From Streptococcus sanguinis (lineage in GTDB: Bacteria; Bacillota; Bacilli; Lactobacillales; Streptococcaceae): a DNA stretch of 64,000 bases. Shown here piece by piece: positions 1-64,000 of the stretch. The notes beneath the pieces are model-generated. The model worked only from the letters and a program-made list of their open reading frames with translations, made no database searches and was not told the origin of the DNA. The stretch covers positions 930,001-994,000 of the forward strand of contig NZ_CP054570.1 in NCBI RefSeq assembly GCF_013343115.1, in the 5' to 3' direction. The number at the start of each line of letters is the position of its first letter. Positions within the stretch are counted from its first letter, which is position 1. The translations under genes were made by a program, and so were the position numbers.

Positions 1-381
1 GCTTATCATGCTGTTAATTTCTTTCTGCAGCATCCAGATGTTTTCAATAAAGTGATTGCCCTCAGTGGTGTCTATGATGCACGTTTCTTTGTCGGTGACA
101 ATTTGAACGACGAAGTCATTTATCAAAACTCACCAGCCGACTATATCTGGAACCAAAATGATGGCTGGTTTATTGACCGCTATCGACAGGCCGATATTAT
201 CGTTTGTACTGGCTTGGGCGACTGGGAGCAGGATGGTCTACCTTCCTTCTACACGCTGAAAGAAGCTTTTGAGCATAAGAATATTCCAGCTTGGTTTGCC
301 GAATGGGGTCATGATGTTTCCCATGACTGGATTTGGTGGCGTAAGCAAATGCCTTATTTCCTTAATGAACTCAATCTTTAA
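1..381 (+). CDS. Putative esterase, alpha/beta hydrolase (C-terminal part)
   Basis: The reading frame is open from the first base of the window, so the gene starts upstream; the GTG at 52 is an internal valine codon. The visible part looks like the C-terminal half of an esterase D-type alpha/beta hydrolase. A stretch AYHAVNFFLQHP is what normally follows the GxSxGG nucleophile elbow, which lies outside the window. A late Asp (GDWEQDG) and His (EWGHDVSHDW) could complete the catalytic triad. The stop is 12 bases before the ATP-grasp gene, so the two are probably cotranscribed. The substrate is unknown. Confidence 0.75.
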   Translation, partial: AYHAVNFFLQHPDVFNKVIALSGVYDARFFVGDNLNDEVIYQNSPADYIWNQNDGWFIDRYRQADIIVCTGLGDWEQDGLPSFYTLKEAFEHKNIPAWFAEWGHDVSHDWIWWRKQMPYFLNELNL

Positions 382-393
382 AGGAGGTTTCCT

Positions 394-1560
394 ATGAATT
401 ATATCGTTATTTCTCCCTATTATCCACAAAATTTTCAGCAGTTTACTGTGGAACTAGCTAACAAAGGAATCACTGTTCTGGGAATCGGTCAGGAGCCTTA
501 TGACCAGCTAGACCAGCCTTTGAAGGATTCATTGACCGAATATTTCAGAGTAGAAAATCTTGAAAATCTTGACGAAGTAAAAAGAGCAGTGGCCTTTCTC
601 TTCTACAAGCATGGACCTATCGATCGGATTGAGTCGCATAATGAATACTGGCTAGAACTGGACGCTGAGTTGCGTGAGCAATTCAATGTCTTTGGAGCAA
701 AACCAAAAGACTTGAAAAAGACCAAGTTCAAATCAGAGATGAAGAAGCTCTTTAAAAAAGCAGGTGTTCCAGTCGTTCCAGGTCAGATTGTAAATACAGA
801 AGCAGGCGCTGATTTGGCTGTCAAGAAACTTGGTCTGCCTTTGATTGCTAAGCCTGATAATGGAGTAGGAGCAGCTGCAACCTTTAAATTAGAAACAGCA
901 GAAGATGTCGAACGATTCAAGCAAGAATGGGATCATCAGACAGCTTATTTCTTTGAAAAGTTTGTCCAGTCTGGCGAGATTTGTACCTTTGATGGTTTGG
1001 TAGATAAGGATGGTCAGATCGTCTTTTCAACTACCTTTGACTATGCTCATACACCGCTGGATTTGATGATCTATAAGATGGACAATTCCTACTACGTTCT
1101 CAAGGATATGGATCCCAAACTCCGTGCATATGGAGAAGCGATTGTCAAAATTTTCGGCATGAAAGAACGCTTTTTCCATATTGAGTTCTTCCGCGAAGGT
1201 GATGATTATGTAGCCATTGAGTACAATAACCGTCCAGCAGGCGGCTTTACCATTGATGTCTATAATTTCGCCCACTCAATCGATCTTTACAGAGGCTATG
1301 CAGCGATTGTAGCAGGAGAGCCTTTCCCAGCTGCCCACATGGAGCCGCTGTATTGTCTGGCAACATCACGCCGTGCATCAACGAACTATGCTTACCCTGA
1401 GGCTGACTTGCTGGAGAAATACAGAGATAATTTCAAAGTTAAGAAAGACATGCCAGCTGCATTTGCGGAGCTGCAAGGTGATTACCTCTATATGCTGACA
1501 ACACCAAGCTGTGAGCAGATGGAGCAGATGATTGCAGACTTTGCTAAACAGGCAGACTAA
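394..1560 (+). CDS. ATP-grasp domain protein
   Basis: A 388-residue protein with an N-terminal pre-ATP-grasp region (residues 1-110) and an ATP-grasp fold. Residues GLPLIAKPDNGVGAA form the glycine-rich nucleotide loop and FHIEFFRE with AIEYNNRPAGG supplies the metal-binding Glu/Asn residues. ATP-grasp enzymes join a carboxylate to an amine or thiol via an acylphosphate; the substrates here cannot be read from sequence. A strong ribosome site (AAAGGAGG) precedes the ATG and a terminator follows. It probably forms an operon with the upstream esterase. It resembles biotin carboxylase-like family members but lacks the biotin-dependent partners. Confidence 0.8.
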   Translation: MNYIVISPYYPQNFQQFTVELANKGITVLGIGQEPYDQLDQPLKDSLTEYFRVENLENLDEVKRAVAFLFYKHGPIDRIESHNEYWLELDAELREQFNVFGAKPKDLKKTKFKSEMKKLFKKAGVPVVPGQIVNTEAGADLAVKKLGLPLIAKPDNGVGAAATFKLETAEDVERFKQEWDHQTAYFFEKFVQSGEICTFDGLVDKDGQIVFSTTFDYAHTPLDLMIYKMDNSYYVLKDMDPKLRAYGEAIVKIFGMKERFFHIEFFREGDDYVAIEYNNRPAGGFTIDVYNFAHSIDLYRGYAAIVAGEPFPAAHMEPLYCLATSRRASTNYAYPEADLLEKYRDNFKVKKDMPAAFAELQGDYLYMLTTPSCEQMEQMIADFAKQAD

Positions 1561-1657
1561 TCGGAGTCGTGCTCTGCTATTATTTTCGTATAACAGTTTC
1601 AAAATAGTAAAAACTACTCTAGCACAAAAAGTTTGTGAAATTTCTATTTTGGCATCG

Positions 1658-1691
1658 AAAACCAGTTTATCCAATGGATTGACTGGTTTTT
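1658..1691 (+). terminator. Rho-independent terminator after the ATP-grasp gene
   Basis: The arms AAAACCAGT and ACTGGTTTT pair over 9 bases and are followed by a short T run. It separates the esterase/ATP-grasp pair from the pdh promoter. Confidence 0.75.
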
Positions 1692-1719
1692 CTTTGTGAA
1701 ATGCAAGTGAGCAAAAGTT

Positions 1720-1748
1720 TTGACAGTGCTTACAGCTTTAGATAGAAT
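1720..1748 (+). promoter_or_regulatory. Promoter of the pdh operon
   Basis: A consensus -35 TTGACA (1720-1725), a 17-base spacer and -10 TAGAAT (1743-1748) lie just upstream of the E1 alpha gene, which has an AGAAAGG ribosome site. Two TTTGTGAAAT strings upstream (near 1630 and 1693) resemble half-sites for the NADH sensor Rex, but neither has a second arm. Confidence 0.75.
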
Positions 1749-1782
1749 TAAATAGAAGAATTATGCTTAGAAAGGCAAAAAA

Positions 1783-2751
1783 ATGGCAACTTTAGATAAA
1801 AATCTTTTGTTAGAGATGTTCCGTAAGATGGAAGAAATCCGTCGCATGGACTTAAAAATTGCTCAACTTGTAAAAAAAGGAAAGGTTCCTGGAATGACTC
1901 ACTTCTCAGTAGGTGAGGAAGCGGCCAATGTCGGTGCTATGCTGGCCTTGAATGAGGATGATTTGCTGACTTCTAACCACCGAGGGCACGGTCAAGCTAT
2001 CGCCAAAGGAATCAACCTCAACGAAATGATGGCGGAAATCCTTGGTAAATATACTGGAACCTGTAAAGGAAAAGGCGGATCTATGCACATTGCTGACCTA
2101 GATGCTGGAAACCTTGGTGCCAATGGTATCGTTGGCGGCGGCATGGGAATTGCTGTCGGAGCAGCCTTGACCCAGCAAATGCAGAAGACAGGTAAGATTG
2201 TTGTCTGCTTCTTTGGAGACGGGGCTACCAACGAAGGTGTCTTCCACGAAGCAGTCAATATGGCTTCTATCTGGAATCTACCAGTTATTTTCTATTGTAT
2301 CAATAACGGCTATGGTATTTCTGCCGACATCAAGAAAATGACCAATGTAGAGCACATCCACGAGCGCAGTGCAGCTTATGGCATTCCAGGTATGTTCATC
2401 GAAGATGGCAATAATGTTCTGGATGTCTATGAAGGCTTCCAAAAGGCTGTAGAGCATGTTCGTAGTGGTAAAGGACCTGTCTTGATTGAGAGTGTGACCT
2501 ATCGTTGGTTGGGACACTCGTCTTCGGACCCAGGTAAATACCGTACTCGTGAAGAAGTAGAAGAATGGAAGAAGAAGGATCCAATCGAAAATCTTCGTAA
2601 ATACCTGGTGGAAAATAAGATTGCAAGCGAGGAAGAGCTGGAAGCTATCCAAGCTGGAGTAAAAGAAGCAGTAGAAGCGTCTGTAAAATTTGCAGAAGAA
2701 AGCCCATTCCCGCCGCTTGAATCTGCCTTTGAAGATATTTACGCAGACTAA
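1783..2751 (+). CDS. pdhA: Pyruvate (2-oxo acid) dehydrogenase E1 component, alpha subunit
   Basis: A 322-residue thiamine diphosphate-dependent E1 alpha subunit. The family marker is visible: GDGATNEGVFHEA followed by NN (near residues 146-175) is the ThDP/Mg binding motif, and SNHRGHGQAIAKG and GKGGSMHIAD are E1 alpha signatures. With the beta subunit it decarboxylates the 2-oxo acid and reductively acetylates the lipoyl group. It is the first gene of a four-gene operon E1 alpha, E1 beta, E2, E3 plus lplA, with its own promoter. Streptococcal genomes annotate this set as pyruvate or acetoin dehydrogenase; E1 sequence alone does not settle the substrate. Confidence 0.9.
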   Translation: MATLDKNLLLEMFRKMEEIRRMDLKIAQLVKKGKVPGMTHFSVGEEAANVGAMLALNEDDLLTSNHRGHGQAIAKGINLNEMMAEILGKYTGTCKGKGGSMHIADLDAGNLGANGIVGGGMGIAVGAALTQQMQKTGKIVVCFFGDGATNEGVFHEAVNMASIWNLPVIFYCINNGYGISADIKKMTNVEHIHERSAAYGIPGMFIEDGNNVLDVYEGFQKAVEHVRSGKGPVLIESVTYRWLGHSSSDPGKYRTREEVEEWKKKDPIENLRKYLVENKIASEEELEAIQAGVKEAVEASVKFAEESPFPPLESAFEDIYAD

Positions 2752-2769
2752 AGAGAGGAGAAAAAGAAA

Positions 2770-3762
2770 ATGGAAACTAAAACTATGTCTTTTCGTGACA
2801 CCATTATCCTCGCTATGTCTGAGGAAATGCGTCGCGATGAAAATGTACTCTTGATGGGAGAAGATGTCGGAGTCTTTGGTGGAGATTTCGGAACATCTGT
2901 TGGTATGCTGGAAGAGTTCGGTCCAGAGCGTGTACGTGACTGTCCTATTTCAGAAGCAGCTATTTCTGGAGCAGCAGCTGGAGCAGCTATGACAGGGCTG
3001 CGTCCAATCGTAGACATGACCTTTATGGACTTCTCTGTAATCGCCATGGATTCTATTGTTAACCAAGCCGCTAAAACGCGCTATATGTTTGGCGGAAAAG
3101 GACAAGTACCAATGACTGTCCGCTGTGCAGCAGGTAATGGAGTTGGTTCTGCTGCTCAACACTCGCAGTCTTTGGAATCTTGGTTTACCCACATTCCAGG
3201 CCTTAAAGTAGTCGCTCCAGGAACTCCGGCTGATATGAAGGGGCTTCTCAAGGCTTCTATCCGAGATAACAACCCAGTCATTATTCTAGAATACAAGTCT
3301 GAATTTAACCAAAAAGGCGAAGTGCCACTGGATCCTGAGTATGTAATACCACTTGGTGTTGGTGAAATCAAAAAAGAAGGTACCGATGTAACAGTTGTTA
3401 CCTACGGAAAAATGCTTCGCCGTGTCATGCAGGCGGCTGAAGAATTAGCAGAAGAAGGTATCTCTGTAGAAGTGGTTGACCCACGTACATTGGTGCCACT
3501 TGATAAGGATATTATCATCAACTCTGTTAAGAAGACTGGAAAGGTCGTTTTGGTTAATGATGCCCACAAAACTAGCGGTTTCATTGGAGAAATTTCAGCG
3601 ATTATTTCTGAGTCAGAAGCATTTGACTATCTAGATGCGCCAATCCGCCGTTGTGCAGGTGAAGATGTGCCAATGCCTTATGCACAAAACTTGGAAAATG
3701 CGATGATTCCGACCGTTGAAAGCATCAAAGACGCTATTCGGAAGACATATCATAAAGAATAA
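2770..3762 (+). CDS. pdhB: Pyruvate (2-oxo acid) dehydrogenase E1 component, beta subunit
   Basis: A 330-residue transketolase-like beta subunit that pairs with PdhA. Characteristic stretches are LLMGEDVGVFGG, the conserved ISEAAISGAAAGAAMTG, KTRYMFGGKGQVPMTVR and the C-terminal transketolase domain (VDPRTLVPLDKD). It lies 18 bases after pdhA with a GAGAGGAG ribosome site, so the two are translated from one message. The following gene is separated by an unusually long 459-base gap full of inverted repeats, described separately. Confidence 0.9.
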   Translation: METKTMSFRDTIILAMSEEMRRDENVLLMGEDVGVFGGDFGTSVGMLEEFGPERVRDCPISEAAISGAAAGAAMTGLRPIVDMTFMDFSVIAMDSIVNQAAKTRYMFGGKGQVPMTVRCAAGNGVGSAAQHSQSLESWFTHIPGLKVVAPGTPADMKGLLKASIRDNNPVIILEYKSEFNQKGEVPLDPEYVIPLGVGEIKKEGTDVTVVTYGKMLRRVMQAAEELAEEGISVEVVDPRTLVPLDKDIIINSVKKTGKVVLVNDAHKTSGFIGEISAIISESEAFDYLDAPIRRCAGEDVPMPYAQNLENAMIPTVESIKDAIRKTYHKE

Positions 3763-3791
3763 GGTATAATAAAGAAAAGGCTTTCTTACGA

Positions 3792-3825
3792 ATTAGATTA
3801 CATAAATTATTTTATGTAATCTAAT
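3792..3825 (+). repeat. 15-bp perfect inverted repeat downstream of pdhB
   Basis: The arms ATTAGATTACATAAA (3792-3806) and its exact complement (3811-3825) flank a TTAT loop. The stem is AT-rich and lacks a following T tract, so termination would be weak; an mRNA stability or processing role, or the end of a small repeat element, is equally possible. Confidence 0.8.
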
Positions 3826-3995
3826 CTTGTGTAGAGGGTCAAAGTAGCTAAAATTTTACTAATTGCAGACAATCGTTATTCGGATCGATTTTATCTGATG
3901 AGCGAATTAGTAGGTCTACAAGGTTGGTCGCAGATAGCGGTAACTATAATAACTTTAGATACATTTGTATCCAAGTTACTTGTAGAGTTTAACAT

Positions 3996-4082
3996 GGGCT
4001 AAAAGCTCGGAAAAAAGATAAATCTCCTTGGTTTCATTGAAGCCAGCGTTGATTTCTTATTTTTCAGTCGCTTTTTACGCCC
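3996..4082 (+). repeat. Tandem hairpin element, copy A (87 bases)
   Basis: The outer arms GGGCTAAAAGC (3996-4006) and GCTTTTTACGCCC (4070-4082) pair. An A-rich strand (from 4010) faces a T-rich strand (to 4065) with internal loops, and the apex is GGTTTC-ATT-GAAGCC (4030-4044). Copy B, 109 bases downstream, has the same length and the same stem offsets but different stem bases. Confidence 0.8.
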
Positions 4083-4104
4083 TTAGTATCATGTAATTGA
4101 ATTC

Positions 4105-4191
4105 GGACGGAGGACTGCGAAAAAAGATAGATTTCCTTGTGTTCATCGAACACAGCGTCAATCTCCTATTTTTTCATTGTCCTCTGCGTCC
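4105..4191 (+). repeat. Tandem hairpin element, copy B (87 bases)
   Basis: The outer arms GGACGGAGGAC (4105-4115) and GTCCTCTGCGTCC (4179-4191) pair, and the apex is GTGTTC-ATC-GAACAC (4139-4153), exactly 34 bases into the unit as in copy A. The flanks downstream of both copies are also alike (CCTTAGTATC... and CCTTAATATC...). It ends 30 bases before the E2 start codon. Confidence 0.8.
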
Positions 4192-4221
4192 TTAATATCT
4201 TATAATAGAATTGGAGAGGTC

Positions 4222-5265
4222 ATGGCTGATGACAAGCTAAGAGCGACTCCTGCAGCTAGAAAGTTAGCGGATGATTTGGGAATTAACCTCTATGATGTTT
4301 CTGGCTCAGGCGCAAACGGTCGTGTCCACAAAGAAGACGTGGAAACTTATAAAGATACAAATGTGGTGCGCATTTCACCACTGGCAAAACGAATTGCTCA
4401 AGAACACAATATTGCTTGGCAAGAGATCCAAGGAACTGGCCATCGTGGCAAGATTATGAAGAAGGATGTACTTGCTTTCTTGCCTGAGAATGTTGAGAGC
4501 GACACAATCAAATCTCCTGCTCAAATTGAAAAAGTGGAAGAAGTGCCTGATAATGTCACTCCTTATGGCGAAATTGAGCGTATTCCAATGACGCCGATGC
4601 GGAAGGTCATTGCTCAGCGGATGGTAGAATCTTACCTGACGGCGCCAACCTTCACCCTCAACTATGATGTTGATATGACAGAAATGCTGGCCTTGCGTAA
4701 AAAAGTGCTGGATCCAATCATGGAAGCAACTGGCAAAAAAGTAACTGTCACAGACCTGCTTTCGCTGGCTGTTGTGAAGACATTGATGAAGCATCCTTAC
4801 CTCAACTCAACTTTGACAGAGGACGGCAAGACCATTATTACACACAACTATGTCAACCTTTCAATGGCAGTCGGTATGGATAATGGCCTGATGACACCAG
4901 TTGTCTACAATGCAGAAAAAATGAGCCTATCAGAGCTTGTAGTAGCCTTTAAAGATGTAATCGGACGTACCTTGGAAGGCAAATTAGCTCCGAGCGAGCT
5001 GCAAAATTCAACCTTCACAATCAGTAACTTGGGTATGTTTGGCGTTCAGTCTTTTGGGCCAATCATCAACCAGCCAAACTCTGCTATCTTGGGTGTGAGC
5101 TCAACAGTAGAAAAACCTGTCGTTGTTAATGGTGAAATTGTTATTCGTCCAATTATGAGCCTAGGCTTGACCATTGACCACCGTGTAGTTGACGGAATGG
5201 CTGGAGCTAAGTTTATGAAGGACTTGAAGGTTCTTATTGAAGACCCAATTTCAATGTTGGTATAA
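4222..5265 (+). CDS. pdhC: Dihydrolipoamide acyltransferase (E2) without a lipoyl domain
   Basis: A 347-residue E2. It begins directly with two peripheral subunit-binding domains in a row (ATPAARKLADDLGINL near residue 8 and ISPLAKRIAQEHNIAW near residue 50), then a linker and the catalytic acyltransferase domain ending in the active-site motif TIDHRVVDGM. The N-terminal lipoyl domain usual for E2 is absent; it is carried by the E3 encoded next. The ATG at 4222 with GGAGAGG is preferred to an upstream TTG at 4177, which would read through hairpin copy B. The same arrangement is known for the pneumococcal complex. Confidence 0.9.
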   Translation: MADDKLRATPAARKLADDLGINLYDVSGSGANGRVHKEDVETYKDTNVVRISPLAKRIAQEHNIAWQEIQGTGHRGKIMKKDVLAFLPENVESDTIKSPAQIEKVEEVPDNVTPYGEIERIPMTPMRKVIAQRMVESYLTAPTFTLNYDVDMTEMLALRKKVLDPIMEATGKKVTVTDLLSLAVVKTLMKHPYLNSTLTEDGKTIITHNYVNLSMAVGMDNGLMTPVVYNAEKMSLSELVVAFKDVIGRTLEGKLAPSELQNSTFTISNLGMFGVQSFGPIINQPNSAILGVSSTVEKPVVVNGEIVIRPIMSLGLTIDHRVVDGMAGAKFMKDLKVLIEDPISMLV

Positions 5266-5343
5266 GATTTTCTTTGCTAGTCTGAAAAACAAAGAAACGA
5301 AACACTCAGCAAATGAAAAATTAAATTAGAAAAGGAAAGAAAA

Positions 5344-7050
5344 ATGGCTTTAGAAGTAATTATGCCAAAAGCCGGCGTGGATATGACTGAAGGGCAAATT
5401 GTCCAATGGAATAAGAAAGTCGGCGAATTTGTCAAAGAAGGGGAAATCCTTCTGGAAATTATGACTGACAAGGTCAGTATGGAATTGGAAGCCGAAGAAG
5501 ACGGCTACCTGATTGCTATTCTCAAAGGTGACGGAGAAACTGTTCCAGTAACGGAAGTCATCGGTTACTTGGGAGAAGAAGGGGAAAATATCCCAACCGC
5601 TGGCGGCTCTGCACCTGCGGAAGCACCAGCTCCTACGACAGCGGCAGTAAGTACAGATGATGATAAGAGTGATGATGCTTACGATATCGTTGTTATCGGT
5701 GGCGGACCTGCTGGTTATGTAGCGGCTATAAAAGCAGCCCAGCTGGGTGGTAAGATTGCCTTAGTTGAGAAGTCCGAACTCGGCGGAACCTGCTTGAACC
5801 GTGGCTGTATTCCTACCAAGACTTACTTGCACAATGCTGAAATCATTGAAAGCCTTGGTCACGCTGCTAACCGTGGTATCATCATCGAAAACCCAAGCTT
5901 CATAGTGGACATGGACAAGGTTTTGGAAACCAAAAACAAGGTTGTCAATACACTCGTTGGCGGTGTTGCTGGCCTTCTTCGCAGCTATGGCGTAGATGTT
6001 CATAAGGGAATTGGCACCATTACTAAAGACAAGAATGTTCTTGTAAACGGCAGCGAGCTGCTAGAAACGAAGAAGATTATCTTGGCTGGTGGTTCAAAAG
6101 TCAGCAAGATCAATGTTCCTGGTATGGAATCATCTCTTGTTATGACCAGTGATGATATTTTGGAAATGAACGAAGTGCCAGAAAATCTGGTTATTATCGG
6201 CGGTGGTGTTGTCGGTATTGAGCTTGGACAAGCCTTCATGACATTTGGCTCAAAAGTTACCGTTATCGAAATGATGGACCGCATCGTACCCGCTATGGAT
6301 GCGGAAGTTTCTAAAAACCTTCGCCTCATCTTGGAGCGCAAGGGCATGACAATCCTGACTGAAACTAAGTTAGAAGAAATCATCGAAGAAAATGGAAAAC
6401 TTCGTATCAAGGTAGAAGGAAAAGAAGATATTGTTGCAGATAAGGCTCTGCTATCTATCGGACGTGTGCCAGACCTAGAAGGTATTGGCGAGGTTGAGTT
6501 CGAACTGGATCGTGGCCGTATCAAGGTCAATGAGTACATGGAAACTTCTGTTCCAGGTATTTACGCACCAGGTGATATCAATGGTACTAAGATGCTGGCT
6601 CATGCAGCCTTCCGTATGGGTGAAGTTGCTGCTGAAAATGCGCTGAAAGGTAATCACCATGTTGCTAAACTCAATCTGACGCCTGCAGCTATTTACACCC
6701 TGCCAGAAGTAGCAGCAGTTGGTTTGACAGAAGAGCAAGCTCGTGAGAAATACGATGTAGCAATCGGTAAGTTCAACTTCGCTGCTAACGGCCGCGCCAT
6801 TGCTTCAGATGCAGCTCAAGGTTTCGTTAAAGTCATTGCCGACAAGAAGTACGGTGAAGTCCTAGGTGTTCATATCATCGGTCCTGCAGCTGCAGAATTG
6901 ATCAACGAAGCATCAACCATCATCGAAATGGAAATCACTGTAGAAGAAATGCTTAAGACCATTCACGGTCACCCAACCTTCTCAGAAGTTATGTACGAAG
7001 CTTTTGCAGACGTACTGGGGTTGGCAGTTCACTCACCTAAGAAAAAATAA
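5344..7050 (+). CDS. pdhD: Dihydrolipoamide dehydrogenase (E3) with N-terminal lipoyl domain
   Basis: A 568-residue fusion. Residues 1-80 are a biotinyl/lipoyl domain with the modifiable lysine in EIMTDKVSMELEAE; residues 85-115 are an Ala/Pro/Thr linker; the rest is a flavin disulfide reductase with the FAD loop IGGGPAGYVAA, the redox pair GGTCLNRGCIPTK, the NAD loop IGGGVVGIELG and the C-terminal HGHPTFSE catalytic His/Glu. It reoxidises dihydrolipoamide with NAD. Carrying the swinging arm itself compensates for the missing lipoyl domain in E2. The ribosome site is GAAAGGAAAG just before the ATG. Confidence 0.93.
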   Translation: MALEVIMPKAGVDMTEGQIVQWNKKVGEFVKEGEILLEIMTDKVSMELEAEEDGYLIAILKGDGETVPVTEVIGYLGEEGENIPTAGGSAPAEAPAPTTAAVSTDDDKSDDAYDIVVIGGGPAGYVAAIKAAQLGGKIALVEKSELGGTCLNRGCIPTKTYLHNAEIIESLGHAANRGIIIENPSFIVDMDKVLETKNKVVNTLVGGVAGLLRSYGVDVHKGIGTITKDKNVLVNGSELLETKKIILAGGSKVSKINVPGMESSLVMTSDDILEMNEVPENLVIIGGGVVGIELGQAFMTFGSKVTVIEMMDRIVPAMDAEVSKNLRLILERKGMTILTETKLEEIIEENGKLRIKVEGKEDIVADKALLSIGRVPDLEGIGEVEFELDRGRIKVNEYMETSVPGIYAPGDINGTKMLAHAAFRMGEVAAENALKGNHHVAKLNLTPAAIYTLPEVAAVGLTEEQAREKYDVAIGKFNFAANGRAIASDAAQGFVKVIADKKYGEVLGVHIIGPAAAELINEASTIIEMEITVEEMLKTIHGHPTFSEVMYEAFADVLGLAVHSPKKK

Positions 7051-7065
7051 TTTAAAAGATAGATT

Positions 7066-7094
7066 AGACTGGACATAAATCATTGTTCCAGTCT
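7066..7094 (+). repeat. Hairpin between pdhD and lplA
   Basis: AGACTGGACA and TGTTCCAGTCT pair with one bulged base over an 8-base loop. There is no T run, so it is more likely a processing or stability element than a terminator. Confidence 0.55.
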
Positions 7095-7116
7095 CTATCG
7101 TATAAAGAGGTAGCTT

Positions 7117-8106
7117 ATGAAATACATTGTTAACTACTCAAATGACACAGCTTTTAATATTGCTCTGGAAGAATATGCTTTCAAACACCTCTTAGATGAG
7201 GATGAAATTTTCCTGCTCTGGATTAACAAACCTTCTATCATCGTAGGGCGCCACCAAAACACTATCGAAGAAATCAACCGTGATTATGTTCGTGAGCATG
7301 GCATTGAAGTTGTGCGTCGTATCAGTGGCGGAGGAGCTGTTTATCATGATCTAAACAACCTTAACTACACCATTATCTCTAAGGAAAGTGAAGATAGAGC
7401 TTTTGACTTCAAGAGTTTTTCTACGCCGGTTATCAACACTCTAGCAGAACTTGGAGTAAAGGCTGAATTCACTGGCCGTAATGACCTGGAAATTGACGGT
7501 AAGAAGTTCTGTGGCAATGCGCAGGCCTATATCAATGGCCGTATCATGCACCATGGTTGCCTGCTCTTTGATGTTGATCTGTCAGTCTTGGCCAATGCAC
7601 TTAAGGTTTCTAAAGATAAGTTCGAATCAAAAGGGGTTAAATCTGTTCGTGCACGCGTGACAAATATTGTCAATGAATTGCCAGAAAAGATTACTGTCGA
7701 AGAATTCCGTGACCTGCTTCTGGACTATATGAAGAAAGAGTATCCAGAAATGACAGAATATGTCTTTTCCGAGAAAGAACTGGAAGAAATCAAGCAAATC
7801 AGAGATAGCAAGTTTGGAACTTGGGACTGGAACTATGGTAAATCACCTGAATACAATGTGCGCCGTGGCACCAAATTTACCAGCGGTAAGGTAGAAATCT
7901 TTGCCAATGTTGTTGAATCTAAGATTCAGGATATTAAAATCTATGGAGACTTCTTTGGTATTGAGGACGTAGCAGCAGTAGAAGATGTGCTGCGCGGTGT
8001 TAAATACGAGCGTGAAGATGTCCTGAAAGCTCTTGAAACGATTGATATTAGCCGCTACTTTGCTGGAATCAGCAGAGAAGAGATTGCCGAAGCTATCGTC
8101 GGTTAA
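7117..8106 (+). CDS. lplA: Lipoate-protein ligase A
   Basis: A 329-residue ligase that activates free lipoate with ATP and attaches it to the lipoyl lysine. Family motifs are seen: the RRISGGGAVYHD glycine-rich lipoate loop (near residue 70), GRNDLEIDGKKFCGNAQ with the active lysine, and a C-terminal accessory domain (KFGTWDWNYGKSPEYN). Position directly after pdhD makes the lipoyl domain of that E3 its obvious substrate; the E2 of the second complex at 37082-38341 is another candidate. A clear terminator follows, closing the operon. Confidence 0.92.
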   Translation: MKYIVNYSNDTAFNIALEEYAFKHLLDEDEIFLLWINKPSIIVGRHQNTIEEINRDYVREHGIEVVRRISGGGAVYHDLNNLNYTIISKESEDRAFDFKSFSTPVINTLAELGVKAEFTGRNDLEIDGKKFCGNAQAYINGRIMHHGCLLFDVDLSVLANALKVSKDKFESKGVKSVRARVTNIVNELPEKITVEEFRDLLLDYMKKEYPEMTEYVFSEKELEEIKQIRDSKFGTWDWNYGKSPEYNVRRGTKFTSGKVEIFANVVESKIQDIKIYGDFFGIEDVAAVEDVLRGVKYEREDVLKALETIDISRYFAGISREEIAEAIVG

Positions 8107-8120
8107 AATATGACATAAAG

Positions 8121-8150
8121 AAAACCAAACTCTTCGAGAGTTTGGTTTTT
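8121..8150 (+). terminator. Terminator of the pdh-lplA operon
   Basis: AAAACCAAACTCT and AGAGTTTGGTTTT form a 13-bp stem with a TCG loop followed by T residues, a strong intrinsic terminator shortly after the lplA stop. Confidence 0.9.
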
Positions 8151-8271
8151 CATGTAAAGAGTTTATTTCAAATCGACAACATTCTTACGTTTCTTTGACC
8201 GGCTAGTTTTCTCTAGGCTTTATCTGCTAGATATGATAAAATGATAGGGAATTAGAGAAAGAGGTGTCTTG

Positions 8272-8910
8272 ATGCAGAAAGTCCCAGTAGAAAGCCTTGG
8301 TCTGTTTGAGCAGTTGGATCGCACAGTTGTAGCTTTTCTGAAGAAAAAAACTTCTCCTAATCCAGACAATTTTTATGTTAGCATATCTGAAGAAGATTAT
8401 GAGAAAAAGAAAGAAGAATTTGAAAAATCTGGCTATCAAGCAGTGAAATTGCCACTTGGTATGGCGTTAGATAATGTCATTCAGCAACCTTCTTTTCAAA
8501 ACCTAGTTATTGGCGGGCTCTACATGATAGATGTTTTCGTTCCCAAGGAAGACCTGATGCCCTTGAAGGATCTTGTAGACAGCTTTTGTATCATGTTTGC
8601 AGCAGCTAATAATCGAATAGAGAATATCAAGGCTTACGATCTGATGAAGAGTAAAACGGTCTATTTTATCGGAAAACTCTTCACGGATAATCCTCAGCCA
8701 GGCGATGAAGTTAGCTTCGAAGGGCTGAATAGAGAGACAGCAGAAGGCTCCTACGAAGCAGTCAAATGTTTCCTAACTAGAGAAAGCGCTGAAAAGTACA
8801 ACTCCAAGAATCGACCTGTCACAGCAGCAAATCTAGAACATCTCAAGCACTTCTGGGGCAAACCGCTGATTGTTGAACCCCATCGTAATTATTGGATTGA
8901 GTTTTTATAA
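8272..8910 (+). CDS. Hypothetical protein, 212 residues
   Basis: Not recognised with confidence. The protein is soluble, with no signal peptide or membrane segment. It has a charged N-terminal half (SEEDYEKKKEEFEK) and a C-terminal half with LKHFWGKPLIVEP and a final NYWIEFL. The ATG at 8272 is preferred to the overlapping TTG at 8269; GAAAGAGG precedes it. It stands alone between two terminators. A distant relation to SseB-like or immunity-type proteins is possible but not shown. Confidence 0.7.
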   Translation: MQKVPVESLGLFEQLDRTVVAFLKKKTSPNPDNFYVSISEEDYEKKKEEFEKSGYQAVKLPLGMALDNVIQQPSFQNLVIGGLYMIDVFVPKEDLMPLKDLVDSFCIMFAAANNRIENIKAYDLMKSKTVYFIGKLFTDNPQPGDEVSFEGLNRETAEGSYEAVKCFLTRESAEKYNSKNRPVTAANLEHLKHFWGKPLIVEPHRNYWIEFL

Positions 8911-8912
8911 GA

Positions 8913-8954
8913 AAAAGAGCGAAGCATCTAAAATGGATTTTCGCTCTTTTATTT
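8913..8954. terminator. Bidirectional terminator between 8272-8910 gene and xerS
   Basis: AAAGAGCGAA and TTCGCTCTTT form a 10-bp stem, with A residues on one side and T residues on the other, suitable for both converging genes. Confidence 0.8.
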
Positions 8955-8989
8955 TTATTACAATATTTACATATTTTTAATTATGTAAA

Positions 8990-10060
8990 CTATAGTTTAT
9001 CTAAAGCATTCTTTTGTTCATCATTGACAATGTGGGTGTAGAGGTCCGTTACCTGAGTGCTAGCATGCCCTAGCTGATGACTGACGAGAACTTGAGATTT
9101 GGTTGCATCGTATAAACGTGTAGCAAGCGTGTGGCGGAGTTTGTGAGGTGTCACTCGCACCTTGAAGTCCTCAGAATACTTGGCCACCATTTTTTCGACA
9201 CTGGAAGCATCGATTCGATTAGGAGTGCCGCGGTATTCAGTCAAAAAGAAGGCTGTATCAGTCTTTTCGGCCTTGTATCGTTTGCTCCGAATGTTTAGAT
9301 ATTCTTCTAAGTAGGGCTTGGCAAAAGCAGCAACATTGACAGAATCCCTTTTCCCGCCTTTTCTAGTTACTTCGATAACCATCATTTTGAGATTGATGTC
9401 TTTCAGATCAAGATTAACAGCTTCAGACAGACGAACACCAGAGGCTAGCAGCAAGGCAATGATAGCTAGATCACGTTCTTTGTTTTTGTTGAAGGAGGAC
9501 AGAGCGCGATTAGAGAGCTTCTTAGGGTACTCTGTATCAATATACTGGAGGAATTCTTCTGTCTCATCTCCTAAAAAGAGCTTCTGCTTAATATTCTCAG
9601 CACGAGCAGCCAGAGTTTCCTTTTTCTTCTTAGTAGCAACCTTTTTCATCACATTTCGATAGAAGTAGGGCTCACCCTGTTCGTTTTCAACTTCCTCAGT
9701 CAAATATTTATAGAGGCTGGACAAAGCCGAAAGAGTTCGGCTGATGGTTGTCTGAGAAACACCGTTTTGGGTCGTATTAGCATTGAGAAGCGGACGCTCT
9801 CGCAGATACAGAATGAAGGCTTCCATGTCTTTCTTGGTCATGTTTTCCAAGACCGAAAGAGGAATCTCAGCAATATGCGAAGCGTCTGTGATGCCAGATT
9901 CCAGCACCCAGTTAAAAAAGCGATCATATTCTTTGAGATATTCGTATAAGGTTGTAAAACTATAAGGTACTGCCAGCTTAGACTGGTAATATTCCAAAAT
10001 GTACCAGGGCATGGTAGCCTTAAGTTTATCAATTCTTTCTAATAACAGTTCACGTCTCAT
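8990..10060 (-). CDS. xerS: Tyrosine recombinase XerS
   Basis: A 356-residue integrase-family recombinase that resolves chromosome dimers at difSL in streptococci and lactococci, acting alone in place of XerC/XerD. The catalytic set is complete: Arg in GVRLSEA, His/Arg in [13 protein letters not shown], and His with the Tyr nucleophile in [16 protein letters not shown]. The N-terminal SAM-like DNA-binding domain spans about residues 1-130. Two ATGs are adjacent (10063 and 10060); the second is better spaced from GGAG. Its target site lies immediately upstream, and its own -35 box falls inside that site. Confidence 0.95.
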
Positions 10061-10088
10061 CATATTTCTCCGTTTTTTCTATAAAAGT

Positions 10089-10117
10089 AGTATAGCATAT
10101 CTAGATATATTTTTCAA
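10089..10117 (-). promoter_or_regulatory. xerS promoter overlapping difSL
   Basis: On the minus strand, -35 TTGAAA (10112-10117), a 17-base spacer and -10 TATACT (10089-10094). The -35 hexamer is the last six bases of the 31-base difSL site, so XerS bound to dif should compete with RNA polymerase. Confidence 0.75.
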
Positions 10118-10142
10118 GAAAATTATAGTTTTTCGGAAAGAT
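10112..10142 (-). other. difSL chromosome dimer resolution site
   Basis: Read on the minus strand this 31-base site has the half ATCTTTCCGAAAA, a central CTATAA and the half TTTTCTTGAAA, matching the known streptococcal/lactococcal difSL layout, and it sits directly upstream of xerS as in other streptococci. It marks the replication terminus: genes to the left run mostly rightward, genes to the right mostly leftward. Confidence 0.92.
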
Positions 10143-10197
10143 GATAGAGGGAGGTAAGTAATCTAACTTTACTACAAAACAGATAACAGATAATAAA

Positions 10198-10234
10198 AAC
10201 AAGACAGAATTGAGAAACTAAACTCTGTCTTGTT
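10198..10234 (-). terminator. Terminator after the MepB-family gene
   Basis: AACAAGACAGA and TCTGTCTTGTT pair over 11 bases; on the minus strand a TTTTTATTA tract follows. Confidence 0.85.
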
Positions 10235-10245
10235 TTACCTGAAAC

Positions 10246-10689
10246 TTATTCATCTGATTCGATTTTTTGAAAATAATCCAGTTGCCATTTTTGTGTTGCC
10301 TGAGCTGTTTTATTTAAATTTGTGCACCAGGACGGATAAAACCGCATTGCCATCTTTCCTTTACAATCCTTTGTAGAAAGAATTTTTTTACTGATAGCCA
10401 CCTCTTTGGGAATGATAAATATACCGCAATGACGGTCTTCGATGACGACAATAACCAGTTTATTACCCAAGTCTTTATCAGTATAAGGGATATTCTTGTT
10501 GTCTTGGTCTTTTTTCCAAAAGACTGTAAAGTAGCCTTCTTTTTTGGGCGTTTTCTTTGCCAAACGGCATCTTTTATATTCTTGATCATCCTTTGGCTTA
10601 ATCAAAATGCTTTCATAGTCTTCATTCCATTTTTCATTTATCAGATCAAAGTCACCATAATACCTATGAAGAATTTCTGTTATTTTCAT
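10246..10689 (-). CDS. MepB family protein
   Basis: A 147-residue protein matching the MepB family by its overall pattern: an N-terminal ESILIKP strand, a GYFTVFWKKD segment, a central hydrophobic KLVIVVIED strand followed by CGIFIIPKEVA, and the C-terminal MRFYPSW and QKWQLDYF. MepB is the third gene of the staphylococcal mepRAB operon but has no established function, and no MepA/MepR partner is adjacent here. It is monocistronic, close to the terminus. Confidence 0.8.
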   Translation of the reverse strand: MKITEILHRYYGDFDLINEKWNEDYESILIKPKDDQEYKRCRLAKKTPKKEGYFTVFWKKDQDNKNIPYTDKDLGNKLVIVVIEDRHCGIFIIPKEVAISKKILSTKDCKGKMAMRFYPSWCTNLNKTAQATQKWQLDYFQKIESDE

Positions 10690-10761
10690 TGTTTTGTCGC
10701 CTTTCTAATTTTTTACCAAAATTAAATTATGTAAAGATTTATCGGTTTAAGTTTATTTTTA

Positions 10762-11562
10762 TTATAACAAAAAATCCCTAATCAAATCAATTACCTGTTC
10801 ATTTTGGGGCAGAGAGGAATGATGGGCATCCTTACCTACGATGACAACCTCTCTGTGTGAAGCTATTTTTCCTTTGTAAATCAAGCTCCCAGCCTCTACA
10901 CTGCTTTTATGGACAATTCCGTCACCATCTCGGAAAAAAATTCCCAAAATTGACAAATGCTGCAGCTTCTTAGGAAGTTTTCCCTGATTGGCTACAAAGT
11001 CATCTAGCATCGCGACTCGATGATTGAGATTTTTCTTGTTCAGATTATAAGGACTGCCAATAGTCAGGAGCTTTTCCACCTCCAAATCAGAATGGTTTGT
11101 CAGGTATTGCTGCAGGAATACTGTATAAACTAGTCCTCCATTAGAATGCCCCAGCGCCTTAAAGTTGTTAAAAGAGTACTTCTCTCGCAAGACAGTCAAG
11201 GCAGCATCAAACATGGCCGCTTGTTTCTTGATATTTTTATAACCATCACGATTATTTTGAAAGCCAACCACAAAAATGGGGTTTCCGTCTTTCCGCTTCA
11301 AATGCCCTCGGTAAGTCATGTGTCCGTCATTCCAGACTTTAATACGGACCAGACTATGACGCGGATGCTGATTGTGGTTGAGCTTTTTAACCATTCGATT
11401 AAATCGATTCTCTGTCGCCGAACTACCTGGAATCATGATAATGGGACATATTTCGACCTTGCTGGCAGGTAGATGAGAAATAGGGTGGGAAGGCAGCTTA
11501 TTCAATAATTTTTGAAAGGTTTTAGCAAGTCGATGAATCAATTGAGTCAAAAAAGGCTTCAT
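10762..11562 (-). CDS. Alpha/beta hydrolase, DUF915 family, cytoplasmic form
   Basis: A 266-residue hydrolase of the streptococcal/lactobacillar DUF915 type. It shows IIMIPGSSATENRF (oxyanion loop region), the nucleophile elbow LGHSNGG, and late Asp (FRDGDGIV) and His (DAHHSSL) for the triad. There is no signal sequence, unlike the membrane-anchored relative at 18626-19480. The ATG at 11562 with GGAGA is preferred to an in-frame start 39 bases upstream that lacks a good ribosome site. The substrate is unknown. Confidence 0.8.
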   Translation of the reverse strand: MKPFLTQLIHRLAKTFQKLLNKLPSHPISHLPASKVEICPIIMIPGSSATENRFNRMVKKLNHNQHPRHSLVRIKVWNDGHMTYRGHLKRKDGNPIFVVGFQNNRDGYKNIKKQAAMFDAALTVLREKYSFNNFKALGHSNGGLVYTVFLQQYLTNHSDLEVEKLLTIGSPYNLNKKNLNHRVAMLDDFVANQGKLPKKLQHLSILGIFFRDGDGIVHKSSVEAGSLIYKGKIASHREVVIVGKDAHHSSLPQNEQVIDLIRDFLL

Positions 11563-11593
11563 TCTAGTCTCCGTATCTGAATCTGATGTTTCC

Positions 11594-11637
11594 AAAAACA
11601 AGCCACATAAAACTTAGTTATGCGACTTGTTTTTTTG
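11594..11637 (-). terminator. Terminator of the ylxM-ffh operon
   Basis: AAAACAAG(T)CGCATAA pairs with TTATGTGGCTTGTTTT on the minus strand just after the ffh stop, with a few mismatches and a T tail. Confidence 0.7.
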
Positions 11638-11640
11638 TTA

Positions 11641-13215
11641 TTACTTCCGCTTCTTCTTGTTTTTCTTCATTTGCTTGGCCATTTTATTCATGCTGCGGCG
11701 CATCAGGAACTCTCCGGCCTTCCCTTTGAGACCACCTCCGAACATTTGGCTCATATCCGGCATGCCGGCTCCTCCTAAGCCTGACATATCTGGCATACTT
11801 CCTTGGCCCATCATGCCTTCAAGAGCTGACATGTCGGGAATTCCTCCGCCACCAGGCATGTTCTTAGGCATATTGTTTGGATTGAGACCCATTTGCTTCA
11901 TCATCTTGCTCATATCGCCTGACAGAACGCCCTGCATCATCTGCTTAGCTTGATTGAAGTCTTTGATAAATTTATTGACATCAACGAAACTGTTACCTGA
12001 ACCATTAGCAATCCGACGGCGACGGCTAGGACTCAGCAAGTCAGGATTTTCACGCTCAGCCGGTGTCATAGAGGATACGATAGCGCGCTTGCGGGCAATT
12101 TCTTTCTCGTCCACTTTGATATTCTTGAGGGCAGGATTATTGGCCATACCTGGAATCAGCTTGAGCAAGTCTTCCATAGGTCCCATGCCTTGTACCTGAT
12201 CCAACTGATCAATAAAATCATTGAAATCAAAGGTGTTTTCCCGCATCTTTTCAGCCATTTCAAGCGATTTTTTCTCATCATATTCTTGAGAGGCTTTTTC
12301 AATCAAAGTCAGCATGTCCCCCATGCCTAGAATCCGGCTAGACATACGGTCTGGGTGGAAGGTTTCGATATCAGTGATTTTTTCACCGGTACCAGTAAAT
12401 TTAATAGGCTTACCAGTAATCTGACGAACAGACAGGGCTGCACCACCACGGGTATCGCCATCAATCTTAGTCAGGATAACCCCGGTCACTTCCAGTTGAC
12501 TGTTAAACTCACGAGCGACATTAGCCGCTTCCTGACCAATCATGGCATCGACAACCAAGAGGATTTCATTCGGATTAGCCAGCGCTTTGACATCTGACAG
12601 CTCCTGCATGAGCTTTTCGTCAATCTGAAGGCGCCCAGCCGTATCAATCAGGACATAGTCATTGTGGTTTGCTTTGGCTTGCTCCAAACCCTGACGGACA
12701 ATCTCAACTGCTGGAACTTCGGTCCCCAGAGCAAAGACAGGTACATCAATTTGCTGTCCAAGTGTTTTCAGCTGATCAATAGCCGCCGGACGGTAAATAT
12801 CCGCCGCAATCATGAGAGGACGAGCATTTTCTTCTTTCTTGAGCTTATTAGCAAGCTTTCCGGCAAAGGTGGTCTTACCAGCCCCTTGCAGACCAACCAT
12901 CATGATAATAGTTGGAATCTTTGGTGACTTGATAATCTCAGCAGTATCAGAACCCAGAATAGTTGTCAGCTCTTCGTCAACAATCTTGATGATTTGTTGC
13001 GCTGGATTGAGGGTGTCGATAACCTCATGACCAACAGCGCGCTCACGGACTTTCTTGATAAAGTCTTTGACAACTGGCAGGGCAACATCGGCTTCTAAAA
13101 GGGCCAGACGAATCTCTTTGGTTGCTTCCTGGACATCGCTCTCTGAGATTTTTCCTTTTCTACGCAGATTTTTAAAGACGTTCTGTAAACGTTCCGTTAA
13201 ACTTTCAAATGCCAT
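11641..13215 (-). CDS. ffh: Signal recognition particle protein Ffh
   Basis: A 524-residue SRP54 GTPase that binds signal sequences and delivers ribosomes to FtsY at the membrane. It has the N domain (1-90), the G domain with the P-loop GLQGAGKTT, the DTAGR box and TKIDGDTRGG, and the methionine-rich M domain after residue 325 with the RRRRIANGSG RNA-binding loop. The C-terminus is extended with Gly/Met/Pro repeats (GGIPDMSALEGMMGQG and similar) and ends in lysines, typical of streptococcal Ffh. It is last in the operon after ylxM and a small gene. Confidence 0.97.
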   Translation of the reverse strand: MAFESLTERLQNVFKNLRRKGKISESDVQEATKEIRLALLEADVALPVVKDFIKKVRERAVGHEVIDTLNPAQQIIKIVDEELTTILGSDTAEIIKSPKIPTIIMMVGLQGAGKTTFAGKLANKLKKEENARPLMIAADIYRPAAIDQLKTLGQQIDVPVFALGTEVPAVEIVRQGLEQAKANHNDYVLIDTAGRLQIDEKLMQELSDVKALANPNEILLVVDAMIGQEAANVAREFNSQLEVTGVILTKIDGDTRGGAALSVRQITGKPIKFTGTGEKITDIETFHPDRMSSRILGMGDMLTLIEKASQEYDEKKSLEMAEKMRENTFDFNDFIDQLDQVQGMGPMEDLLKLIPGMANNPALKNIKVDEKEIARKRAIVSSMTPAERENPDLLSPSRRRRIANGSGNSFVDVNKFIKDFNQAKQMMQGVLSGDMSKMMKQMGLNPNNMPKNMPGGGGIPDMSALEGMMGQGSMPDMSGLGGAGMPDMSQMFGGGLKGKAGEFLMRRSMNKMAKQMKKNKKKRK

Positions 13216-13243
13216 ATTTTATTTCTCCTAGTTTCTATTTCAA

Positions 13244-13459
13244 TCAATTCAGTGGAAATTTTCCAAAACGAGTTAAACAAGCGTATTCCTCAGTGGAGAC
13301 TTCTTTCATAATCTCATTTGGGTAGCCCCAGCAGCTGAAGCCTTCTTGCATTGCCTTAGAAAGATCGTCAGGGGAGATGATTTGCACCCTGGCAGGAAAA
13401 GATTCTTCCAACTCTAACAACCAGCAAGACATTCCCTTGTAGCTAACTTGTTTAGCCAT
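13244..13459 (-). CDS. Small conserved hypothetical protein between ylxM and ffh
   Basis: A 71-residue soluble protein with three Cys/Trp-containing segments (MSCWLLELEE, FSCWGYPNE) and a C-terminal CLTRFGKFPLN. It starts at ATG 13459 with GGGAG; a GTG two codons upstream is less likely. It begins 2 bases after the ylxM stop and ends 28 bases before ffh, so it is part of the SRP operon. Function unknown; no recognised domain. Confidence 0.65.
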   Translation of the reverse strand: MAKQVSYKGMSCWLLELEESFPARVQIISPDDLSKAMQEGFSCWGYPNEIMKEVSTEEYACLTRFGKFPLN

Positions 13460-13461
13460 GG

Positions 13462-13794
13462 TCACTCCCTATTGTCAATACCAGACAGAATCCCGATCTG
13501 CTCCTGCAGATAGCTGTCGCCAGGGTATTTCTCTGTAATCTGGTCAAATATCTGACTTCTGACAATGTAGTCCGAGTACATGTGCAGCTTTTTCTCATAG
13601 TCTTCCAGAATCTTCTCTGTCCGCTTGATATTATCGTAAACAGCCTGACGGCTAACACCAAACTCCTCGGCAATCTCCGCCAGACTGTAATCATCTGCAT
13701 AGTAGAGTTCAATATAGTTCATCTGCTTGTCAGTCAAAAGCGCCGCATAAAACTCAAAGAGAGCATTCATTCGGTTTGTTTTTTCAATTTCCAT
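13462..13794 (-). CDS. ylxM: YlxM family DNA-binding/SRP-associated protein
   Basis: A 110-residue helix-turn-helix protein ([29 protein letters not shown]) of the YlxM/UPF0122 family, encoded upstream of ffh in most Firmicutes; in Streptococcus mutans YlxM has been linked to SRP activity. The ATG at 13794 is preferred to one at 13803 because the latter overlaps the -10 box. There is no Shine-Dalgarno sequence in front of 13794, and the promoter predicts transcription starting at or next to the A of this ATG, so the message may be leaderless. Confidence 0.9.
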
Positions 13795-13801
13795 AAGAAA
13801 C

Positions 13802-13810
13802 ATTATACCA
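13802..13810 (-). promoter_or_regulatory. Extended -10 promoter of ylxM-ffh
   Basis: On the minus strand TGG-TATAAT, an extended -10 element, ends 7 bases before the ylxM ATG. No good -35 box is seen at 17 bases, as is common for TGn promoters. Confidence 0.75.
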
Positions 13811-13910
13811 GAAAAGCATGATAAACTCTAGTCTGACAAGGGAAATAAACACTCGAAATATGAGATTGCAAAACTTCAATCAGCTTTTTCTACCGAGTAA
13901 AAGGCAAGTT

Positions 13911-13939
13911 AAAAACCCTTGGTGATAACCAAGAGTTTT
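13911..13939 (-). terminator. Terminator after the GntR regulator gene
   Basis: AAAACTCTTGG and CCAAGGGTTTTT pair on the minus strand over a short loop, with a U tail, eight bases after the regulator stop. Confidence 0.75.
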
Positions 13940-13946
13940 GCAATAA

Positions 13947-14645
13947 TTAATTGTTTTCCAAATAAAATTCAAAACGATCGCCGACATATTGGCTTTTTAC
14001 ATATTCAAAAGCTGTGCCGTCATCAAAGTAAGAAATCTGAGTCAGTCCTAAGATGGCATGACCGCGGGGAATATCAAGGTAATTGGCAATTTTTTCCTTA
14101 GCCAGTCGAGCATAAATCGTCTGCTGGGACTTGCCAATCTTATAGCCATGTTCCTGCAAGGTCTGGAAGAAATGACTAGTCACCTCTTCTTTTTTGAAAT
14201 TCTTAATGAACTTCTCAGGAATTGAAGCTACCTCGTAAACCACTGGCAAATCGTCAGCGTAGCGAACCCGCTCCATCCGAATGACATTTTCTGTCTTATG
14301 GATGCCTAGCTTCTCCACTTCCTGCTCACTCGGCAGAGTGCGTCGATAAGAAATGAGCTGGCTGGATGGCGTTTTGCCTTGTGCCTTCATGATTTCCGTG
14401 AAGCTGGTGGTGCCGCGCATTTTCTCCTGAACACGTGTACTGGCAACGAAGGTGCCACTACCGACTCGACGCTCTAGCACCCCCTCATCAACCAAGAGCG
14501 TAATGGCCTGACGCAGGGTCATACGGCTGACCTTAAAGGTTTCGGCTAGATCTCGCTCACTGGGCAGGCGCTCTCCAATCTCCCAAACGGCATCGTCGAT
14601 GTCTTTCTTAATCTGATCATGAATTTTGATATATGCGGGCAACAT
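13947..14645 (-). CDS. GntR/HutC family transcriptional regulator
   Basis: A 232-residue regulator with an N-terminal winged helix (LPSERDLAETFKVSRMTLRQ, wing GVLERRVGSGTFV) and a C-terminal UTRA ligand domain (from about residue 90; IRMERVRYADDLPVVYE). The HutC subfamily includes NagR/YvoA, which sense phosphosugars such as glucosamine 6-phosphate, so an amino-sugar effector is a reasonable guess, not shown. It is divergent from guaA. A perfect inverted repeat over its own promoter suggests autorepression. Confidence 0.88.
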   Translation of the reverse strand: MLPAYIKIHDQIKKDIDDAVWEIGERLPSERDLAETFKVSRMTLRQAITLLVDEGVLERRVGSGTFVASTRVQEKMRGTTSFTEIMKAQGKTPSSQLISYRRTLPSEQEVEKLGIHKTENVIRMERVRYADDLPVVYEVASIPEKFIKNFKKEEVTSHFFQTLQEHGYKIGKSQQTIYARLAKEKIANYLDIPRGHAILGLTQISYFDDGTAFEYVKSQYVGDRFEFYLENN

Positions 14646-14662
14646 GTTGACTCTTCTTTCTT

Positions 14663-14708
14663 ATTTGGTACCTTCCTTTATTTTAGTACCAAATACTTCA
14701 AATGTCAA
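14663..14708 (-). promoter_or_regulatory. gntR promoter with palindromic operator
   Basis: The minus strand has -35 TTGACA (14703-14708), a 17-base spacer and -10 TAAAAT (14680-14685). The arms ATTTGGTAC (14663-14671) and GTACCAAAT (14686-14694) are exact complements spaced 14 bases apart and bracket the -10 box, a good candidate for the binding site of the GntR protein itself. Confidence 0.75.
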
Positions 14709-14817
14709 ACTAAATGATAAGGATTAGCTCTCAAATACTTGCTTTTCTCACGATTTTAGCAGTTTTGTCAAATAAAGACTCATATTCGTTTTTTCAGCAC
14801 TCTTGCTCCTTATTGCC

Positions 14818-14846
14818 TTGGAAAAATTCCTTTTTTGTGATAAAAT
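14818..14846 (+). promoter_or_regulatory. guaA promoter
   Basis: -35 TTGGAA (14818-14823), a 17-base spacer and -10 TAAAAT (14841-14846), followed by an AGAAAGGG ribosome site. No purine riboswitch or PurR-type element was recognised. Confidence 0.7.
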
Positions 14847-14883
14847 GAGGGGAAAAGATTACTTCTTTTAAGAAAGGGAACAG

Positions 14884-16446
14884 ATGACTACTAGAACTGA
14901 ATTGCAAGATGTCGAAAAGATCATCGTGCTTGATTACGGCAGCCAGTACAACCAGCTGATTTCACGCCGCATTCGTGAAATCGGTGTTTTTTCTGAGCTC
15001 AAGAGCCACAAGATTACCGCTGACGAAGTCCGTGCTATCCAGCCTATCGGAATTATCCTTTCCGGCGGTCCGAATTCTGTATATGAAGACGGCTCTTTTG
15101 ATATTGACCCGGAAATTTTCGAGTTGGGAATCCCGATTTTGGGGATCTGCTATGGTATGCAGCTGTTGACTCACAAGCTGGGCGGCAAGGTTGTTCCTGC
15201 TGGTCATGCTGGAAATCGTGAATACGGTCAGTCAAATCTGTCACATACTGCTAATTCCAGCCTTTTCAACGGTACGCCTGAAAGCCAGTTAGTTCTTATG
15301 AGCCACGGAGATGCAGTAACAGAAATTCCTGCTGACTTTGTCCGTACTGGTACTTCTGCTGACTGTCCTTTTGCAGCTATTGAAAATCCAGCTAAGAAAA
15401 TCTACGGCATTCAGTTCCACCCTGAGGTTCGTCATTCAGAATTTGGTTATGATATCCTGCGCAACTTTGCTCTTAATATTTGTGGAGCCAAAGGCGACTG
15501 GTCTATGGATAACTTCATTGACATGGAAATTCAAAAAATCCGCCAAACCGTTGGTGACAAGAAGGTGCTGTTGGGACTTTCTGGTGGTGTTGACTCTTCT
15601 GTCGTCGGTGTTCTCTTGCAGAAAGCAATCGGCAATCAACTAATCTGTATCTTTGTGGATCATGGTCTTTTGCGTAAAGGCGAAGCAGATCAGGTCATGG
15701 ATATGCTGGGCGGCAAATTTGGCTTGAATATCATTAAGGCTGACGCAGCTAAACGTTTCCTTGATAAACTAGCTGGTGTCTCAGATCCAGAGCAAAAACG
15801 TAAAATCATCGGAAACGAGTTTGTCTATGTCTTTGACGACGAAGCCAGCAAACTGAAAGATGTAAAATTCTTGGCTCAAGGAACGCTCTATACAGACGTT
15901 ATCGAATCTGGTACCGATACTGCTCAGACTATCAAGTCTCACCATAACGTTGGTGGTCTGCCGGAAGACATGCAGTTTGAGCTGATTGAGCCGTTGAACA
16001 CACTTTACAAGGACGAAGTGCGTGCTTTGGGGACAGAGCTTGGTATGCCTGATGAAATTGTCTGGCGCCAGCCATTCCCAGGACCAGGACTTGCTATTCG
16101 CGTTATGGGAGAAATCACTGAGGAAAAATTGGAAACTGTCCGTGAATCTGATGCTATTCTCCGCGAAGAAATCGCCAAAGCTGGTCTTGACCGTGACATC
16201 TGGCAGTACTTTACTGTTAATACAGGTGTCCGTTCTGTTGGTGTCATGGGCGACGGCCGAACTTACGACTACACAATTGCGATTCGCGCTATCACTTCTA
16301 TTGATGGCATGACAGCTGACTTTGCCAAGATTCCTTGGGATGTTCTGCAAAAAATCTCTGTTCGTATCGTCAACGAGGTGGATCACGTCAACCGCATCGT
16401 CTACGATATCACCAGCAAACCACCTGCAACTGTAGAGTGGGAGTAA
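14884..16446 (+). CDS. guaA: GMP synthase (glutamine-hydrolysing)
   Basis: A 520-residue bifunctional enzyme converting XMP to GMP with glutamine and ATP. The class I amidotransferase domain (1-200) has the Cys nucleophile in GICYGMQ and the His/Glu in QFHPEVRH; the synthetase domain has the PP-loop [11 protein letters not shown], and the C-terminal dimerisation domain has [12 protein letters not shown]. It runs against the local gene direction and is flanked by its own promoter and terminator. Confidence 0.97.
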
Positions 16447-16473
16447 AAATATAAAAACATATTATTCTTACTT

Positions 16474-16499
16474 CAAAAAGGGCGAAAAGCCCTTTTTGA
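16474..16499 (+). terminator. guaA terminator
   Basis: CAAAAAGGGC and GCCCTTTTTG form a perfect 10-bp stem with a short A-rich loop. Confidence 0.85.
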
Positions 16500-16504
16500 T
16501 TGCA

Positions 16505-16533
16505 TTGACTTCGCACACCATTTTTTATATAAT
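16505..16533 (+). promoter_or_regulatory. Promoter of the TraX-family gene
   Basis: -35 TTGACT (16505-16510), a 17-base spacer and -10 TATAAT (16528-16533), immediately after the guaA terminator. Confidence 0.8.
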
Positions 16534-16564
16534 GACTAGTAAAATATTGATGAAGGAGTTAGAG

Positions 16565-17293
16565 ATGAAAAAATCGCTGGATGCTTTTCATTTGAAATTG
16601 ATTGCTATTGCTGCTATGCTTATCAACCATTTGGGACATACGCTAGAGTTGGAAAACCAGAATATTTACTTGTATTTCTTGACTGAAACAATTGGACGAC
16701 TGACTTTTCCAATCATGGCTTATTTACTGGTTGAGGGCTTTCAGTATACACGAAGCAGAGGGAAATACGCACTTCGCCTAACTCTTTTTTGGTTACTATC
16801 CATTCTACCATTCTATTATCTTTTTGAAAGCCACAAACCATTGACGGTTAATAATAACATTCTCTACACTTTGCTCTTAGGGCTTTTATTGCTAGTATTT
16901 TTGGAAAAGGTTCAACATTCTTTTCTGCGCTTGCTCTTGATTTTAACATTCTCTTTTCTGACTTGGCAATCGGACTGGGGCTTTTTGGGAATCTTGACGA
17001 TCGTTGGTTTCTACGAAAAACGAGAGGAATCAGACGGCTTTGTCACACCAATCCTCACCCTTATGGTAGTGTCTATTCTGATAAATCTTTGGGCCTTTTA
17101 TACAGTTCCCAATCCTGTCCTGCTCTGCGATGCGGCTGCTATGTTGGGTCTACTCCTGACTCTGCCGCTTCTCAAGGCCTATAACGGCCAGCGCGGTTAT
17201 TCGCCTGCCTGGGTAAAGTGGGGTTTTTATGCTTTTTATCCGCTTCACCTTTGTCTACTGCTGCTCTTCCGTATTTTCTTTTTAAAAAGCTAA
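16565..17293 (+). CDS. TraX family membrane protein (putative acyltransferase)
   Basis: A 242-residue integral membrane protein with about seven to eight hydrophobic segments. The N-terminus (FHLKLIAIAAMLINHLGHTL) and GRLTFPIMAYLLVEGFQYTRS match the TraX family; the conserved His/Asp-type polar residues in membrane helices resemble those of membrane acyltransferases. F-plasmid TraX acetylates pilin, but chromosomal streptococcal members have no assigned target. The ATG at 16565 with AAGGAG is chosen over an upstream in-frame ATG that overlaps the promoter. Confidence 0.82.
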   Translation: MKKSLDAFHLKLIAIAAMLINHLGHTLELENQNIYLYFLTETIGRLTFPIMAYLLVEGFQYTRSRGKYALRLTLFWLLSILPFYYLFESHKPLTVNNNILYTLLLGLLLLVFLEKVQHSFLRLLLILTFSFLTWQSDWGFLGILTIVGFYEKREESDGFVTPILTLMVVSILINLWAFYTVPNPVLLCDAAAMLGLLLTLPLLKAYNGQRGYSPAWVKWGFYAFYPLHLCLLLLFRIFFLKS

Positions 17294-17316
17294 ATTAAAA
17301 TTTCATTTCTAGACAT

Positions 17317-17354
17317 AAAACAAGGCTAGGACTAAAATGTCCTAGCCTTGTTTT
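17317..17354. terminator. Bidirectional terminator between TraX and DUF1002 genes
   Basis: A 16-bp perfect stem (AAAACAAGGCTAGGAC with its complement, TAAAAT loop) flanked by A and T runs, serving both converging genes. Confidence 0.92.
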
Positions 17355-17368
17355 ATATAGTCTTGGAA

Positions 17369-18349
17369 TTAACCGCCAAACAATCCTTTAAAGAAGTTGA
17401 CAATGGCATTCCAGATATTAGAAAAGAAATTACCACCTTCTTGAAGGAGGCCGTTTGCATCAAAGTTGAGGTTAATATTGTTAAAAGTATCCCCTGCCTT
17501 TGAAACAATGCTGTCTTTCAAGTCACTAAGTGTCTTTGTAAAGTCAGAATCTGTAATGACTCCACTGTTTGAAAGATTGATAGCGAAATTCACGATGAGG
17601 TTGATTTGGTCACTGGTCACTGACTGAGTCAGACCGTAGTTTTTCAAGGTTTCTTCAACAATCTTACGGACATCATCTGCTGTCAGATTGCTGTTGTTCT
17701 TCTTAGCATTGGCGATGGCTGCTTTGATATCAGCCAGAGCTACGTTGAGCTTGTCTGCGTCATAGCCTTCCTTACCTGTGTTTTCAGCATTGATGCCAGA
17801 AAGGGCAGCCAGTTCTTCCTGCGCTAGGTTTTTATTTTCCTGTGGAATGGTCGCACCGTTATCTTCTAGAGAGTAGTAAATCCCTGCCAAGGCACTCTCA
17901 CCTGTTACCGGAATCGGTGCAGCAACGGTAATCTGCGCGTGCTGAACACCCAGTGTTACAGCCGCATTGCGATACATATCTTCTGTAACCTTAGTGATGT
18001 TTTGCGGAGTGACAATTTTGACCTCTAATGGCTTATTGCTGCCTAACTTCTGGATTTTTACAGAAGAATAAAGCTGCAGGCTAGGGTCGTTAGCAACATC
18101 CATGATTTTAGAGTAGACTTCTGGAGTCATGGTCTTAAGTGGCTTGTTGTCACTAGATGAATTGTAGCCCAACATCTGCAAGGTCTGCTGTTTTTGGCTT
18201 TCATCTAAGGAATAACCCAGCACATACTCAGGCTGCACGTAAGTCTCATCAATGACTTTCTGAACATTTGAATCGGCAGCTGCGGTCGATACAGTAAACA
18301 GAGTAGCCAGCAAGGCTCCTGCTGTCATTAAAGTTTTTTTGAATTTCAT
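17369..18349 (-). CDS. Secreted DUF1002 domain protein
   Basis: A 326-residue exported protein. Residues 1-25 are a Sec signal peptide ending TVSTAAA-D, with no lipobox. The mature part matches the DUF1002 pattern (EYVLGYSLDESQKQQTLQ, an ITVAAPIPVTGESALAG strand, and Asn/Lys-rich helical linkers). The last 20 residues are an amphipathic Phe/Trp-rich helix (FFSNIWNAIVNFFKGLFGG) that could bind membranes. Function unknown. It is monocistronic with a 276-base upstream region. Confidence 0.85.
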   Translation of the reverse strand: MKFKKTLMTAGALLATLFTVSTAAADSNVQKVIDETYVQPEYVLGYSLDESQKQQTLQMLGYNSSSDNKPLKTMTPEVYSKIMDVANDPSLQLYSSVKIQKLGSNKPLEVKIVTPQNITKVTEDMYRNAAVTLGVQHAQITVAAPIPVTGESALAGIYYSLEDNGATIPQENKNLAQEELAALSGINAENTGKEGYDADKLNVALADIKAAIANAKKNNSNLTADDVRKIVEETLKNYGLTQSVTSDQINLIVNFAINLSNSGVITDSDFTKTLSDLKDSIVSKAGDTFNNINLNFDANGLLQEGGNFFSNIWNAIVNFFKGLFGG

Positions 18350-18515
18350 ATTTTTTTCCTCTTTTCCTCCTGCTATAGTTTCCCAAATTCTATAGCTTTT
18401 TTCGCAACAAACTTTCTATCTGACTGCCTCGAATCCCTGTTTCTTGAGCTTGTGATTTCCGCTCCTTTTGATATTCAGAGTGCTTCAGCTTGTTTGCTGC
18501 AATGATGGAGTTATT

Positions 18516-18546
18516 ATTATCTCATCCATTAAGTGCTTGAGATAAT
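18516..18546. repeat. Inverted repeat upstream of the DUF1002 gene
   Basis: ATTATCTCA (18516-18524) and TGAGATAAT (18538-18546) are exact complements 13 bases apart, in the gap between the DUF1002 promoter region and the DUF915 gene. It could be an operator; no function is assigned. The rest of 18350-18583 shows no reading frame. Confidence 0.6.
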
Positions 18547-18583
18547 AGATACATTTTACAATATTTCTCAAAGAAGTTCAAAG

Positions 18584-18619
18584 AAAAAACAGTCACTGGA
18601 TTTGCTTGCCAGTAACTGC
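18584..18619 (-). terminator. Terminator after the anchored DUF915 hydrolase
   Basis: CAGT(T)ACTGGC and CCAGTGACTG pair on the minus strand, followed by TTTTTT, just after the stop codon. Confidence 0.7.
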
Positions 18620-18625
18620 TCTTTT

Positions 18626-19480
18626 CTACTTTTTCCAAAGGAAATCAATTAATAACTCGTCTACTTCTGGATTCTCATGCAATTGACTGTGCTGAGCCAA
18701 CTGACCTGTAATTTTCTTTTCCTGGTAAGATTTGGCATTCTCAACTAGGAGATATTTGAGGCTACGGGAAGAGGTATTGAGTACGGAGCCATCGGATTCG
18801 TTTTTAAAATCACCATAAATGTTCAGAACATCTACCTGCTCTTGCGGGTAAACTTCTCGTAATCCCAGTAGTTTTTGATAAGTCTGGCTCATAGCACTAG
18901 GCTGGCCAGTTTGGTCGTCTAGGATACTCAAATCTTCAGGCAAGTCTCTTCCTTGCAGACCATTAACATGGTTGGCAATATTGACCTGCTTTTGCAGCTC
19001 GGGCAGCTTTTCATCCTGACCGTTCTCCAGCATATAAAAGAGGATGGACATATTTCCCATCGAATGGCCTACCAGATTCATCTTCTTAAAACCATAAGTT
19101 TCTTGTAGCTTGCGAATCACAGCTGCTGCATACCTACCATCTTGAGCGTAGTCGGCATTGCGGTTATCTTCATAGTTTACCTTGATAATAGGATTGATTG
19201 CACCTTTCGGTATCTCGCCTAATAAGCTTACTTGACCGTTTTTACTGACATTTGCTGTGATAATTGTCTGAGTGACTCCAGCCTTTTTGGCTGCCTCTGT
19301 CATATGATTTTCAGCATTAGAGCTGGATCCAAAACCGTGGAAAAACAAGGTCGGCGTTGTTGACTGCACAAATTGTTTTGTATTGAGGCTAGTGGCTTCT
19401 TTATGGTTGTAAAAAGCTGTTAGACCGGCAATTGTCACCAAGACCAGAATGAGGAGCTTAAAAGCAAGTTTCTTGTTCAT
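18626..19480 (-). CDS. Membrane-anchored alpha/beta hydrolase, DUF915 family
   Basis: A 284-residue hydrolase with an N-terminal signal anchor (residues 5-24, LAFKLLILVLVTIAGLTAFY) and an extracellular catalytic domain. TLFFHGFGSSSNAENHM forms the oxyanion region, LVGHSMGNMS the nucleophile elbow, and late Asp and His (ESDGSVLN, LAQHSQLHEN) complete the triad. It is a paralogue of the cytoplasmic protein at 10762-11562 but on the other side of the membrane. Cell-surface lipid or ester hydrolysis is plausible; the substrate is unknown. Confidence 0.85.
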   Translation of the reverse strand: MNKKLAFKLLILVLVTIAGLTAFYNHKEATSLNTKQFVQSTTPTLFFHGFGSSSNAENHMTEAAKKAGVTQTIITANVSKNGQVSLLGEIPKGAINPIIKVNYEDNRNADYAQDGRYAAAVIRKLQETYGFKKMNLVGHSMGNMSILFYMLENGQDEKLPELQKQVNIANHVNGLQGRDLPEDLSILDDQTGQPSAMSQTYQKLLGLREVYPQEQVDVLNIYGDFKNESDGSVLNTSSRSLKYLLVENAKSYQEKKITGQLAQHSQLHENPEVDELLIDFLWKK

Positions 19481-19565
19481 TTTTCATTCCTTTTTATGAT
19501 AGATGTACAAAATTATATCATGTATCTATCATGGTTACAAATATCTGGATTATTACTTCACCATC

Positions 19566-19596
19566 AAAAAAGAAAGAAGCTTAACTACTTCTTTCT
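19566..19596 (-). terminator. Terminator of the glyA-YejK-lysozyme-like operon
   Basis: AGAAAGAAG and CTTCTTTCT pair and are followed on the minus strand by TTTTTT; the stem begins within the last codon of the gene. Confidence 0.8.
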
Positions 19597-20197
19597 AAAA
19601 CCATTTTAAGAGGCGCATGATATGCATGTTCATCTTGACCTGACGGGAATAATAATAATTACCGCCGTTGATATAGAGCTCTGGTCCGTGAAAAATTGAA
19701 ATCAGGTTATAGTAGCCGTAGGTCTTGCCAGTTACATTTCCTAAGCTTGGCGCTACTACATCTTTGGAATATTTCTTAGCCAGCTCCAGCGTATTTTCGC
19801 CACCGTTTTTAGCGACGTAGTTGATATAGGCCTGACCGAAATTATAGGCTTGTACAGCTGTCCAAACATCCACCTTTTTCTCGCTGGCCAACTCTAGGTT
19901 ATCAGACAAGGTCTGAACGCCCTGGCGAATACTTTCTTTGTTGTCCGTAATGGCATTAGTCTGACCAGTCGCGCTTTCACTGGACTGCATGACATCAGTG
20001 TCTTTTCCCTTTGTCTCTGTATAAATCATGGCCAGAACCAATTCTTCATTGGCCGCTGTGTCCTGCTCGTCCAGCACTTCTCTGACTAAGCTCTGATACT
20101 TCATGACTTGTTTGACATCATGATGAACCTGATAAATTTTATAGCCGGCAAATAGCACGAAAAGGACTAAAATCAGTCTTCTTAGAAATTTAAACAT
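19595..20197 (-). CDS. Lysozyme-like membrane-anchored muramidase (Pmp23-type)
   Basis: A 200-residue protein with an N-terminal anchor ([15 protein letters not shown]) and an extracellular lysozyme-like domain. [21 protein letters not shown] carries the catalytic glutamate in the ExxG/K context of bacterial lysozyme-like proteins; [14 protein letters not shown] and [12 protein letters not shown] are later family blocks. Pneumococcal Pmp23, encoded at the same position after glyA, is linked to cell division and wall structure. The start overlaps the stop of the upstream nucleoid gene by one base. Confidence 0.85.
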
Positions 20198-21171
20198 TAT
20201 TTATTTTGGATATCCTCGATGTTCTTAATCAAAATAGAATAGGTTCCGTTGTCGTTCTGGATAAATTCTACAGACTCTGCGTCCTGATAGACATTATTAG
20301 GAACGATGAGCTCAATTCCATTTGAAAGGGAGAGTTTCTGATTTTCGAACTTTTTCTTCTGGCGGCTGCTGTCAATCTCATCAAACTTGACTGGCTCAGG
20401 AATAGCTTCCTTGACTTGGTCAATAAAGGTAAGTCGGGCAGTTAGATTGCTGTCAAAAAGATCATCGGCCAGTTTCTCAGGCGACAATTCGTCGTTTTCT
20501 TCCAGATTTTTGAAAATACTGGATTTAACCTTAGACTGAAACTGGAAATCGTCTTTGTTAAAACTTTCGGCAACTTTTTGAGCAGTCTTCTCAAGCGCTT
20601 TGATTGATTTCTTGGCTGAGATTGTCGGATTGACCTGCAAGAGATTGTCCGACATATAATTGAGAAAGGCACCGTTATACTTGATGCGTTTTTCAATCAG
20701 ATGGTACTTGCGAGACTTGAGATTGATGACCAAAGCCTCGTCTGCACCTGTACCAAATCCAGGTAAATTGTTCTGCGTCAGCTTGATAGGATTGTCCACC
20801 TCACCACCCAAGTGGGTCAGAGTTTCCCGCAGAGCAATCCGCAGAAAAGCGAAGTGTTCCACACCTTCTTTGTCAAACTGGACAAAAATCAAATCATTGG
20901 TTTTCTGGTTTTCACTGACAGAAAACTCCTCCTGCCAGAGCTTGGCCACTGTCACTGATGTTTCTAGTAGGTCGTCTGAAAGATGGGCTAAAAAGACGTT
21001 TTCGGGATCGAAAACACCTGTTTTAGCATCGTCAGAATAGACCCGCTCAATCTTCTTGCGCAGGTATTCTTCAATCTTAGGAGTAATGTTGAGAAACTTA
21101 TCCGCCAGCAGCAGTTCGGTATCAGCTGGGCTGAATTGATGAATAATCGCTTTTTTTACGTAAATATCCAT
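20197..21171 (-). CDS. Nucleoid-associated protein, YejK/NdpA family
   Basis: A 324-residue soluble protein matching the 37-kDa nucleoid-associated family (N-terminal [15 protein letters not shown], central [17 protein letters not shown] and [18 protein letters not shown]). In E. coli YejK associates with the nucleoid and topoisomerases; the streptococcal role is not defined. It lies 1 base after the glyA stop and overlaps the next gene by one base, so it is translationally coupled on both sides. Confidence 0.85.
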
Positions 21172-21172
21172 C

Positions 21173-22435
21173 TTAGTTTAAGCCCTCATAGAGTGGAAAA
21201 GCGTCCGTCAATTCTCGAACTTCTGCCCGCACCTGATTCAGCACCGCTTCGTTTTCAGCGTTTTCCAGAGCCTTGATAATGAGCTCGGCTACCTTGATGC
21301 TTTCCGTTACACCAAAGCCTCGAGCTGCAATAGCTGCTGTACCGATACGAATTCCGCTAGTCTTAAATGGTGACAAAGTCTCGTAAGGGATGGAGTTTTT
21401 ATTGAGCGTAATATTGACCTCATCCAAGAGATTTTGAGCGACTTTCCCATTTTCTACAACCTTAGTGACATCCACTAGGAAAAGGTGATTTTCAGTACCG
21501 TCAGAAATCACACGGAACTTGTCATGCTGACGGAAGACTTGAGCCATAGCTTGGGCATTGTCCAAAATCTGCTGAGCATAAACCTTGAAAGCTGGGTCCA
21601 GTACTTCTTTAAAGGCAACCGCTTTGGCTGCAATAACGTGCTCTAATGGTCCGCCTTGAATGCCTGGGAAGATAGCTGAGTTGATTTTCTTAGCTAATTC
21701 TTCATCGTTTGTCAAAATCAAGCCACCGCGAGGCCCGCGCAAGGTCTTGTGGGTCGTCGTGGTTGTGATATCCGCGTAAGGCACAGGGCTAGGATGGAGA
21801 CCTGCAGCAACCAAACCAGCGATGTGAGCCATGTCAACCATAAGCTTGGCACCTACAGCGTCAGCGATTTCACGGAATTTTGAAAAGTCGATGATATGAG
21901 AATAGGCTGAAGCACCTGCCACAATCAGCTTAGGCTGAACCTCTTTGGCTTGCTGGAGGATGGCATCAAAGTCCAACAATTCTGTTTCGGGATCAACACT
22001 ATAGGATACAAAATTATAGGTTTGACCAGAAAAGCTGACTGATGCACCATGAGTCAAGTGGCCGCCAGCAGACAGATCCATGCCCATAACTGTATCGCCT
22101 GGCTCAATCAAAGCCATATAAGCAGCGCAATTAGCCTGGCTACCTGAGTGAGGCTGAACATTAGCAAACTTGGCACCAAAGATTTCCTTGGCTCGTTCAA
22201 TTGCCAGACTCTCAATCACATCCACTACATCTGTCCCACCATAGTAACGGCGACCTGGGTAGCCTTCAGCGTACTTATTGGTCAAAATAGAACCTTGAGC
22301 GGCCATGACAGCTTTAGAAACGACATTTTCTGAAGCGATCAGCTCAATATTATGCTGCTGACGTTCTTCTTCTTTAGCAACTGCTTCCCAAATCTCTGGG
22401 TCAAATGCTTTGTAGTCTTCTTGGTCAAAAATCAT
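21173..22435 (-). CDS. glyA: Serine hydroxymethyltransferase
   Basis: A 420-residue pyridoxal phosphate enzyme that interconverts serine and glycine with tetrahydrofolate, supplying one-carbon units. Markers are [15 protein letters not shown] near the start, [11 protein letters not shown], and the PLP lysine in [14 protein letters not shown]. Full length for the family. Upstream comes an unusual 165-residue gene, where related streptococci place an acetyltransferase; downstream are the YejK and lysozyme-like genes. Confidence 0.97.
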
Positions 22436-22449
22436 AAGGTGTCTCCTTT

Positions 22450-22947
22450 TTAATTCTTATTATCATTTCCAATAGAAATTGTTGTACCGATAGCTGTAGC
22501 TAATGCAAAAATAGCAAAAGCTGCGATGAGCTGAAATGACTTGTTTGACTTACCCAACCAGATTTTATTCTCAGTATCTTTTGCAGCTATTTTATCAGAA
22601 AGCACACACATTTTATCAATCAGGTACTGCTTTTCTTCAAAAGAATGATTGTCTTTATCTAATTCTTTTTTTAGTGAATCAATAATTGATTTGCAAATCT
22701 CAATGTAATTGTTTTGACTATTGTCGTTAGATAAGATAGTTTTATCAATCACCTCTTTATAATTTTGAACAATTTCTTTCATGTTTTCTGAAAAATTAGG
22801 AAACTGTTCAATTGCTTGTTTAGCTACTTCAGGATCAATATTGTTTAGGATTGATGCAAAAGACAGTAGCTTGTCTTTTGTAACATGTCGAAAACTAGGA
22901 ACATTAAGATAATTTAGCAACTCTTTTTCACTATTAATTTTTTTCAT
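22450..22947 (-). CDS. Hypothetical protein with C-terminal membrane helix
   Basis: A 165-residue protein, not recognised. Residues 1-130 are charged and helical ([22 protein letters not shown] suggests a coiled coil), and residues 134-158 form one hydrophobic segment ([20 protein letters not shown]) near the C-terminus, so the protein looks tail-anchored. It is clearly more AT-rich than its neighbours, with Asn and Lys frequent. It sits between tsaC and glyA, a slot holding an acetyltransferase gene in related genomes, which suggests gene replacement by transfer. RBS: GGAAG with ATG at 22947. Confidence 0.75.
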
Positions 22948-22978
22948 AATAAAACTTCCTTGCTTTAATAAAATTGGA

Positions 22979-23569
22979 TTAAAATTTTATATCATTTACT
23001 TGGGCGAGAATATCCTCGCGAGTAATCGCTCCCTGGCGTAAAATAAGAGCCTTTTCTCCTGACAAGTCCAGAATAGTTGAATCTTGACCTGTCAAAGTAG
23101 CATCATCTTCTACTCCCGAGACCTCCTCTTGAAAATCCATCATAATCTGCTGGAAAGAAGTTCCACTAGCTTTTCCAGAAAGATTGGCGGATGGACCAAT
23201 CAAGGGCCCGTACTTGCGAATCAAGTCAAGCGTAACCGGATGCTTAGGAATCCGAAAGCCCACAGTTTCCATACCTGAGTTGATCCAAGTCGGCACTCGG
23301 TCATTAGCTTGAAGGATAATAGTCAAAGGCCCAGGCAGAAAGGCTTGATAGAGTTGCTTCAGATAACTGGGCTGTTTCTTAGAAAAAGCATAAATCTCTT
23401 CTAAACTCGCCACATTGAGATTAAGAGCCTTGTCACGAGGTCTTCGTTTTAATTCGTAGACTCGCTCAACTGCCTCTTCATTTAAAGCCTGAGCAAAGAG
23501 GCCATAAACAGTTTCTGTCGGCAGGACAACCGCTCCACTGGCCGCTAGAATCTTTTCTATCTTATCCAT
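22979..23569 (-). CDS. tsaC: L-threonylcarbamoyladenylate synthase (Sua5/YrdC family)
   Basis: A 196-residue YrdC-domain protein that makes threonylcarbamoyl-AMP from threonine, bicarbonate and ATP for the t6A37 tRNA modification. It has VVLPTETVYGLFA, the ELKRRPRDKAL phosphate-binding segment and GPSANLSGKASGT. The C-terminal Sua5 domain is absent, so it is the short form. The ATG at 23569 overlaps the prmC end by 8 bases; the longer frame upstream lies wholly inside prmC and is unlikely. Confidence 0.92.
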   Translation of the reverse strand: MDKIEKILAASGAVVLPTETVYGLFAQALNEEAVERVYELKRRPRDKALNLNVASLEEIYAFSKKQPSYLKQLYQAFLPGPLTIILQANDRVPTWINSGMETVGFRIPKHPVTLDLIRKYGPLIGPSANLSGKASGTSFQQIMMDFQEEVSGVEDDATLTGQDSTILDLSGEKALILRQGAITREDILAQVNDIKF

Positions 23570-24392
23570 TGTCCATCGCCACCATCCTATCTTTGCCAAA
23601 TTGATCTTTCAGGACTCGGATTCGTTTTTGAGGGAAGTTTTTTTCCAGCAACTCCCTGACACCGTCTCCTTGCTTGTAACCAATTTCCAGATAGATTTTT
23701 CCTATTTTTGTCAGATAGTCTCCTGCCTGCTCGGCTATTTTCCGATAGACGGCATAGCCATCTTCCTCAGCAAAAAGGGCCATGTGAGGCTCTGAGGTCA
23801 AAACATTGAGTCCGACTTCGTCTTTATCTGCTTCTGAAATATAGGGCGGGTTAGAGACGATAATGTCAAATTTTCCTTGAATTGCATCCAAGCAATCAGA
23901 CTGGACAAAAACAAGGTTAAGTCCGCTGGATTGAGCATTTTCTGCTGCTAAGGCAAGAGCATCGCCAGAGAGATCAGAAGCAGTAATCTGCCAGTCTGGA
24001 CGGCTGTTTGCCAGTGCCAAAGCAATGGCTCCGCTACCCGTTCCGATATCCAAGACAGACAGAGAACTTTCAGGATTTTCTGACAAAATCAGCTCCACCA
24101 GCTCCTCCGTCTCAGGCCTTGGAATCAGAACTCGCTCGTCCACCTTGAGAGTCAAGCCGTGAAAGTCACTGCTGCCAATGATATATTGAGCCGGCTTATG
24201 GGCAAGCAGCTGCTCTTGAATTGCTTTTAGCTGTTTACGGTCTTCCTGGCTGACTTCTGTCCGAAGTTTGAGAACAAAGTCGGTAAAGGAGAGCTTATTG
24301 AGAGCTCGATAAACGAAAGACAGGCTTTCTGCTTCTTCTCCCGCTGCTACTAACTCCTGCTCTAGCTCCACCAAATATTGAGCCAATGTCAT
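23562..24392 (-). CDS. prmC: Release factor glutamine methyltransferase
   Basis: A 276-residue SAM-dependent methyltransferase that methylates the GGQ glutamine of release factors 1 and 2. The SAM loop VLDIGTGSGAIALAL and the catalytic NPPY motif (DIIVSNPPYISE) are clear. It is translationally coupled to prfA, whose product is its substrate, through a one-base TAATG overlap. Confidence 0.95.
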   Translation of the reverse strand: MTLAQYLVELEQELVAAGEEAESLSFVYRALNKLSFTDFVLKLRTEVSQEDRKQLKAIQEQLLAHKPAQYIIGSSDFHGLTLKVDERVLIPRPETEELVELILSENPESSLSVLDIGTGSGAIALALANSRPDWQITASDLSGDALALAAENAQSSGLNLVFVQSDCLDAIQGKFDIIVSNPPYISEADKDEVGLNVLTSEPHMALFAEEDGYAVYRKIAEQAGDYLTKIGKIYLEIGYKQGDGVRELLEKNFPQKRIRVLKDQFGKDRMVAMDNG

Positions 24393-25471
24393 TATTTATT
24401 CAGCTCTTCTAGTTTTTGCGTTTGGTCATAGAGAACCAGAGCGTCAACGACTTCATCCAGTTTGCCAGCTAAAATCGTGTCCAGCTTTTGCAAGGTCAAG
24501 CCGATACGGTGATCTGTCACTCGATTTTGCGGAAAATTATAGGTGCGAATCCGCTCTGAGCGATCACCTGTACCAATTGTGGACTTGCGCTCTGCATCCT
24601 GCTCATCTTGAGCGATTTGAGCAAAGTGGTCTGCTACACGAGCTCGGATGATTTTCATAGCCTTATCCCGGTTCTTCTGCTGAGTACGCTCTTCCTGCAT
24701 TTCAACCTTGATATTGGTAGGCAGATGGACGATACGAACAGCAGTTGCAACCTTATTGACGTTCTGTCCGCCAGCACCAGATGCATGGTAGATGTCAACG
24801 CGCAGATCTTTAGGATCAATGTCGTATTCTACTTCTTCGATTTCTGGCATAACCAAGACAGTTGCTGTGGAAGTATGAACGCGACCTTGGCTTTCTGTTA
24901 CAGGAACCCGCTGTACGCGGTGAGCACCTGATTCATACTTAAGCTTTGAGTAGACCGACTGACCCGAAACCATAGCGACTACTTCCTTGATCCCGCCTAC
25001 ACCATTATAAGAAGCCTCCATGACTTCGAAGCGCCAGCCTTGGCTTTCAGCATATTTTTGATACATCTGCAAGAGGTCACCAGCAAACAACTGCGCTTCG
25101 TCTCCTCCCGCAGCCCCGCGGATTTCAAGGATAATATTCTTATCATCGTTTGGATCCTTCGGTAAAAGGAGGATTTTTAGTTTTTCCTCGTATTCCTCTT
25201 TTTCAGCCTTGGCATCTTTAAGCTCTTGCTTAGCCATTTCTTCCAAGTCAGCATCACCAGAGGCGTCTTTTATCATTTCTTCAGCGTCTGTGATGTTTTG
25301 AAGGACTTTTTTATACTCACGGTAAGCTGTCACTGTATCGCGGGTGCTGGCTTCTTCCTTAGAAAGCTCCATAAAACGCTTGGTATCGCTGACTACATCA
25401 GGGTCGCTTAGGAGTTCACCAAGTTCTTCATAGCGATCTTCAACTGCTTGTAACTGTTCATAGATGTTCAT
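24392..25471 (-). CDS. prfA: Peptide chain release factor 1
   Basis: A 359-residue class I release factor recognising UAA and UAG. The GGQ catalytic loop ([13 protein letters not shown]) is present and is the methylation target of the neighbouring PrmC. The anticodon-mimic PxT/PVT region is seen in [12 protein letters not shown]. Coupled downstream to prmC and about 36 bases after tdk. Confidence 0.97.
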
Positions 25472-25507
25472 AGATTTTTCATCATCTCCTTTGTTTCTAT
25501 CGTAGGA

Positions 25508-26080
25508 TTACTTAATGTCGGGGTTAAAATAGTGCTTGCGGCAGACTGAGATATAGGTCTCGTGGCCGCCAATTTTAATCTGCTCACCATCATAAACTGG
25601 TTTTCCGTTATCAGTCCGTAAAACCATAGTGGCCTTGCGAGAGCAATATTGGCAAATGGTTTTGATCTCCTCAATCTTGTCAGCCAAGAGCAAGAGGTGC
25701 TTGGAACCTTCGAAGAGTTCATTGCGAAAATCGTTCTTCAGACCAAAAGCCATAACTGGAACATCTAGCTCATCCACCACTCTAGCCAAATCATAGACAT
25801 GATGGCGTTTCAAGAACTGAGCCTCATCAATCAAAACGCAATAAGGCTTCTCAGGCAGCTGTTGGATATAGCCAAAAATATCCGTCTGATCTTCAATAGC
25901 CATAGCATTCCGCTTCATACCGATACGACTAGAAACGACACCAAAGCCGTCGCGGGTATCAACAGCCGAGGTCATGATAACCACGCTCTTGCCTTGTTCT
26001 TCATAATTGTGAGCCACTTTCAAAATTTCAATGGTCTTGCCCGAATTCATCGTGCCATATTTGTAGTATAACTGAGCCAT
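25508..26080 (-). CDS. tdk: Thymidine kinase
   Basis: A 190-residue type II thymidine kinase for deoxythymidine salvage. It has the P-loop GTMNSGKT, the Walker [10 protein letters not shown] with the catalytic Glu, and a lasso zinc site (CQYCSRKA and CRKHYF supplying four Cys/His ligands). First gene of the tdk-prfA-prmC-tsaC series. Confidence 0.96.
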
Positions 26081-26203
26081 AATTTAAATCTTTGCTAATT
26101 CACTATCTCCATTTTTACTTCACATTATTTTACCATAATTCACTACTCTTTAAAACCTCATTTGTGATAAAATAATAATAACGAAATAAAGGAGGCAGAA
26201 AAT

Positions 26204-26386
26204 ATGCCATTTGTTAGAATTGATTTGTTTGAAGGACGTACTCTGGAGCAGAAAAAAGCTCTTGCCAAGGAAGTAACTGAAGCCGTTGTCAGAAATACTG
26301 GCGCACCTCAGTCTGCTGTTCATGTCATTATTAACGACATGCCAGAAGGAACCTACTTCCCACAAGGTCAAATGCGAAAAAAATAA
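26204..26386 (+). CDS. 4-oxalocrotonate tautomerase family protein
   Basis: A 60-residue tautomerase with the catalytic N-terminal proline (MPFVRIDLFEGRTLEQK; Pro1 after Met removal) and a conserved Arg39-like region (SAVHVIINDMPEGTYF). The physiological substrate in streptococci is unknown, since no catechol pathway is present. AAAGGAGG precedes the ATG. It is divergent from tdk and monocistronic. Confidence 0.9.
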   Translation: MPFVRIDLFEGRTLEQKKALAKEVTEAVVRNTGAPQSAVHVIINDMPEGTYFPQGQMRKK

Positions 26387-26391
26387 AAAAG

Positions 26392-26432
26392 AAAAGTCAG
26401 CAGTTTATATCCCTATAAACTGCTGACTTTTT
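26392..26432. terminator. Bidirectional terminator between the tautomerase and GH1 genes
   Basis: AAAAGTCAGCAGTTTATA and its exact complement give an 18-bp stem with a TCCC loop and flanking A/T runs; it directly abuts the GH1 stop codon. Confidence 0.92.
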
Positions 26433-29143
<2,711 letters not shown>

Positions 29144-29156
29144 TAGAAAAACCTCC

Positions 29157-29447
29157 TTAAGATATTGCTTTAATTAATTGAAAGATATTCTTACAATCTC
29201 CCATTGCATAATCCATGGCTGGAATGGTGGCAACAGGTTTTGATACTGTCTCTTTGACCGAATCAAGTTTATAAGAGACCTGAGGACCTAATAAAATCAC
29301 ATCATATTCCTGAGCATAATCTTGATAGTCCATCAATCCGACCGCTTTGATATCGAGGTCAATACCTTGGTCATTTGCATATTGCTCCATTTTTTTCATC
29401 AGGATGCTCGTGGACATACCAGCTGCACATATTAATAAGATTTTCAT
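29157..29447 (-). CDS. PTS lactose/cellobiose-type EIIB
   Basis: A 96-residue EIIB with the phosphorylated cysteine at residue 7 (LLICAAGMSTS), the hallmark P-loop of this family. It passes phosphate from IIA to the incoming sugar. It overlaps the upstream IIA gene by four bases. Confidence 0.93.
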   Translation of the reverse strand: MKILLICAAGMSTSILMKKMEQYANDQGIDLDIKAVGLMDYQDYAQEYDVILLGPQVSYKLDSVKETVSKPVATIPAMDYAMGDCKNIFQLIKAIS

Positions 29448-29776
29448 TGTCTTTCTCCTTCTCGATTGGAATACAGCTCAATCATCTCAGTGATAAGGTC
29501 AATGGCCAAAAGACTGGTCATAAAATGGTCTTGCGCATGAACAAGCAGTATACTCAACTGATGACCGTTTCCTTGTGCTTCTTCCTGCAATAAATCTGTT
29601 TGGGAATGATGGGCCTTTAAAATAACACTATTTGCCTCATCCATTAATTCCTTAGCTGCATCAAATTCTGCTAGTTTTGCTTTTTTAAGTGCTTCAAAAG
29701 CTAAGGATCGGGCTGCACCAGAATTGGCAATTAAGGACATGGCAATAATCTCCGCTGAACTATTCCATTCTTCCAT
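29444..29776 (-). CDS. PTS lactose/cellobiose-type EIIA
   Basis: A 110-residue helical EIIA with the active histidine at residue 80 in LLVHAQDHFMTS. First gene of the PTS-GH1 operon, with an AAAGGAGGAG ribosome site and a promoter flanked by a cre-like site. Confidence 0.93.
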   Translation of the reverse strand: MEEWNSSAEIIAMSLIANSGAARSLAFEALKKAKLAEFDAAKELMDEANSVILKAHHSQTDLLQEEAQGNGHQLSILLVHAQDHFMTSLLAIDLITEMIELYSNREGERQ

Positions 29777-29811
29777 ACAAGCTCCTCCTTTCCAGTTGAC
29801 TTCTTACCCAC

Positions 29812-29852
29812 AGTTTACTATAGCTCTATTCCACTGTCAAAAACGTTTACAT
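29812..29852 (-). promoter_or_regulatory. PTS operon promoter with cre-like site
   Basis: The minus strand has -35 TTGACA (29835-29840), a 17-base spacer and -10 TAAACT (29812-29817). ATGTAAACGTTTTTG (29838-29852) overlaps the -35 box and matches the CcpA site consensus except for the last conserved C. The remaining 29853-30147 region is AT-rich with no reading frame. Confidence 0.65.
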
Positions 29853-30147
29853 TTTCTTGATATACAGTTTTCTATCTTAGTGTATCCATTTTCGAATGCC
29901 ATTCATACTCAATTTGTTATAAAAAATTTAAAGCATTAGTTTCTTGCGTGCTTTACTGCTGGCACTCGCTATTTTTAAATAGTTCCCTTAATATATTTTA
30001 GAACCTATCGTAAAATTAGTGTATAAAAAATAATCGTTTTTTATGATAATGTATAACACGAAGCTAAAGAGTATAAAAAAGCGCTAAAAACTGTCTCATT
30101 TCTCTAAAGGGGTTACTTTCCACAAGGGCTTATTATATACTTAATTT

Positions 30148-30585
30148 ATGAAGATTATTAGAGAACTCCAAGTCACTTCAGATGAATTTTATGACTTTTT
30201 GGAAAGCGAGTTTCTGAATCAAATCAATCAAGCTGACAATCAAACAAAAAAGATAGATAGGTTAAAGAAAGGACTTCGTTACTCAAAATTGTCAGACAAT
30301 ATTTACACTAAGACTGATTATGAGATTCTGGACTATCGTCGCCATGAAACCTACGTCATTCAAATCTCGTCCCATAGTGAAAAAACGATTACTTCCTACA
30401 AGACCAAGCCTTGCGCAAAAGGGCTTGAGGTTACGCTAGAACAAGAACAAAATAAATTGACAAAAAATTCAAAAAGCAAGATCATCAAGTGGATGGGGGA
30501 GCTACTCTACTTTGGTCGTCTTTCGGAAAATCTTTATAAGATTCAAGGCGAAATCGAGAAGACTAGAAAAGAGAGAACTCAGTAA
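30148..30585 (+). CDS. DUF3284 domain protein
   Basis: A 145-residue soluble protein matching DUF3284, a family found next to beta-glucoside PTS genes in Lactobacillales; function unknown. It starts KIIRELQVTSDEFYDFLESE and is rich in charged residues. No Shine-Dalgarno is seen before the ATG, and a TATACT sequence ends six bases upstream, so the message might be leaderless. It is divergent from the PTS operon and precedes the GH20 gene. Confidence 0.8.
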   Translation: MKIIRELQVTSDEFYDFLESEFLNQINQADNQTKKIDRLKKGLRYSKLSDNIYTKTDYEILDYRRHETYVIQISSHSEKTITSYKTKPCAKGLEVTLEQEQNKLTKNSKSKIIKWMGELLYFGRLSENLYKIQGEIEKTRKERTQ

Positions 30586-30664
30586 CAGGCAAATCCGATC
30601 CATACCTTCTTTTTGCGCCCAGATTTATGACTTGCAGATATTCAGATAGTTCAAGGAGCAGATT

Positions 30665-32626
30665 ATGAAACAAGGCATCACACCTCAATATTGGAAACAA
30701 GAAAACAGCGGTCGCTATTTCACTAAAGAAACTCAAATATTCAGCCCTCTGCCTATTTTAACCGACACTTTACTGGCTCATCCAAAAGCAAGAAATGATG
30801 GCCAGCTAGCTTTCCCTGCTATTCATTTCATAGAAGGGATTTCCCGAGAAGTCGGACAAGAGGTCATGCAGTCCTTTTCACTTCCCTATCCATCCGACCC
30901 TGAAGCGCACATCGTAAAGATTGCTCAAGATGGCATTTTCGTTTATGCCTTGTCCCAACGCGGCTTATTTTATGGGGTCATTTCAATTATCCAAATGTTG
31001 CAGGATGGCTACTTGCCTTATGGCTTGGCCTACGACGAACCTGTTTGTTCCGAGCGTGGTCTCAAGGTCTTTTTACCGTCTCGTAAGAATATGGATTTCT
31101 TCAAGCAATTTGTAGATATGCTTGCTTTTTTCAAGTACAATACGATTATGATTGAAATCGGCGGTGCTATGGAATATAAAAAACACCCTGAAATTAATCA
31201 AGAGTGGATTAAATATTGTGCTGATATGGCTGAATACTCTGGCAAGACCAAAGAAATCCAAGACTATACCTTCCCTTGGTACAAGAATGCCATTCACATG
31301 GAGAATGGTGACGGGGAGTTTCTAAGTCAAAATGATGTGAAAGATCTGGTCCTCTACTGCAAGGAACGATTTTTTGAAGTGATTCCTGAGGTTCCCTCTC
31401 TTGGCCACTGTGACTACCTGATGCTTGGTCACCCAGAAATCGCAGAAATCCCTGAAGATCCTTATCCGGATACTTACTGCCCATCAAATCCTGCCTCTTA
31501 TGAACTCCTATTTGATGTTCTGGATGAAATCATTGAGGTCTTTGAACCTGAAGTCATCAATATCGGGCATGATGAATACTATTCAATTGCCATGTGTGAG
31601 TGCTGCAAAGGGAAGGCTGGAGCTGATATCTTTGCAGAGGACATTATCAAGATTTATGACTACCTCAAGCAGAAAAATGTCCGAACCATGATTTGGGGAG
31701 ACAAGCTTCTGAAAAATGCTATCGTTCCTGATGCGGGGCCTTTTGGTGGGGCAGAAATCGTCATGTTTACTCCTCAGTTCAAAAAAGATACAGGCAAAAA
31801 AGTTGGCATCATGCCGGCAACCTGGCAAGCCATTCACCAGATTCCCAAAGATGTCGAAATTCTTCATTGGCTCTGGAGTTTGGATGAAAAACTGGAAGAT
31901 GAAGTTTTGGAAGAAGGCTTTAGCATCCGTTATGGTAATTTTGAAGGCTATCTCTTTCCGCATTGGGCTGAGCATTTGAAGAAGGGTAGCAAGGGAGCTA
32001 TCATCTCCAACTGGAGCACCTTAAACGAGGTAATCCTGCAGAGAAATGTCATTTTCTTCGGCTTGGCCTATGCTTACGAGATGTTTTGGAATCATGACTA
32101 TCGTGATGAAGACTATGCGACTATCCGTGATAAAACCTTATCTTATCTCTTCCATTACCACTATCCCGACCTTCAAAACCACACACGCAGTCTTGAAGCA
32201 CTGGCGCACCCTAGCTGGATTGAAATTGGCTATGCTACAGACTATTTTGTGGAATACCAATGGTTTGTGGACGGTGTCTTCCCTGAAATGGAAACCTATC
32301 AAATCGGAAATATCCTACTAACCTATACTGATCAAACCGAGTTTACTGTTCCCATTATCTTTGGAGAAAACATTGGCAAAACAAGTGTTAACTGGGAACG
32401 GTCTACCAATACTAACCCTCTACCTGGCGAACCCATCTATAAGGTAGATGAGCAATTATTTGAAGTCTCGCTTAGCACCAAACCTTATCAAAAAGACGGC
32501 CAGACTTTCTTTGCATTTCCTATTCAAAACCCTTATCCTGAAAAGGAATTGAAGAATGTAGAGGTTCAAACAGAAGCTAACAAAGATTGTCAAATTTTTG
32601 TTGATCAAATTGCCTATTATCACTAA
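30665..32626 (+). CDS. Beta-N-acetylhexosaminidase, GH20 family, cytoplasmic
   Basis: A 653-residue glycoside hydrolase of family 20. An N-terminal GH20b-like domain (to about 150) is followed by the barrel with the paired catalytic Asp-Glu in NIGHDEYYS (near residue 303). There is no signal peptide or LPXTG anchor, unlike surface hexosaminidases such as StrH, so it should act on internalised sugars. GGAG precedes the ATG. The adjacent PTS, GH1 and DUF3284 genes suggest a beta-linked, amino-sugar-containing oligosaccharide; this is inference. Confidence 0.88.
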   Translation: MKQGITPQYWKQENSGRYFTKETQIFSPLPILTDTLLAHPKARNDGQLAFPAIHFIEGISREVGQEVMQSFSLPYPSDPEAHIVKIAQDGIFVYALSQRGLFYGVISIIQMLQDGYLPYGLAYDEPVCSERGLKVFLPSRKNMDFFKQFVDMLAFFKYNTIMIEIGGAMEYKKHPEINQEWIKYCADMAEYSGKTKEIQDYTFPWYKNAIHMENGDGEFLSQNDVKDLVLYCKERFFEVIPEVPSLGHCDYLMLGHPEIAEIPEDPYPDTYCPSNPASYELLFDVLDEIIEVFEPEVINIGHDEYYSIAMCECCKGKAGADIFAEDIIKIYDYLKQKNVRTMIWGDKLLKNAIVPDAGPFGGAEIVMFTPQFKKDTGKKVGIMPATWQAIHQIPKDVEILHWLWSLDEKLEDEVLEEGFSIRYGNFEGYLFPHWAEHLKKGSKGAIISNWSTLNEVILQRNVIFFGLAYAYEMFWNHDYRDEDYATIRDKTLSYLFHYHYPDLQNHTRSLEALAHPSWIEIGYATDYFVEYQWFVDGVFPEMETYQIGNILLTYTDQTEFTVPIIFGENIGKTSVNWERSTNTNPLPGEPIYKVDEQLFEVSLSTKPYQKDGQTFFAFPIQNPYPEKELKNVEVQTEANKDCQIFVDQIAYYH

Positions 32627-32670
32627 ACTTGAGGCTTATTTCAAGCTATCAGGTAGAAAGGGCGAAATTT

Positions 32671-32781
32671 ATGAGGAATCAGAATCATCCAATTCAAAAA
32701 GAACTACAAATTTCTAGATATCAGGTTACTGGACACACTGATTGCTTATCCTATTTGAAACGAAAGGAGGTGGGAGAGTGA
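32671..32781 (+). CDS. Possible 36-residue peptide coupled to the MATE gene
   Basis: A short frame with ATG at 32671, a GAAAGGG upstream, and a stop (TGA, 32779-32781) that overlaps the GTG start of the MATE gene. The ribosome site of the MATE gene lies within its last codons. The product (MRNQNHPIQKE...) is polar with no recognised domain. It may be a leader for translational coupling rather than a functional protein; conservation is unknown. Confidence 0.4.
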   Translation: MRNQNHPIQKELQISRYQVTGHTDCLSYLKRKEVGE

Positions 32782-34127
32782 GTGAAAAGAAAACATTTCT
32801 GAAACAATTCTTACGTCTCAGTCTACCGTTTTCTCTTCAATTTCTACTGGCCAGCGCTGTCAATCTAGCTGATGTTGTCATGATTGGACAGCTAGGGGAA
32901 AAACAAATCGCAGCTGCTGGTGCTGCCAACCAGATTTTCTTTCTCTTGACTATTGTACAGTTTGGTATTGGTAGCGGAGCTTCTGTCTTCATGGCCCAAT
33001 ACTGGGGAGCCCAGCGAATTGCTGATATGAGAAAAACCTTGGGATTAGTCTATATGCTGAGCGGGCTCATCTCCGCTTCCTTTACTTTAGTCGCTTTACT
33101 TTTTCCCAAGCAACTGATTGGTTTTTATATTCATGATACCGAAGCTATTCAGTTGGGCGCCCAGTACTTATCTATCGTCTCTTGGACCTACCTGATGACA
33201 GCTATTACAACTTCTCTGGCTACTATGTGTCGCTGCAGTAATGAAGTTTTCTTACCAACTCTTGCTAGTCTCCTATCTATGGCAACCAATATCATTGGCA
33301 ATGCCGTCCTTATTTTTGGGCTGATTGGGTTTCCTAAACTTGGACTGGTTGGTGCCGCTATTGCTACCTTTATGGCTCGATTGCTAGAGCTTTGCTGGTT
33401 AGTCTTTGGTGTCTATCGAACAAGGATGGCTGGAGCCGCTAGCATAGCTGAACTCTTTGATTTCCACAAAGACTTCGTTTATCAATTTTTGAAAAAAACC
33501 TTGCCAGTCGTCTTCAATGAAGGCGCCTGGTCTCTTGGAACATCAATTGGCTTGGCTATTATCGGATTATTAGGTACTGAAGTGGTGGCCTCCACCCAGA
33601 TTGCTAGCGCCATTGCCCAAATTGGATTTGTCTTTGTACGCGGTGCGGGAAATGCCGTAGCTGTTATGCTAGGCAATACCATCGGAGAGAATCAAGTAGA
33701 AAAAGCCTTACAAGATGCCAAGCGCTTCTTACTTCTATTACCTCTTATCGGACTTATCGTCAGCGTCCTACTCATCTGGGCTATGCCTTTAGCTCTGAAA
33801 CTCTACAACTTAAGCAATCAGACAGAGCAGCTAACCATCTTGATGATTCAGTTAAATGCCCTGTTGTTTATCCCAAAAGCTTTTAGTGTTGTTTTAATCG
33901 TTGGGATTTTACGTAGCGGGGGCGATACCAACTATGCCTGTCTGCTAGATATTTTACCTGTCTGGCTCTTCAGCATTCCACTTGGCTATGCCTTGGTTAG
34001 TCTGCAGGCTCCCATTTGGCTAATCTTTCTTGTGATAAATGGCGAAGACATTCTCAAGCCAATCTGGGGAATCCCTCGTGTTTTCTCAGGAAAATGGCTG
34101 CATAATCTTGTGCACGAGCGCATGTAA
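32778..34127 (+). CDS. MATE family multidrug/cation exporter
   Basis: A 449-residue, twelve-helix MATE antiporter that exports cationic compounds with a Na or H gradient. Repeat motifs are visible: FSLQFLLASAVNLADVVMIGQ in helix 1 and AIAQIGFVFVRGAGNAVAVMLG in the second half. The GTG at 32778 after AAAGGAGG is the start; longer versions lack a site. It is followed by a bidirectional terminator and lies downstream of GH20, possibly cotranscribed. Confidence 0.88.
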   Translation: MSEKKTFLKQFLRLSLPFSLQFLLASAVNLADVVMIGQLGEKQIAAAGAANQIFFLLTIVQFGIGSGASVFMAQYWGAQRIADMRKTLGLVYMLSGLISASFTLVALLFPKQLIGFYIHDTEAIQLGAQYLSIVSWTYLMTAITTSLATMCRCSNEVFLPTLASLLSMATNIIGNAVLIFGLIGFPKLGLVGAAIATFMARLLELCWLVFGVYRTRMAGAASIAELFDFHKDFVYQFLKKTLPVVFNEGAWSLGTSIGLAIIGLLGTEVVASTQIASAIAQIGFVFVRGAGNAVAVMLGNTIGENQVEKALQDAKRFLLLLPLIGLIVSVLLIWAMPLALKLYNLSNQTEQLTILMIQLNALLFIPKAFSVVLIVGILRSGGDTNYACLLDILPVWLFSIPLGYALVSLQAPIWLIFLVINGEDILKPIWGIPRVFSGKWLHNLVHERM

Positions 34128-34211
34128 AAAAGCATCTAAATCACAACATTACCACAGAAATCGGAAATGTAAATTCCGACTAAAACGGTAATGAGAGTTA
34201 GGTGCTTTTTT
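34126..34211. terminator. Long nested-stem terminator between converging genes
   Basis: An 86-base structure with outer stem AAAAAAGCA(T)CTAA/TTAGGTGCTTTTTT, middle CATTACC/GGTAATG and apical TCGGAA/TTCCGA pairs. A and T runs flank it, so it can serve both the MATE gene and the LevR-like gene. Confidence 0.85.
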
Positions 34212-34238
34212 ATTGGCTTGCGACTTCAACTTACAATT

Positions 34239-36839
34239 TTATAATTTGCGCAACATCTGAATTAAAACACTGACCTCTGCGTCATCTATAAGAATCTTAA
34301 AGCTTCGCTCCACTGTTCGAATGATTTTCCTAATGTGCTTATAGTCATCAGGGAATTTTTCGATAATACCAGCAATTTCTCTACTGCCCTTCTTTAGGCA
34401 TTCTCCTGAAAGGGTTCGCTCCACAAGACAGGCAATATGGACAAACAAGCCTATTGATTGCTCCTCTGTCAGCTGATAATAAAAATCAAATTCATCTAAA
34501 ATAGCAGGAAGAATCTTTTTAATCTTAGCTAAGGAAGTATAGACAAATTGCTCTTCTAAAAATTGGTAAACTTTCTCATAATCGTAGCTATTGACAGAGG
34601 TCGGTACAAACATCAATAATTTATCTAGGTGCTCCTTGGGCTGCTCAAAAACATCTTTAATGGAAATGAAAGGGATACCCATAATTTGGGGGTCGAAAGT
34701 TCCAACAAAAGCATGAACTTGATAGGTCTTTCTTAAGGCCATCACTTCCTCAATCAACATCTCCTTATTAGCAACTGACAAAGCAATGACACGGTAACCC
34801 AACTTTGAATACTGATCAAGATAGTGCTTTAGCTGAAGAGAACCGCCCTCGCTAGTATAACAGAGTGTAATGATGATTTTTTCCTGGTCCCTATTTTTAT
34901 ACAGCTGATTCATTTCCATATGAAAAGCGTGAAAGACACTGTCAATATCATTTTCTATCAAACAACGCCGTGCAATCCCCATGCCAATCATAGTAATGGG
35001 AATTTCAAATTCTCTGATTTTAATCAGAGTTTCTTCTCGAATTTTATCCAGCATTTCTTTAATCGATCCCATATCATAGAGAACGATGACACCTAAACCT
35101 TGGTCTAGTCCCTCAATTCTCTCTTTTAATTTGCGATAGCTTTCCTCTAGAGATTCTTCTAATAGAATATCAAAGCCATACACTTGGCTATTTTTGGTTA
35201 GCATCTTGGTTGACTCAGCCAAGGACTTGGCAACCCCTTTACCGTGCAGGACGTAGAGCAAGATAGGTCGTAGACTATCTTGTTTCTTTTCGGATTCAAT
35301 AATAAACATAGTTAGGATGACAATTTCATCTATTGGAACAGCTAGTTGAAATCTTGTTTCTAGTTGCCTGGCAAATTTAGAACATTGTGCATACTCTATT
35401 GGATAATCCCGAATCACTTTCACAATAGCATCATTATCCAACTGCCGATTCAACGAGCCTTTCTGCTTAATCATCGCATTGACATGAAGACTGATGCCGT
35501 AATATGCCGTCGAATTAAGCTCTAGATTGAGTTCTTTTTGAACAGATAGAACAAAGGCTTGTACCAACTGAATCACTTCAGCAGAAACAATCGTCTCAAG
35601 CTGATTAAGATTTTCCAACTCATCTTCTTTCTCAACAAAAGGTTTGTATTCAATATAGCTTTGAATATAGTTTCTCACTGCCTCAAAAACATCATCCTGC
35701 TCAATGCCTCTTTCTGATAACTGAGTATATTCTGATTTAATTTTGTTATATAAATCATCTGACTCTTGCTCTGGAAAATCCAGCAATCCCAACTCCTTAT
35801 CATAAATTAGCACCTTACGTTTGCCAATCAATTCATCGATTTTAACTACATTATGACTTCCTAAATGCCGAATCCCTTGATAAGGAATGGGCAAATCGTC
35901 ATTACTAAGTGTTAAATCTTTTAGCTCTGACCTCAGGCTTCTTACAAAAGCATTGGCGCAAGCTGTTCGAACTGCATATTCTAATTCTTTTATATTGCTA
36001 ATATTCGCTGATAGGATGAAGGAATGAATGACATCACGCGGCACTTGTATATCATGCGCAGAATTCTTTGATTCGATAGCTAAAAAGTAATTTAGTAACT
36101 CTAGCTTTTCACTAATCGGTCTATTCGGATAAGAAGGCAGCTGGATTACAACAGGAAGTTTATTGGATAAATGTTCAGATAGCTTAGCATTACTTCCGAT
36201 AATTACCAAACCTTTCTTCTGACGTCTCTTTTGTTCTCCTTCTCTGTGATTCAGCCAGGAAATCAATCTATTTTGATCCGCCGAAGATAGAACTTGTATG
36301 TTATCTATAAATAAAATTCCTTCTGCCACTTTCTCAAATACAGACTTCGTCGCTTCTGAGCCAAATAACAACTTCAGCAAATCATCCAGAACATCAATAT
36401 AGTCTAAGCAGTTAATTTTTTCAAACAACTGAGGCTTACTAATCGCTTGATTTTGAATGGCAAACTCCACCATTTTATTAACGAAGTGAGTTCTACCAGC
36501 ACCGACCTCGGATAAAATAAGTACAGGAAGGGCATAATTTGGGTATAAAATAGCTGCCTGTGCTAACTGTATGGCTGTTCGCAAGCTGCCGTTTTCACCT
36601 ATAATGCTTGGAAAATCCAAAGGATTTTCTACAAATACCTCTTTTAACTTGTATTGAACTGGCCGTGTATTTCCTTTAACGAGTATCCCTTCTTTTACCA
36701 ATTGATTCAAAATAGTGCTCACATTTGAGCGTTGCATTCCTAAAGCGGCAGCAATTACTTTCGTTTCAAGCCCTTGCTTATTATTCTTTAGTAATTCTTG
36801 CTCTAGATATTCTAAGACTAGTGTTTTGGCAACCTTCAT
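34239..36839 (-). CDS. LevR-type PRD regulator with degenerate ATPase domain
   Basis: An 866-residue regulator laid out as LevR: HTH (1-65), AAA+ module (80-300), PRD1 (about 410-515, His452 in SLHVNAM), mannose-type EIIA (about 520-650, His532 in YVLHGKG), an EIIB-like part (Cys660 in TLCYTSEGG) and PRD2 (about 765-866, His801 in FVHIACL). The ATPase is eroded: Walker A is EVGAGRTHF with Arg for Lys, Walker B is GILFIDN with Asn for Glu, and the sigma-54 contact loop GAFTGA is missing between LLFG (160) and SEATK. It lies downstream of the aco operon and probably controls it or the nearby sugar genes, without sigma-54. Confidence 0.88.
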   Translation of the reverse strand: MKVAKTLVLEYLEQELLKNNKQGLETKVIAAALGMQRSNVSTILNQLVKEGILVKGNTRPVQYKLKEVFVENPLDFPSIIGENGSLRTAIQLAQAAILYPNYALPVLILSEVGAGRTHFVNKMVEFAIQNQAISKPQLFEKINCLDYIDVLDDLLKLLFGSEATKSVFEKVAEGILFIDNIQVLSSADQNRLISWLNHREGEQKRRQKKGLVIIGSNAKLSEHLSNKLPVVIQLPSYPNRPISEKLELLNYFLAIESKNSAHDIQVPRDVIHSFILSANISNIKELEYAVRTACANAFVRSLRSELKDLTLSNDDLPIPYQGIRHLGSHNVVKIDELIGKRKVLIYDKELGLLDFPEQESDDLYNKIKSEYTQLSERGIEQDDVFEAVRNYIQSYIEYKPFVEKEDELENLNQLETIVSAEVIQLVQAFVLSVQKELNLELNSTAYYGISLHVNAMIKQKGSLNRQLDNDAIVKVIRDYPIEYAQCSKFARQLETRFQLAVPIDEIVILTMFIIESEKKQDSLRPILLYVLHGKGVAKSLAESTKMLTKNSQVYGFDILLEESLEESYRKLKERIEGLDQGLGVIVLYDMGSIKEMLDKIREETLIKIREFEIPITMIGMGIARRCLIENDIDSVFHAFHMEMNQLYKNRDQEKIIITLCYTSEGGSLQLKHYLDQYSKLGYRVIALSVANKEMLIEEVMALRKTYQVHAFVGTFDPQIMGIPFISIKDVFEQPKEHLDKLLMFVPTSVNSYDYEKVYQFLEEQFVYTSLAKIKKILPAILDEFDFYYQLTEEQSIGLFVHIACLVERTLSGECLKKGSREIAGIIEKFPDDYKHIRKIIRTVERSFKILIDDAEVSVLIQMLRKL

Positions 36840-36997
36840 ATTCTACCTCACTGATATTTTTTCCCGTTATCGTCATTCAATTTATCTTATACAGCAGCTT
36901 TATTCACCCACTTAGAGCCTTAGAACTTACTCCCTATCATCCTGTCATTTCCTTATCTAACCTTTATAAATTTGAAACAAGAGGATAACAGAATACA

Positions 36998-37042
36998 TAA
37001 AGGCCAACTGTTAATGAATGATATAAACAGCTGGCCTTTTTC
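36998..37042. terminator. Terminator after acoC
   Basis: AAAGGCCAACTGTT and AACAGCTGGCCTTT pair over a 13-base loop with A and T runs on either side; it separates the aco operon from the LevR-like gene. The rest of 36840-37081 shows no gene. Confidence 0.85.
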
Positions 37043-37081
37043 TTTATCATTCAGGAATGAAATTCATTATTCATTCTTTTA

Positions 37082-38341
37082 TCAGAAAACCAAGTCGTAA
37101 GGGGACTCCAATTTGTCCGCTAAACTGGCTAGAAATTCCGCTGCAGGCTGACCATCTACGACTTGATGGTCAAAAGTCAAGCTGAGCGGCAGGAATTTTT
37201 GCTCGTAGACCTGTCCTTGGCTATCAAGAGCCAGCGTCGTTTGCAAGGCACCAACTCCTAAAATGGCTACTTCTGGTGTATTTAGGATAGGAGTGAAATA
37301 TTCAATTCCTGCTCCCCCGAGATTAGTAATACTGAAGGTTGAACCTGAGTAAAGAGCTGGATCCAAAGTTCCTTTACGAGCTTGATTGGCTTCCGTTTTG
37401 ATAGCTAAGCCCAAGTCAGCCAGCGTTAGCTTATCCACGTGACGAATGACCGGAACCACCAAACCATCACTAAGTGCCGTCGCGATACCAATATGAATAT
37501 CTTCTACTTCCTGATATTGACCATTGAAATACCAAGCATTGAGCTGAGGGTGATCTTTCAACGCCTTGGCAACAGCCTTTGTAAGCAGAGTTGTGATGCT
37601 GATTTCGCCATTTTCTAGTGGTGAAGTGACCTTACCCTTCATATCCTGCCTAAAGGCTATCAGCCGACTGATATCCACCTTACGATGCAAGGTCACCTGA
37701 GCAGATGCCTGGAGACTATTCATCATCCGCTCTGCAATAGTCTTGCGCATACCTGTCAATCCTGCACCATAGTCAACTTGACCAGCATGTTGAAGGACTG
37801 CTAAGCTACTTTCAGGTGTTTGGTTTGGAAGCGTCTCTGGTTTATAGTTTTCCACATCCCGTCGGGTAATACGGCCATTGCCTCCCGTTCCTGAAATCAA
37901 GGAAATATCATATCCTTTTTCCTTAGCAATCTTGCGGGCAAGAGGAGTGATGAAAATACGTCCATGTTCACTGTTTCCGACAGAGTTGGAACTTGCTGCC
38001 ACAGTTTTTTCTGCTAGTCCAACCCCTGAATCAGCTGCCCCTCGCTCACTTTCTGACTGGTTCGCAGAGGCTCCTTCTGCTTCCATACCTGGAATAGATT
38101 CTCCTGCTTCACCAATCCATGCAATTACTTTCTTGCACGGGACAGTATCGCCCGCCTGACTGATAATTTTTAAAATCACTCCTGCGCTTGGTGCTTCTAC
38201 ATCGCTGGTCAATTTTTCAGAACTGATTTCTAAGACAGGCTGACCAGCAGCTACTGTGTCTCCTTCCTTGACCAGCCAGTTATTTATCAAACCTTCGGTC
38301 ATTGTTAAGCCTAGCTTAGGCATTACAATTTCTGTAGCCAT
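37082..38341 (-). CDS. acoC: Dihydrolipoamide acyltransferase (E2) of the second complex
   Basis: A 419-residue E2 of conventional design: lipoyl domain (1-78, modified lysine in LEISSEKLTSDVE), Ser/Glu-rich linker, one subunit-binding domain (ITPLARKIAKEKGYDI near residue 131), and the catalytic domain ending SLTFDHQVVDGQ. It contrasts with the lipoyl-free E2 at 4222-5265. Last gene of the operon acoL-acoA-acoB-acoC. Acetoin dehydrogenase is the usual assignment for such an operon; another 2-oxo acid cannot be excluded. Confidence 0.9.
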   Translation of the reverse strand: MATEIVMPKLGLTMTEGLINNWLVKEGDTVAAGQPVLEISSEKLTSDVEAPSAGVILKIISQAGDTVPCKKVIAWIGEAGESIPGMEAEGASANQSESERGAADSGVGLAEKTVAASSNSVGNSEHGRIFITPLARKIAKEKGYDISLISGTGGNGRITRRDVENYKPETLPNQTPESSLAVLQHAGQVDYGAGLTGMRKTIAERMMNSLQASAQVTLHRKVDISRLIAFRQDMKGKVTSPLENGEISITTLLTKAVAKALKDHPQLNAWYFNGQYQEVEDIHIGIATALSDGLVVPVIRHVDKLTLADLGLAIKTEANQARKGTLDPALYSGSTFSITNLGGAGIEYFTPILNTPEVAILGVGALQTTLALDSQGQVYEQKFLPLSLTFDHQVVDGQPAAEFLASLADKLESPYDLVF

Positions 38342-38354
38342 ACTTGCCTCCCTT

Positions 38355-39386
38355 CTATCTCTTCAGATCGTCAATCAATTCTGCAGCAACAGTCAGAACC
38401 TTATCAGCATTAGGGATATAGAGCTGTTCCAGATTCACAGCAAACGGCACTGGCACATTTGGCGCGCAGACGCATTTTACTGGACCATCAAGATAATCAA
38501 AGCATTTATCAGTCACTACAGCTGCGATATCCGTCGCTGTGTTATTGTGAGGGTTGGATTCATCAACGATAATCAGTCGTCCAGTTTTCTTGACTGATTC
38601 AAAGACAGTCTCCTCATCCCAAGGAGCTACCGTTCTCAAGTCAATGACTTCAACCGAAATACCATCTTTTTCCAATCGATCCGCTACTTCATAAGCTACA
38701 TAGAGCATCTTACCGATAGTAACGATAGTAAGATCAGTTCCCTCACGGCGGACAGCAGCCTTTCCAATTGGAACTGTATAATATTCTTCTGGCACCTCTC
38801 CCTTGATACCATAGAGAGTCTTATCTTCTGAATAAATCACGATATTATCGTCTTCAATGGAAGCCAGCAGTAACCCTTTAGCATCATACGGAGTTGCTGG
38901 AACAACTACCTTGATACCAGGAATAGATCCAAAGAGACCGTAATATGAACCCGAGTGTTGAGCTGCAGCCGAAGCTCCTGCCCCATGCATGGTCCGCATT
39001 GTCATCGGAACCTTGGCCTTACCGCCAAACATATAGCGCATTTTTGATCCTTGCCCCAGAATAGCGTCAAAGCAGAAACCGATAAAGTCATTGAACATCA
39101 GCTCCGGTACTGGCCGCAAGCCAGTCAGAGCCATTCCAACAGAAGCTGACACGTATCCGTGCTCAGAAATCGGAGTATCAATCACCCGCTCTCGGCCGTA
39201 TTTTGGCATGAGCCCCTTGGTCACACCCATTACGCCACCCCAAGCATCTTCGTTTTCTTCTTCCAAGTGCTTGACTGTTACACCGCCAGCAATATCTTCT
39301 CCCAGAAGTATTACGGTATCATCTTTTGCCATTGCCTGATCCAGCGCTTCATTGATTGCTTTCATAAATAACAGTTGTCTAGCCAT
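38355..39386 (-). CDS. acoB: Acetoin/2-oxo acid dehydrogenase E1, beta subunit
   Basis: A 343-residue transketolase-like E1 beta. LLGEDIAGGVT, TPISEHGYVSASVGMALTG and KMRYMFGGKAKVPMTMRTM are the matching blocks. It differs clearly from the pdhB product and belongs to the acetoin-type branch by comparison of its HGAGASAAAQHSGSY segment. It lies 18 bases after acoA and 13 bases before acoC. Confidence 0.88.
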   Translation of the reverse strand: MARQLLFMKAINEALDQAMAKDDTVILLGEDIAGGVTVKHLEEENEDAWGGVMGVTKGLMPKYGRERVIDTPISEHGYVSASVGMALTGLRPVPELMFNDFIGFCFDAILGQGSKMRYMFGGKAKVPMTMRTMHGAGASAAAQHSGSYYGLFGSIPGIKVVVPATPYDAKGLLLASIEDDNIVIYSEDKTLYGIKGEVPEEYYTVPIGKAAVRREGTDLTIVTIGKMLYVAYEVADRLEKDGISVEVIDLRTVAPWDEETVFESVKKTGRLIIVDESNPHNNTATDIAAVVTDKCFDYLDGPVKCVCAPNVPVPFAVNLEQLYIPNADKVLTVAAELIDDLKR

Positions 39387-39404
39387 TTGATCAACCTCCT
39401 TCTA

Positions 39405-40478
39405 TCAACCAGCAAATACATCTTCCAGCAGAGACTCGGAACGAGGAATCGGACTGTCTTGAGCAAATTTGATAGCTTCTTCCACATCCTTTCGAGACTC
39501 CTCTAATATGGCATCAAGTTCCTCTTCAGTCAAGAGGCCATGCTCGATAGCGTAGTCACGGAAGACATCTAGAGCATCCACATCAGCCCAGTCTTTTTCT
39601 TCACCTTCCAAAGCCTTATACTTCTGCTCATCCCCTTCAAAGTGACCATGATCCCGATATGTTACAGCTTCAATTAAGGTAGGTCCTTCACCTCTACGAG
39701 CCCGCTCTACAGCTTCCTTGGCTACTTGGTAGACAGCAAATAAATCCTTACCATTAACCCGAACGCCGGGCATATTATAAGCAGCCGCTCTCTCAGCAAT
39801 GGTGCCAGACGCTGAAGAATACCATTGCGGTGTCGATTCTGCAAAGAGGTTGTTTTCATTGACAAAGATAACTGGCAGTTTCCAAATTGATGCCATATTG
39901 AGACATTCGTGGAAATTTCCTTCATTGGCTGCACCGTCACCGAAGAAGCAGACAGCCACACTATCGGTTTTCAAGTACTTGTTGCGCATAGCAGCACCGG
40001 TAGCTAGACCAAAGCCTCCACCAACCATACCATTGGCACCGAGAATTCCCTTGTCCAAATCGGCGATGTGCATAGATCCGCCTTTTCCTTTTCCAAGCCC
40101 AGTCTCCTTGCCAAAAATTTCTGCCATCATTCCCTTTAAATCTCCGCCCTTAGCAACACAGTGACCGTGTCCCCGGTGAGTACTGGTAATATAGTCCTGG
40201 TCTGTCAGATTGGCACAGACGCCAGTAGCGATCGCTTCCTCTCCAGCATAAAGGTGAACAAAACCAGGAATCTGTCCTGCAGCAAAGAAACGCCGAGTAT
40301 TTTCCTCAAAATTACGGATATCCCACATGGTTTTATACATGGTCTTGGCTTTTTCTTTGGAAACCTGCTCTACTTCAACTTCAGTAGCATCATAGACTTT
40401 TAAATCTACTAGCTCTGATACAGCACTTTGGTTTCTTGTTTTGCTCAATTGTTGTGGTAAATCTTTATAATTTGACAT
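39405..40478 (-). CDS. acoA: Acetoin/2-oxo acid dehydrogenase E1, alpha subunit
   Basis: A 357-residue ThDP enzyme with GDGAANEGNFHECLNMA and NENN for cofactor binding, and the STHRGHGHCVAKGGDLKG and GKGGSMHIADLDKG signatures. It has an N-terminal extension of about 35 residues over the pdhA product. Cleaves acetoin (or decarboxylates a 2-oxo acid) and passes the acetyl group to the E2 lipoyl arm. Confidence 0.88.
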   Translation of the reverse strand: MSNYKDLPQQLSKTRNQSAVSELVDLKVYDATEVEVEQVSKEKAKTMYKTMWDIRNFEENTRRFFAAGQIPGFVHLYAGEEAIATGVCANLTDQDYITSTHRGHGHCVAKGGDLKGMMAEIFGKETGLGKGKGGSMHIADLDKGILGANGMVGGGFGLATGAAMRNKYLKTDSVAVCFFGDGAANEGNFHECLNMASIWKLPVIFVNENNLFAESTPQWYSSASGTIAERAAAYNMPGVRVNGKDLFAVYQVAKEAVERARRGEGPTLIEAVTYRDHGHFEGDEQKYKALEGEEKDWADVDALDVFRDYAIEHGLLTEEELDAILEESRKDVEEAIKFAQDSPIPRSESLLEDVFAG

Positions 40479-40493
40479 ATTTTTACCTCCTCA

Positions 40494-41834
40494 TTAATCG
40501 TCCTGAACGAGTCTTTTAGCGACCTCTTGTATTAGTTCTGATGTGGTAGGATGGGCAAAAACTGTTTCAAGAACTTGATCCAGCGTTGCTTCAGCCTGTC
40601 TCAGCAAAATCAAATTCTGCAGAAGATCTGTACCGTTCGGACCAACGATGACTGCACCTAGTAGAAGATGGTATTTCTTTTCTGAGATTAGCTTGACATA
40701 GCCCTCTGTCTCACCTATAGCAATTGCCCGCCCATTATAAGAGAAAGGCAACTGTTGAACCTGAACATCATATCCAGCCTTCTCAGCCTCTTCCTTGCTG
40801 AGGCCAAAAGAAGCTACTTCAGGACTGGTGTAGAGCGAACGGGGGACACCCAGCGGATCAACTGCTTCTTCAGCTCTCCGGCAGATAGCTCTTACAGCCT
40901 TTATCCCTTCTGCACTAGCTACGTGGGCAAGCATATAAGATTCCAAGAGATCACCAATAGCATACACATGCTCTTTTGATGTCTCGTAGTATTGATCCAC
41001 CTGGACAAAATTTCGCTCTGTCAAAGCTAAACCCATATCCTGTGCTAGCTCTAGATTTGGTTTGCGGCCAGTAGCGACCAAAAGATGGTCGAAAGCAACC
41101 TGCTCGTTCTCAAGCAAGACAGAATTACCAGTTACTTCCTTTATCTGCGCTCCCTGATAAATCATCACCCCCATTTTTTTTAGTTTCTTTTGAATTACAT
41201 GCCTCGCTTCTACTTCTTCAGTCAAAAGAATTTCCGGCGCAACCTCGATAACAGTGACCTCAACACCCAGAGGAGCCATAGCGAAAGCTAGCTCAATTGC
41301 GATAACGCCACCTCCGATAATGACTAACTTCTCAGAAAGCTCCCTCAAGTCAAAAAACGTATCCGTCGTTAGATAGTCAACCTGTTCCAATCCCTTGATA
41401 GGAGGCACAAAAGGATAACTGCCAGTAGCCAAAATCACATCTTTGCCACTGATTTCTTTACCATTGACGGAGAAAGTTCGGTCTTTGACAAACTTGGCCT
41501 GACCTTCTATATACTCAATGCCTAAAGACTTAAAGCTAGCATGAATTCCAGATTGTAAACTGGCAATAACCTGGTTCTTTCGGTCTACCAATTTCTCAAA
41601 ATCAATCCTTTCAAGCTTGCTCTCAATCCCATAACGTCTGGCTTCCTCCATTGTCAGTAACCAATGACCATGCTGGAGATAGGCCTTAGACGGTATACAT
41701 CCTACATTCAGGCAGGTTCCGCCGATAGACTTCTTTTCTACTACGGCCACCTTCTTACCCAAACGAGCTGCTTCTTCAGCAGCTACATAACCACCCGGTC
41801 CAGCACCGATAATCAAAACATCATAAACAGACAA
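40494..41834 (-). CDS. acoL: Dihydrolipoamide dehydrogenase (E3) of the second complex
   Basis: A 446-residue flavin disulfide reductase without a lipoyl domain: FAD loop IIGAGPGGYVAAEEA, redox pair GGTCLNVGCIPSK, NAD loop IIGGGVIAIELA and C-terminal FAHPTTSE. The TTG at 41834 is chosen because GAAAGGAGG stands six bases before it and the N-terminus (LSVYDVLIIG) then matches the family; upstream codons have no site. First gene of the aco operon, after a 210-base leader. Confidence 0.9.
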   Translation of the reverse strand: MSVYDVLIIGAGPGGYVAAEEAARLGKKVAVVEKKSIGGTCLNVGCIPSKAYLQHGHWLLTMEEARRYGIESKLERIDFEKLVDRKNQVIASLQSGIHASFKSLGIEYIEGQAKFVKDRTFSVNGKEISGKDVILATGSYPFVPPIKGLEQVDYLTTDTFFDLRELSEKLVIIGGGVIAIELAFAMAPLGVEVTVIEVAPEILLTEEVEARHVIQKKLKKMGVMIYQGAQIKEVTGNSVLLENEQVAFDHLLVATGRKPNLELAQDMGLALTERNFVQVDQYYETSKEHVYAIGDLLESYMLAHVASAEGIKAVRAICRRAEEAVDPLGVPRSLYTSPEVASFGLSKEEAEKAGYDVQVQQLPFSYNGRAIAIGETEGYVKLISEKKYHLLLGAVIVGPNGTDLLQNLILLRQAEATLDQVLETVFAHPTTSELIQEVAKRLVQDD

Positions 41835-42016
41835 AACAGGCCTCCTTTCATAAAATGCAAAGGGTGCTCCAACAATCAAAATGATTGCTGTCGGCTATAG
41901 ATACAAAAAAGTATCTCATTATTTATTCATATATCTAAGACTCATCTCGAAATCTTAAAATACAGTCTGCTCTAAAAAAGATAAACCTCCTTTCTTCATT
42001 TTTCTTTGTCTATATA

Positions 42017-42032
42017 TAGTAAGCGCTTACTT
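42017..42032. promoter_or_regulatory. cre site upstream of the aco operon
   Basis: TAGTAAGCGCTTACTT is a full match to the streptococcal CcpA box WWGWAARCGYTTWCWW, and its core is a perfect palindrome. It lies 12 bases after the clp-like stop and about 180 bases before acoL. A TATATA stretch beside it may be the -10 box, but no good -35 is seen, which suggests an activator. The leader also has an AGATAC/GTATCT hairpin (41899-41916) and an orphan AAAGGAGG at 41988-41995. Confidence 0.75.
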
Positions 42033-42044
42033 TCCGAAAGAAAC

Positions 42045-42977
42045 TTATACCAAATAATTAAAATCCAGTTGCCCATCTTTCAAACTGACATGAACTGTCA
42101 TTTCAGTTGTTTCCTTATTTTCGACCAAATAACGAGCCAAAGGTGTTTCTAGATAGCGCATAATGCTTCTTTGAATAGGGCGAGCACCAAACTCTGGCTG
42201 GTAGCCTTTCTGGGCTAAAAAAGCATAGACTTTTTCGCTCAGATGAAGCTGAATCTTCTGTTGTTTCAGTCTCTCCTGAAGTTGCCGAACCAAAATCTTT
42301 ACGATATTGACAATATCTTCTGCCCTTAGAGGGTTGAAAATAACCGTCTCGTCAATCCGATTTAAAAACTCTGGTCTAAAGCTATGTTGCAGCAAGGATA
42401 GAACTTCATCCTGCGTTTCAGAAGTCAGTCCCTGTTCACTTTTGAGACTTTCCAAAATCTGCTGGGAGCCAATATTGCTTGTCATAATCAAAATAGTATT
42501 TTTAAAGTCAATAGTACGGCCTTTAGAGTCTGTCAAGCGTCCTTCGTCCAAGACTTGCAGCAGTGTGTTGAATACATCCGGATGGGCTTTTTCAATCTCA
42601 TCCAGCAAGACAATCGAATAAAGCCTCCTACGAACAGCTTCTGTCAGCTGTCCTCCCTCTTCAAATCCGACGTAACCTGGTGGCGGACCAACTAAACGAG
42701 CTACAGCATGTTTTTCCATGTACTCAGACATATCCAGCCGGACCATTTCCAGCTCATTACCAAACAGCCGCTCAGCAAGGGATTTTGCCAGAGCAGTTTT
42801 CCCGACTCCAGTCGGCCCCAGAAAGAGAAAGGACCCAATAGGACGCTTTGGATTTTGAATTCCTGCTCTCGAGCGCAAAATCGCCTCCGAAACCTTTCGA
42901 ACAGCTTGGTCTTGCCCTACAATTCTCTGGCGCAGGAGCTTGTCTAGATTTAGCAGGTGTTCGCGCTCATTGTCCAT
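42045..42977 (-). CDS. Stand-alone ClpB/Hsp100 D2-like AAA+ ATPase
   Basis: A 310-residue protein that aligns with only the second ATPase domain of Clp[14 protein letters not shown] at the start, Walker [14 protein letters not shown], pore loop [12 protein letters not shown], Walker [14 protein letters not shown], sensor MTSNIGS, and the C-terminal small domain [10 protein letters not shown] domain, D1 and the middle domain are missing. No remnants of them exist upstream, and a ribosome site (AAAGGGAATC) precedes the ATG, so it looks like a real gene rather than a truncation. It lies upstream of acoL with a cre-like site in front. Confidence 0.85.
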
Positions 42978-43010
42978 GATTCCCTTTCACAATCAATATA
43001 CTAGAAAAAA

Positions 43011-43025
43011 TGTAAGCGTTTTTCA
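43011..43025. promoter_or_regulatory. cre-like site upstream of the ClpB-like gene
   Basis: TGTAAGCGTTTTTCA carries the AARCGYTT core of CcpA sites but has one extra or changed base on the right side. Placed about 35 bases before the start codon, it would support catabolite control of this gene together with the aco operon. Confidence 0.45.
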
Positions 43026-43055
43026 TGTTTTAATCTAATTTTAACAAAAGATTGT

Positions 43056-43103
43056 GAAAAAAAGAGCACTAATTTATCCTAAAGGGACAAACCAACACTC
43101 TTT
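43056..43103 (-). terminator. Possible terminator after the second MATE gene
   Basis: AAAGAG and CTCTTT pair across a long loop, with a T run on the minus strand; a weak stem. Confidence 0.4.
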
Positions 43104-44445
43104 AATTTGTAATATTTTTAGCCAAACGATTAAGCCGCCACTGAAAGAGAATGCCACTCGTCACCAAGCTGGCAATGAGACCAATCCAGTATCCATAAGG
43201 GCCTAAACTAGTATAGTAATCTAAGAAGAGCCCCAGAGGCAGCGAAACTCCCCAATAAGCAATCAAACCTAAGTAAAATGGCACCTGAGTATCCTTGTAG
43301 CCCCGAAGAATGCCCTGCAAAGGAGCCGCAAAAGTATCTGCTAATTGGAAAAAGAGGCTGTAGGTCAGAAAAACAGATGTCATACGGATAAACTCGGTAT
43401 CCGACCCATAGAGAGCAGCCACTCGGTCGCGGAAGATATAGAGAAAGAGAAAGGTAAATCCAGCAATGCCCAAGGCCGTCAGCCGCCCAAGTTTACAGAA
43501 TTTCTTAACATCGTCAGGACGATTGGCTCCAATTTCATAAGAAACGATAATAGACATTGAGGTTGAAATACTCATAGGAAAGGCATACATTAAGTTTGAA
43601 AAATTCATGGCCGCCTGATGGCTGGCAATGATTAGTGACGAAAACTTAGCCATGACCAAGCCAACAACCGAGAAGATCACAACTTCTGCAAAAAAAGTTC
43701 CACCGATAGGCAGTCCAAGTCGAATGCCTTCGATGAAGCCCTTTTTATCTAGCGGTCGAATCTTCCACAGCTCATAGGTTCGGACTTTTGGATGTTTGAC
43801 TGCTACTAACAAGGATATGAGAAGCAAAACCCAATAAGCCAAAGAAGTCCCAAGTCCGGCTCCAGCTCCGCCCATTTCTGGAAAACCAAATGCTCCGTAG
43901 ATTAGGGCATAATTAAAAGTGCCATTCAAAGGTAAAAGTAAGAGCATGAGATACATGGAAAGCTTGGTCAACCCCAGAGCATCAAACAGAGAACGAATGG
44001 TGCTAAAGAGCAAAAGAGGGATAATGCCGAGCGCTAGATACCAAAGATAGTTCTTTGCCACTTCTTCTACCAAAGGCTCTAGGCCAAGGTGAGACAAAAC
44101 TAGAGGAGCGCCCACAAATACCAAGGCAAATAAAATTAGCGATAGCCCCAAAGAAAGATAAATAAACTGATAAAAATCAGAAGCAATCTTTTCTTTTTTC
44201 CCCTGCCCTAAATGGTGCCCGATTATGGGTACCAAGGCAGACACAATCCCTATCAACAGGTCGAAAAATGGAATCCAAAGACTAGTTGCCATAGAAACAC
44301 CAGCCAGATGCAAGGTGTCATACTGACCAGTCATGGTCGTATCAACAAATGAAGCAGAAAAATTGGCCAGTTGGTAGATCAAAATTGGCAAAAAAATAGA
44401 AATAAAGAGCCGTATCCGCTGATTTAAATTATGAGTTTGGTGCAT
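43102..44445 (-). CDS. MATE family efflux transporter
   Basis: A 447-residue exporter with twelve hydrophobic segments and MATE repeats (LANFSASFVDTTMTGQYDTLHLAGVS near the N-terminus, an IASHQAAMNFSNLMYAFPMS block in the second half). Nearer to the NorM/DinF type than the exporter at 32778. Own promoter (TTGACT-17-TATAGT) upstream. Substrate not assigned. Confidence 0.88.
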   Translation of the reverse strand: MHQTHNLNQRIRLFISIFLPILIYQLANFSASFVDTTMTGQYDTLHLAGVSMATSLWIPFFDLLIGIVSALVPIIGHHLGQGKKEKIASDFYQFIYLSLGLSLILFALVFVGAPLVLSHLGLEPLVEEVAKNYLWYLALGIIPLLLFSTIRSLFDALGLTKLSMYLMLLLLPLNGTFNYALIYGAFGFPEMGGAGAGLGTSLAYWVLLLISLLVAVKHPKVRTYELWKIRPLDKKGFIEGIRLGLPIGGTFFAEVVIFSVVGLVMAKFSSLIIASHQAAMNFSNLMYAFPMSISTSMSIIVSYEIGANRPDDVKKFCKLGRLTALGIAGFTFLFLYIFRDRVAALYGSDTEFIRMTSVFLTYSLFFQLADTFAAPLQGILRGYKDTQVPFYLGLIAYWGVSLPLGLFLDYYTSLGPYGYWIGLIASLVTSGILFQWRLNRLAKNITN

Positions 44446-44515
44446 AGAAATCCCTCAAACTTTTTCTACCCAAGTAAAATCAATGATCTTAGATTTTAGA
44501 ATATCAACTATCTTT

Positions 44516-44544
44516 ACTATACTATAAGCCAGACAGATAGTCAA
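44516..44544 (-). promoter_or_regulatory. Promoter of the second MATE gene
   Basis: Minus-strand -35 TTGACT (44539-44544), 17-base spacer, -10 TATAGT (44516-44521); the start lies about 70 bases downstream. Confidence 0.7.
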
Positions 44545-44557
44545 AAGGAAAAGGAAA

Positions 44558-45139
44558 TTATATATCTGCCTCGGTGAAGACAATCTGCCCTTTATCAAAT
44601 CCTGCGATTCGCGCCAAAGAAAGGACACGATAACCAGCAGTTTCCAAAAGTTGACGGCCACCCTGAAACGATTTTTCAATGACAATGCCAACTGCCTCAA
44701 CCTGGGCTCCTGCTTGCTCAATAATGGTGATCAATCCCTTGGCTGCCTGACCATTCGCCAAGAAATCGTCAATAATCAGCACTTTATCATCAGAGTTGAG
44801 AAATTTCCCAGCAATCGAAACGGTCGAAGTCACTTGCTTGGTAAAAGAATAAACTTCAGCCGTCAAAATCCCTTCTGTCATTGTGATGTTTTTGGCCTTC
44901 TTAGCGAAAATCATTGGTAGACCCAGTGCCTCTGCTACGTAAACAGCCGGAGCAATACCAGAAGCCTCAATGGTCACTACCTTGGTAATTCCTGCATCCT
45001 TTACTGCCTCCGCAAAGACCTGGCCAATCTCTTTCATCAATGAAAAATCAACCTGATGAGTCAGGAAAGAGTCAACTTTCAGGATATTTTCACCTAACAC
45101 TTGTCCATCTCTGAGAATCCGTTCTTCTAATTTTTTCAT
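44558..45139 (-). CDS. xpt: Xanthine phosphoribosyltransferase
   Basis: A 193-residue type I PRTase that makes XMP from xanthine and PRPP. The PRPP loop [15 protein letters not shown] is clear, and [18 protein letters not shown] and the [15 protein letters not shown] flexible-loop block mark Xpt. No guanine riboswitch precedes it, since only about 40 bases separate it from the tat terminator region. It is followed by the MATE promoter. Confidence 0.92.
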
Positions 45140-45177
45140 TCGTCTTCCTTTCCAAAATCCATCTTGATTCTAGCAGA

Positions 45178-45200
45178 AAAAGCACAGATATCCGTGCTTT
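45178..45200 (-). terminator. Terminator of the efe-tat operon
   Basis: AAAGCAC and GTGCTTT pair with an 8-base loop and a TTC tail on the minus strand, four bases after the tatA stop; short but well placed. Confidence 0.7.
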
Positions 45201-45204
45201 CCCT

Positions 45205-45393
45205 TTACTCTTTTTCGTTTTTATTCTCGGTCTTTTCTTCTTCTCCAGCATGATTGACTGCTTTTTTGAATTCTGAAAACATTTTACCGATAGACTGTCC
45301 CAGTTCGGGCAGGCGTTTTGGTCCGAAAATAAGCAGGGCGCCCAGAATAATAATGATTACCCCAGGTACTCCGATATCTTTTAAAAGTCCCAT
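45205..45393 (-). CDS. tatA: Twin-arginine translocase subunit TatA
   Basis: A 62-residue TatA with a short N-terminal membrane helix (VPGVIIIILGALLIFGPKRLPELG), the hinge FGPKRLPELG, an amphipathic helix and an acidic tail. Builds the Tat pore. There is no TatB, so this is a minimal TatAC system. The start overlaps the tatC stop by one base. Confidence 0.95.
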   Translation of the reverse strand: MGLLKDIGVPGVIIIILGALLIFGPKRLPELGQSIGKMFSEFKKAVNHAGEEEKTENKNEKE

Positions 45394-46109
45394 TAATTTC
45401 TCCTCGTTGATTTTCTTTGATAAATGATGCGACTGAGCAAGGTGCTGACTTCATAGAGCAAAATCAAAGGCACTGTCATAGACAAGTCGCTGATAAAGTC
45501 GGCGGGTGTCAGGACAACTGCTAAAACCAGCAAAATGAAGTAAGCGTATCGTCTATATTTTACCAAAAATTTCGGATTGAGCAAACCGATAGAAGTCAGA
45601 AAGGACACAAGAACTGGCAGCTCAAAAAGGCAAGCAATCGGAATAGTGGTATGAAAGACGAAACTAAGATAATTCTGTGCTGTTAACCGTGTCTCAAAGA
45701 GACCCTCCCCCAGCGACAGTAAGACCTGCAAAATAGCCGGAGTTACAAAGTAAAAGCCGAAAGCCAGCCCCAGAACAAAACAGAGAAAGGTAGCCGGGAT
45801 ATAAGCGAAAACAGCCCGAGCTTCATTGGCCCGCAAAGCTGGTCGGACAAACTCCCAGACCTGATAAACCAAAAATGGCAAGGTCAGGGAAAAAGCGACC
45901 AGACTAGCCAGACTGATATAAATCCAAAGGATATCATCCGGCCCCAGTACCAGCAGCTTCTGCTCAAAATTACTAGTCAGCCATCGATAAATATCAGCCG
46001 AAAAAAGCAAGCTGGCCAGAAAAACTATGAAGAAGCAAGCCAATACCGCTAGAAAACGTCGTCTGAACTCTGTCAAATGCTCAATAATAGTCTGCTCTTT
46101 TTTATCCAT
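45393..46109 (-). CDS. tatC: Twin-arginine translocase subunit TatC
   Basis: A 238-residue, six-helix receptor for twin-arginine signal peptides. IIEHLTEFRRRF near the N-terminus is the signature, and FAYIPATFLCFVLGLAFGFY follows. The ATG at 46109 overlaps the efeU end by 8 bases; an earlier in-frame start lies inside efeU and is disfavoured. Likely cargo is the EfeB peroxidase two genes upstream, the only visible twin-arginine protein in the window. Confidence 0.94.
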   Translation of the reverse strand: MDKKEQTIIEHLTEFRRRFLAVLACFFIVFLASLLFSADIYRWLTSNFEQKLLVLGPDDILWIYISLASLVAFSLTLPFLVYQVWEFVRPALRANEARAVFAYIPATFLCFVLGLAFGFYFVTPAILQVLLSLGEGLFETRLTAQNYLSFVFHTTIPIACLFELPVLVSFLTSIGLLNPKFLVKYRRYAYFILLVLAVVLTPADFISDLSMTVPLILLYEVSTLLSRIIYQRKSTRRN

Positions 46110-47802
46110 GCTGCTGCTCGCTTTTCTGATTTTTAAAGCTAACATAAACGACTAGCAGGATAAAGAGGGCCTGACTAACTACCACTTCTAGGCTTGGATA
46201 AATCCCCATCCAGTCCACTGTCACAAAGCCATTGATTAGGTGAGTCGGTAGGATATTGGTCAGCTGAAGGGCATGGATGCTGACGCCCAGCATTTTAAAC
46301 GCCAAGGCGTAGATTAGCCAAGTCAGCCAGAAGAAAATGCTGTGTGGCTTGAGAAAACCAGACGCCTTGCTCATGATAAAGGCCAGCAAGACCAAGACCA
46401 GAACGGCCAAGCCGATTCCCAAAAGGAAATCAGTCATAGTGATGCGCGGCAGAATTCCTGCATAAAAGAGAATGGTCTCAGCTCCTTCACGGAAAACTGC
46501 CAGAAAGCTAAGAGCAAACATCGAAATAAAACTGCCTGTGGCTGTTACAGCCTTCATTTGGCTTTCCATAAAGTCATTCCATTTCTCAATAGATGCCTTG
46601 CTGTGTAGCCAGATACCAACTAATATCATCATGGCGACAGCGAAAATTCCCACTGCACCTTCAATAATTTCACGATTGGATCCGGAAGCAACTGCTGGGA
46701 AAAGAAACTGCAACAAAGCCGCAATCACAGCGCTGGCTAGAACTCCACTTGCTGCGCCGGCATAAACCCATTTGAGTCCTTTTTTCATCTTAGAGGCTTT
46801 CAGAGTCGTTATCAAAGCCATGACGATTAAGAGCGCTTCTACACCCTCACGCAGTAAAATCAGCATAGCATCAAAGAAATGATAGGAAGCTGTCGTGTCA
46901 ATCTGGGACAGCTCACTAATCAAGGATTCTAGCTGCTTTTGATACTTCTCTTCGCTCCCCTTGACCATAATAACAGGCGTCTGACTCTCTACCTTGGTAT
47001 AAAGCGAAGGGTTATTGACACTGACATCTCCTTCTATCGTTGGCCAAATGGTGATGAACTCTTTCATCTTGGCAGCAGCCTTTTTATCATCTCCGCTTTG
47101 AAAGAGACTCAAGGCTTCCTCTAGGAGCTTAATTCCATCTTTCAGCGTCAGATTGCCAGCAGCTTCTTGGACTTTCTCACCTTTGACAAAATTATCAATA
47201 GCGGCCTTCAAATCATCAAAAGAAGACTGAATCATGTCAAAGTCAGTAGGCTCCGTCTCAATGGCACTGCGCAGGAATGAAATAGCTGTTTCTACCTTGC
47301 CGTAATGGGCTGTGCTGTTGTCTCGCACTACGCTTTCATTGGTGGTCCAGGTGCTATTCATCTTCTTGTATGCTTCTCTTGTCGCTTCTAAATCCTTAGC
47401 ACTAATAGCCTTTTGTAGATTTTCAAATTTTGGCTCTAGCTTACTGAGAAGCTTCTTTTTCTCAGCCTCTAAGTCGACTGGATTCTGCTCTTTCTCGAAT
47501 TTCAAGAGGGCCGAAGAGATTTGTGTCAGCTTCTCCTCCGTCACCTGACCCGATAAGTCTAGTGCCTTGCTTACCTCTTGCCCCGCTGCAGAGTCGTGAT
47601 TAGCCACCCTTTCAAAGTCAGTCTTGATTTCTCCGACTAGCTGCTTGGCTTTTTCCTGATCCTTCAGCTTGACGGCAGTGCCAGCATCAGTAATTTTGAC
47701 GAATAGACTGCTGTAGCTATCGTCCGCTAAAACCGGCTTAGCCAAAAAGATCAGCAAAAGGCCTAATATCAACAGACTTTTATTCAAATAATTTTTGACC
47801 AA
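46102..47802 (-). CDS. efeU: Iron permease EfeU (FTR1 family) with long N-terminal domain
   Basis: A 566-residue protein: signal peptide (LLILGLLLIFLAKPVLA), an extracytoplasmic helical domain of about 280 residues, and a seven-helix FTR1 permease with REGVEALLIVMALIT and REGAETILFYAG, the paired REGxE iron motifs. The TTG at 47802 with AAGGAG six bases upstream is the best start, overlapping efeB by 23 bases. It moves iron oxidised or released by EfeB/EfeO. Confidence 0.9.
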   Translation of the reverse strand: MVKNYLNKSLLILGLLLIFLAKPVLADDSYSSLFVKITDAGTAVKLKDQEKAKQLVGEIKTDFERVANHDSAAGQEVSKALDLSGQVTEEKLTQISSALLKFEKEQNPVDLEAEKKKLLSKLEPKFENLQKAISAKDLEATREAYKKMNSTWTTNESVVRDNSTAHYGKVETAISFLRSAIETEPTDFDMIQSSFDDLKAAIDNFVKGEKVQEAAGNLTLKDGIKLLEEALSLFQSGDDKKAAAKMKEFITIWPTIEGDVSVNNPSLYTKVESQTPVIMVKGSEEKYQKQLESLISELSQIDTTASYHFFDAMLILLREGVEALLIVMALITTLKASKMKKGLKWVYAGAASGVLASAVIAALLQFLFPAVASGSNREIIEGAVGIFAVAMMILVGIWLHSKASIEKWNDFMESQMKAVTATGSFISMFALSFLAVFREGAETILFYAGILPRITMTDFLLGIGLAVLVLVLLAFIMSKASGFLKPHSIFFWLTWLIYALAFKMLGVSIHALQLTNILPTHLINGFVTVDWMGIYPSLEVVVSQALFILLVVYVSFKNQKSEQQHG

Positions 47803-48988
47803 GGTATTCTCCTTTTTTCACTCCACCAAAGCAGGCAAACAAACCACTACCGATATGCGTGACATATTCATTCATCTTATCTTGAGCGCCTAGATTAGTC
47901 AGAACTTTGACAAAGCTATCTGGATCTTTCTGGAAGGAAAGAAAGAGCAGTCCTGTATCGAACTGACCAGTAGTTTCATCAATCCCATCCGAGTACGAAT
48001 AAGACCGGCGGTATATGGGTTTATCAACCTCCTTGGCCAGACGGACATGTGAATCCTCTGGCAGCAGGTCCAAGTCAACCTCGTCAAACTCGTCTTTCTT
48101 GCCAAAAGGCGCTCCGCTATCTTTATAGCGGCCGAAAGTGTTTTCCTGCTCCTGCAGATTGGTCCGGTCCCAGGTCTCAAGGAACATCTGTATTCGGCGG
48201 ACAGCCATGTAAGAGCCGCCCTGCATCCAGTCCTTGCTATCGCACCAAATGACCTTGTCGAAGTCTTTTTCTTTGGTTACATTGGCTGTACCGTCCTTAA
48301 ATCCAAAGAGATTACGAGGTGTTGACATCCGGTCTCCGATAGCAGCAAATCCTGACTGACTCCACCTCATAGTGATGGCATTTCTCCCCTTACGGACCAG
48401 ATTGCGGACCGCATGAAAGGCCACCTGCTCATCATCTGCACAGGCTTGGATGACAATATCGCCACCAGTATATTTTTCTTTAAGCTGCTCCTTTGGAAAA
48501 GGCGGCAAATCCCGAAAAGCCTTAGGTCGTTTGTCTGATAAGCCCATTTTTTTCAGAAAAGAGGCTGAGACCCCAAAGGTCAAAGTCAGTCGATAAGGGT
48601 TGAGACCAACAGTTTCTCCAGTATCCGTGGGTGGCAAAAGAGCATTGGAATTATCTTTTTTGACCAATTCTCCATCTACCAGCTTCTCGCTATAGGCTGT
48701 CCAGTCCTTGAAGAGCTGGACAATGGTCTCCCTATCTGTCGTATGCAAATCCAGAATAACAAAGTAGATATTCTTCTGCATCGGAGTTGTAATACCAGCC
48801 TGATGTTCTCCATAGAAGCTGATTTCTTCCTCACCGTCAGCGAATTTCTTATCTTCCTTGGCCTGATTAGCGAAAAAAGCAGATGCACCAGAGACACCCA
48901 GTGCAAGACCAGCGCCTCCAATCCCTGCTTTTTTAAGAAATTCACGACGATCCATCTTTTTATTAAACCATTTTTCGTCGTTTGTCAT
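47780..48988 (-). CDS. efeB: Dyp-type peroxidase EfeB, Tat-exported
   Basis: A 402-residue heme peroxidase with a twin-arginine signal (MDRREFLKKAGIGGAGLALG, RR at residues 13-14). The GFKDGTANV motif holds the catalytic Asp of dye-decolorising peroxidases. Heme-dependent oxidation of Fe(II) outside the cell is the proposed role. Starts 4 bases after the efeO stop. Heme loading before export explains why Tat rather than Sec is used. Confidence 0.93.
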   Translation of the reverse strand: MTNDEKWFNKKMDRREFLKKAGIGGAGLALGVSGASAFFANQAKEDKKFADGEEEISFYGEHQAGITTPMQKNIYFVILDLHTTDRETIVQLFKDWTAYSEKLVDGELVKKDNSNALLPPTDTGETVGLNPYRLTLTFGVSASFLKKMGLSDKRPKAFRDLPPFPKEQLKEKYTGGDIVIQACADDEQVAFHAVRNLVRKGRNAITMRWSQSGFAAIGDRMSTPRNLFGFKDGTANVTKEKDFDKVIWCDSKDWMQGGSYMAVRRIQMFLETWDRTNLQEQENTFGRYKDSGAPFGKKDEFDEVDLDLLPEDSHVRLAKEVDKPIYRRSYSYSDGIDETTGQFDTGLLFLSFQKDPDSFVKVLTNLGAQDKMNEYVTHIGSGLFACFGGVKKGEYLGQKLFE

Positions 48989-48992
48989 ATGA

Positions 48993-49865
48993 TTACTCCC
49001 CGTTTAGAATGACTCCCATTTGTGAAAGAGGCTCACCCAGTTTGGTCACTGCTTCTGCCAACTCCTTGGTGTCTTCCTTTGTCAATTCTGTATAGAGCTT
49101 GTAGTTTTCCGAGTCGGTCATGTGCTTGTCTAAAAGACCGTTGACGTTTTTAAACTCAAGTTCCAAGGTTTTAACAAGTTTCTCGTCCTTATCCTTAATC
49201 AATGGCTTGAAGAGCTCAAAAATCTTTTCTGCTCCTTCAATATTCGCACGGAAATCATAGAGATCTGTATGAGAGAAAACTTCTTCCTCGCCTGTAATCT
49301 TGCTGGTCGCTACTTCATTGAGCAAGTCAACAGCACCTGTCAGCATCATATCCGGCGTCACTTCAACTGTTGCGATTTTAGCTTTTAGCTCCTTGATATC
49401 GTTGACCAGCTGATCGGCATAGCTTTCAGTTCCCTTGGTTGTGTTTTGCTCCCACATGATTTTTTCAATGCGGTGGAAACCAGACCAGCCTTCTTCGGTC
49501 TTGTTTTCGTCCACATAGTCGACTAAGCGGAAGTCAATTTTAACATCTGATTCACCAAAGCTCTCAGCAATCGGCTCCGAGCGCTCGTAGGCCATCCGGA
49601 TAAGCGGATATTGCTTTTTAGCCTCATCAAGCTTGCCTTCTTTAAGAGTATCACGAAACTTCTCCGTATCTGTCAGGAGCTGATCAATTTGTCCTTGGAC
49701 AAACGTTTTGTAATCTGCCGTCGCCTTGTCCAATTCTTTCTGATTGACAGCCGTTTGGCTGCTGGATGCTTGGCTACTTGAGCCAGTCTTGTTTGAAGAG
49801 TTGTTGGCTGCGCAGCCAGTCAGTAAAATTGCTGTTGAAAATAGGACGATGCCAAGTTTTTTCAT
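48993..49865 (-). CDS. efeO: EfeO/EfeM-type iron-binding lipoprotein
   Basis: A 290-residue lipoprotein: signal with lipobox LLTGC (Cys at residue 18), a Ser/Gln linker, and an imelysin-like (M75) helical domain with GFHRIEKIMWEQN and the acidic ligand residues of the EfeO core. No N-terminal cupredoxin domain, so it is the EfeM form. First gene of the efe-tat operon. Confidence 0.92.
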   Translation of the reverse strand: MKKLGIVLFSTAILLTGCAANNSSNKTGSSSQASSSQTAVNQKELDKATADYKTFVQGQIDQLLTDTEKFRDTLKEGKLDEAKKQYPLIRMAYERSEPIAESFGESDVKIDFRLVDYVDENKTEEGWSGFHRIEKIMWEQNTTKGTESYADQLVNDIKELKAKIATVEVTPDMMLTGAVDLLNEVATSKITGEEEVFSHTDLYDFRANIEGAEKIFELFKPLIKDKDEKLVKTLELEFKNVNGLLDKHMTDSENYKLYTELTKEDTKELAEAVTKLGEPLSQMGVILNGE

Positions 49866-49911
49866 GGTGACTCCTTTGTTTTCTCTCCTAGATAGAGATT
49901 ATTTCCTGTAA

Positions 49912-49958
49912 ATTATACCAGTTTTTCTCTCATATTTCAAGAAATTGTCTGACAATTT
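49912..49958 (-). promoter_or_regulatory. efe operon promoter with 8-1-8 palindrome
   Basis: Minus-strand -35 TTGAAA (49935-49940), 17-base spacer and extended -10 TGG-TATAAT (49912-49917). One base upstream of the -35 box, AAATTGTC-T-GACAATTT (49942-49958) is a perfect palindrome of Fur/PerR-like 7-1-7 geometry, a candidate iron or peroxide regulator site. Confidence 0.75.
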
Positions 49959-49983
49959 AATCAAAAACTATATATTAAGACCA

Positions 49984-51540
49984 TTAAAGCAGCTCTTCTT
50001 TGATTTTTCCGATTTCCGTCTTTTTCAGCACCAAGTAAATCGTATCTCCTAGATAGAGGCGCGTGCTACCATTGACCGTTTGAGTCTTGCCCTTGTGGAC
50101 ATTCATGGTAATCAAGACCCCATCAGGCAAGTTTAGCTCATGCACCTGCCGACCAGCAATCTTTTCAGAAACAGGGATTTCAATTAAAGTCGTATCTCCC
50201 TGGTCCTCGATACTGTCTGGCAACATTTTTTCCAGCATGGCTTCGTAGACTGGCGCTCCTTTTAGCAGATCCATGATAATGTAAGATGTCAGAGTGACCA
50301 ATCCCAGAGGCATGAGATTACGGATGTCGCCGACCATCTCTGTGACCAGAATCATGGCTGTCAGTGGAGCCTTAGAAATGGCACCGAAGTAGCCACTCAT
50401 ACCCAGAATAATGAAAATCGGAAATTGCTCCTGAGAAATCAAACCTAGCTGCAGACAGACCGCCCCCATTGCTCCGCCAAGCAGTGAACCCAGAGCTAGA
50501 ATAGGCAGAAAAATGCCACCCGGCAAGCCGCTTCCATAACTTAACATACTCCAGACAAAACGCAGAATAAAAAATAAGAGCAAGGTTCCCACAGTATAAT
50601 GACTAGCGGTCAATGATAAAATCAACTGATTGCCCCCGCCCAGCAAGTGAGGCAGGAAATAACCAATCGGAAGAATCAAGACAAAGGCCAGAATAGGATA
50701 ATAAGCTTCTGAAATCCTAAACAAGCGCCCCAAAAACTGGTAAACCTGCTGAATATTCAAAATGACTTTCTCATAAATATAACCTGACAAACCTAGCAGC
50801 AAGCCCATGACTAGGTAAATCCAATACTGCTCCAGCTTCATGACCGGGATATTATCCGGCATGTCCAGCACTGGCGTTAGGCCAAACATGGAGAGTGAGA
50901 CAAAGTTAGCAACTAGACTGGCCGCCAGCGTAGAAACCCAGAAAAAGCGTGAAAAATGACGGTAAACCTCTTCTACTACGAAAAGCAGGCCTGCGATTGG
51001 TGCATTAAAAGCTGCTGCTAAGCCTGCTGCTGCACCGCTAGCAATGAGCGCTCTCTCCTCAGCAGCACTCAAATTCAGAAATTTAGAGACGCCTTTGCCG
51101 CTCATAGCGCCTAGCTGAATACTTGGTCCTTCTCGACCCAACATCAGACCGCTAGAAATGGCTAAAATCCCCAATACAAACTTCTTCCAGAGAACACTCC
51201 ACCAAGAAAGTGACATCAGGCCTTTCAGCTCTGCTTCAACCTGCGGAATCCCTGACCCCTTAATGTTTTTCTCTGACTTTACCCAGCGAGCGTTGAGAAA
51301 GACGATGAAAGCATAAAAGAACACCAAGGCCAGTAACCAAAGCAAAGACTGCTGACTCCTATGGTAGACATCCTGCACTAAATGAAAGATTTTTTCAATC
51401 AGAAAGCGGAAAATCCCGACTACCAGTCCAGCAAAAATCCCAACTAAGACACCTCGCAAAACCTGGGAAATAATCGAATGAGTTGTGAAATTAAATTCTC
51501 TCTTGATATCGTCCTCTTGCGAGATAGACTCTTTTGCCAT
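49984..51540 (-). CDS. ClC family chloride channel/transporter with TrkA-C domain
   Basis: A 518-residue ClC protein with the selectivity motifs GSGIPQVEAEL, GREGPSIQLG (gating Glu) and GSGLPGGIFLP, and a C-terminal regulatory RCK/TrkA-C domain (LIEIPVSEKIAGRQVHELNLP). The gating glutamate suggests Cl/H exchange. The ATG at 51540 is used; it has GAGGAG 8 bases upstream. Its gene follows the nox terminator and is preceded by no other coding gene. Confidence 0.9.
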   Translation of the reverse strand: MAKESISQEDDIKREFNFTTHSIISQVLRGVLVGIFAGLVVGIFRFLIEKIFHLVQDVYHRSQQSLLWLLALVFFYAFIVFLNARWVKSEKNIKGSGIPQVEAELKGLMSLSWWSVLWKKFVLGILAISSGLMLGREGPSIQLGAMSGKGVSKFLNLSAAEERALIASGAAAGLAAAFNAPIAGLLFVVEEVYRHFSRFFWVSTLAASLVANFVSLSMFGLTPVLDMPDNIPVMKLEQYWIYLVMGLLLGLSGYIYEKVILNIQQVYQFLGRLFRISEAYYPILAFVLILPIGYFLPHLLGGGNQLILSLTASHYTVGTLLLFFILRFVWSMLSYGSGLPGGIFLPILALGSLLGGAMGAVCLQLGLISQEQFPIFIILGMSGYFGAISKAPLTAMILVTEMVGDIRNLMPLGLVTLTSYIIMDLLKGAPVYEAMLEKMLPDSIEDQGDTTLIEIPVSEKIAGRQVHELNLPDGVLITMNVHKGKTQTVNGSTRLYLGDTIYLVLKKTEIGKIKEELL

Positions 51541-51650
51541 TCCCAATCTCCTCTAAATTGTTACTTTACCACTATTCTAGCACAAAGCAGGCCTGATAAA
51601 CAGATGAAATATAAATTTCTTCTTTCACTTTTCTTTTTACAGGCTCTACA

Positions 51651-51676
51651 AAAAAGTCTGGAAATTATTCCAGACT
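51651..51676. terminator. nox terminator
   Basis: AGTCTGGAA and TTCCAGACT form a 9-bp stem with an ATTA-type loop and A/T runs on both sides. Confidence 0.8.
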
Positions 51677-51683
51677 CATTTTC

Positions 51684-53060
51684 TTATTTTGCTTTCAAAG
51701 CTGCTTGAGTAATGTAGTTGTATGGTTTGTTGAAGTGTGGCAGGAAGAAGAGATCCAGCAAGGCCAATTTATCAATTGTAACCTTTTCCTGAATGGCCAA
51801 TGAGAACATGTGAATACCCATAGACATATCTTCTCTAGAAACCATCTGAGCTCCAAGAACTACACGCGTGTCCTTATCATAGACAATCTTAATTGTTACA
51901 TCATGATGCTCAACTTTTTCAAGGAAGGTTGGTTTTTGAGTATCTTTAAACTCAACCACAGCTGGGCTGTAACCAAAGCGTTTTGCTTTCTCTTCAGTTA
52001 GACCAGTTGAAACCATCTTCAAACCAAAGATTTCGATACCGTTAGAACCTTGAACACCGTTAGACTCCAATTCATGACCGCAAGCATTATGAGCTGCTAC
52101 GATACCAGAGCGCAGGGCGTTAGAAGCCAAGGCGATGTAGTTTGTATCGTTGATAGAGTTATCGTAGACAGTTGCACAGTCACCGATTGCATAAACATCT
52201 TTGATGCTAGTTTCTTGCTTCTTATCCACCAAGAAAGCACCATTGCGGAATGTTTCCAACTTGTTAGCACCAAGACCAGTGTTTGGACGGAAGCCAACTG
52301 CCAAGACGACCATATCTACATCATAGCTAGCTTTATCCGTTACAATGCGTTCTACCTTGTTTTCACCTTCAATAGCTTGAACAGTTTGGCCAAAGGCTAA
52401 TTGAACACCATTGTCTTCAAGATTTTGACGCATCATTTCAGACAAGTCGTGGTCATAGTAACCCGCCAAGCAAGTATCCACAACGTCAATCAGAATCACT
52501 TCTTTACCAAGGCGCTTGAAGGCTTCTGCTAACTCAACCCCAATGTAGCCAGCACCTACTACTGCCACACGTTCGATATGTTTGCTCTTGTCTTGCAATT
52601 TCTCAATAACATCTGCAGCATTTTGATACAATTTAACAAACTGCAGATTTTCCAAGGTTGACTTAAATTCCCGACTGTTAGGATCCATTTCAGCACCTTT
52701 AATCGGAGGCAAAATTGGCTGAGAACCTGTTGCTAAAATCAATTTGTCATAAGACTCTACATGCTCTTTACCGTCTACAATAGCTGTAACTTTTTTCGCA
52801 TCATAATCAATTGACTCAACTGGTGAATTCATATAAACTTTTGCGCCTTTTGCTTCAAAAGTTTCTTTATCTGCATAAAAAAGTCCATCTGGCTTGCTGA
52901 TTTGCTGTCCAATCCAAAGAGCCATTCCGCATGCCAAGAATGAAATGTTTGAGTTTTGGTCAAAAATAACTACTTCGTTTTCTGAACCATAATTGTCCAA
53001 CATTGTATTAATACACGCTGTACCTGCGTGGTTTGCACCAACTACAACGATTTTACTCAT
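51684..53060 (-). CDS. nox: NADH oxidase, water-forming
   Basis: A 458-residue flavoprotein reducing O2 to water with NADH, regenerating NAD under air. It has the FAD loop [11 protein letters not shown], redox Cys44 in [12 protein letters not shown], the NAD loop [12 protein letters not shown] and the FAD site YAIGDCATV. Single-cysteine architecture marks the Nox/Npr family rather than E3. Divergent from apbE; a full cre site covers its -35 box. Confidence 0.93.
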
Positions 53061-53097
53061 AAGAATAGTCCTACCTTAATTTATAATTTACTAGACC

Positions 53098-53126
53098 AGT
53101 ATATCATCTCCTGTGAGCGTTTACAA
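53098..53126 (-). promoter_or_regulatory. nox promoter with cre site
   Basis: Minus-strand -35 TTGTAA (53121-53126), 17-base spacer and -10 TATACT (53098-53103). TTGTAAACGCTCACA (53112-53126) fits every position of the cre consensus WTGNAANCGNWNNCW and covers the -35 box, so CcpA should repress nox. Confidence 0.75.
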
Positions 53127-53251
53127 GAAATTTGCTCGAGATTTTCAAAAATTCTTATACTGCCTAAAAAGCTTTACCACCACTGTCTTATCGCTTCGAA
53201 AATACAGCTTTGTGCGAAAGTTAATTTTCTGAAAATATAACAATTTTAAGA

Positions 53252-53280
53252 TTGTGAAACCGGTATCTTTTTGATATAAT
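53252..53280 (+). promoter_or_regulatory. apbE promoter
   Basis: -35 TTGTGA (53252-53257), 17-base spacer, -10 TATAAT (53275-53280). The -35 lies in ATTGTGAAA, one half of a Rex-type site without its partner. The remaining 53127-53251 has no gene. Confidence 0.75.
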
Positions 53281-53318
53281 AAGGTTAGAGAGGTTAATTT
53301 TAGAAAGGTTGTGATAAT

Positions 53319-54254
53319 GTGGACTTTGCTTCTCGCTCAATCCATTTGATGGGAAGTACGATTTGCATATCTCTCTGTCATGAGCGAGCGGAAATACTCT
53401 TAGATGAGGCGGTCCAACTGCTTCATGTCTATAAAAATCGCTTCAGTGCCAATGATGAAGACTCTGAACTTATGACTATCAACCATTTGGCAGGAATTGA
53501 AAGTGTCTCAGTTCATCCAGAGCTTTTTGAGCTGATTGAGCTGGGGAAATATCACAGCCTAGTAGAAGGCAGCCACTTAAATATCACTATTGGCCCTCTC
53601 GTTCAGACCTGGCGGATAGGATTTTCAGATGCTCGTCTTCCAAGCACAGAAGAGATTCAGCAAGCTCTGAGCTTAACTGACACAAACTTCCTTGAGCTGA
53701 ATCCAGAAGATTGTAGTGTCTTTTTGACTAAGAAAGACATGAAGCTGGATTTAGGTGCCTTGGCTAAAGGTTATATCGCTGATAAGATTAAAGACTATTT
53801 GCTGAGTCAGGGAGTGACCTCTGCTCTTATCAATCTTGGTGGCAATGTCCTGACAATTGGGCAAAATGCAGTCAGCCAGCATGCCTGGCGAATTGGCATC
53901 CAAAATCCCAAGCAGCCTCGCGGAAATCATTCAGCTATACTAGCTGTCACCAATCAGTCAGTGGTCACATCAGGAATCTACGAGCGAACTCTTACAGTTG
54001 AAGGGCAGAACTACCATCACATTCTGGATCGCAAAACAGGCTATCCTATCGAAAATCAATTGGCTAGTCTGACCATTGTTTCAGACAAGTCGGTAGATGG
54101 CGAAATCTGGACAACCCGTCTATTTGGTGAAAGTCCGACATCAATTCTGTCTCAGATTGAAGAGCAAGCAGGGATTGAAGCCTTGATAATCACCCAAGAC
54201 AGTCAGCTCTTCTGTAGCTCAGGTCTTTTAGAGCAGATAATTACTGCTTCTTAA
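53319..54254 (+). CDS. apbE: FAD:protein FMN transferase, cytoplasmic form
   Basis: A 311-residue ApbE family enzyme that splits FAD and attaches FMN to a Ser/Thr of a target protein. Family blocks are LMGSTICISL, DLGALAKGYIADK and LINLGGNVLTIG, plus YHHILDRKTGYPI. It has no signal peptide or lipobox, so it acts inside the cell. The GTG at 53319 gives the usual short N-terminus RSIHLMG; an internal ATG at 53349 would cut it. The late segment is VDGEIWTTRLFG where many ApbE have ADALST. Two FMN reductase genes follow. Confidence 0.88.
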   Translation: MDFASRSIHLMGSTICISLCHERAEILLDEAVQLLHVYKNRFSANDEDSELMTINHLAGIESVSVHPELFELIELGKYHSLVEGSHLNITIGPLVQTWRIGFSDARLPSTEEIQQALSLTDTNFLELNPEDCSVFLTKKDMKLDLGALAKGYIADKIKDYLLSQGVTSALINLGGNVLTIGQNAVSQHAWRIGIQNPKQPRGNHSAILAVTNQSVVTSGIYERTLTVEGQNYHHILDRKTGYPIENQLASLTIVSDKSVDGEIWTTRLFGESPTSILSQIEEQAGIEALIITQDSQLFCSSGLLEQIITAS

Positions 54255-54425
54255 TTCTCAAAAGTGATGAATTTGCTACAGCACTAAGCGGTACTTCTAT
54301 CGCTCTAGCTTTTATAACTAATGCCCATTAAAAAACACCCTCTCTTTCTTCAGGTTTTTACTTGCCTCAAGAAAAATAAATGCACTTACGAGGGATTTGT
54401 ATCTTCATTTCAGAAAGGAAATTTT

Positions 54426-55031
54426 ATGTTAAAACTTATTGCAATTGTTGGAACAAATTCTAAACGTTCTACAAACCGGCAACTTCTTCAATATATGTCT
54501 AAGCACTTCGCTGATAAGGCTGAAATCGAGCTTGTTGAGATTAAAGATATCCCAATGTTTAATAAACCTGCTGACAGAAACGTCCCTGAGTTGGTATCAG
54601 AAATTGCCGAAAAAATCGATGCTGCGGATGGCGTACTTATCGGTACACCTGAGTACGACCACTCTATTCCAGCTGTGCTCATGAACGCCCTAGCTTGGCT
54701 TTCTTACGGAATCTATCCATTGCTGAACAAGCCAGTCATGATCACTGGTGCTTCTTATGGTACACTTGGCTCCTCTCGTGCACAGTTGCAGCTCCGTCAA
54801 ATTTTGAACGCTCCAGAAATCAAGGCAACTGTCCTTCCAGATGAGTTCTTGCTTTCGCATTCTCTTCAAGCTTTTGACCAAAGCGGAGACTTGGTAGATC
54901 TTGACGTTGTCAAAAAGTTGGATGCTATCTTTGATGACTTCCGTATCTTTGTCAAAATCACTGAAAAATTGCGCAATGCACAAGAATTGCTTCGCAAAGA
55001 TGCTGAAGAATTCAACTGGGAAAAATTGTAA
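54426..55031 (+). CDS. NADPH-dependent FMN reductase family protein
   Basis: A 201-residue flavodoxin-like reductase: LKLIAIVGTNSKRSTNR phosphate loop at the N-terminus, DGVLIGTPEYDHSIPAVLMNALAW and GASYGTLGSSRAQLQLRQIL later. It reduces FMN or uses bound FMN with NADPH. The ATG at 54426 has GAAAGGAAATTTT in front; a longer in-frame reading from 54321 has no site. It is a paralogue of the N-terminal domain of the next gene. Confidence 0.88.
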   Translation: MLKLIAIVGTNSKRSTNRQLLQYMSKHFADKAEIELVEIKDIPMFNKPADRNVPELVSEIAEKIDAADGVLIGTPEYDHSIPAVLMNALAWLSYGIYPLLNKPVMITGASYGTLGSSRAQLQLRQILNAPEIKATVLPDEFLLSHSLQAFDQSGDLVDLDVVKKLDAIFDDFRIFVKITEKLRNAQELLRKDAEEFNWEKL

Positions 55032-55048
55032 GATAGGAGACCGAAAGA

Positions 55049-56293
55049 ATGAAATTTGTTGGAATTGTAGGATCAAACTACGAACAATCATATAACCGAA
55101 AATTATTGGAATTCATCCGCCGTCAGTTCAAAATTAAATTTGAATTGGAAGTCTTGGAAATCGATGAAGTCCCAATGTTTAACCAGGATGAAAAATGGGA
55201 TGAAAGCTTCCAATTACGGTATTTGTATAACAAAATCACACGTGCAGACGGTGTCATTATCGCAACCCCTGAGCACAATCATACTATCAGCGCTCCTTTA
55301 AAGAGTGTCTTAGAATGGCTCTCTTACGAGGTTCATCCTTTCGAAAACAAACCTGTCATGATTGTCGGTGCTTCTTACTACGACCAAGGAACTTCTCGTG
55401 CTCAAGTTCACCTGCGTAAAATCCTAGACGCTCCTGGTGTCAATGCATACACTCTTCCAGGTAATGAGTTCTTGCTGGGCAAAGCTAAGGAAGCTTTTGA
55501 CAATGATGGCAATATTACCAACGAAGGAACTGTGAATTTCCTTGAAACATGCTTAGATAACTTTATCAAATATGTAGAGGTCGTTTCAAAATTGAAAAAA
55601 CCAAAACCAATTGAACCTGAAGACTTAGACTGCGGAAAACCAATCGCTACGACAATTACAGAAGTTGATCCAGATGATCCAGAATGGGTGGAAAAAGTCG
55701 CTGAAATCACCGGCGCTGTTTCAGGCGATACTTATGTCAAACTCGACCATGGTATCTTGACCGTTAACCAGATTGATATGTTCTTGAAGGCTATGCCGTT
55801 TGAATTGACGTACGCTGACGATAACAATCAATTCCTCTACTACAACAACGCCCACCAAGACCCAGACACCATGTTTGCCAAACGTGTGCCACCTCAGTCA
55901 GGTAGCCGCATGTCAACCGTTCATGGTTCTCTTCCACCAGCTCGGATGAAAAATGTAGAGTGGGTTATCGGAACACTTCGCAACGGAAACCAAGAATACG
56001 TACGTACAATCGTCCCAGGTTCACCTGCAGGCGTTATCAATACCCACAACTACCAAGCTATGTACTATCCTGACGGATCATACGCAGGTATCAATGAAAT
56101 CGTCTTTAATTTCCAACCATGGCTTGACTGGTACTTAAAAGAAACTGGTCAACGTTTGGTTGGAGGCAGCGGACCATTTGCTCCTGCCGGAGGTCATGGA
56201 GACGCAGACGCTACTTCTGGTGCTTCTGATGCTGGAGGCGATGGAGGTCATGGAGACGGAGGAGCTGATGCAACATCAGGTGCTAGCGCTTAA
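55049..56293 (+). CDS. FMN reductase-PAS fusion with a C-terminal flavinylation-motif tail
   Basis: A 414-residue fusion: residues 1-180 FMN reductase (IVGSNYEQSYNRK, ATPEHNHTISAPLKSVLEWL), a linker, residues about 235-365 a PAS-like/DUF438-type domain (MPFELTYADDNNQFLYYN), and a Gly/His/Asp-rich tail from about 371. The tail holds two copies of DATSGAS (387-393 and 407-413), which fit the ApbE target pattern DxxSGA[ST]; Ser393 and Ser413 would be the attachment sites. The copies use different codons. It lies 17 bases after the reductase gene, with apbE upstream. Confidence 0.8.
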   Translation: MKFVGIVGSNYEQSYNRKLLEFIRRQFKIKFELEVLEIDEVPMFNQDEKWDESFQLRYLYNKITRADGVIIATPEHNHTISAPLKSVLEWLSYEVHPFENKPVMIVGASYYDQGTSRAQVHLRKILDAPGVNAYTLPGNEFLLGKAKEAFDNDGNITNEGTVNFLETCLDNFIKYVEVVSKLKKPKPIEPEDLDCGKPIATTITEVDPDDPEWVEKVAEITGAVSGDTYVKLDHGILTVNQIDMFLKAMPFELTYADDNNQFLYYNNAHQDPDTMFAKRVPPQSGSRMSTVHGSLPPARMKNVEWVIGTLRNGNQEYVRTIVPGSPAGVINTHNYQAMYYPDGSYAGINEIVFNFQPWLDWYLKETGQRLVGGSGPFAPAGGHGDADATSGASDAGGDGGHGDGGADATSGASA

Positions 56294-56308
56294 TTACCTT
56301 ACAAACTT

Positions 56309-56340
56309 AAAAAGAATGGATGATAAGTCCATTCTTTTTT
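56309..56340. terminator. Terminator between the flavin cluster and the thioredoxin lipoprotein
   Basis: AAAGAATGGA and TCCATTCTTT form a 10-bp stem followed by a T run; A residues on the other side allow use by both converging operons. Confidence 0.85.
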
Positions 56341-56343
56341 GCT

Positions 56344-56919
56344 TTATTTCATTTCTTTGAAAGCTGCTTCTGCATCAGCATTACTGATAGCTCCAAACTG
56401 GATTTTACCGATTTTCCCTTGACTGTCAATGAGGAATTCAGTCGGGATACTGCGGATCTGATAGGCTTGGAAAATTTCTCCTGAAGTATCAAACAGAACT
56501 GGTACATCTTTATAACCTTGTTCTTGAAACCATTTTGGAAATTCCTCGACAGATTTCTCTCCTTGGAGACCTGGTGCTACAACTGTCAAGATTTCAAAAT
56601 CACGATCTGTTTTACCAGCCAATTCGACCAATTCCGGCATACTCTTCTTACAAGGTCCACACCAAGAAGCCCAGAATTTTAGATAAACTTTCTTGCCTTT
56701 GTAGTCAGAAAGTTTGACTGTTTTTCCATCCATAGACTGCAAAGTAAAGTCAGGTGCCTCTTGACCGACAGCTGCTTGGGCGACTGTACTTGTCTGAGCA
56801 ACTTCGCTAGATGAACTACTGGTTGTAGGCATAGTCATAGGCTTATCCTCCTGTTCTGAGCAGGCTGCCAAAAAGGCTACAGCTGACACAGTTGCTAATA
56901 ATGTAACGAATTTTTTCAT
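56344..56919 (-). CDS. Extracellular thioredoxin-like lipoprotein (Etrx/TlpA type)
   Basis: A 191-residue lipoprotein: signal with lipobox LAAC, Ser-rich linker, and a thioredoxin domain with WCGPC in FWASWCGPCKKSMPE. It should receive electrons from the membrane protein CcdA, whose gene ends 16 bases upstream, and reduce surface disulfides or methionine sulfoxide reductase. The ATG at 56919 starts the lipoprotein signal; longer forms are not signal-like. Paralogue of the lipoprotein at 61484-62047. Confidence 0.88.
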   Translation of the reverse strand: MKKFVTLLATVSAVAFLAACSEQEDKPMTMPTTSSSSSEVAQTSTVAQAAVGQEAPDFTLQSMDGKTVKLSDYKGKKVYLKFWASWCGPCKKSMPELVELAGKTDRDFEILTVVAPGLQGEKSVEEFPKWFQEQGYKDVPVLFDTSGEIFQAYQIRSIPTEFLIDSQGKIGKIQFGAISNADAEAAFKEMK

Positions 56920-56935
56920 ATTTCTTTCTCTCCTT

Positions 56936-57643
56936 TTATCCAAAAAGTCCAGACAGGGCATTAAGCTGTCCTAACATCAGCAGAATTCCCATCAGAATAA
57001 TCAGAGCTCCGCCGATTTTCTTCATCAGGCCCATATAAGGCTTGATTTTATTAAAATACTGCATAACAAAGCTAGATGCCAAAGCTAGGATTAGGAAAGG
57101 CAGGGCCATTCCCAAAGTGTAAATCAAGGTCAAAATTGCTCCCTGAAAAGCACCATTCCCACCTGAAGCTGCTAAGGCTAAGACTGAGCTGAGAATCGGA
57201 CCAATGCAGGGAGTCCAACCAAAGCTAAAGGTAATCCCCAGTAAGAAAGCAGACCAAAAATGATGTTTCTGGCCGTTCTTTTTAAAAGTCAAGCTCTTTT
57301 GAATCTGTAACTGACGAATATTAATAAGCTCCATCTGATGCAGACCTAGCAGAATGATGAGGCCGCCCATCACATAACGAAAGGTCGGACTGTAAATAAT
57401 AGTTCCTAAAAATCCAGCTCCAAAGCCAAGCAAAAAGAAGACTGTCGAGATGCCTGCAATGAAAAAGAGCGTTCTGACCATGCCTTGCCAAGCAAGCTCC
57501 CGGCCAAATACTTTTAGGGTCTTGACCTCCTTGTCATCCAATAAAATGCCAATATAAACCGGCAATAAGGGAAAAATACAAGGGGAAAAGAAGGACAAAA
57601 TACCCGCTAAAAAAACTGAAACAAAAAATAAAGGTGATTCCAT
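56936..57643 (-). CDS. Cytochrome c biogenesis-type protein CcdA (first copy)
   Basis: A 235-residue, six-helix membrane electron carrier of the DsbD/CcdA family. The two redox cysteines are in FFSPCIFPLLPVY and GWTPCIGPILSS. It moves electrons from cytoplasmic thioredoxin to the thioredoxin lipoprotein encoded next. Very similar in sequence to the copy at 62465-63175. The preceding 57644-57816 gap holds its promoter (extended TATAAT near 57690) and no gene. Confidence 0.9.
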   Translation of the reverse strand: MESPLFFVSVFLAGILSFFSPCIFPLLPVYIGILLDDKEVKTLKVFGRELAWQGMVRTLFFIAGISTVFFLLGFGAGFLGTIIYSPTFRYVMGGLIILLGLHQMELINIRQLQIQKSLTFKKNGQKHHFWSAFLLGITFSFGWTPCIGPILSSVLALAASGGNGAFQGAILTLIYTLGMALPFLILALASSFVMQYFNKIKPYMGLMKKIGGALIILMGILLMLGQLNALSGLFG

Positions 57644-57816
57644 TTACTCTCCTCTAACTACTTACGTAGAATATACATTCACTTATCATTATAAATGAAT
57701 CTTATAGATTTTTCACAAATCTGCTACGGTAATTTTCTTGCAAACATTGTGTGACTCGGAAAAGAGAAAAACTGCTTGATGAACAGCAAAAATAGTGCAT
57801 TTTTTCAAACAGTAAA

Positions 57817-57841
57817 AAGCCGGAGAAAGTTCTACCGGCTT
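57817..57841 (-). terminator. Terminator after the histidine kinase gene
   Basis: AAGCCGG and CCGGCTT pair with an 11-base loop and TTTT tail on the minus strand. Confidence 0.8.
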
Positions 57842-57864
57842 GAATATTTTAAAACTTAATAGAC

Positions 57865-59568
57865 CTAATCATCTGTAACTAGCGGCAAATAAAGACTAAT
57901 CTGGGTAAATTTATCTGGTTCGGACTGGATTTCCATATGGTAGTCTTCTCCGAACTGCAATCTTAAGCGTTGATCGACATTTTTCAGACCAACACCACCT
58001 AAGCGAGGGAGAGTCTTGTCCGTAGAGTCGCGGAGTTCAAAGCCACAGCCGTTATCATAGATAGACAGTACCAGCTGCTTCTCTTCTGCTGCCGCAGTAA
58101 CGCGAATCATGCCCTGTCGGTCAATTTCCTTGATGCCATGGTAGATGGCGTTTTCAACCAAAGGCTGAAGTACCAGCTTGGGCAGTTTATAATCAGCTAT
58201 AGATTGATCCTCTTCAATCGCATACTGGAGCTTGTCACCATAGCGCTGCTTCTGGATAAAGAGATACTGGCGAACGTGATCAATCTCATCTTTAAGAGCA
58301 ATCTGTTCGTGTCCTTGATTGAGAGCCAAACGGAAATACTGAGCAAGTGACTTTGTTACCTCAACAACACGCTTGCTGTCGTTAAACTCAGCCATCCATA
58401 CAATGGTATCCAAGGTATTATAAAGGAAGTGGGGGTTGATTTGAGCTGAGAGAGCTCGGAGCTCATAGCGTCGGACATTTTGTTCTTCAGTCTTGACAGC
58501 TTCCATCAGCTGTTCAATCTGATCCAACATTTTATTGAATTGCTGAGCCAAGTCAACCAACTCTGGAGAACCCTTTGCTTCTGCCCGAAGGTTTGAGTCG
58601 CCCGAGCCAATCTTCAGAATGACAGCCTGCAGATTCTGCAGAGGCTTAATCCACAAACGCAGGACAAACCAAATACCAGTCAAACACATCAGGAGTGCTA
58701 AAATGCCCATTCCCACAAAAGAATAAAGCATCTGTGACTGAAGCATCTGCAATTGCTCTAATGAAGCAATGCCAATTAAAGTCCAGTCGCTGTCCGCAAT
58801 ATCAATCTGGTAGACAAAAGCCTGTTTCTGATCTGCGTAACCGTCCTTGACCGAGATATAGGGCTGCATAGCTTTCATTTCCTGACTGGAGGAATAAACA
58901 CTCTTCTTTGGATGATAGACAAATTCATGCTGGCTATTGACAATAAAACTAAAGCCTTTCTTCCCTAGCTGAAGCTGATCCAGATAGGCTTTGAGACTGT
59001 TATAGCCGATATCCAGACGCAAAACACCGAGATTCTCCCCTGCTTCATCCACCACTTCCTGAGTGACAGAAACAACCCACTTCTCCTTCTCAGATGACAG
59101 AGACTCCTTGCGAGCAGGAGTCAAGACAGGCATGGCTCTGGTATGGACAGCTTCCTGATACCATTTTTCATTCATCATATCAGAGGAAGTCTGCATACTG
59201 ATTTGAGAATCTGTCGAGACCACGCGCCCGTCCTTGGTAACCAATACTGCCGACACCAAATCCGGATCTGTCTCAATGATGGTTTTCATCAAAGACTGAA
59301 CTGCCGTTTCGCTGCTTTCTTGATTCTGAGCAAATTTACGAATCGTTTCTTCCTTGCTTAGTGTAGAGGTGGTTTGTTTTAATTTCTGCAAATAGGAAGC
59401 AATGAACTGCCCACTTTGCTCCATGCTATTACGCGTCGTCCGCTCTGTCAGCTGTCGAATAGTCCCCGAGCTAGTTTGATAGTAAAGACTCCCAACAACC
59501 CCCAAGAGTAAAAGAACCAGCAGAAAAATATAGACAATCAACTGGATAAGAAGCGGATATCGTTTCAT
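57865..59568 (-). CDS. Sensor histidine kinase, LytS/YesM family
   Basis: A 567-residue two-helix kinase: membrane helix 8-29, a large extracellular Cache-like sensor domain (30-280), second helix about 282-308, HAMP, and the cytoplasmic HisKA-type region with the phospho-His in QINPHFLYNTLDTI (near residue 387), then HATPase with NAIYHGI and GVGLKNV boxes. Pairs with the upstream response regulator. Equivalent to the TCS09-type system located next to msrAB in pneumococci. Confidence 0.9.
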   Translation of the reverse strand: MKRYPLLIQLIVYIFLLVLLLLGVVGSLYYQTSSGTIRQLTERTTRNSMEQSGQFIASYLQKLKQTTSTLSKEETIRKFAQNQESSETAVQSLMKTIIETDPDLVSAVLVTKDGRVVSTDSQISMQTSSDMMNEKWYQEAVHTRAMPVLTPARKESLSSEKEKWVVSVTQEVVDEAGENLGVLRLDIGYNSLKAYLDQLQLGKKGFSFIVNSQHEFVYHPKKSVYSSSQEMKAMQPYISVKDGYADQKQAFVYQIDIADSDWTLIGIASLEQLQMLQSQMLYSFVGMGILALLMCLTGIWFVLRLWIKPLQNLQAVILKIGSGDSNLRAEAKGSPELVDLAQQFNKMLDQIEQLMEAVKTEEQNVRRYELRALSAQINPHFLYNTLDTIVWMAEFNDSKRVVEVTKSLAQYFRLALNQGHEQIALKDEIDHVRQYLFIQKQRYGDKLQYAIEEDQSIADYKLPKLVLQPLVENAIYHGIKEIDRQGMIRVTAAAEEKQLVLSIYDNGCGFELRDSTDKTLPRLGGVGLKNVDQRLRLQFGEDYHMEIQSEPDKFTQISLYLPLVTDD

Positions 59569-60308
59569 TTCTCCTCTCCTTTTTTAAACTGCCGAGGTGT
59601 CAGCCCGACCACCTGCTTGAAGCGCTGAGAAAAATAGTTCATATCTTCAAAACCTACCTGCTCTGCTATTTCATAAATCTTCAAATCTGTAGTCAGGAGT
59701 AAGAGCCTTGCTTTTTTCATCCGCTCTTGGATCAGATAATCTTGAAAAGGCAAGCCTAATTCTTTTTTGATAAGAACACTTAGGTAGGACGGACTAAAAC
59801 CCAATTGGAAAGCCAAACTTTTCAGACTTAATTCTGAATCAGCTAGACGCGCATGAATAGCCTCTTCCAACTCAGAACGTTGACCTTGATCGACCAAGTT
59901 TTGAATCTGGGCTTTTTTGCGTTCTTTATCAAGCTTGGTCTGCACCTTGGCCAACATTTCCTCAACATCATCCTTGGAAAAAGGCTTTAGCAGATAGTCA
60001 TCAGCACCTAGCTTAATGGCCGTCCGAGCATAGTCAAAATCATCATAGCCCGTCAGAAAAACGATATGGCAAGTAGGAACCTGATCTCTGACTAGCTTGG
60101 CCAGTTCGAGGCCGTTCATCTGTGGCATATTGATATCGGTTAGCAGGATGTCAGCAGGATTTTTCTGAAACTTCTGCCAAGCTTCTCTTCCATTTTCAGC
60201 CTGGGCAATGACTTGCATACCAAACTGTTCATAGTTTACCAAGGACGCAATTCCCTGTCTTACCAGATACTCATCCTCTACAATCATAATTGAATACACA
60301 AGATTCAA
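59565..60308 (-). CDS. Response regulator, AraC/YesN family
   Basis: A 247-residue regulator: receiver domain with the phosphorylated Asp in DILLTDINMPQMNG (near residue 57), linker, and an AraC-type helix-turn-helix at the C-terminus (DMNYFSQRFKQVVGLTPRQFK). Overlaps the kinase gene by four bases. Positioned 50 bases after msrAB, so it may be part of the same message or have its own promoter; targets unknown. Confidence 0.9.
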   Translation of the reverse strand: MNLVYSIMIVEDEYLVRQGIASLVNYEQFGMQVIAQAENGREAWQKFQKNPADILLTDINMPQMNGLELAKLVRDQVPTCHIVFLTGYDDFDYARTAIKLGADDYLLKPFSKDDVEEMLAKVQTKLDKERKKAQIQNLVDQGQRSELEEAIHARLADSELSLKSLAFQLGFSPSYLSVLIKKELGLPFQDYLIQERMKKARLLLLTTDLKIYEIAEQVGFEDMNYFSQRFKQVVGLTPRQFKKGEEK

Positions 60309-60358
60309 CTCCTTATTTATACTGGATTTATTATAGCAAATTTTTAATCAAAATGCTC

Positions 60359-61468
60359 TTAAACATAATCCAAAAGGTAACCGTAGCCCTTCTCCTCCAT
60401 CTCAGCTTTGGGAATGAACTTAATTGAAAGACTATTGATGCAATAGCGCAAGCCGCCCTTGTCCTTAGGACCGTCTGTGAAAACATGGCCCAGATGGGAA
60501 TTTCCAACCCGACTGCGAACTTCCGTCCGAGTCATGTTGAAACTCTTGTCTTCCTTGTAAGTCACTACATCTGGACTGATAGGACGGGTGAAACTTGGCC
60601 AACCGCAGCCAGAGTCAAACTTATCCTTCGATGAAAAGAGAGGCTCTCCCGTCACCACATCCACGTAGATACCAGCATCGAACTTATCCCAATAGCGGTT
60701 AGAAAAAGCCCGCTCTGTGTCATTCTTCTGTGTAACTGCGTATTCTTCTGGCGAAAGCTTAGCCTTAATCTCTTCATCGCTAGGCTTAGGATAGCGACTA
60801 GCTTCGATAACTGGGTAAACAGCTTGATTGACATCGATATGGCAATATCCATTAGGATTCTTTTTTAGGTAATCCTGGTGATAATCTTCTGCTTTGATAA
60901 AGTTTTTCAGAGCTTCTTTTTCAACAGCTAAAGGTTTATCATATTTCTTAGCAACCTCATCAAAGACCTGATTAATAGTCTCAAGATCAGCTTCATCCGT
61001 ATAGTAGATGCCTGTCCGATACTGGGTACCCTGATCATTTCCCTGCTTGTTTTTAGAAGTTGGATCAATGATGCGGAAATAATGCAGCAGAATTTCTTTG
61101 AGAGAGATTTTTTTGGCGTTGTAAGTAATGTGAACAGTCTCAGCGTGACCAGTTTGAGAGACCAATTCATACTTGGTCGTGTCTCCCTTACCATTTGCAT
61201 AGCCTGATACTGCATCAATTACACCTGGCACGCGTGAAAAGTACTCTTCTACTCCCCAGAAACAGCCGCCAGCCAGATAAATCTCCCGCTTGTCCTCTTC
61301 CTTGACGTCTTCTTGTTTTTGTTGATATACAGCTTCTGTCTTGCTCATAGAGGCTTTCTTGATCTGTTCAGGAGATGATTGCTTACCATTCCCCACAATC
61401 ACATAGACCAGTCCAAAGCAGACAAGCAAGCCAAGCAGAACCAGAAGAATCTTCCATTTGCCTTCCAT
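60359..61468 (-). CDS. msrAB: Methionine sulfoxide reductase MsrA/MsrB fusion, membrane-anchored
   Basis: A 369-residue fusion that repairs oxidised methionine. An N-terminal anchor (residues 6-24) is followed by MsrA ([12 protein letters not shown], catalytic Cys) and MsrB (metal CxxC-type GCGWPSF, catalytic Cys in [10 protein letters not shown]). Both sulfoxide stereoisomers can be reduced at the outer face. It is fed by the thioredoxin lipoprotein whose gene is 15 bases upstream. Confidence 0.94.
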
Positions 61469-61483
61469 GTTTATTACTCCTTT

Positions 61484-62047
61484 CTACTTGATTTCTTTTA
61501 GTGTTTTCTCAATATCTTCCTTGCTCATGTAGCCAATATGCGTCTTGGCAAGAGAACCGTCGCTGCCTACGAAAAGTGCAGATGGATAAGAGCGAATCCC
61601 GTATTCTTTCAGTAATTCACCCTTGGTGTCCATGAGAACTGGGAAGTCTTTGTAATCTAAAGACTTGTACCATTCCTTGAAATCATCAGCAGACTTTTCT
61701 CCATTAAAAGTCGGAGACACCACCGACAGGACAACATAATCTTTTCCTGACTGCTCCTTAGCCAAATCATTAGTATCACCAAGTGTGGATAGACAGATAG
61801 AACACCAAGAAGCCCAAAACTTAAGGTATACTTTCTTGCCTTTAAAATCAGACAGTTTGTAGGTCTTGCCGTCCACACCTTGCAGGCTAAAGTCTTTTGC
61901 CATCTTGGTAGATTGCCCAGAATCCGCTTTTGTTTGCATATTGCTTTTATCACTTTTAGAAACTTCCGAGTTCATTTTCTGATTTGAACAGGCTCCCAAA
62001 AAGCCGACACAAAGCAGACTGATAGTCAATATTGATAACTTCTTCAT
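61484..62047 (-). CDS. Extracellular thioredoxin-like lipoprotein (second copy)
   Basis: A 187-residue lipoprotein with lipobox LGAC, a Lys/Ser linker, and a thioredoxin domain whose redox motif is CSIC in FWASWCSICLST, unlike CGPC of the copy at 56344-56919. It should pass electrons from CcdA2 to MsrAB. The ATG at 62047 is favoured over a TTG 18 bases earlier. A hairpin separates it from the methionine-rich gene. Confidence 0.88.
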   Translation of the reverse strand: MKKLSILTISLLCVGFLGACSNQKMNSEVSKSDKSNMQTKADSGQSTKMAKDFSLQGVDGKTYKLSDFKGKKVYLKFWASWCSICLSTLGDTNDLAKEQSGKDYVVLSVVSPTFNGEKSADDFKEWYKSLDYKDFPVLMDTKGELLKEYGIRSYPSALFVGSDGSLAKTHIGYMSKEDIEKTLKEIK

Positions 62048-62073
62048 CGTTTTCTTTCCTTTCAAAATAAGGA

Positions 62074-62101
62074 GAAAGCCGACAAAACTGACGACTTTCT
62101 T
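62074..62101 (-). other. Hairpin between the methionine-rich lipoprotein and thioredoxin genes
   Basis: AGAAAGTCG and CGGCTTTCT pair over nine bases with one G-U and a 10-base loop. The following sequence is only moderately T-rich, so it could lower readthrough or act as a processing point and set the ratio of lipoprotein to downstream products. Confidence 0.5.
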
Positions 62102-62117
62102 TCCTATGGTGGAATTC

Positions 62118-62438
62118 TTATTTGTCAGATGACATTTCGGATGAATCTTTCATGTCATCCTTCATGCTTGAATCACTTGATTTCATATCATCTTTCATAT
62201 CAGACTTATCGTCTGACATCATAGAAGAATCCTTCATATCATCTTTTTTCATTTTATCATCAGACATGCTGGAGTCTTTCATATCCTCTTTCTTCATGTC
62301 GTCTTTTTTCATGTCATCTTTCTTCATCATGCTGCTGTCATCCGTCTTCTTCATATCAGAATCTGACTTTTGATTAGAGCAGGCTGCTAGGACAAAGATA
62401 CTAAGTGCAGCGATTGTAAGTGTAGTGATTTTTTTCAT
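62118..62438 (-). CDS. Methionine-rich low-complexity lipoprotein
   Basis: A 106-residue lipoprotein: signal with lipobox LAAC (Cys at residue 20), then 87 mature residues made almost only of Asp, Lys, Met and Ser, in repeats such as KKDDM and MKDSSM. About 16 of the mature residues are Met. RBS AAGGAG and a clean signal peptide on the minus strand show it is real; the opposite-strand frame is an artefact of low complexity. It lies between ccdA2 and the thioredoxin lipoprotein, upstream of msrAB, so a role as methionine oxidation buffer or metal ligand is plausible. No family recognised. Confidence 0.8.
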   Translation of the reverse strand: MKKITTLTIAALSIFVLAACSNQKSDSDMKKTDDSSMMKKDDMKKDDMKKEDMKDSSMSDDKMKKDDMKDSSMMSDDKSDMKDDMKSSDSSMKDDMKDSSEMSSDK

Positions 62439-62464
62439 GATGTTCTCCTTCAATTATATAATTT

Positions 62465-63175
62465 TTATCCAAATAATGATGCTAAAACGTTTAGATTTCC
62501 AAGCATTAGCAAAATTCCCATGAGAATGATGAGTGCTCCGCCGATTTTCTTAAGTGTTCCCATATAAGGTTTGAGTTTCGCAAAGCGCTGTAATACCCAG
62601 CCAGAAGCCAAAGCCATTGCTAGAAATGGAAGCGCTAATCCAAGTGTATAAACCAACATAAGCAAGCCTCCCTGAAGAGCGCCGTTACCTCCAGAAGCTG
62701 CAATTGCTAAAACAGAACTCAGAACAGGTCCCACACAGGGCGTCCAACCAAAGCTAAAGGTAATCCCCAAGAGAAAAGCGTTAAGAAAGTCACTTCTTTT
62801 ACTATTCTTTTTAAGTTGGATGCTCTTTTGCTTTTGCAGTTGCTGGATATTAATGATTCCCATCTGGTGGATTCCCAGTAGAATGACAATCCCACCAAGA
62901 ACGTAGCGAAACCAAGGGGCATAGAGGACTTGCCCCAAAGCACCGGCTCCATAGCCCAAAACTAAGAATACAGTTGATAAGCCAGCTATAAAGCAGAGCG
63001 TCTTAACTAGACCATACCAGGAAATATCTTTTCCCATAAACCGAACTGTTTTCGGCTGATCCGAATCCAGCAGAATCCCGACATAGACTGGCATAAGCGG
63101 TAAGATACAAGGCGAGAAAAAAGAGAGAATCCCCGCCAGAAAAACAGAAATAAAGAACAAAAAACTTGTTGCCAT
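62465..63175 (-). CDS. Cytochrome c biogenesis-type protein CcdA (second copy)
   Basis: A 236-residue, six-helix membrane electron carrier with the cysteines in FFSPCILPLMPVY and GWTPCVGPVLSS, closely similar to the copy at 56936-57643. First gene of the operon ccdA2, Met-rich lipoprotein, thioredoxin lipoprotein, msrAB. GAGAGG precedes the ATG. Confidence 0.9.
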   Translation of the reverse strand: MATSFLFFISVFLAGILSFFSPCILPLMPVYVGILLDSDQPKTVRFMGKDISWYGLVKTLCFIAGLSTVFLVLGYGAGALGQVLYAPWFRYVLGGIVILLGIHQMGIINIQQLQKQKSIQLKKNSKRSDFLNAFLLGITFSFGWTPCVGPVLSSVLAIAASGGNGALQGGLLMLVYTLGLALPFLAMALASGWVLQRFAKLKPYMGTLKKIGGALIILMGILLMLGNLNVLASLFG

Positions 63176-63211
63176 TTCAAAAACCTCTCTATCAATTTCT
63201 GACTCTAGTAT

Positions 63212-63242
63212 AAAATAAAAATCTCCCTAAAAATAGGGAGAT
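63212..63242 (-). terminator. Terminator after brnQ
   Basis: ATCTCCCTA and TAGGGAGAT form a 9-bp stem; on the minus strand TTTTTATTTTA follows. It sits between brnQ and ccdA2. Confidence 0.8.
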
Positions 63243-63332
63243 CGATTTGAAAAAACTTGAATTTGATGTTATATTGCTTGAGATTTCTGGATTTTGCAAA
63301 AACATCCACCACATTGTGACAGATGTTATCTA

Positions 63333-64000
63333 TTAGCTTTCCATCTCGAAACGCTCACTCTTTAGCCTATTTGGCAAAAAGAGAGAAAGCAGGATTCCAA
63401 CTAGAGCCGGCACCAACCAAGGCAATGAAGCCTGAGAAAATGGAAGGGCATTTACCATATCATTTACCTTTGTAATATGGAACTGCTGCCCAAGAATAGC
63501 CGCAAAGGAAATCAGAGTCACTGCTGCTACTGTCAATTGCATGCCGATTTTGGACAGTGGCAAGAATTTATTGACGATGACAATCAGAACGATAACAATG
63601 GTAATTGGATAGAGAATTTGCAAGACTGGAACAGAATATTGAATAATAGCATTAAGCCCAAGATTAGCAATCGCAAACCCAATCAAAGTAAAGACCGTTG
63701 CGTACACTTTATAAGATACCTTAGGGAAAGTTTTATGGAAGAATTCCCCAGTTGATACAATAAGTCCCGCTGTTGTGGTGAAGCAAGTCACAGTGACCAT
63801 AGCTGCAAGGAAAATCTGTGCTGTAGGTCCAAAGATAGCCTGTGTCGCCTGCGACAGGACATAAACACCTGGATTGCCTTTGGCAATAATCTCAGCTGGA
63901 ACTGGGAAATGATTGCCTAGAAAAGCCAAACCGATATACATGGCGCTAAAGCCCAACGCTACCATCAAACCAACAACCCAGATGGTTGAAACATATTCCT
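63333..64000 (-). CDS. brnQ: Branched-chain amino acid transporter, LIVCS family (C-terminal part)
   Basis: The frame is open to the window edge, so only about 222 C-terminal residues are seen; the family is about 440 long. Hydrophobic segments and blocks such as VTVTCFTTTAGLIVSTGEFF, IVLIVIVNKFLPLSKIG and GILLSLFLPNR match the BrnQ carrier, which takes up Leu, Ile and Val with Na. The stop at 63333 is followed by a terminator. Confidence 0.88.
   Translation of the reverse strand, partial: EYVSTIWVVGLMVALGFSAMYIGLAFLGNHFPVPAEIIAKGNPGVYVLSQATQAIFGPTAQIFLAAMVTVTCFTTTAGLIVSTGEFFHKTFPKVSYKVYATVFTLIGFAIANLGLNAIIQYSVPVLQILYPITIVIVLIVIVNKFLPLSKIGMQLTVAAVTLISFAAILGQQFHITKVNDMVNALPFSQASLPWLVPALVGILLSLFLPNRLKSERFEMES

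Follow-up and report, generated by a model that had tools for sequence, protein, structure and literature searches.

The window analysed here, a 64,000-nucleotide stretch of Streptococcus sanguinis DNA, contains a gene for an FMN_red-PAS_10 fusion protein that ends in two flavinylation motifs, in one locus with a gene for an ApbE-family FMN transferase. We consider it probable that this ApbE flavinylates Ser393 and Ser413 and that electrons from NAD(P)H travel by way of the flavins thus tethered to an acceptor. Flavinylation of both serines, predicted from the sequence, is in our estimate very likely given published relatives and conservation, with the function of the tail as a redox relay rather than an anchor being less certain. 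The locus comprises apbE, a short FMN_red gene and the fusion gene, all on the (+) strand as judged from the open reading frame list and Pfam, and its features are as follows:

53252..53280, + strand: promoter-like site TTGTGA-17-TATAAT with TG ahead of the second hexamer, 5' of apbE (consensus match only)
53319..54254, + strand: apbE, FAD:protein FMN transferase family (PF02424), 311 residues; Ser218, Arg223 and His234 kept, Glu262 at the position of the catalytic Asp
54426..55031, + strand: short FMN_red paralogue, 201 residues, between apbE and the fusion gene; tail motif absent
55049..56293, + strand: FMN_red-PAS_10-tail fusion protein, 414 residues (open reading frame list, Pfam, model)
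55049..55489, + strand: FMN_red domain, residues 1-147 (Pfam)
55772..56113, + strand: PAS_10 domain, residues 242-355 (Pfam)
56165..56290, + strand: C-terminal tail, residues 373-414 (pLDDT <50)
56207..56227, + strand: flavinylation motif 1, DATSGAS 387-393, predicted acceptor Ser393 (sequence, conservation)
56267..56287, + strand: flavinylation motif 2, DATSGAS 407-413, predicted acceptor Ser413 (sequence, conservation)
56309..56339, + strand: terminator-like hairpin and T run 3' of the fusion gene (consensus match only)

Sites of the promoter-like pattern number 6, against 6.2 in shuffled sequence. The start of the short FMN_red gene at 54426 was picked from a ribosome-site-like sequence, the mechanical open reading frame list placing it at 54321. 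An earlier, sequence-only reading of this DNA had put ApbE next to the reductase; apbE is indeed near the fusion gene, but the short FMN_red gene between them had been missed. Domain assignments are clear, with FMN_red (PF03358) in the fusion protein scoring 119 bits (cut-off 24) and ApbE (PF02424) in the apbE product 260.6 bits (cut-off 25.6), and neither FMN_bind nor FAD_binding_2 is found by Pfam in the fusion protein. The ApbE domain begins at residue 11, so that a signal peptide would not fit, in agreement with the earlier claim that this ApbE has no export signal.

The two copies of DATSGAS in the tail, at the positions first reported for them, are encoded by GACGCTACTTCTGGTGCTTCT and GATGCAACATCAGGTGCTAGC, with synonymous differences at five of seven positions. 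ApbE is described as recognizing D-x-x-[S/T]-G-A-[S/T] and modifying the last residue (PMC12052999), a rule with which the assignment of Ser393 and Ser413 accords. We refer to this published motif as the strict pattern and to one that admits [G/S/A] at position 5 as the loose pattern. Among 80 streptococcal loci, kept out of 189 confirmed in a genome-contig scan and all encoding the fusion protein, the tail carries two loose motifs in 74, three in 3 and one in 3. Across the 67 distinct two-motif tails of this set neither motif shows any change at D, first S, A or acceptor S (67 of 67 each), and G is kept 67 and 65 times respectively, with several codons used for each residue, and the linker between the motifs runs from 10 to 15 residues in 31 different sequences. 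Invariant motif residues amid varying codons and linkers argue for selection on the tail at the protein level, as the sequence-only reading had deduced from the two copies.

The search for homologues with one, two or more motifs that this reading had proposed covered 255 listed proteins (the best 120 of 1406 matches, the best 120 of 1433 and all 18 of a third search, with some overlap), in 239 of which the tail was located by an anchor pattern, the other 16 being dropped. Among these 239 listed clusters the loose pattern occurs at least twice in 222, once in 14 and not at all in 3, two being the commonest count (167 clusters), and the strict pattern at least twice in 140, once in 60 and not at all in 39. 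The 361 strict motifs in the 239 listed tails compare with a mean of 1.04 and a maximum of 4 in 200 tail shuffles and are thus not due to chance. In 230 of the 236 listed homologues having a loose motif, the last one lies 1-4 residues from the C-terminus, and S replaces G at position 5 in 155 of the 524 loose motifs. A second set of 40 loci, picked from the listed matches mostly at one to three per genus, covers genera and families of the order beyond Streptococcus. Here the loose pattern is found two or more times in 37 loci, once in 2 and not in 1 (L151), and the strict pattern two or more times in 23, once in 6 and not in 11, imperfect motifs being frequent outside Streptococcus. The tails of L151 and L152 hold no motif, loose pattern included, and off-consensus motifs include DATASAS with DATSSAS (L070), DATSAAS (L067, L078) and DATAGAS (L066).

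The number of motifs per tail bears on what the flavins would be for. Huang et al. conclude for Lactococcus FMN_red proteins that the flavin is secured at an existing FMN site (PMC11334425), and by extension the tail motifs of the fusion protein might merely anchor FMN in the reductases' own pockets, yielding an FMN reductase unable to lose its cofactor and no relay. In one variant each of the two motifs would supply the flavin of one pocket, for instance in the two FMN_red proteins of the operon, which would suit both the prevalence of two motifs and the side-by-side FMN_red pair in 120 of 120 loci. The tail, modelled without structure (pLDDT <50), is long enough to reach an FMN pocket. Motif arrays in relatives are larger than anchoring calls for: tails with three, four and up to seven motifs (L154) occur, and an 882-residue FMN_red protein with three PAS_10 domains (L198) carries nine motifs placed before, between and after its PAS domains, exceeding the available pockets. 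Motif-tailed PAS_10 proteins without any FMN_red (L147, L216) likewise speak against anchoring, which we regard as the less likely account, though the strongest of the alternatives considered.

Throughout the Lactobacillales the gene set is a recurrent one, as seen in the 80 streptococcal and 40 other loci: the short FMN_red gene adjoins the fusion gene in all of them, and apbE lies within the fetched flank in 78 of 80 and 37 of 40, respectively, the three other loci without apbE in the fetched stretch having ApbE elsewhere in their genomes. With respect to absence of the motif beside apbE, which the sequence-only reading had named as speaking against its proposal, the loci show a conserved motif accompanied by apbE at these frequencies. 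An HTH regulator, with one member checked by Pfam, is the sole recurrent neighbour in the non-streptococcal set (21 of 40 loci), being placed directly 5' of apbE in 18, heading the set with apbE last in 2 and elsewhere in 1; it is absent 5' of apbE in the window. Comparison of the loci by neighbour clusters gave no acceptor gene linked across families. The divergent neighbour in the window, an NADH oxidase gene (nox), was considered as electron partner and rejected as a conserved part of the set, since proteins that cluster with it come from just 7 of 51 loci (6 streptococcal). The downstream CcdA/TlpA-like genes were set aside too: they lie on the opposite strand in the window, and among the 51 loci a cluster of 235-residue proteins, equal in length to the CcdA-like one of the window, recurs in 4, each of them streptococcal.

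The genome to which the window belongs encodes no second ApbE; the one it has is best matched among solved structures by 7esa, which we take to be Listeria FmnB. The FmnB active site is reported to comprise Ser257, Arg262 and His273 with Asp301 of the triad (PMC12052999). In the alignment to 7esa the first three correspond to S218, R223 and H234 of the window's protein and Asp301 to E262, the exchange of Asp for Glu being a conservative one. The loci yielded 141 ApbE rows, 136 of them distinct. All 141 have Ser, Arg and His, and at position 262 Glu stands in 135 (130 distinct) and Asp in six. Of the six, four are streptococcal ApbEs whose N-termini look lipoprotein-like by eye, and two are short and come from genomes with no fusion match (G224, G478). 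A tree built from 94 of the 141 rows groups the four on a single long branch and places the two short Asp proteins within the Glu-bearing ones. Huang et al. name co-expression with the cognate apbE in their results text and the use of purified Listeria ApbE in their methods (PMC11334425). Use of the Listeria enzyme in the published Lactococcus assay and Glu at the catalytic position together make the activity of the linked ApbE group uncertain. The cognate ApbE might then be inactive or act on another target, leaving the tail unflavinylated in the cell, and the missing strict motif in 11 of the 40 other loci would fit with this. We hold this for the least probable of the explanations weighed here, as the retained Ser, Arg and His, the invariance of the motif residues in Streptococcus with their synonymous variation, and the lack of any FMN_bind match in a profile search of the window's genome, which thus offers no FMN_bind substrate, all count against it.

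The distribution of ApbE across genomes points the same way. In 80 of 395 genomes from outside Streptococcus (the 40 that supplied the second set of loci, plus 40 that had only weak matches, taken in listing order), a short, lower-scoring ApbE class is present in 40/40 genomes with the fusion and 0/40 without, and a long, higher-scoring class in 32/40 of each; no ApbE at all is found in 0/40 with the fusion and 8/40 without. Because the class split, at 267 bits, was set after the scores had been seen and the genomes are related, significance values are indicative only. The fusion occurs in 53 of 68 Streptococcus genomes (in G454 and G455 as fragmentary matches), and ApbE is present in each of the 53 and in 12 of the 15 without the fusion, so that the three ApbE-less genomes all lack it (Fisher p 0.009).

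A further explanation centres on the PAS_10 domain, in or to which the tail flavins could sit or signal, making the fusion protein a cytoplasmic redox sensor or regulator and not a catalyst. Within Streptococcus PAS_10 shows strong conservation, its identity to the window's domain being 82-100% across 18 chosen loci, and it is found joined to motif tails in the FMN_red-less proteins mentioned above. An engineered LOV protein, a member of the PAS superfamily, is reported to function with ApbE-attached FMN (PMC10722498). FMN_red-tail proteins without a fused PAS occur (L201, L192, L193, L195). Eight loci of one family encode such proteins, and in five of the eight (L187-L191; Pfam check on L188 only) a separate PAS gene lies near the tail-bearing FMN_red gene. 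Their genera, g87 and g81, we presume to be Lactococcus. The presence of PAS_10 as a nearby gene accords with a sensor, and its absence from the tail-bearing reductases themselves does not, nor does the fusion protein contain an output domain; we therefore judge a sensory role improbable. To our knowledge no ligand of PAS_10 has been described, and the domain modelled alone has a mean pLDDT of 38.1.

Returning to a relay, related architectures suggest where its electrons may go. FMN_red is fused to FMN_bind and FAD_binding_2 in L197 (Pfam) and in P0250 and P0252-P0255 (precomputed domains), and of three Streptococcus loci retrieved to look at this type, two (L213, L214) have a short FMN_red and a one-motif FMN_red beside a divergent FAD_binding_2 gene, with an AraC-type regulator gene in between in L214. 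These fusions and pairs suggest a common plan in which NAD(P)H electrons pass by way of FMN_red and covalent FMN to an acceptor enzyme. An FAD_binding_2 enzyme was rejected as the acceptor in the window's genome: its four matches score 28.7-30.3 bits, above the Pfam cut-off, and cover only 32-101 of 414 positions. With such short matches and no FMN_bind, the acceptor here would be something else. Mutants of S. sanguinis in SSA_1114 to SSA_1126 are stated still to compete with S. mutans (data not shown in PMC4862721), and the genes of the locus, with SSA_1126 equated with apbE from gene order, thus appear dispensable for this competition.

In the mechanism we propose, ApbE and the fusion protein would act together in the cytoplasm, the cognate ApbE attaching a single FMN to each of Ser393 and Ser413. 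The short FMN_red would pair with the fusion protein, each FMN_red pocket presumably holding a non-covalent FMN, and NAD(P)H would give its electrons to the reductase domains, from where they would move to the tail flavins and on to the acceptor. The fusion or pairing of similar FMN_red proteins with FAD_binding_2 enzymes in relatives suggests a mobile output arm, the tail reaching partners that vary from locus to locus, and PAS_10 may bind or select the partner here. We count against this main reading the Glu in the linked ApbEs, the imperfect motifs outside Streptococcus and the want of a family-wide acceptor gene, and also the competing S. sanguinis mutants. More tentatively, and as a possibility we would not yet favour, the Lactobacillales could possess an intracellular flavin wire, in which FMN_red pairs feed NAD(P)H electrons into C-terminal arrays of 1-9 ApbE-attached FMNs, made up of bare motifs of seven residues and of reusable PAS_10-tail units, with short Glu-type ApbEs dedicated to them and acceptor enzymes that vary by locus.

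Most of what is known of ApbE flavinylation concerns exported proteins. The locus and its relatives point to widespread, little-studied intracellular ApbE flavinylation in the order Lactobacillales, of a proposed type in which a soluble NAD(P)H reductase carries tethered flavins and a PAS domain. The fusion protein is a clear candidate target for the only ApbE of S. sanguinis, and the question is raised whether ApbE functions with Glu in its triad. The natural C-terminal flavin tags could find use in protein labelling and redox engineering.

The N-terminal domain matches ChrR/FerB-type NAD(P)H:acceptor FMN reductases (3svl, 3u7r) in fold and sequence, for which, unlike the window's protein, PAS_10 and tail motif are not reported. 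Among the solved structures listed as matches, which are otherwise flavodoxin-like folds, a PAS relative is 2qkp. This domain probably stems from a DUF438-hemerythrin-PAS_10 protein, of which a copy in L123 (11408-12697) has PAS_10 in common with the window's protein but neither FMN_red nor motif tail. The closest published system is that of Huang et al. 2024, who describe apbE-linked FMN_red proteins, mostly from Firmicutes, with a C-terminal extension of one to two motif-like sequences, and flavinylation of two Lactococcus examples that requires the motif Ser/Thr, with Ala controls (PMC11334425). The arrangement in the window, which the sequence-only reading had believed undescribed, is therefore not a first description, sharing with these proteins the FMN_red domain, the unstructured motif-bearing extension, the linkage to apbE and the Firmicutes host. 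Set against the wording of that paper, whose main text uses the word PAS 0 times, it differs by the PAS_10 that separates reductase from tail, by the second FMN_red gene and by relatives with more than two motifs. In the literature searched we found no account of PAS_10 in such proteins, of an operon with two reductases, of arrays beyond two motifs or of ApbEs naturally bearing Glu; none of the papers examined reports covalent flavin on a PAS_10-containing relative.

Soluble fumarate reductase of Klebsiella is served by an ApbE without signal peptide (PMC12052999). The window resembles this system in its signal-less ApbE and soluble protein, and a branch of its relatives fuses FMN_red, FMN_bind and FAD_binding_2, the latter two of which the window's protein lacks. 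Multi-flavinylated proteins, with FMN-bind domains and generally predicted to be extracytosolic (PMC8238504, PMC11334425), have several ApbE sites per chain in common with the fusion protein, which instead presents bare tail motifs and no export signal. Finally, the engineered C-terminal Flavin-tag, in which a terminal motif of seven residues is enough for ApbE (PMC12052999), is, like the covalent LOV proteins, man-made, whereas the motifs of the window are natural and conserved.

The 15-base string GGAGGTCATGGAGAC lies, in identical form, ahead of both flavinylation motifs in the tail-coding DNA of the fusion gene (window positions 56189-56203 and 56243-56257), which suggests that the tail of the fusion grew through duplication of a unit.

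At the position aligned to Glu262 of the window ApbE (53319-54254), Glu replaces the catalytic Asp in 135 of the 141 ApbE rows from the loci L002-L217, and Asp is found there in two short ApbEs (L210 and L211), both from genomes without a fusion match. The window locus is flanked by the following genes:

51684-53060, minus strand: nox, H2O-forming NADH oxidase gene, divergent from apbE
56344-57643, minus strand: genes for a TlpA/ResA-like thioredoxin protein and a CcdA-like membrane protein, downstream on the opposite strand

Directly before apbE, the window holds no gene for a regulator of about 285 amino acids. Such a regulator is present in 21 of 40 non-streptococcal loci (L113, 4166-5020, with an HTH by Pfam, and 20 others), immediately 5' of apbE in 18.

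Three streptococcal FMN_red proteins carry a single motif right behind the FMN_red domain, followed by more tail sequence:

L212, 5884-6741
L213, 4633-5397
L214, 4642-5511

A short FMN_red gene lies beside each of the three; FAD_binding_2 genes neighbour those of L213 and L214, and in L214 an MFS transporter gene does too. Elsewhere, one FMN_red protein of 882 residues (L198, 4500-7145, minus strand) combines three PAS_10 domains with nine flavinylation-like motifs.
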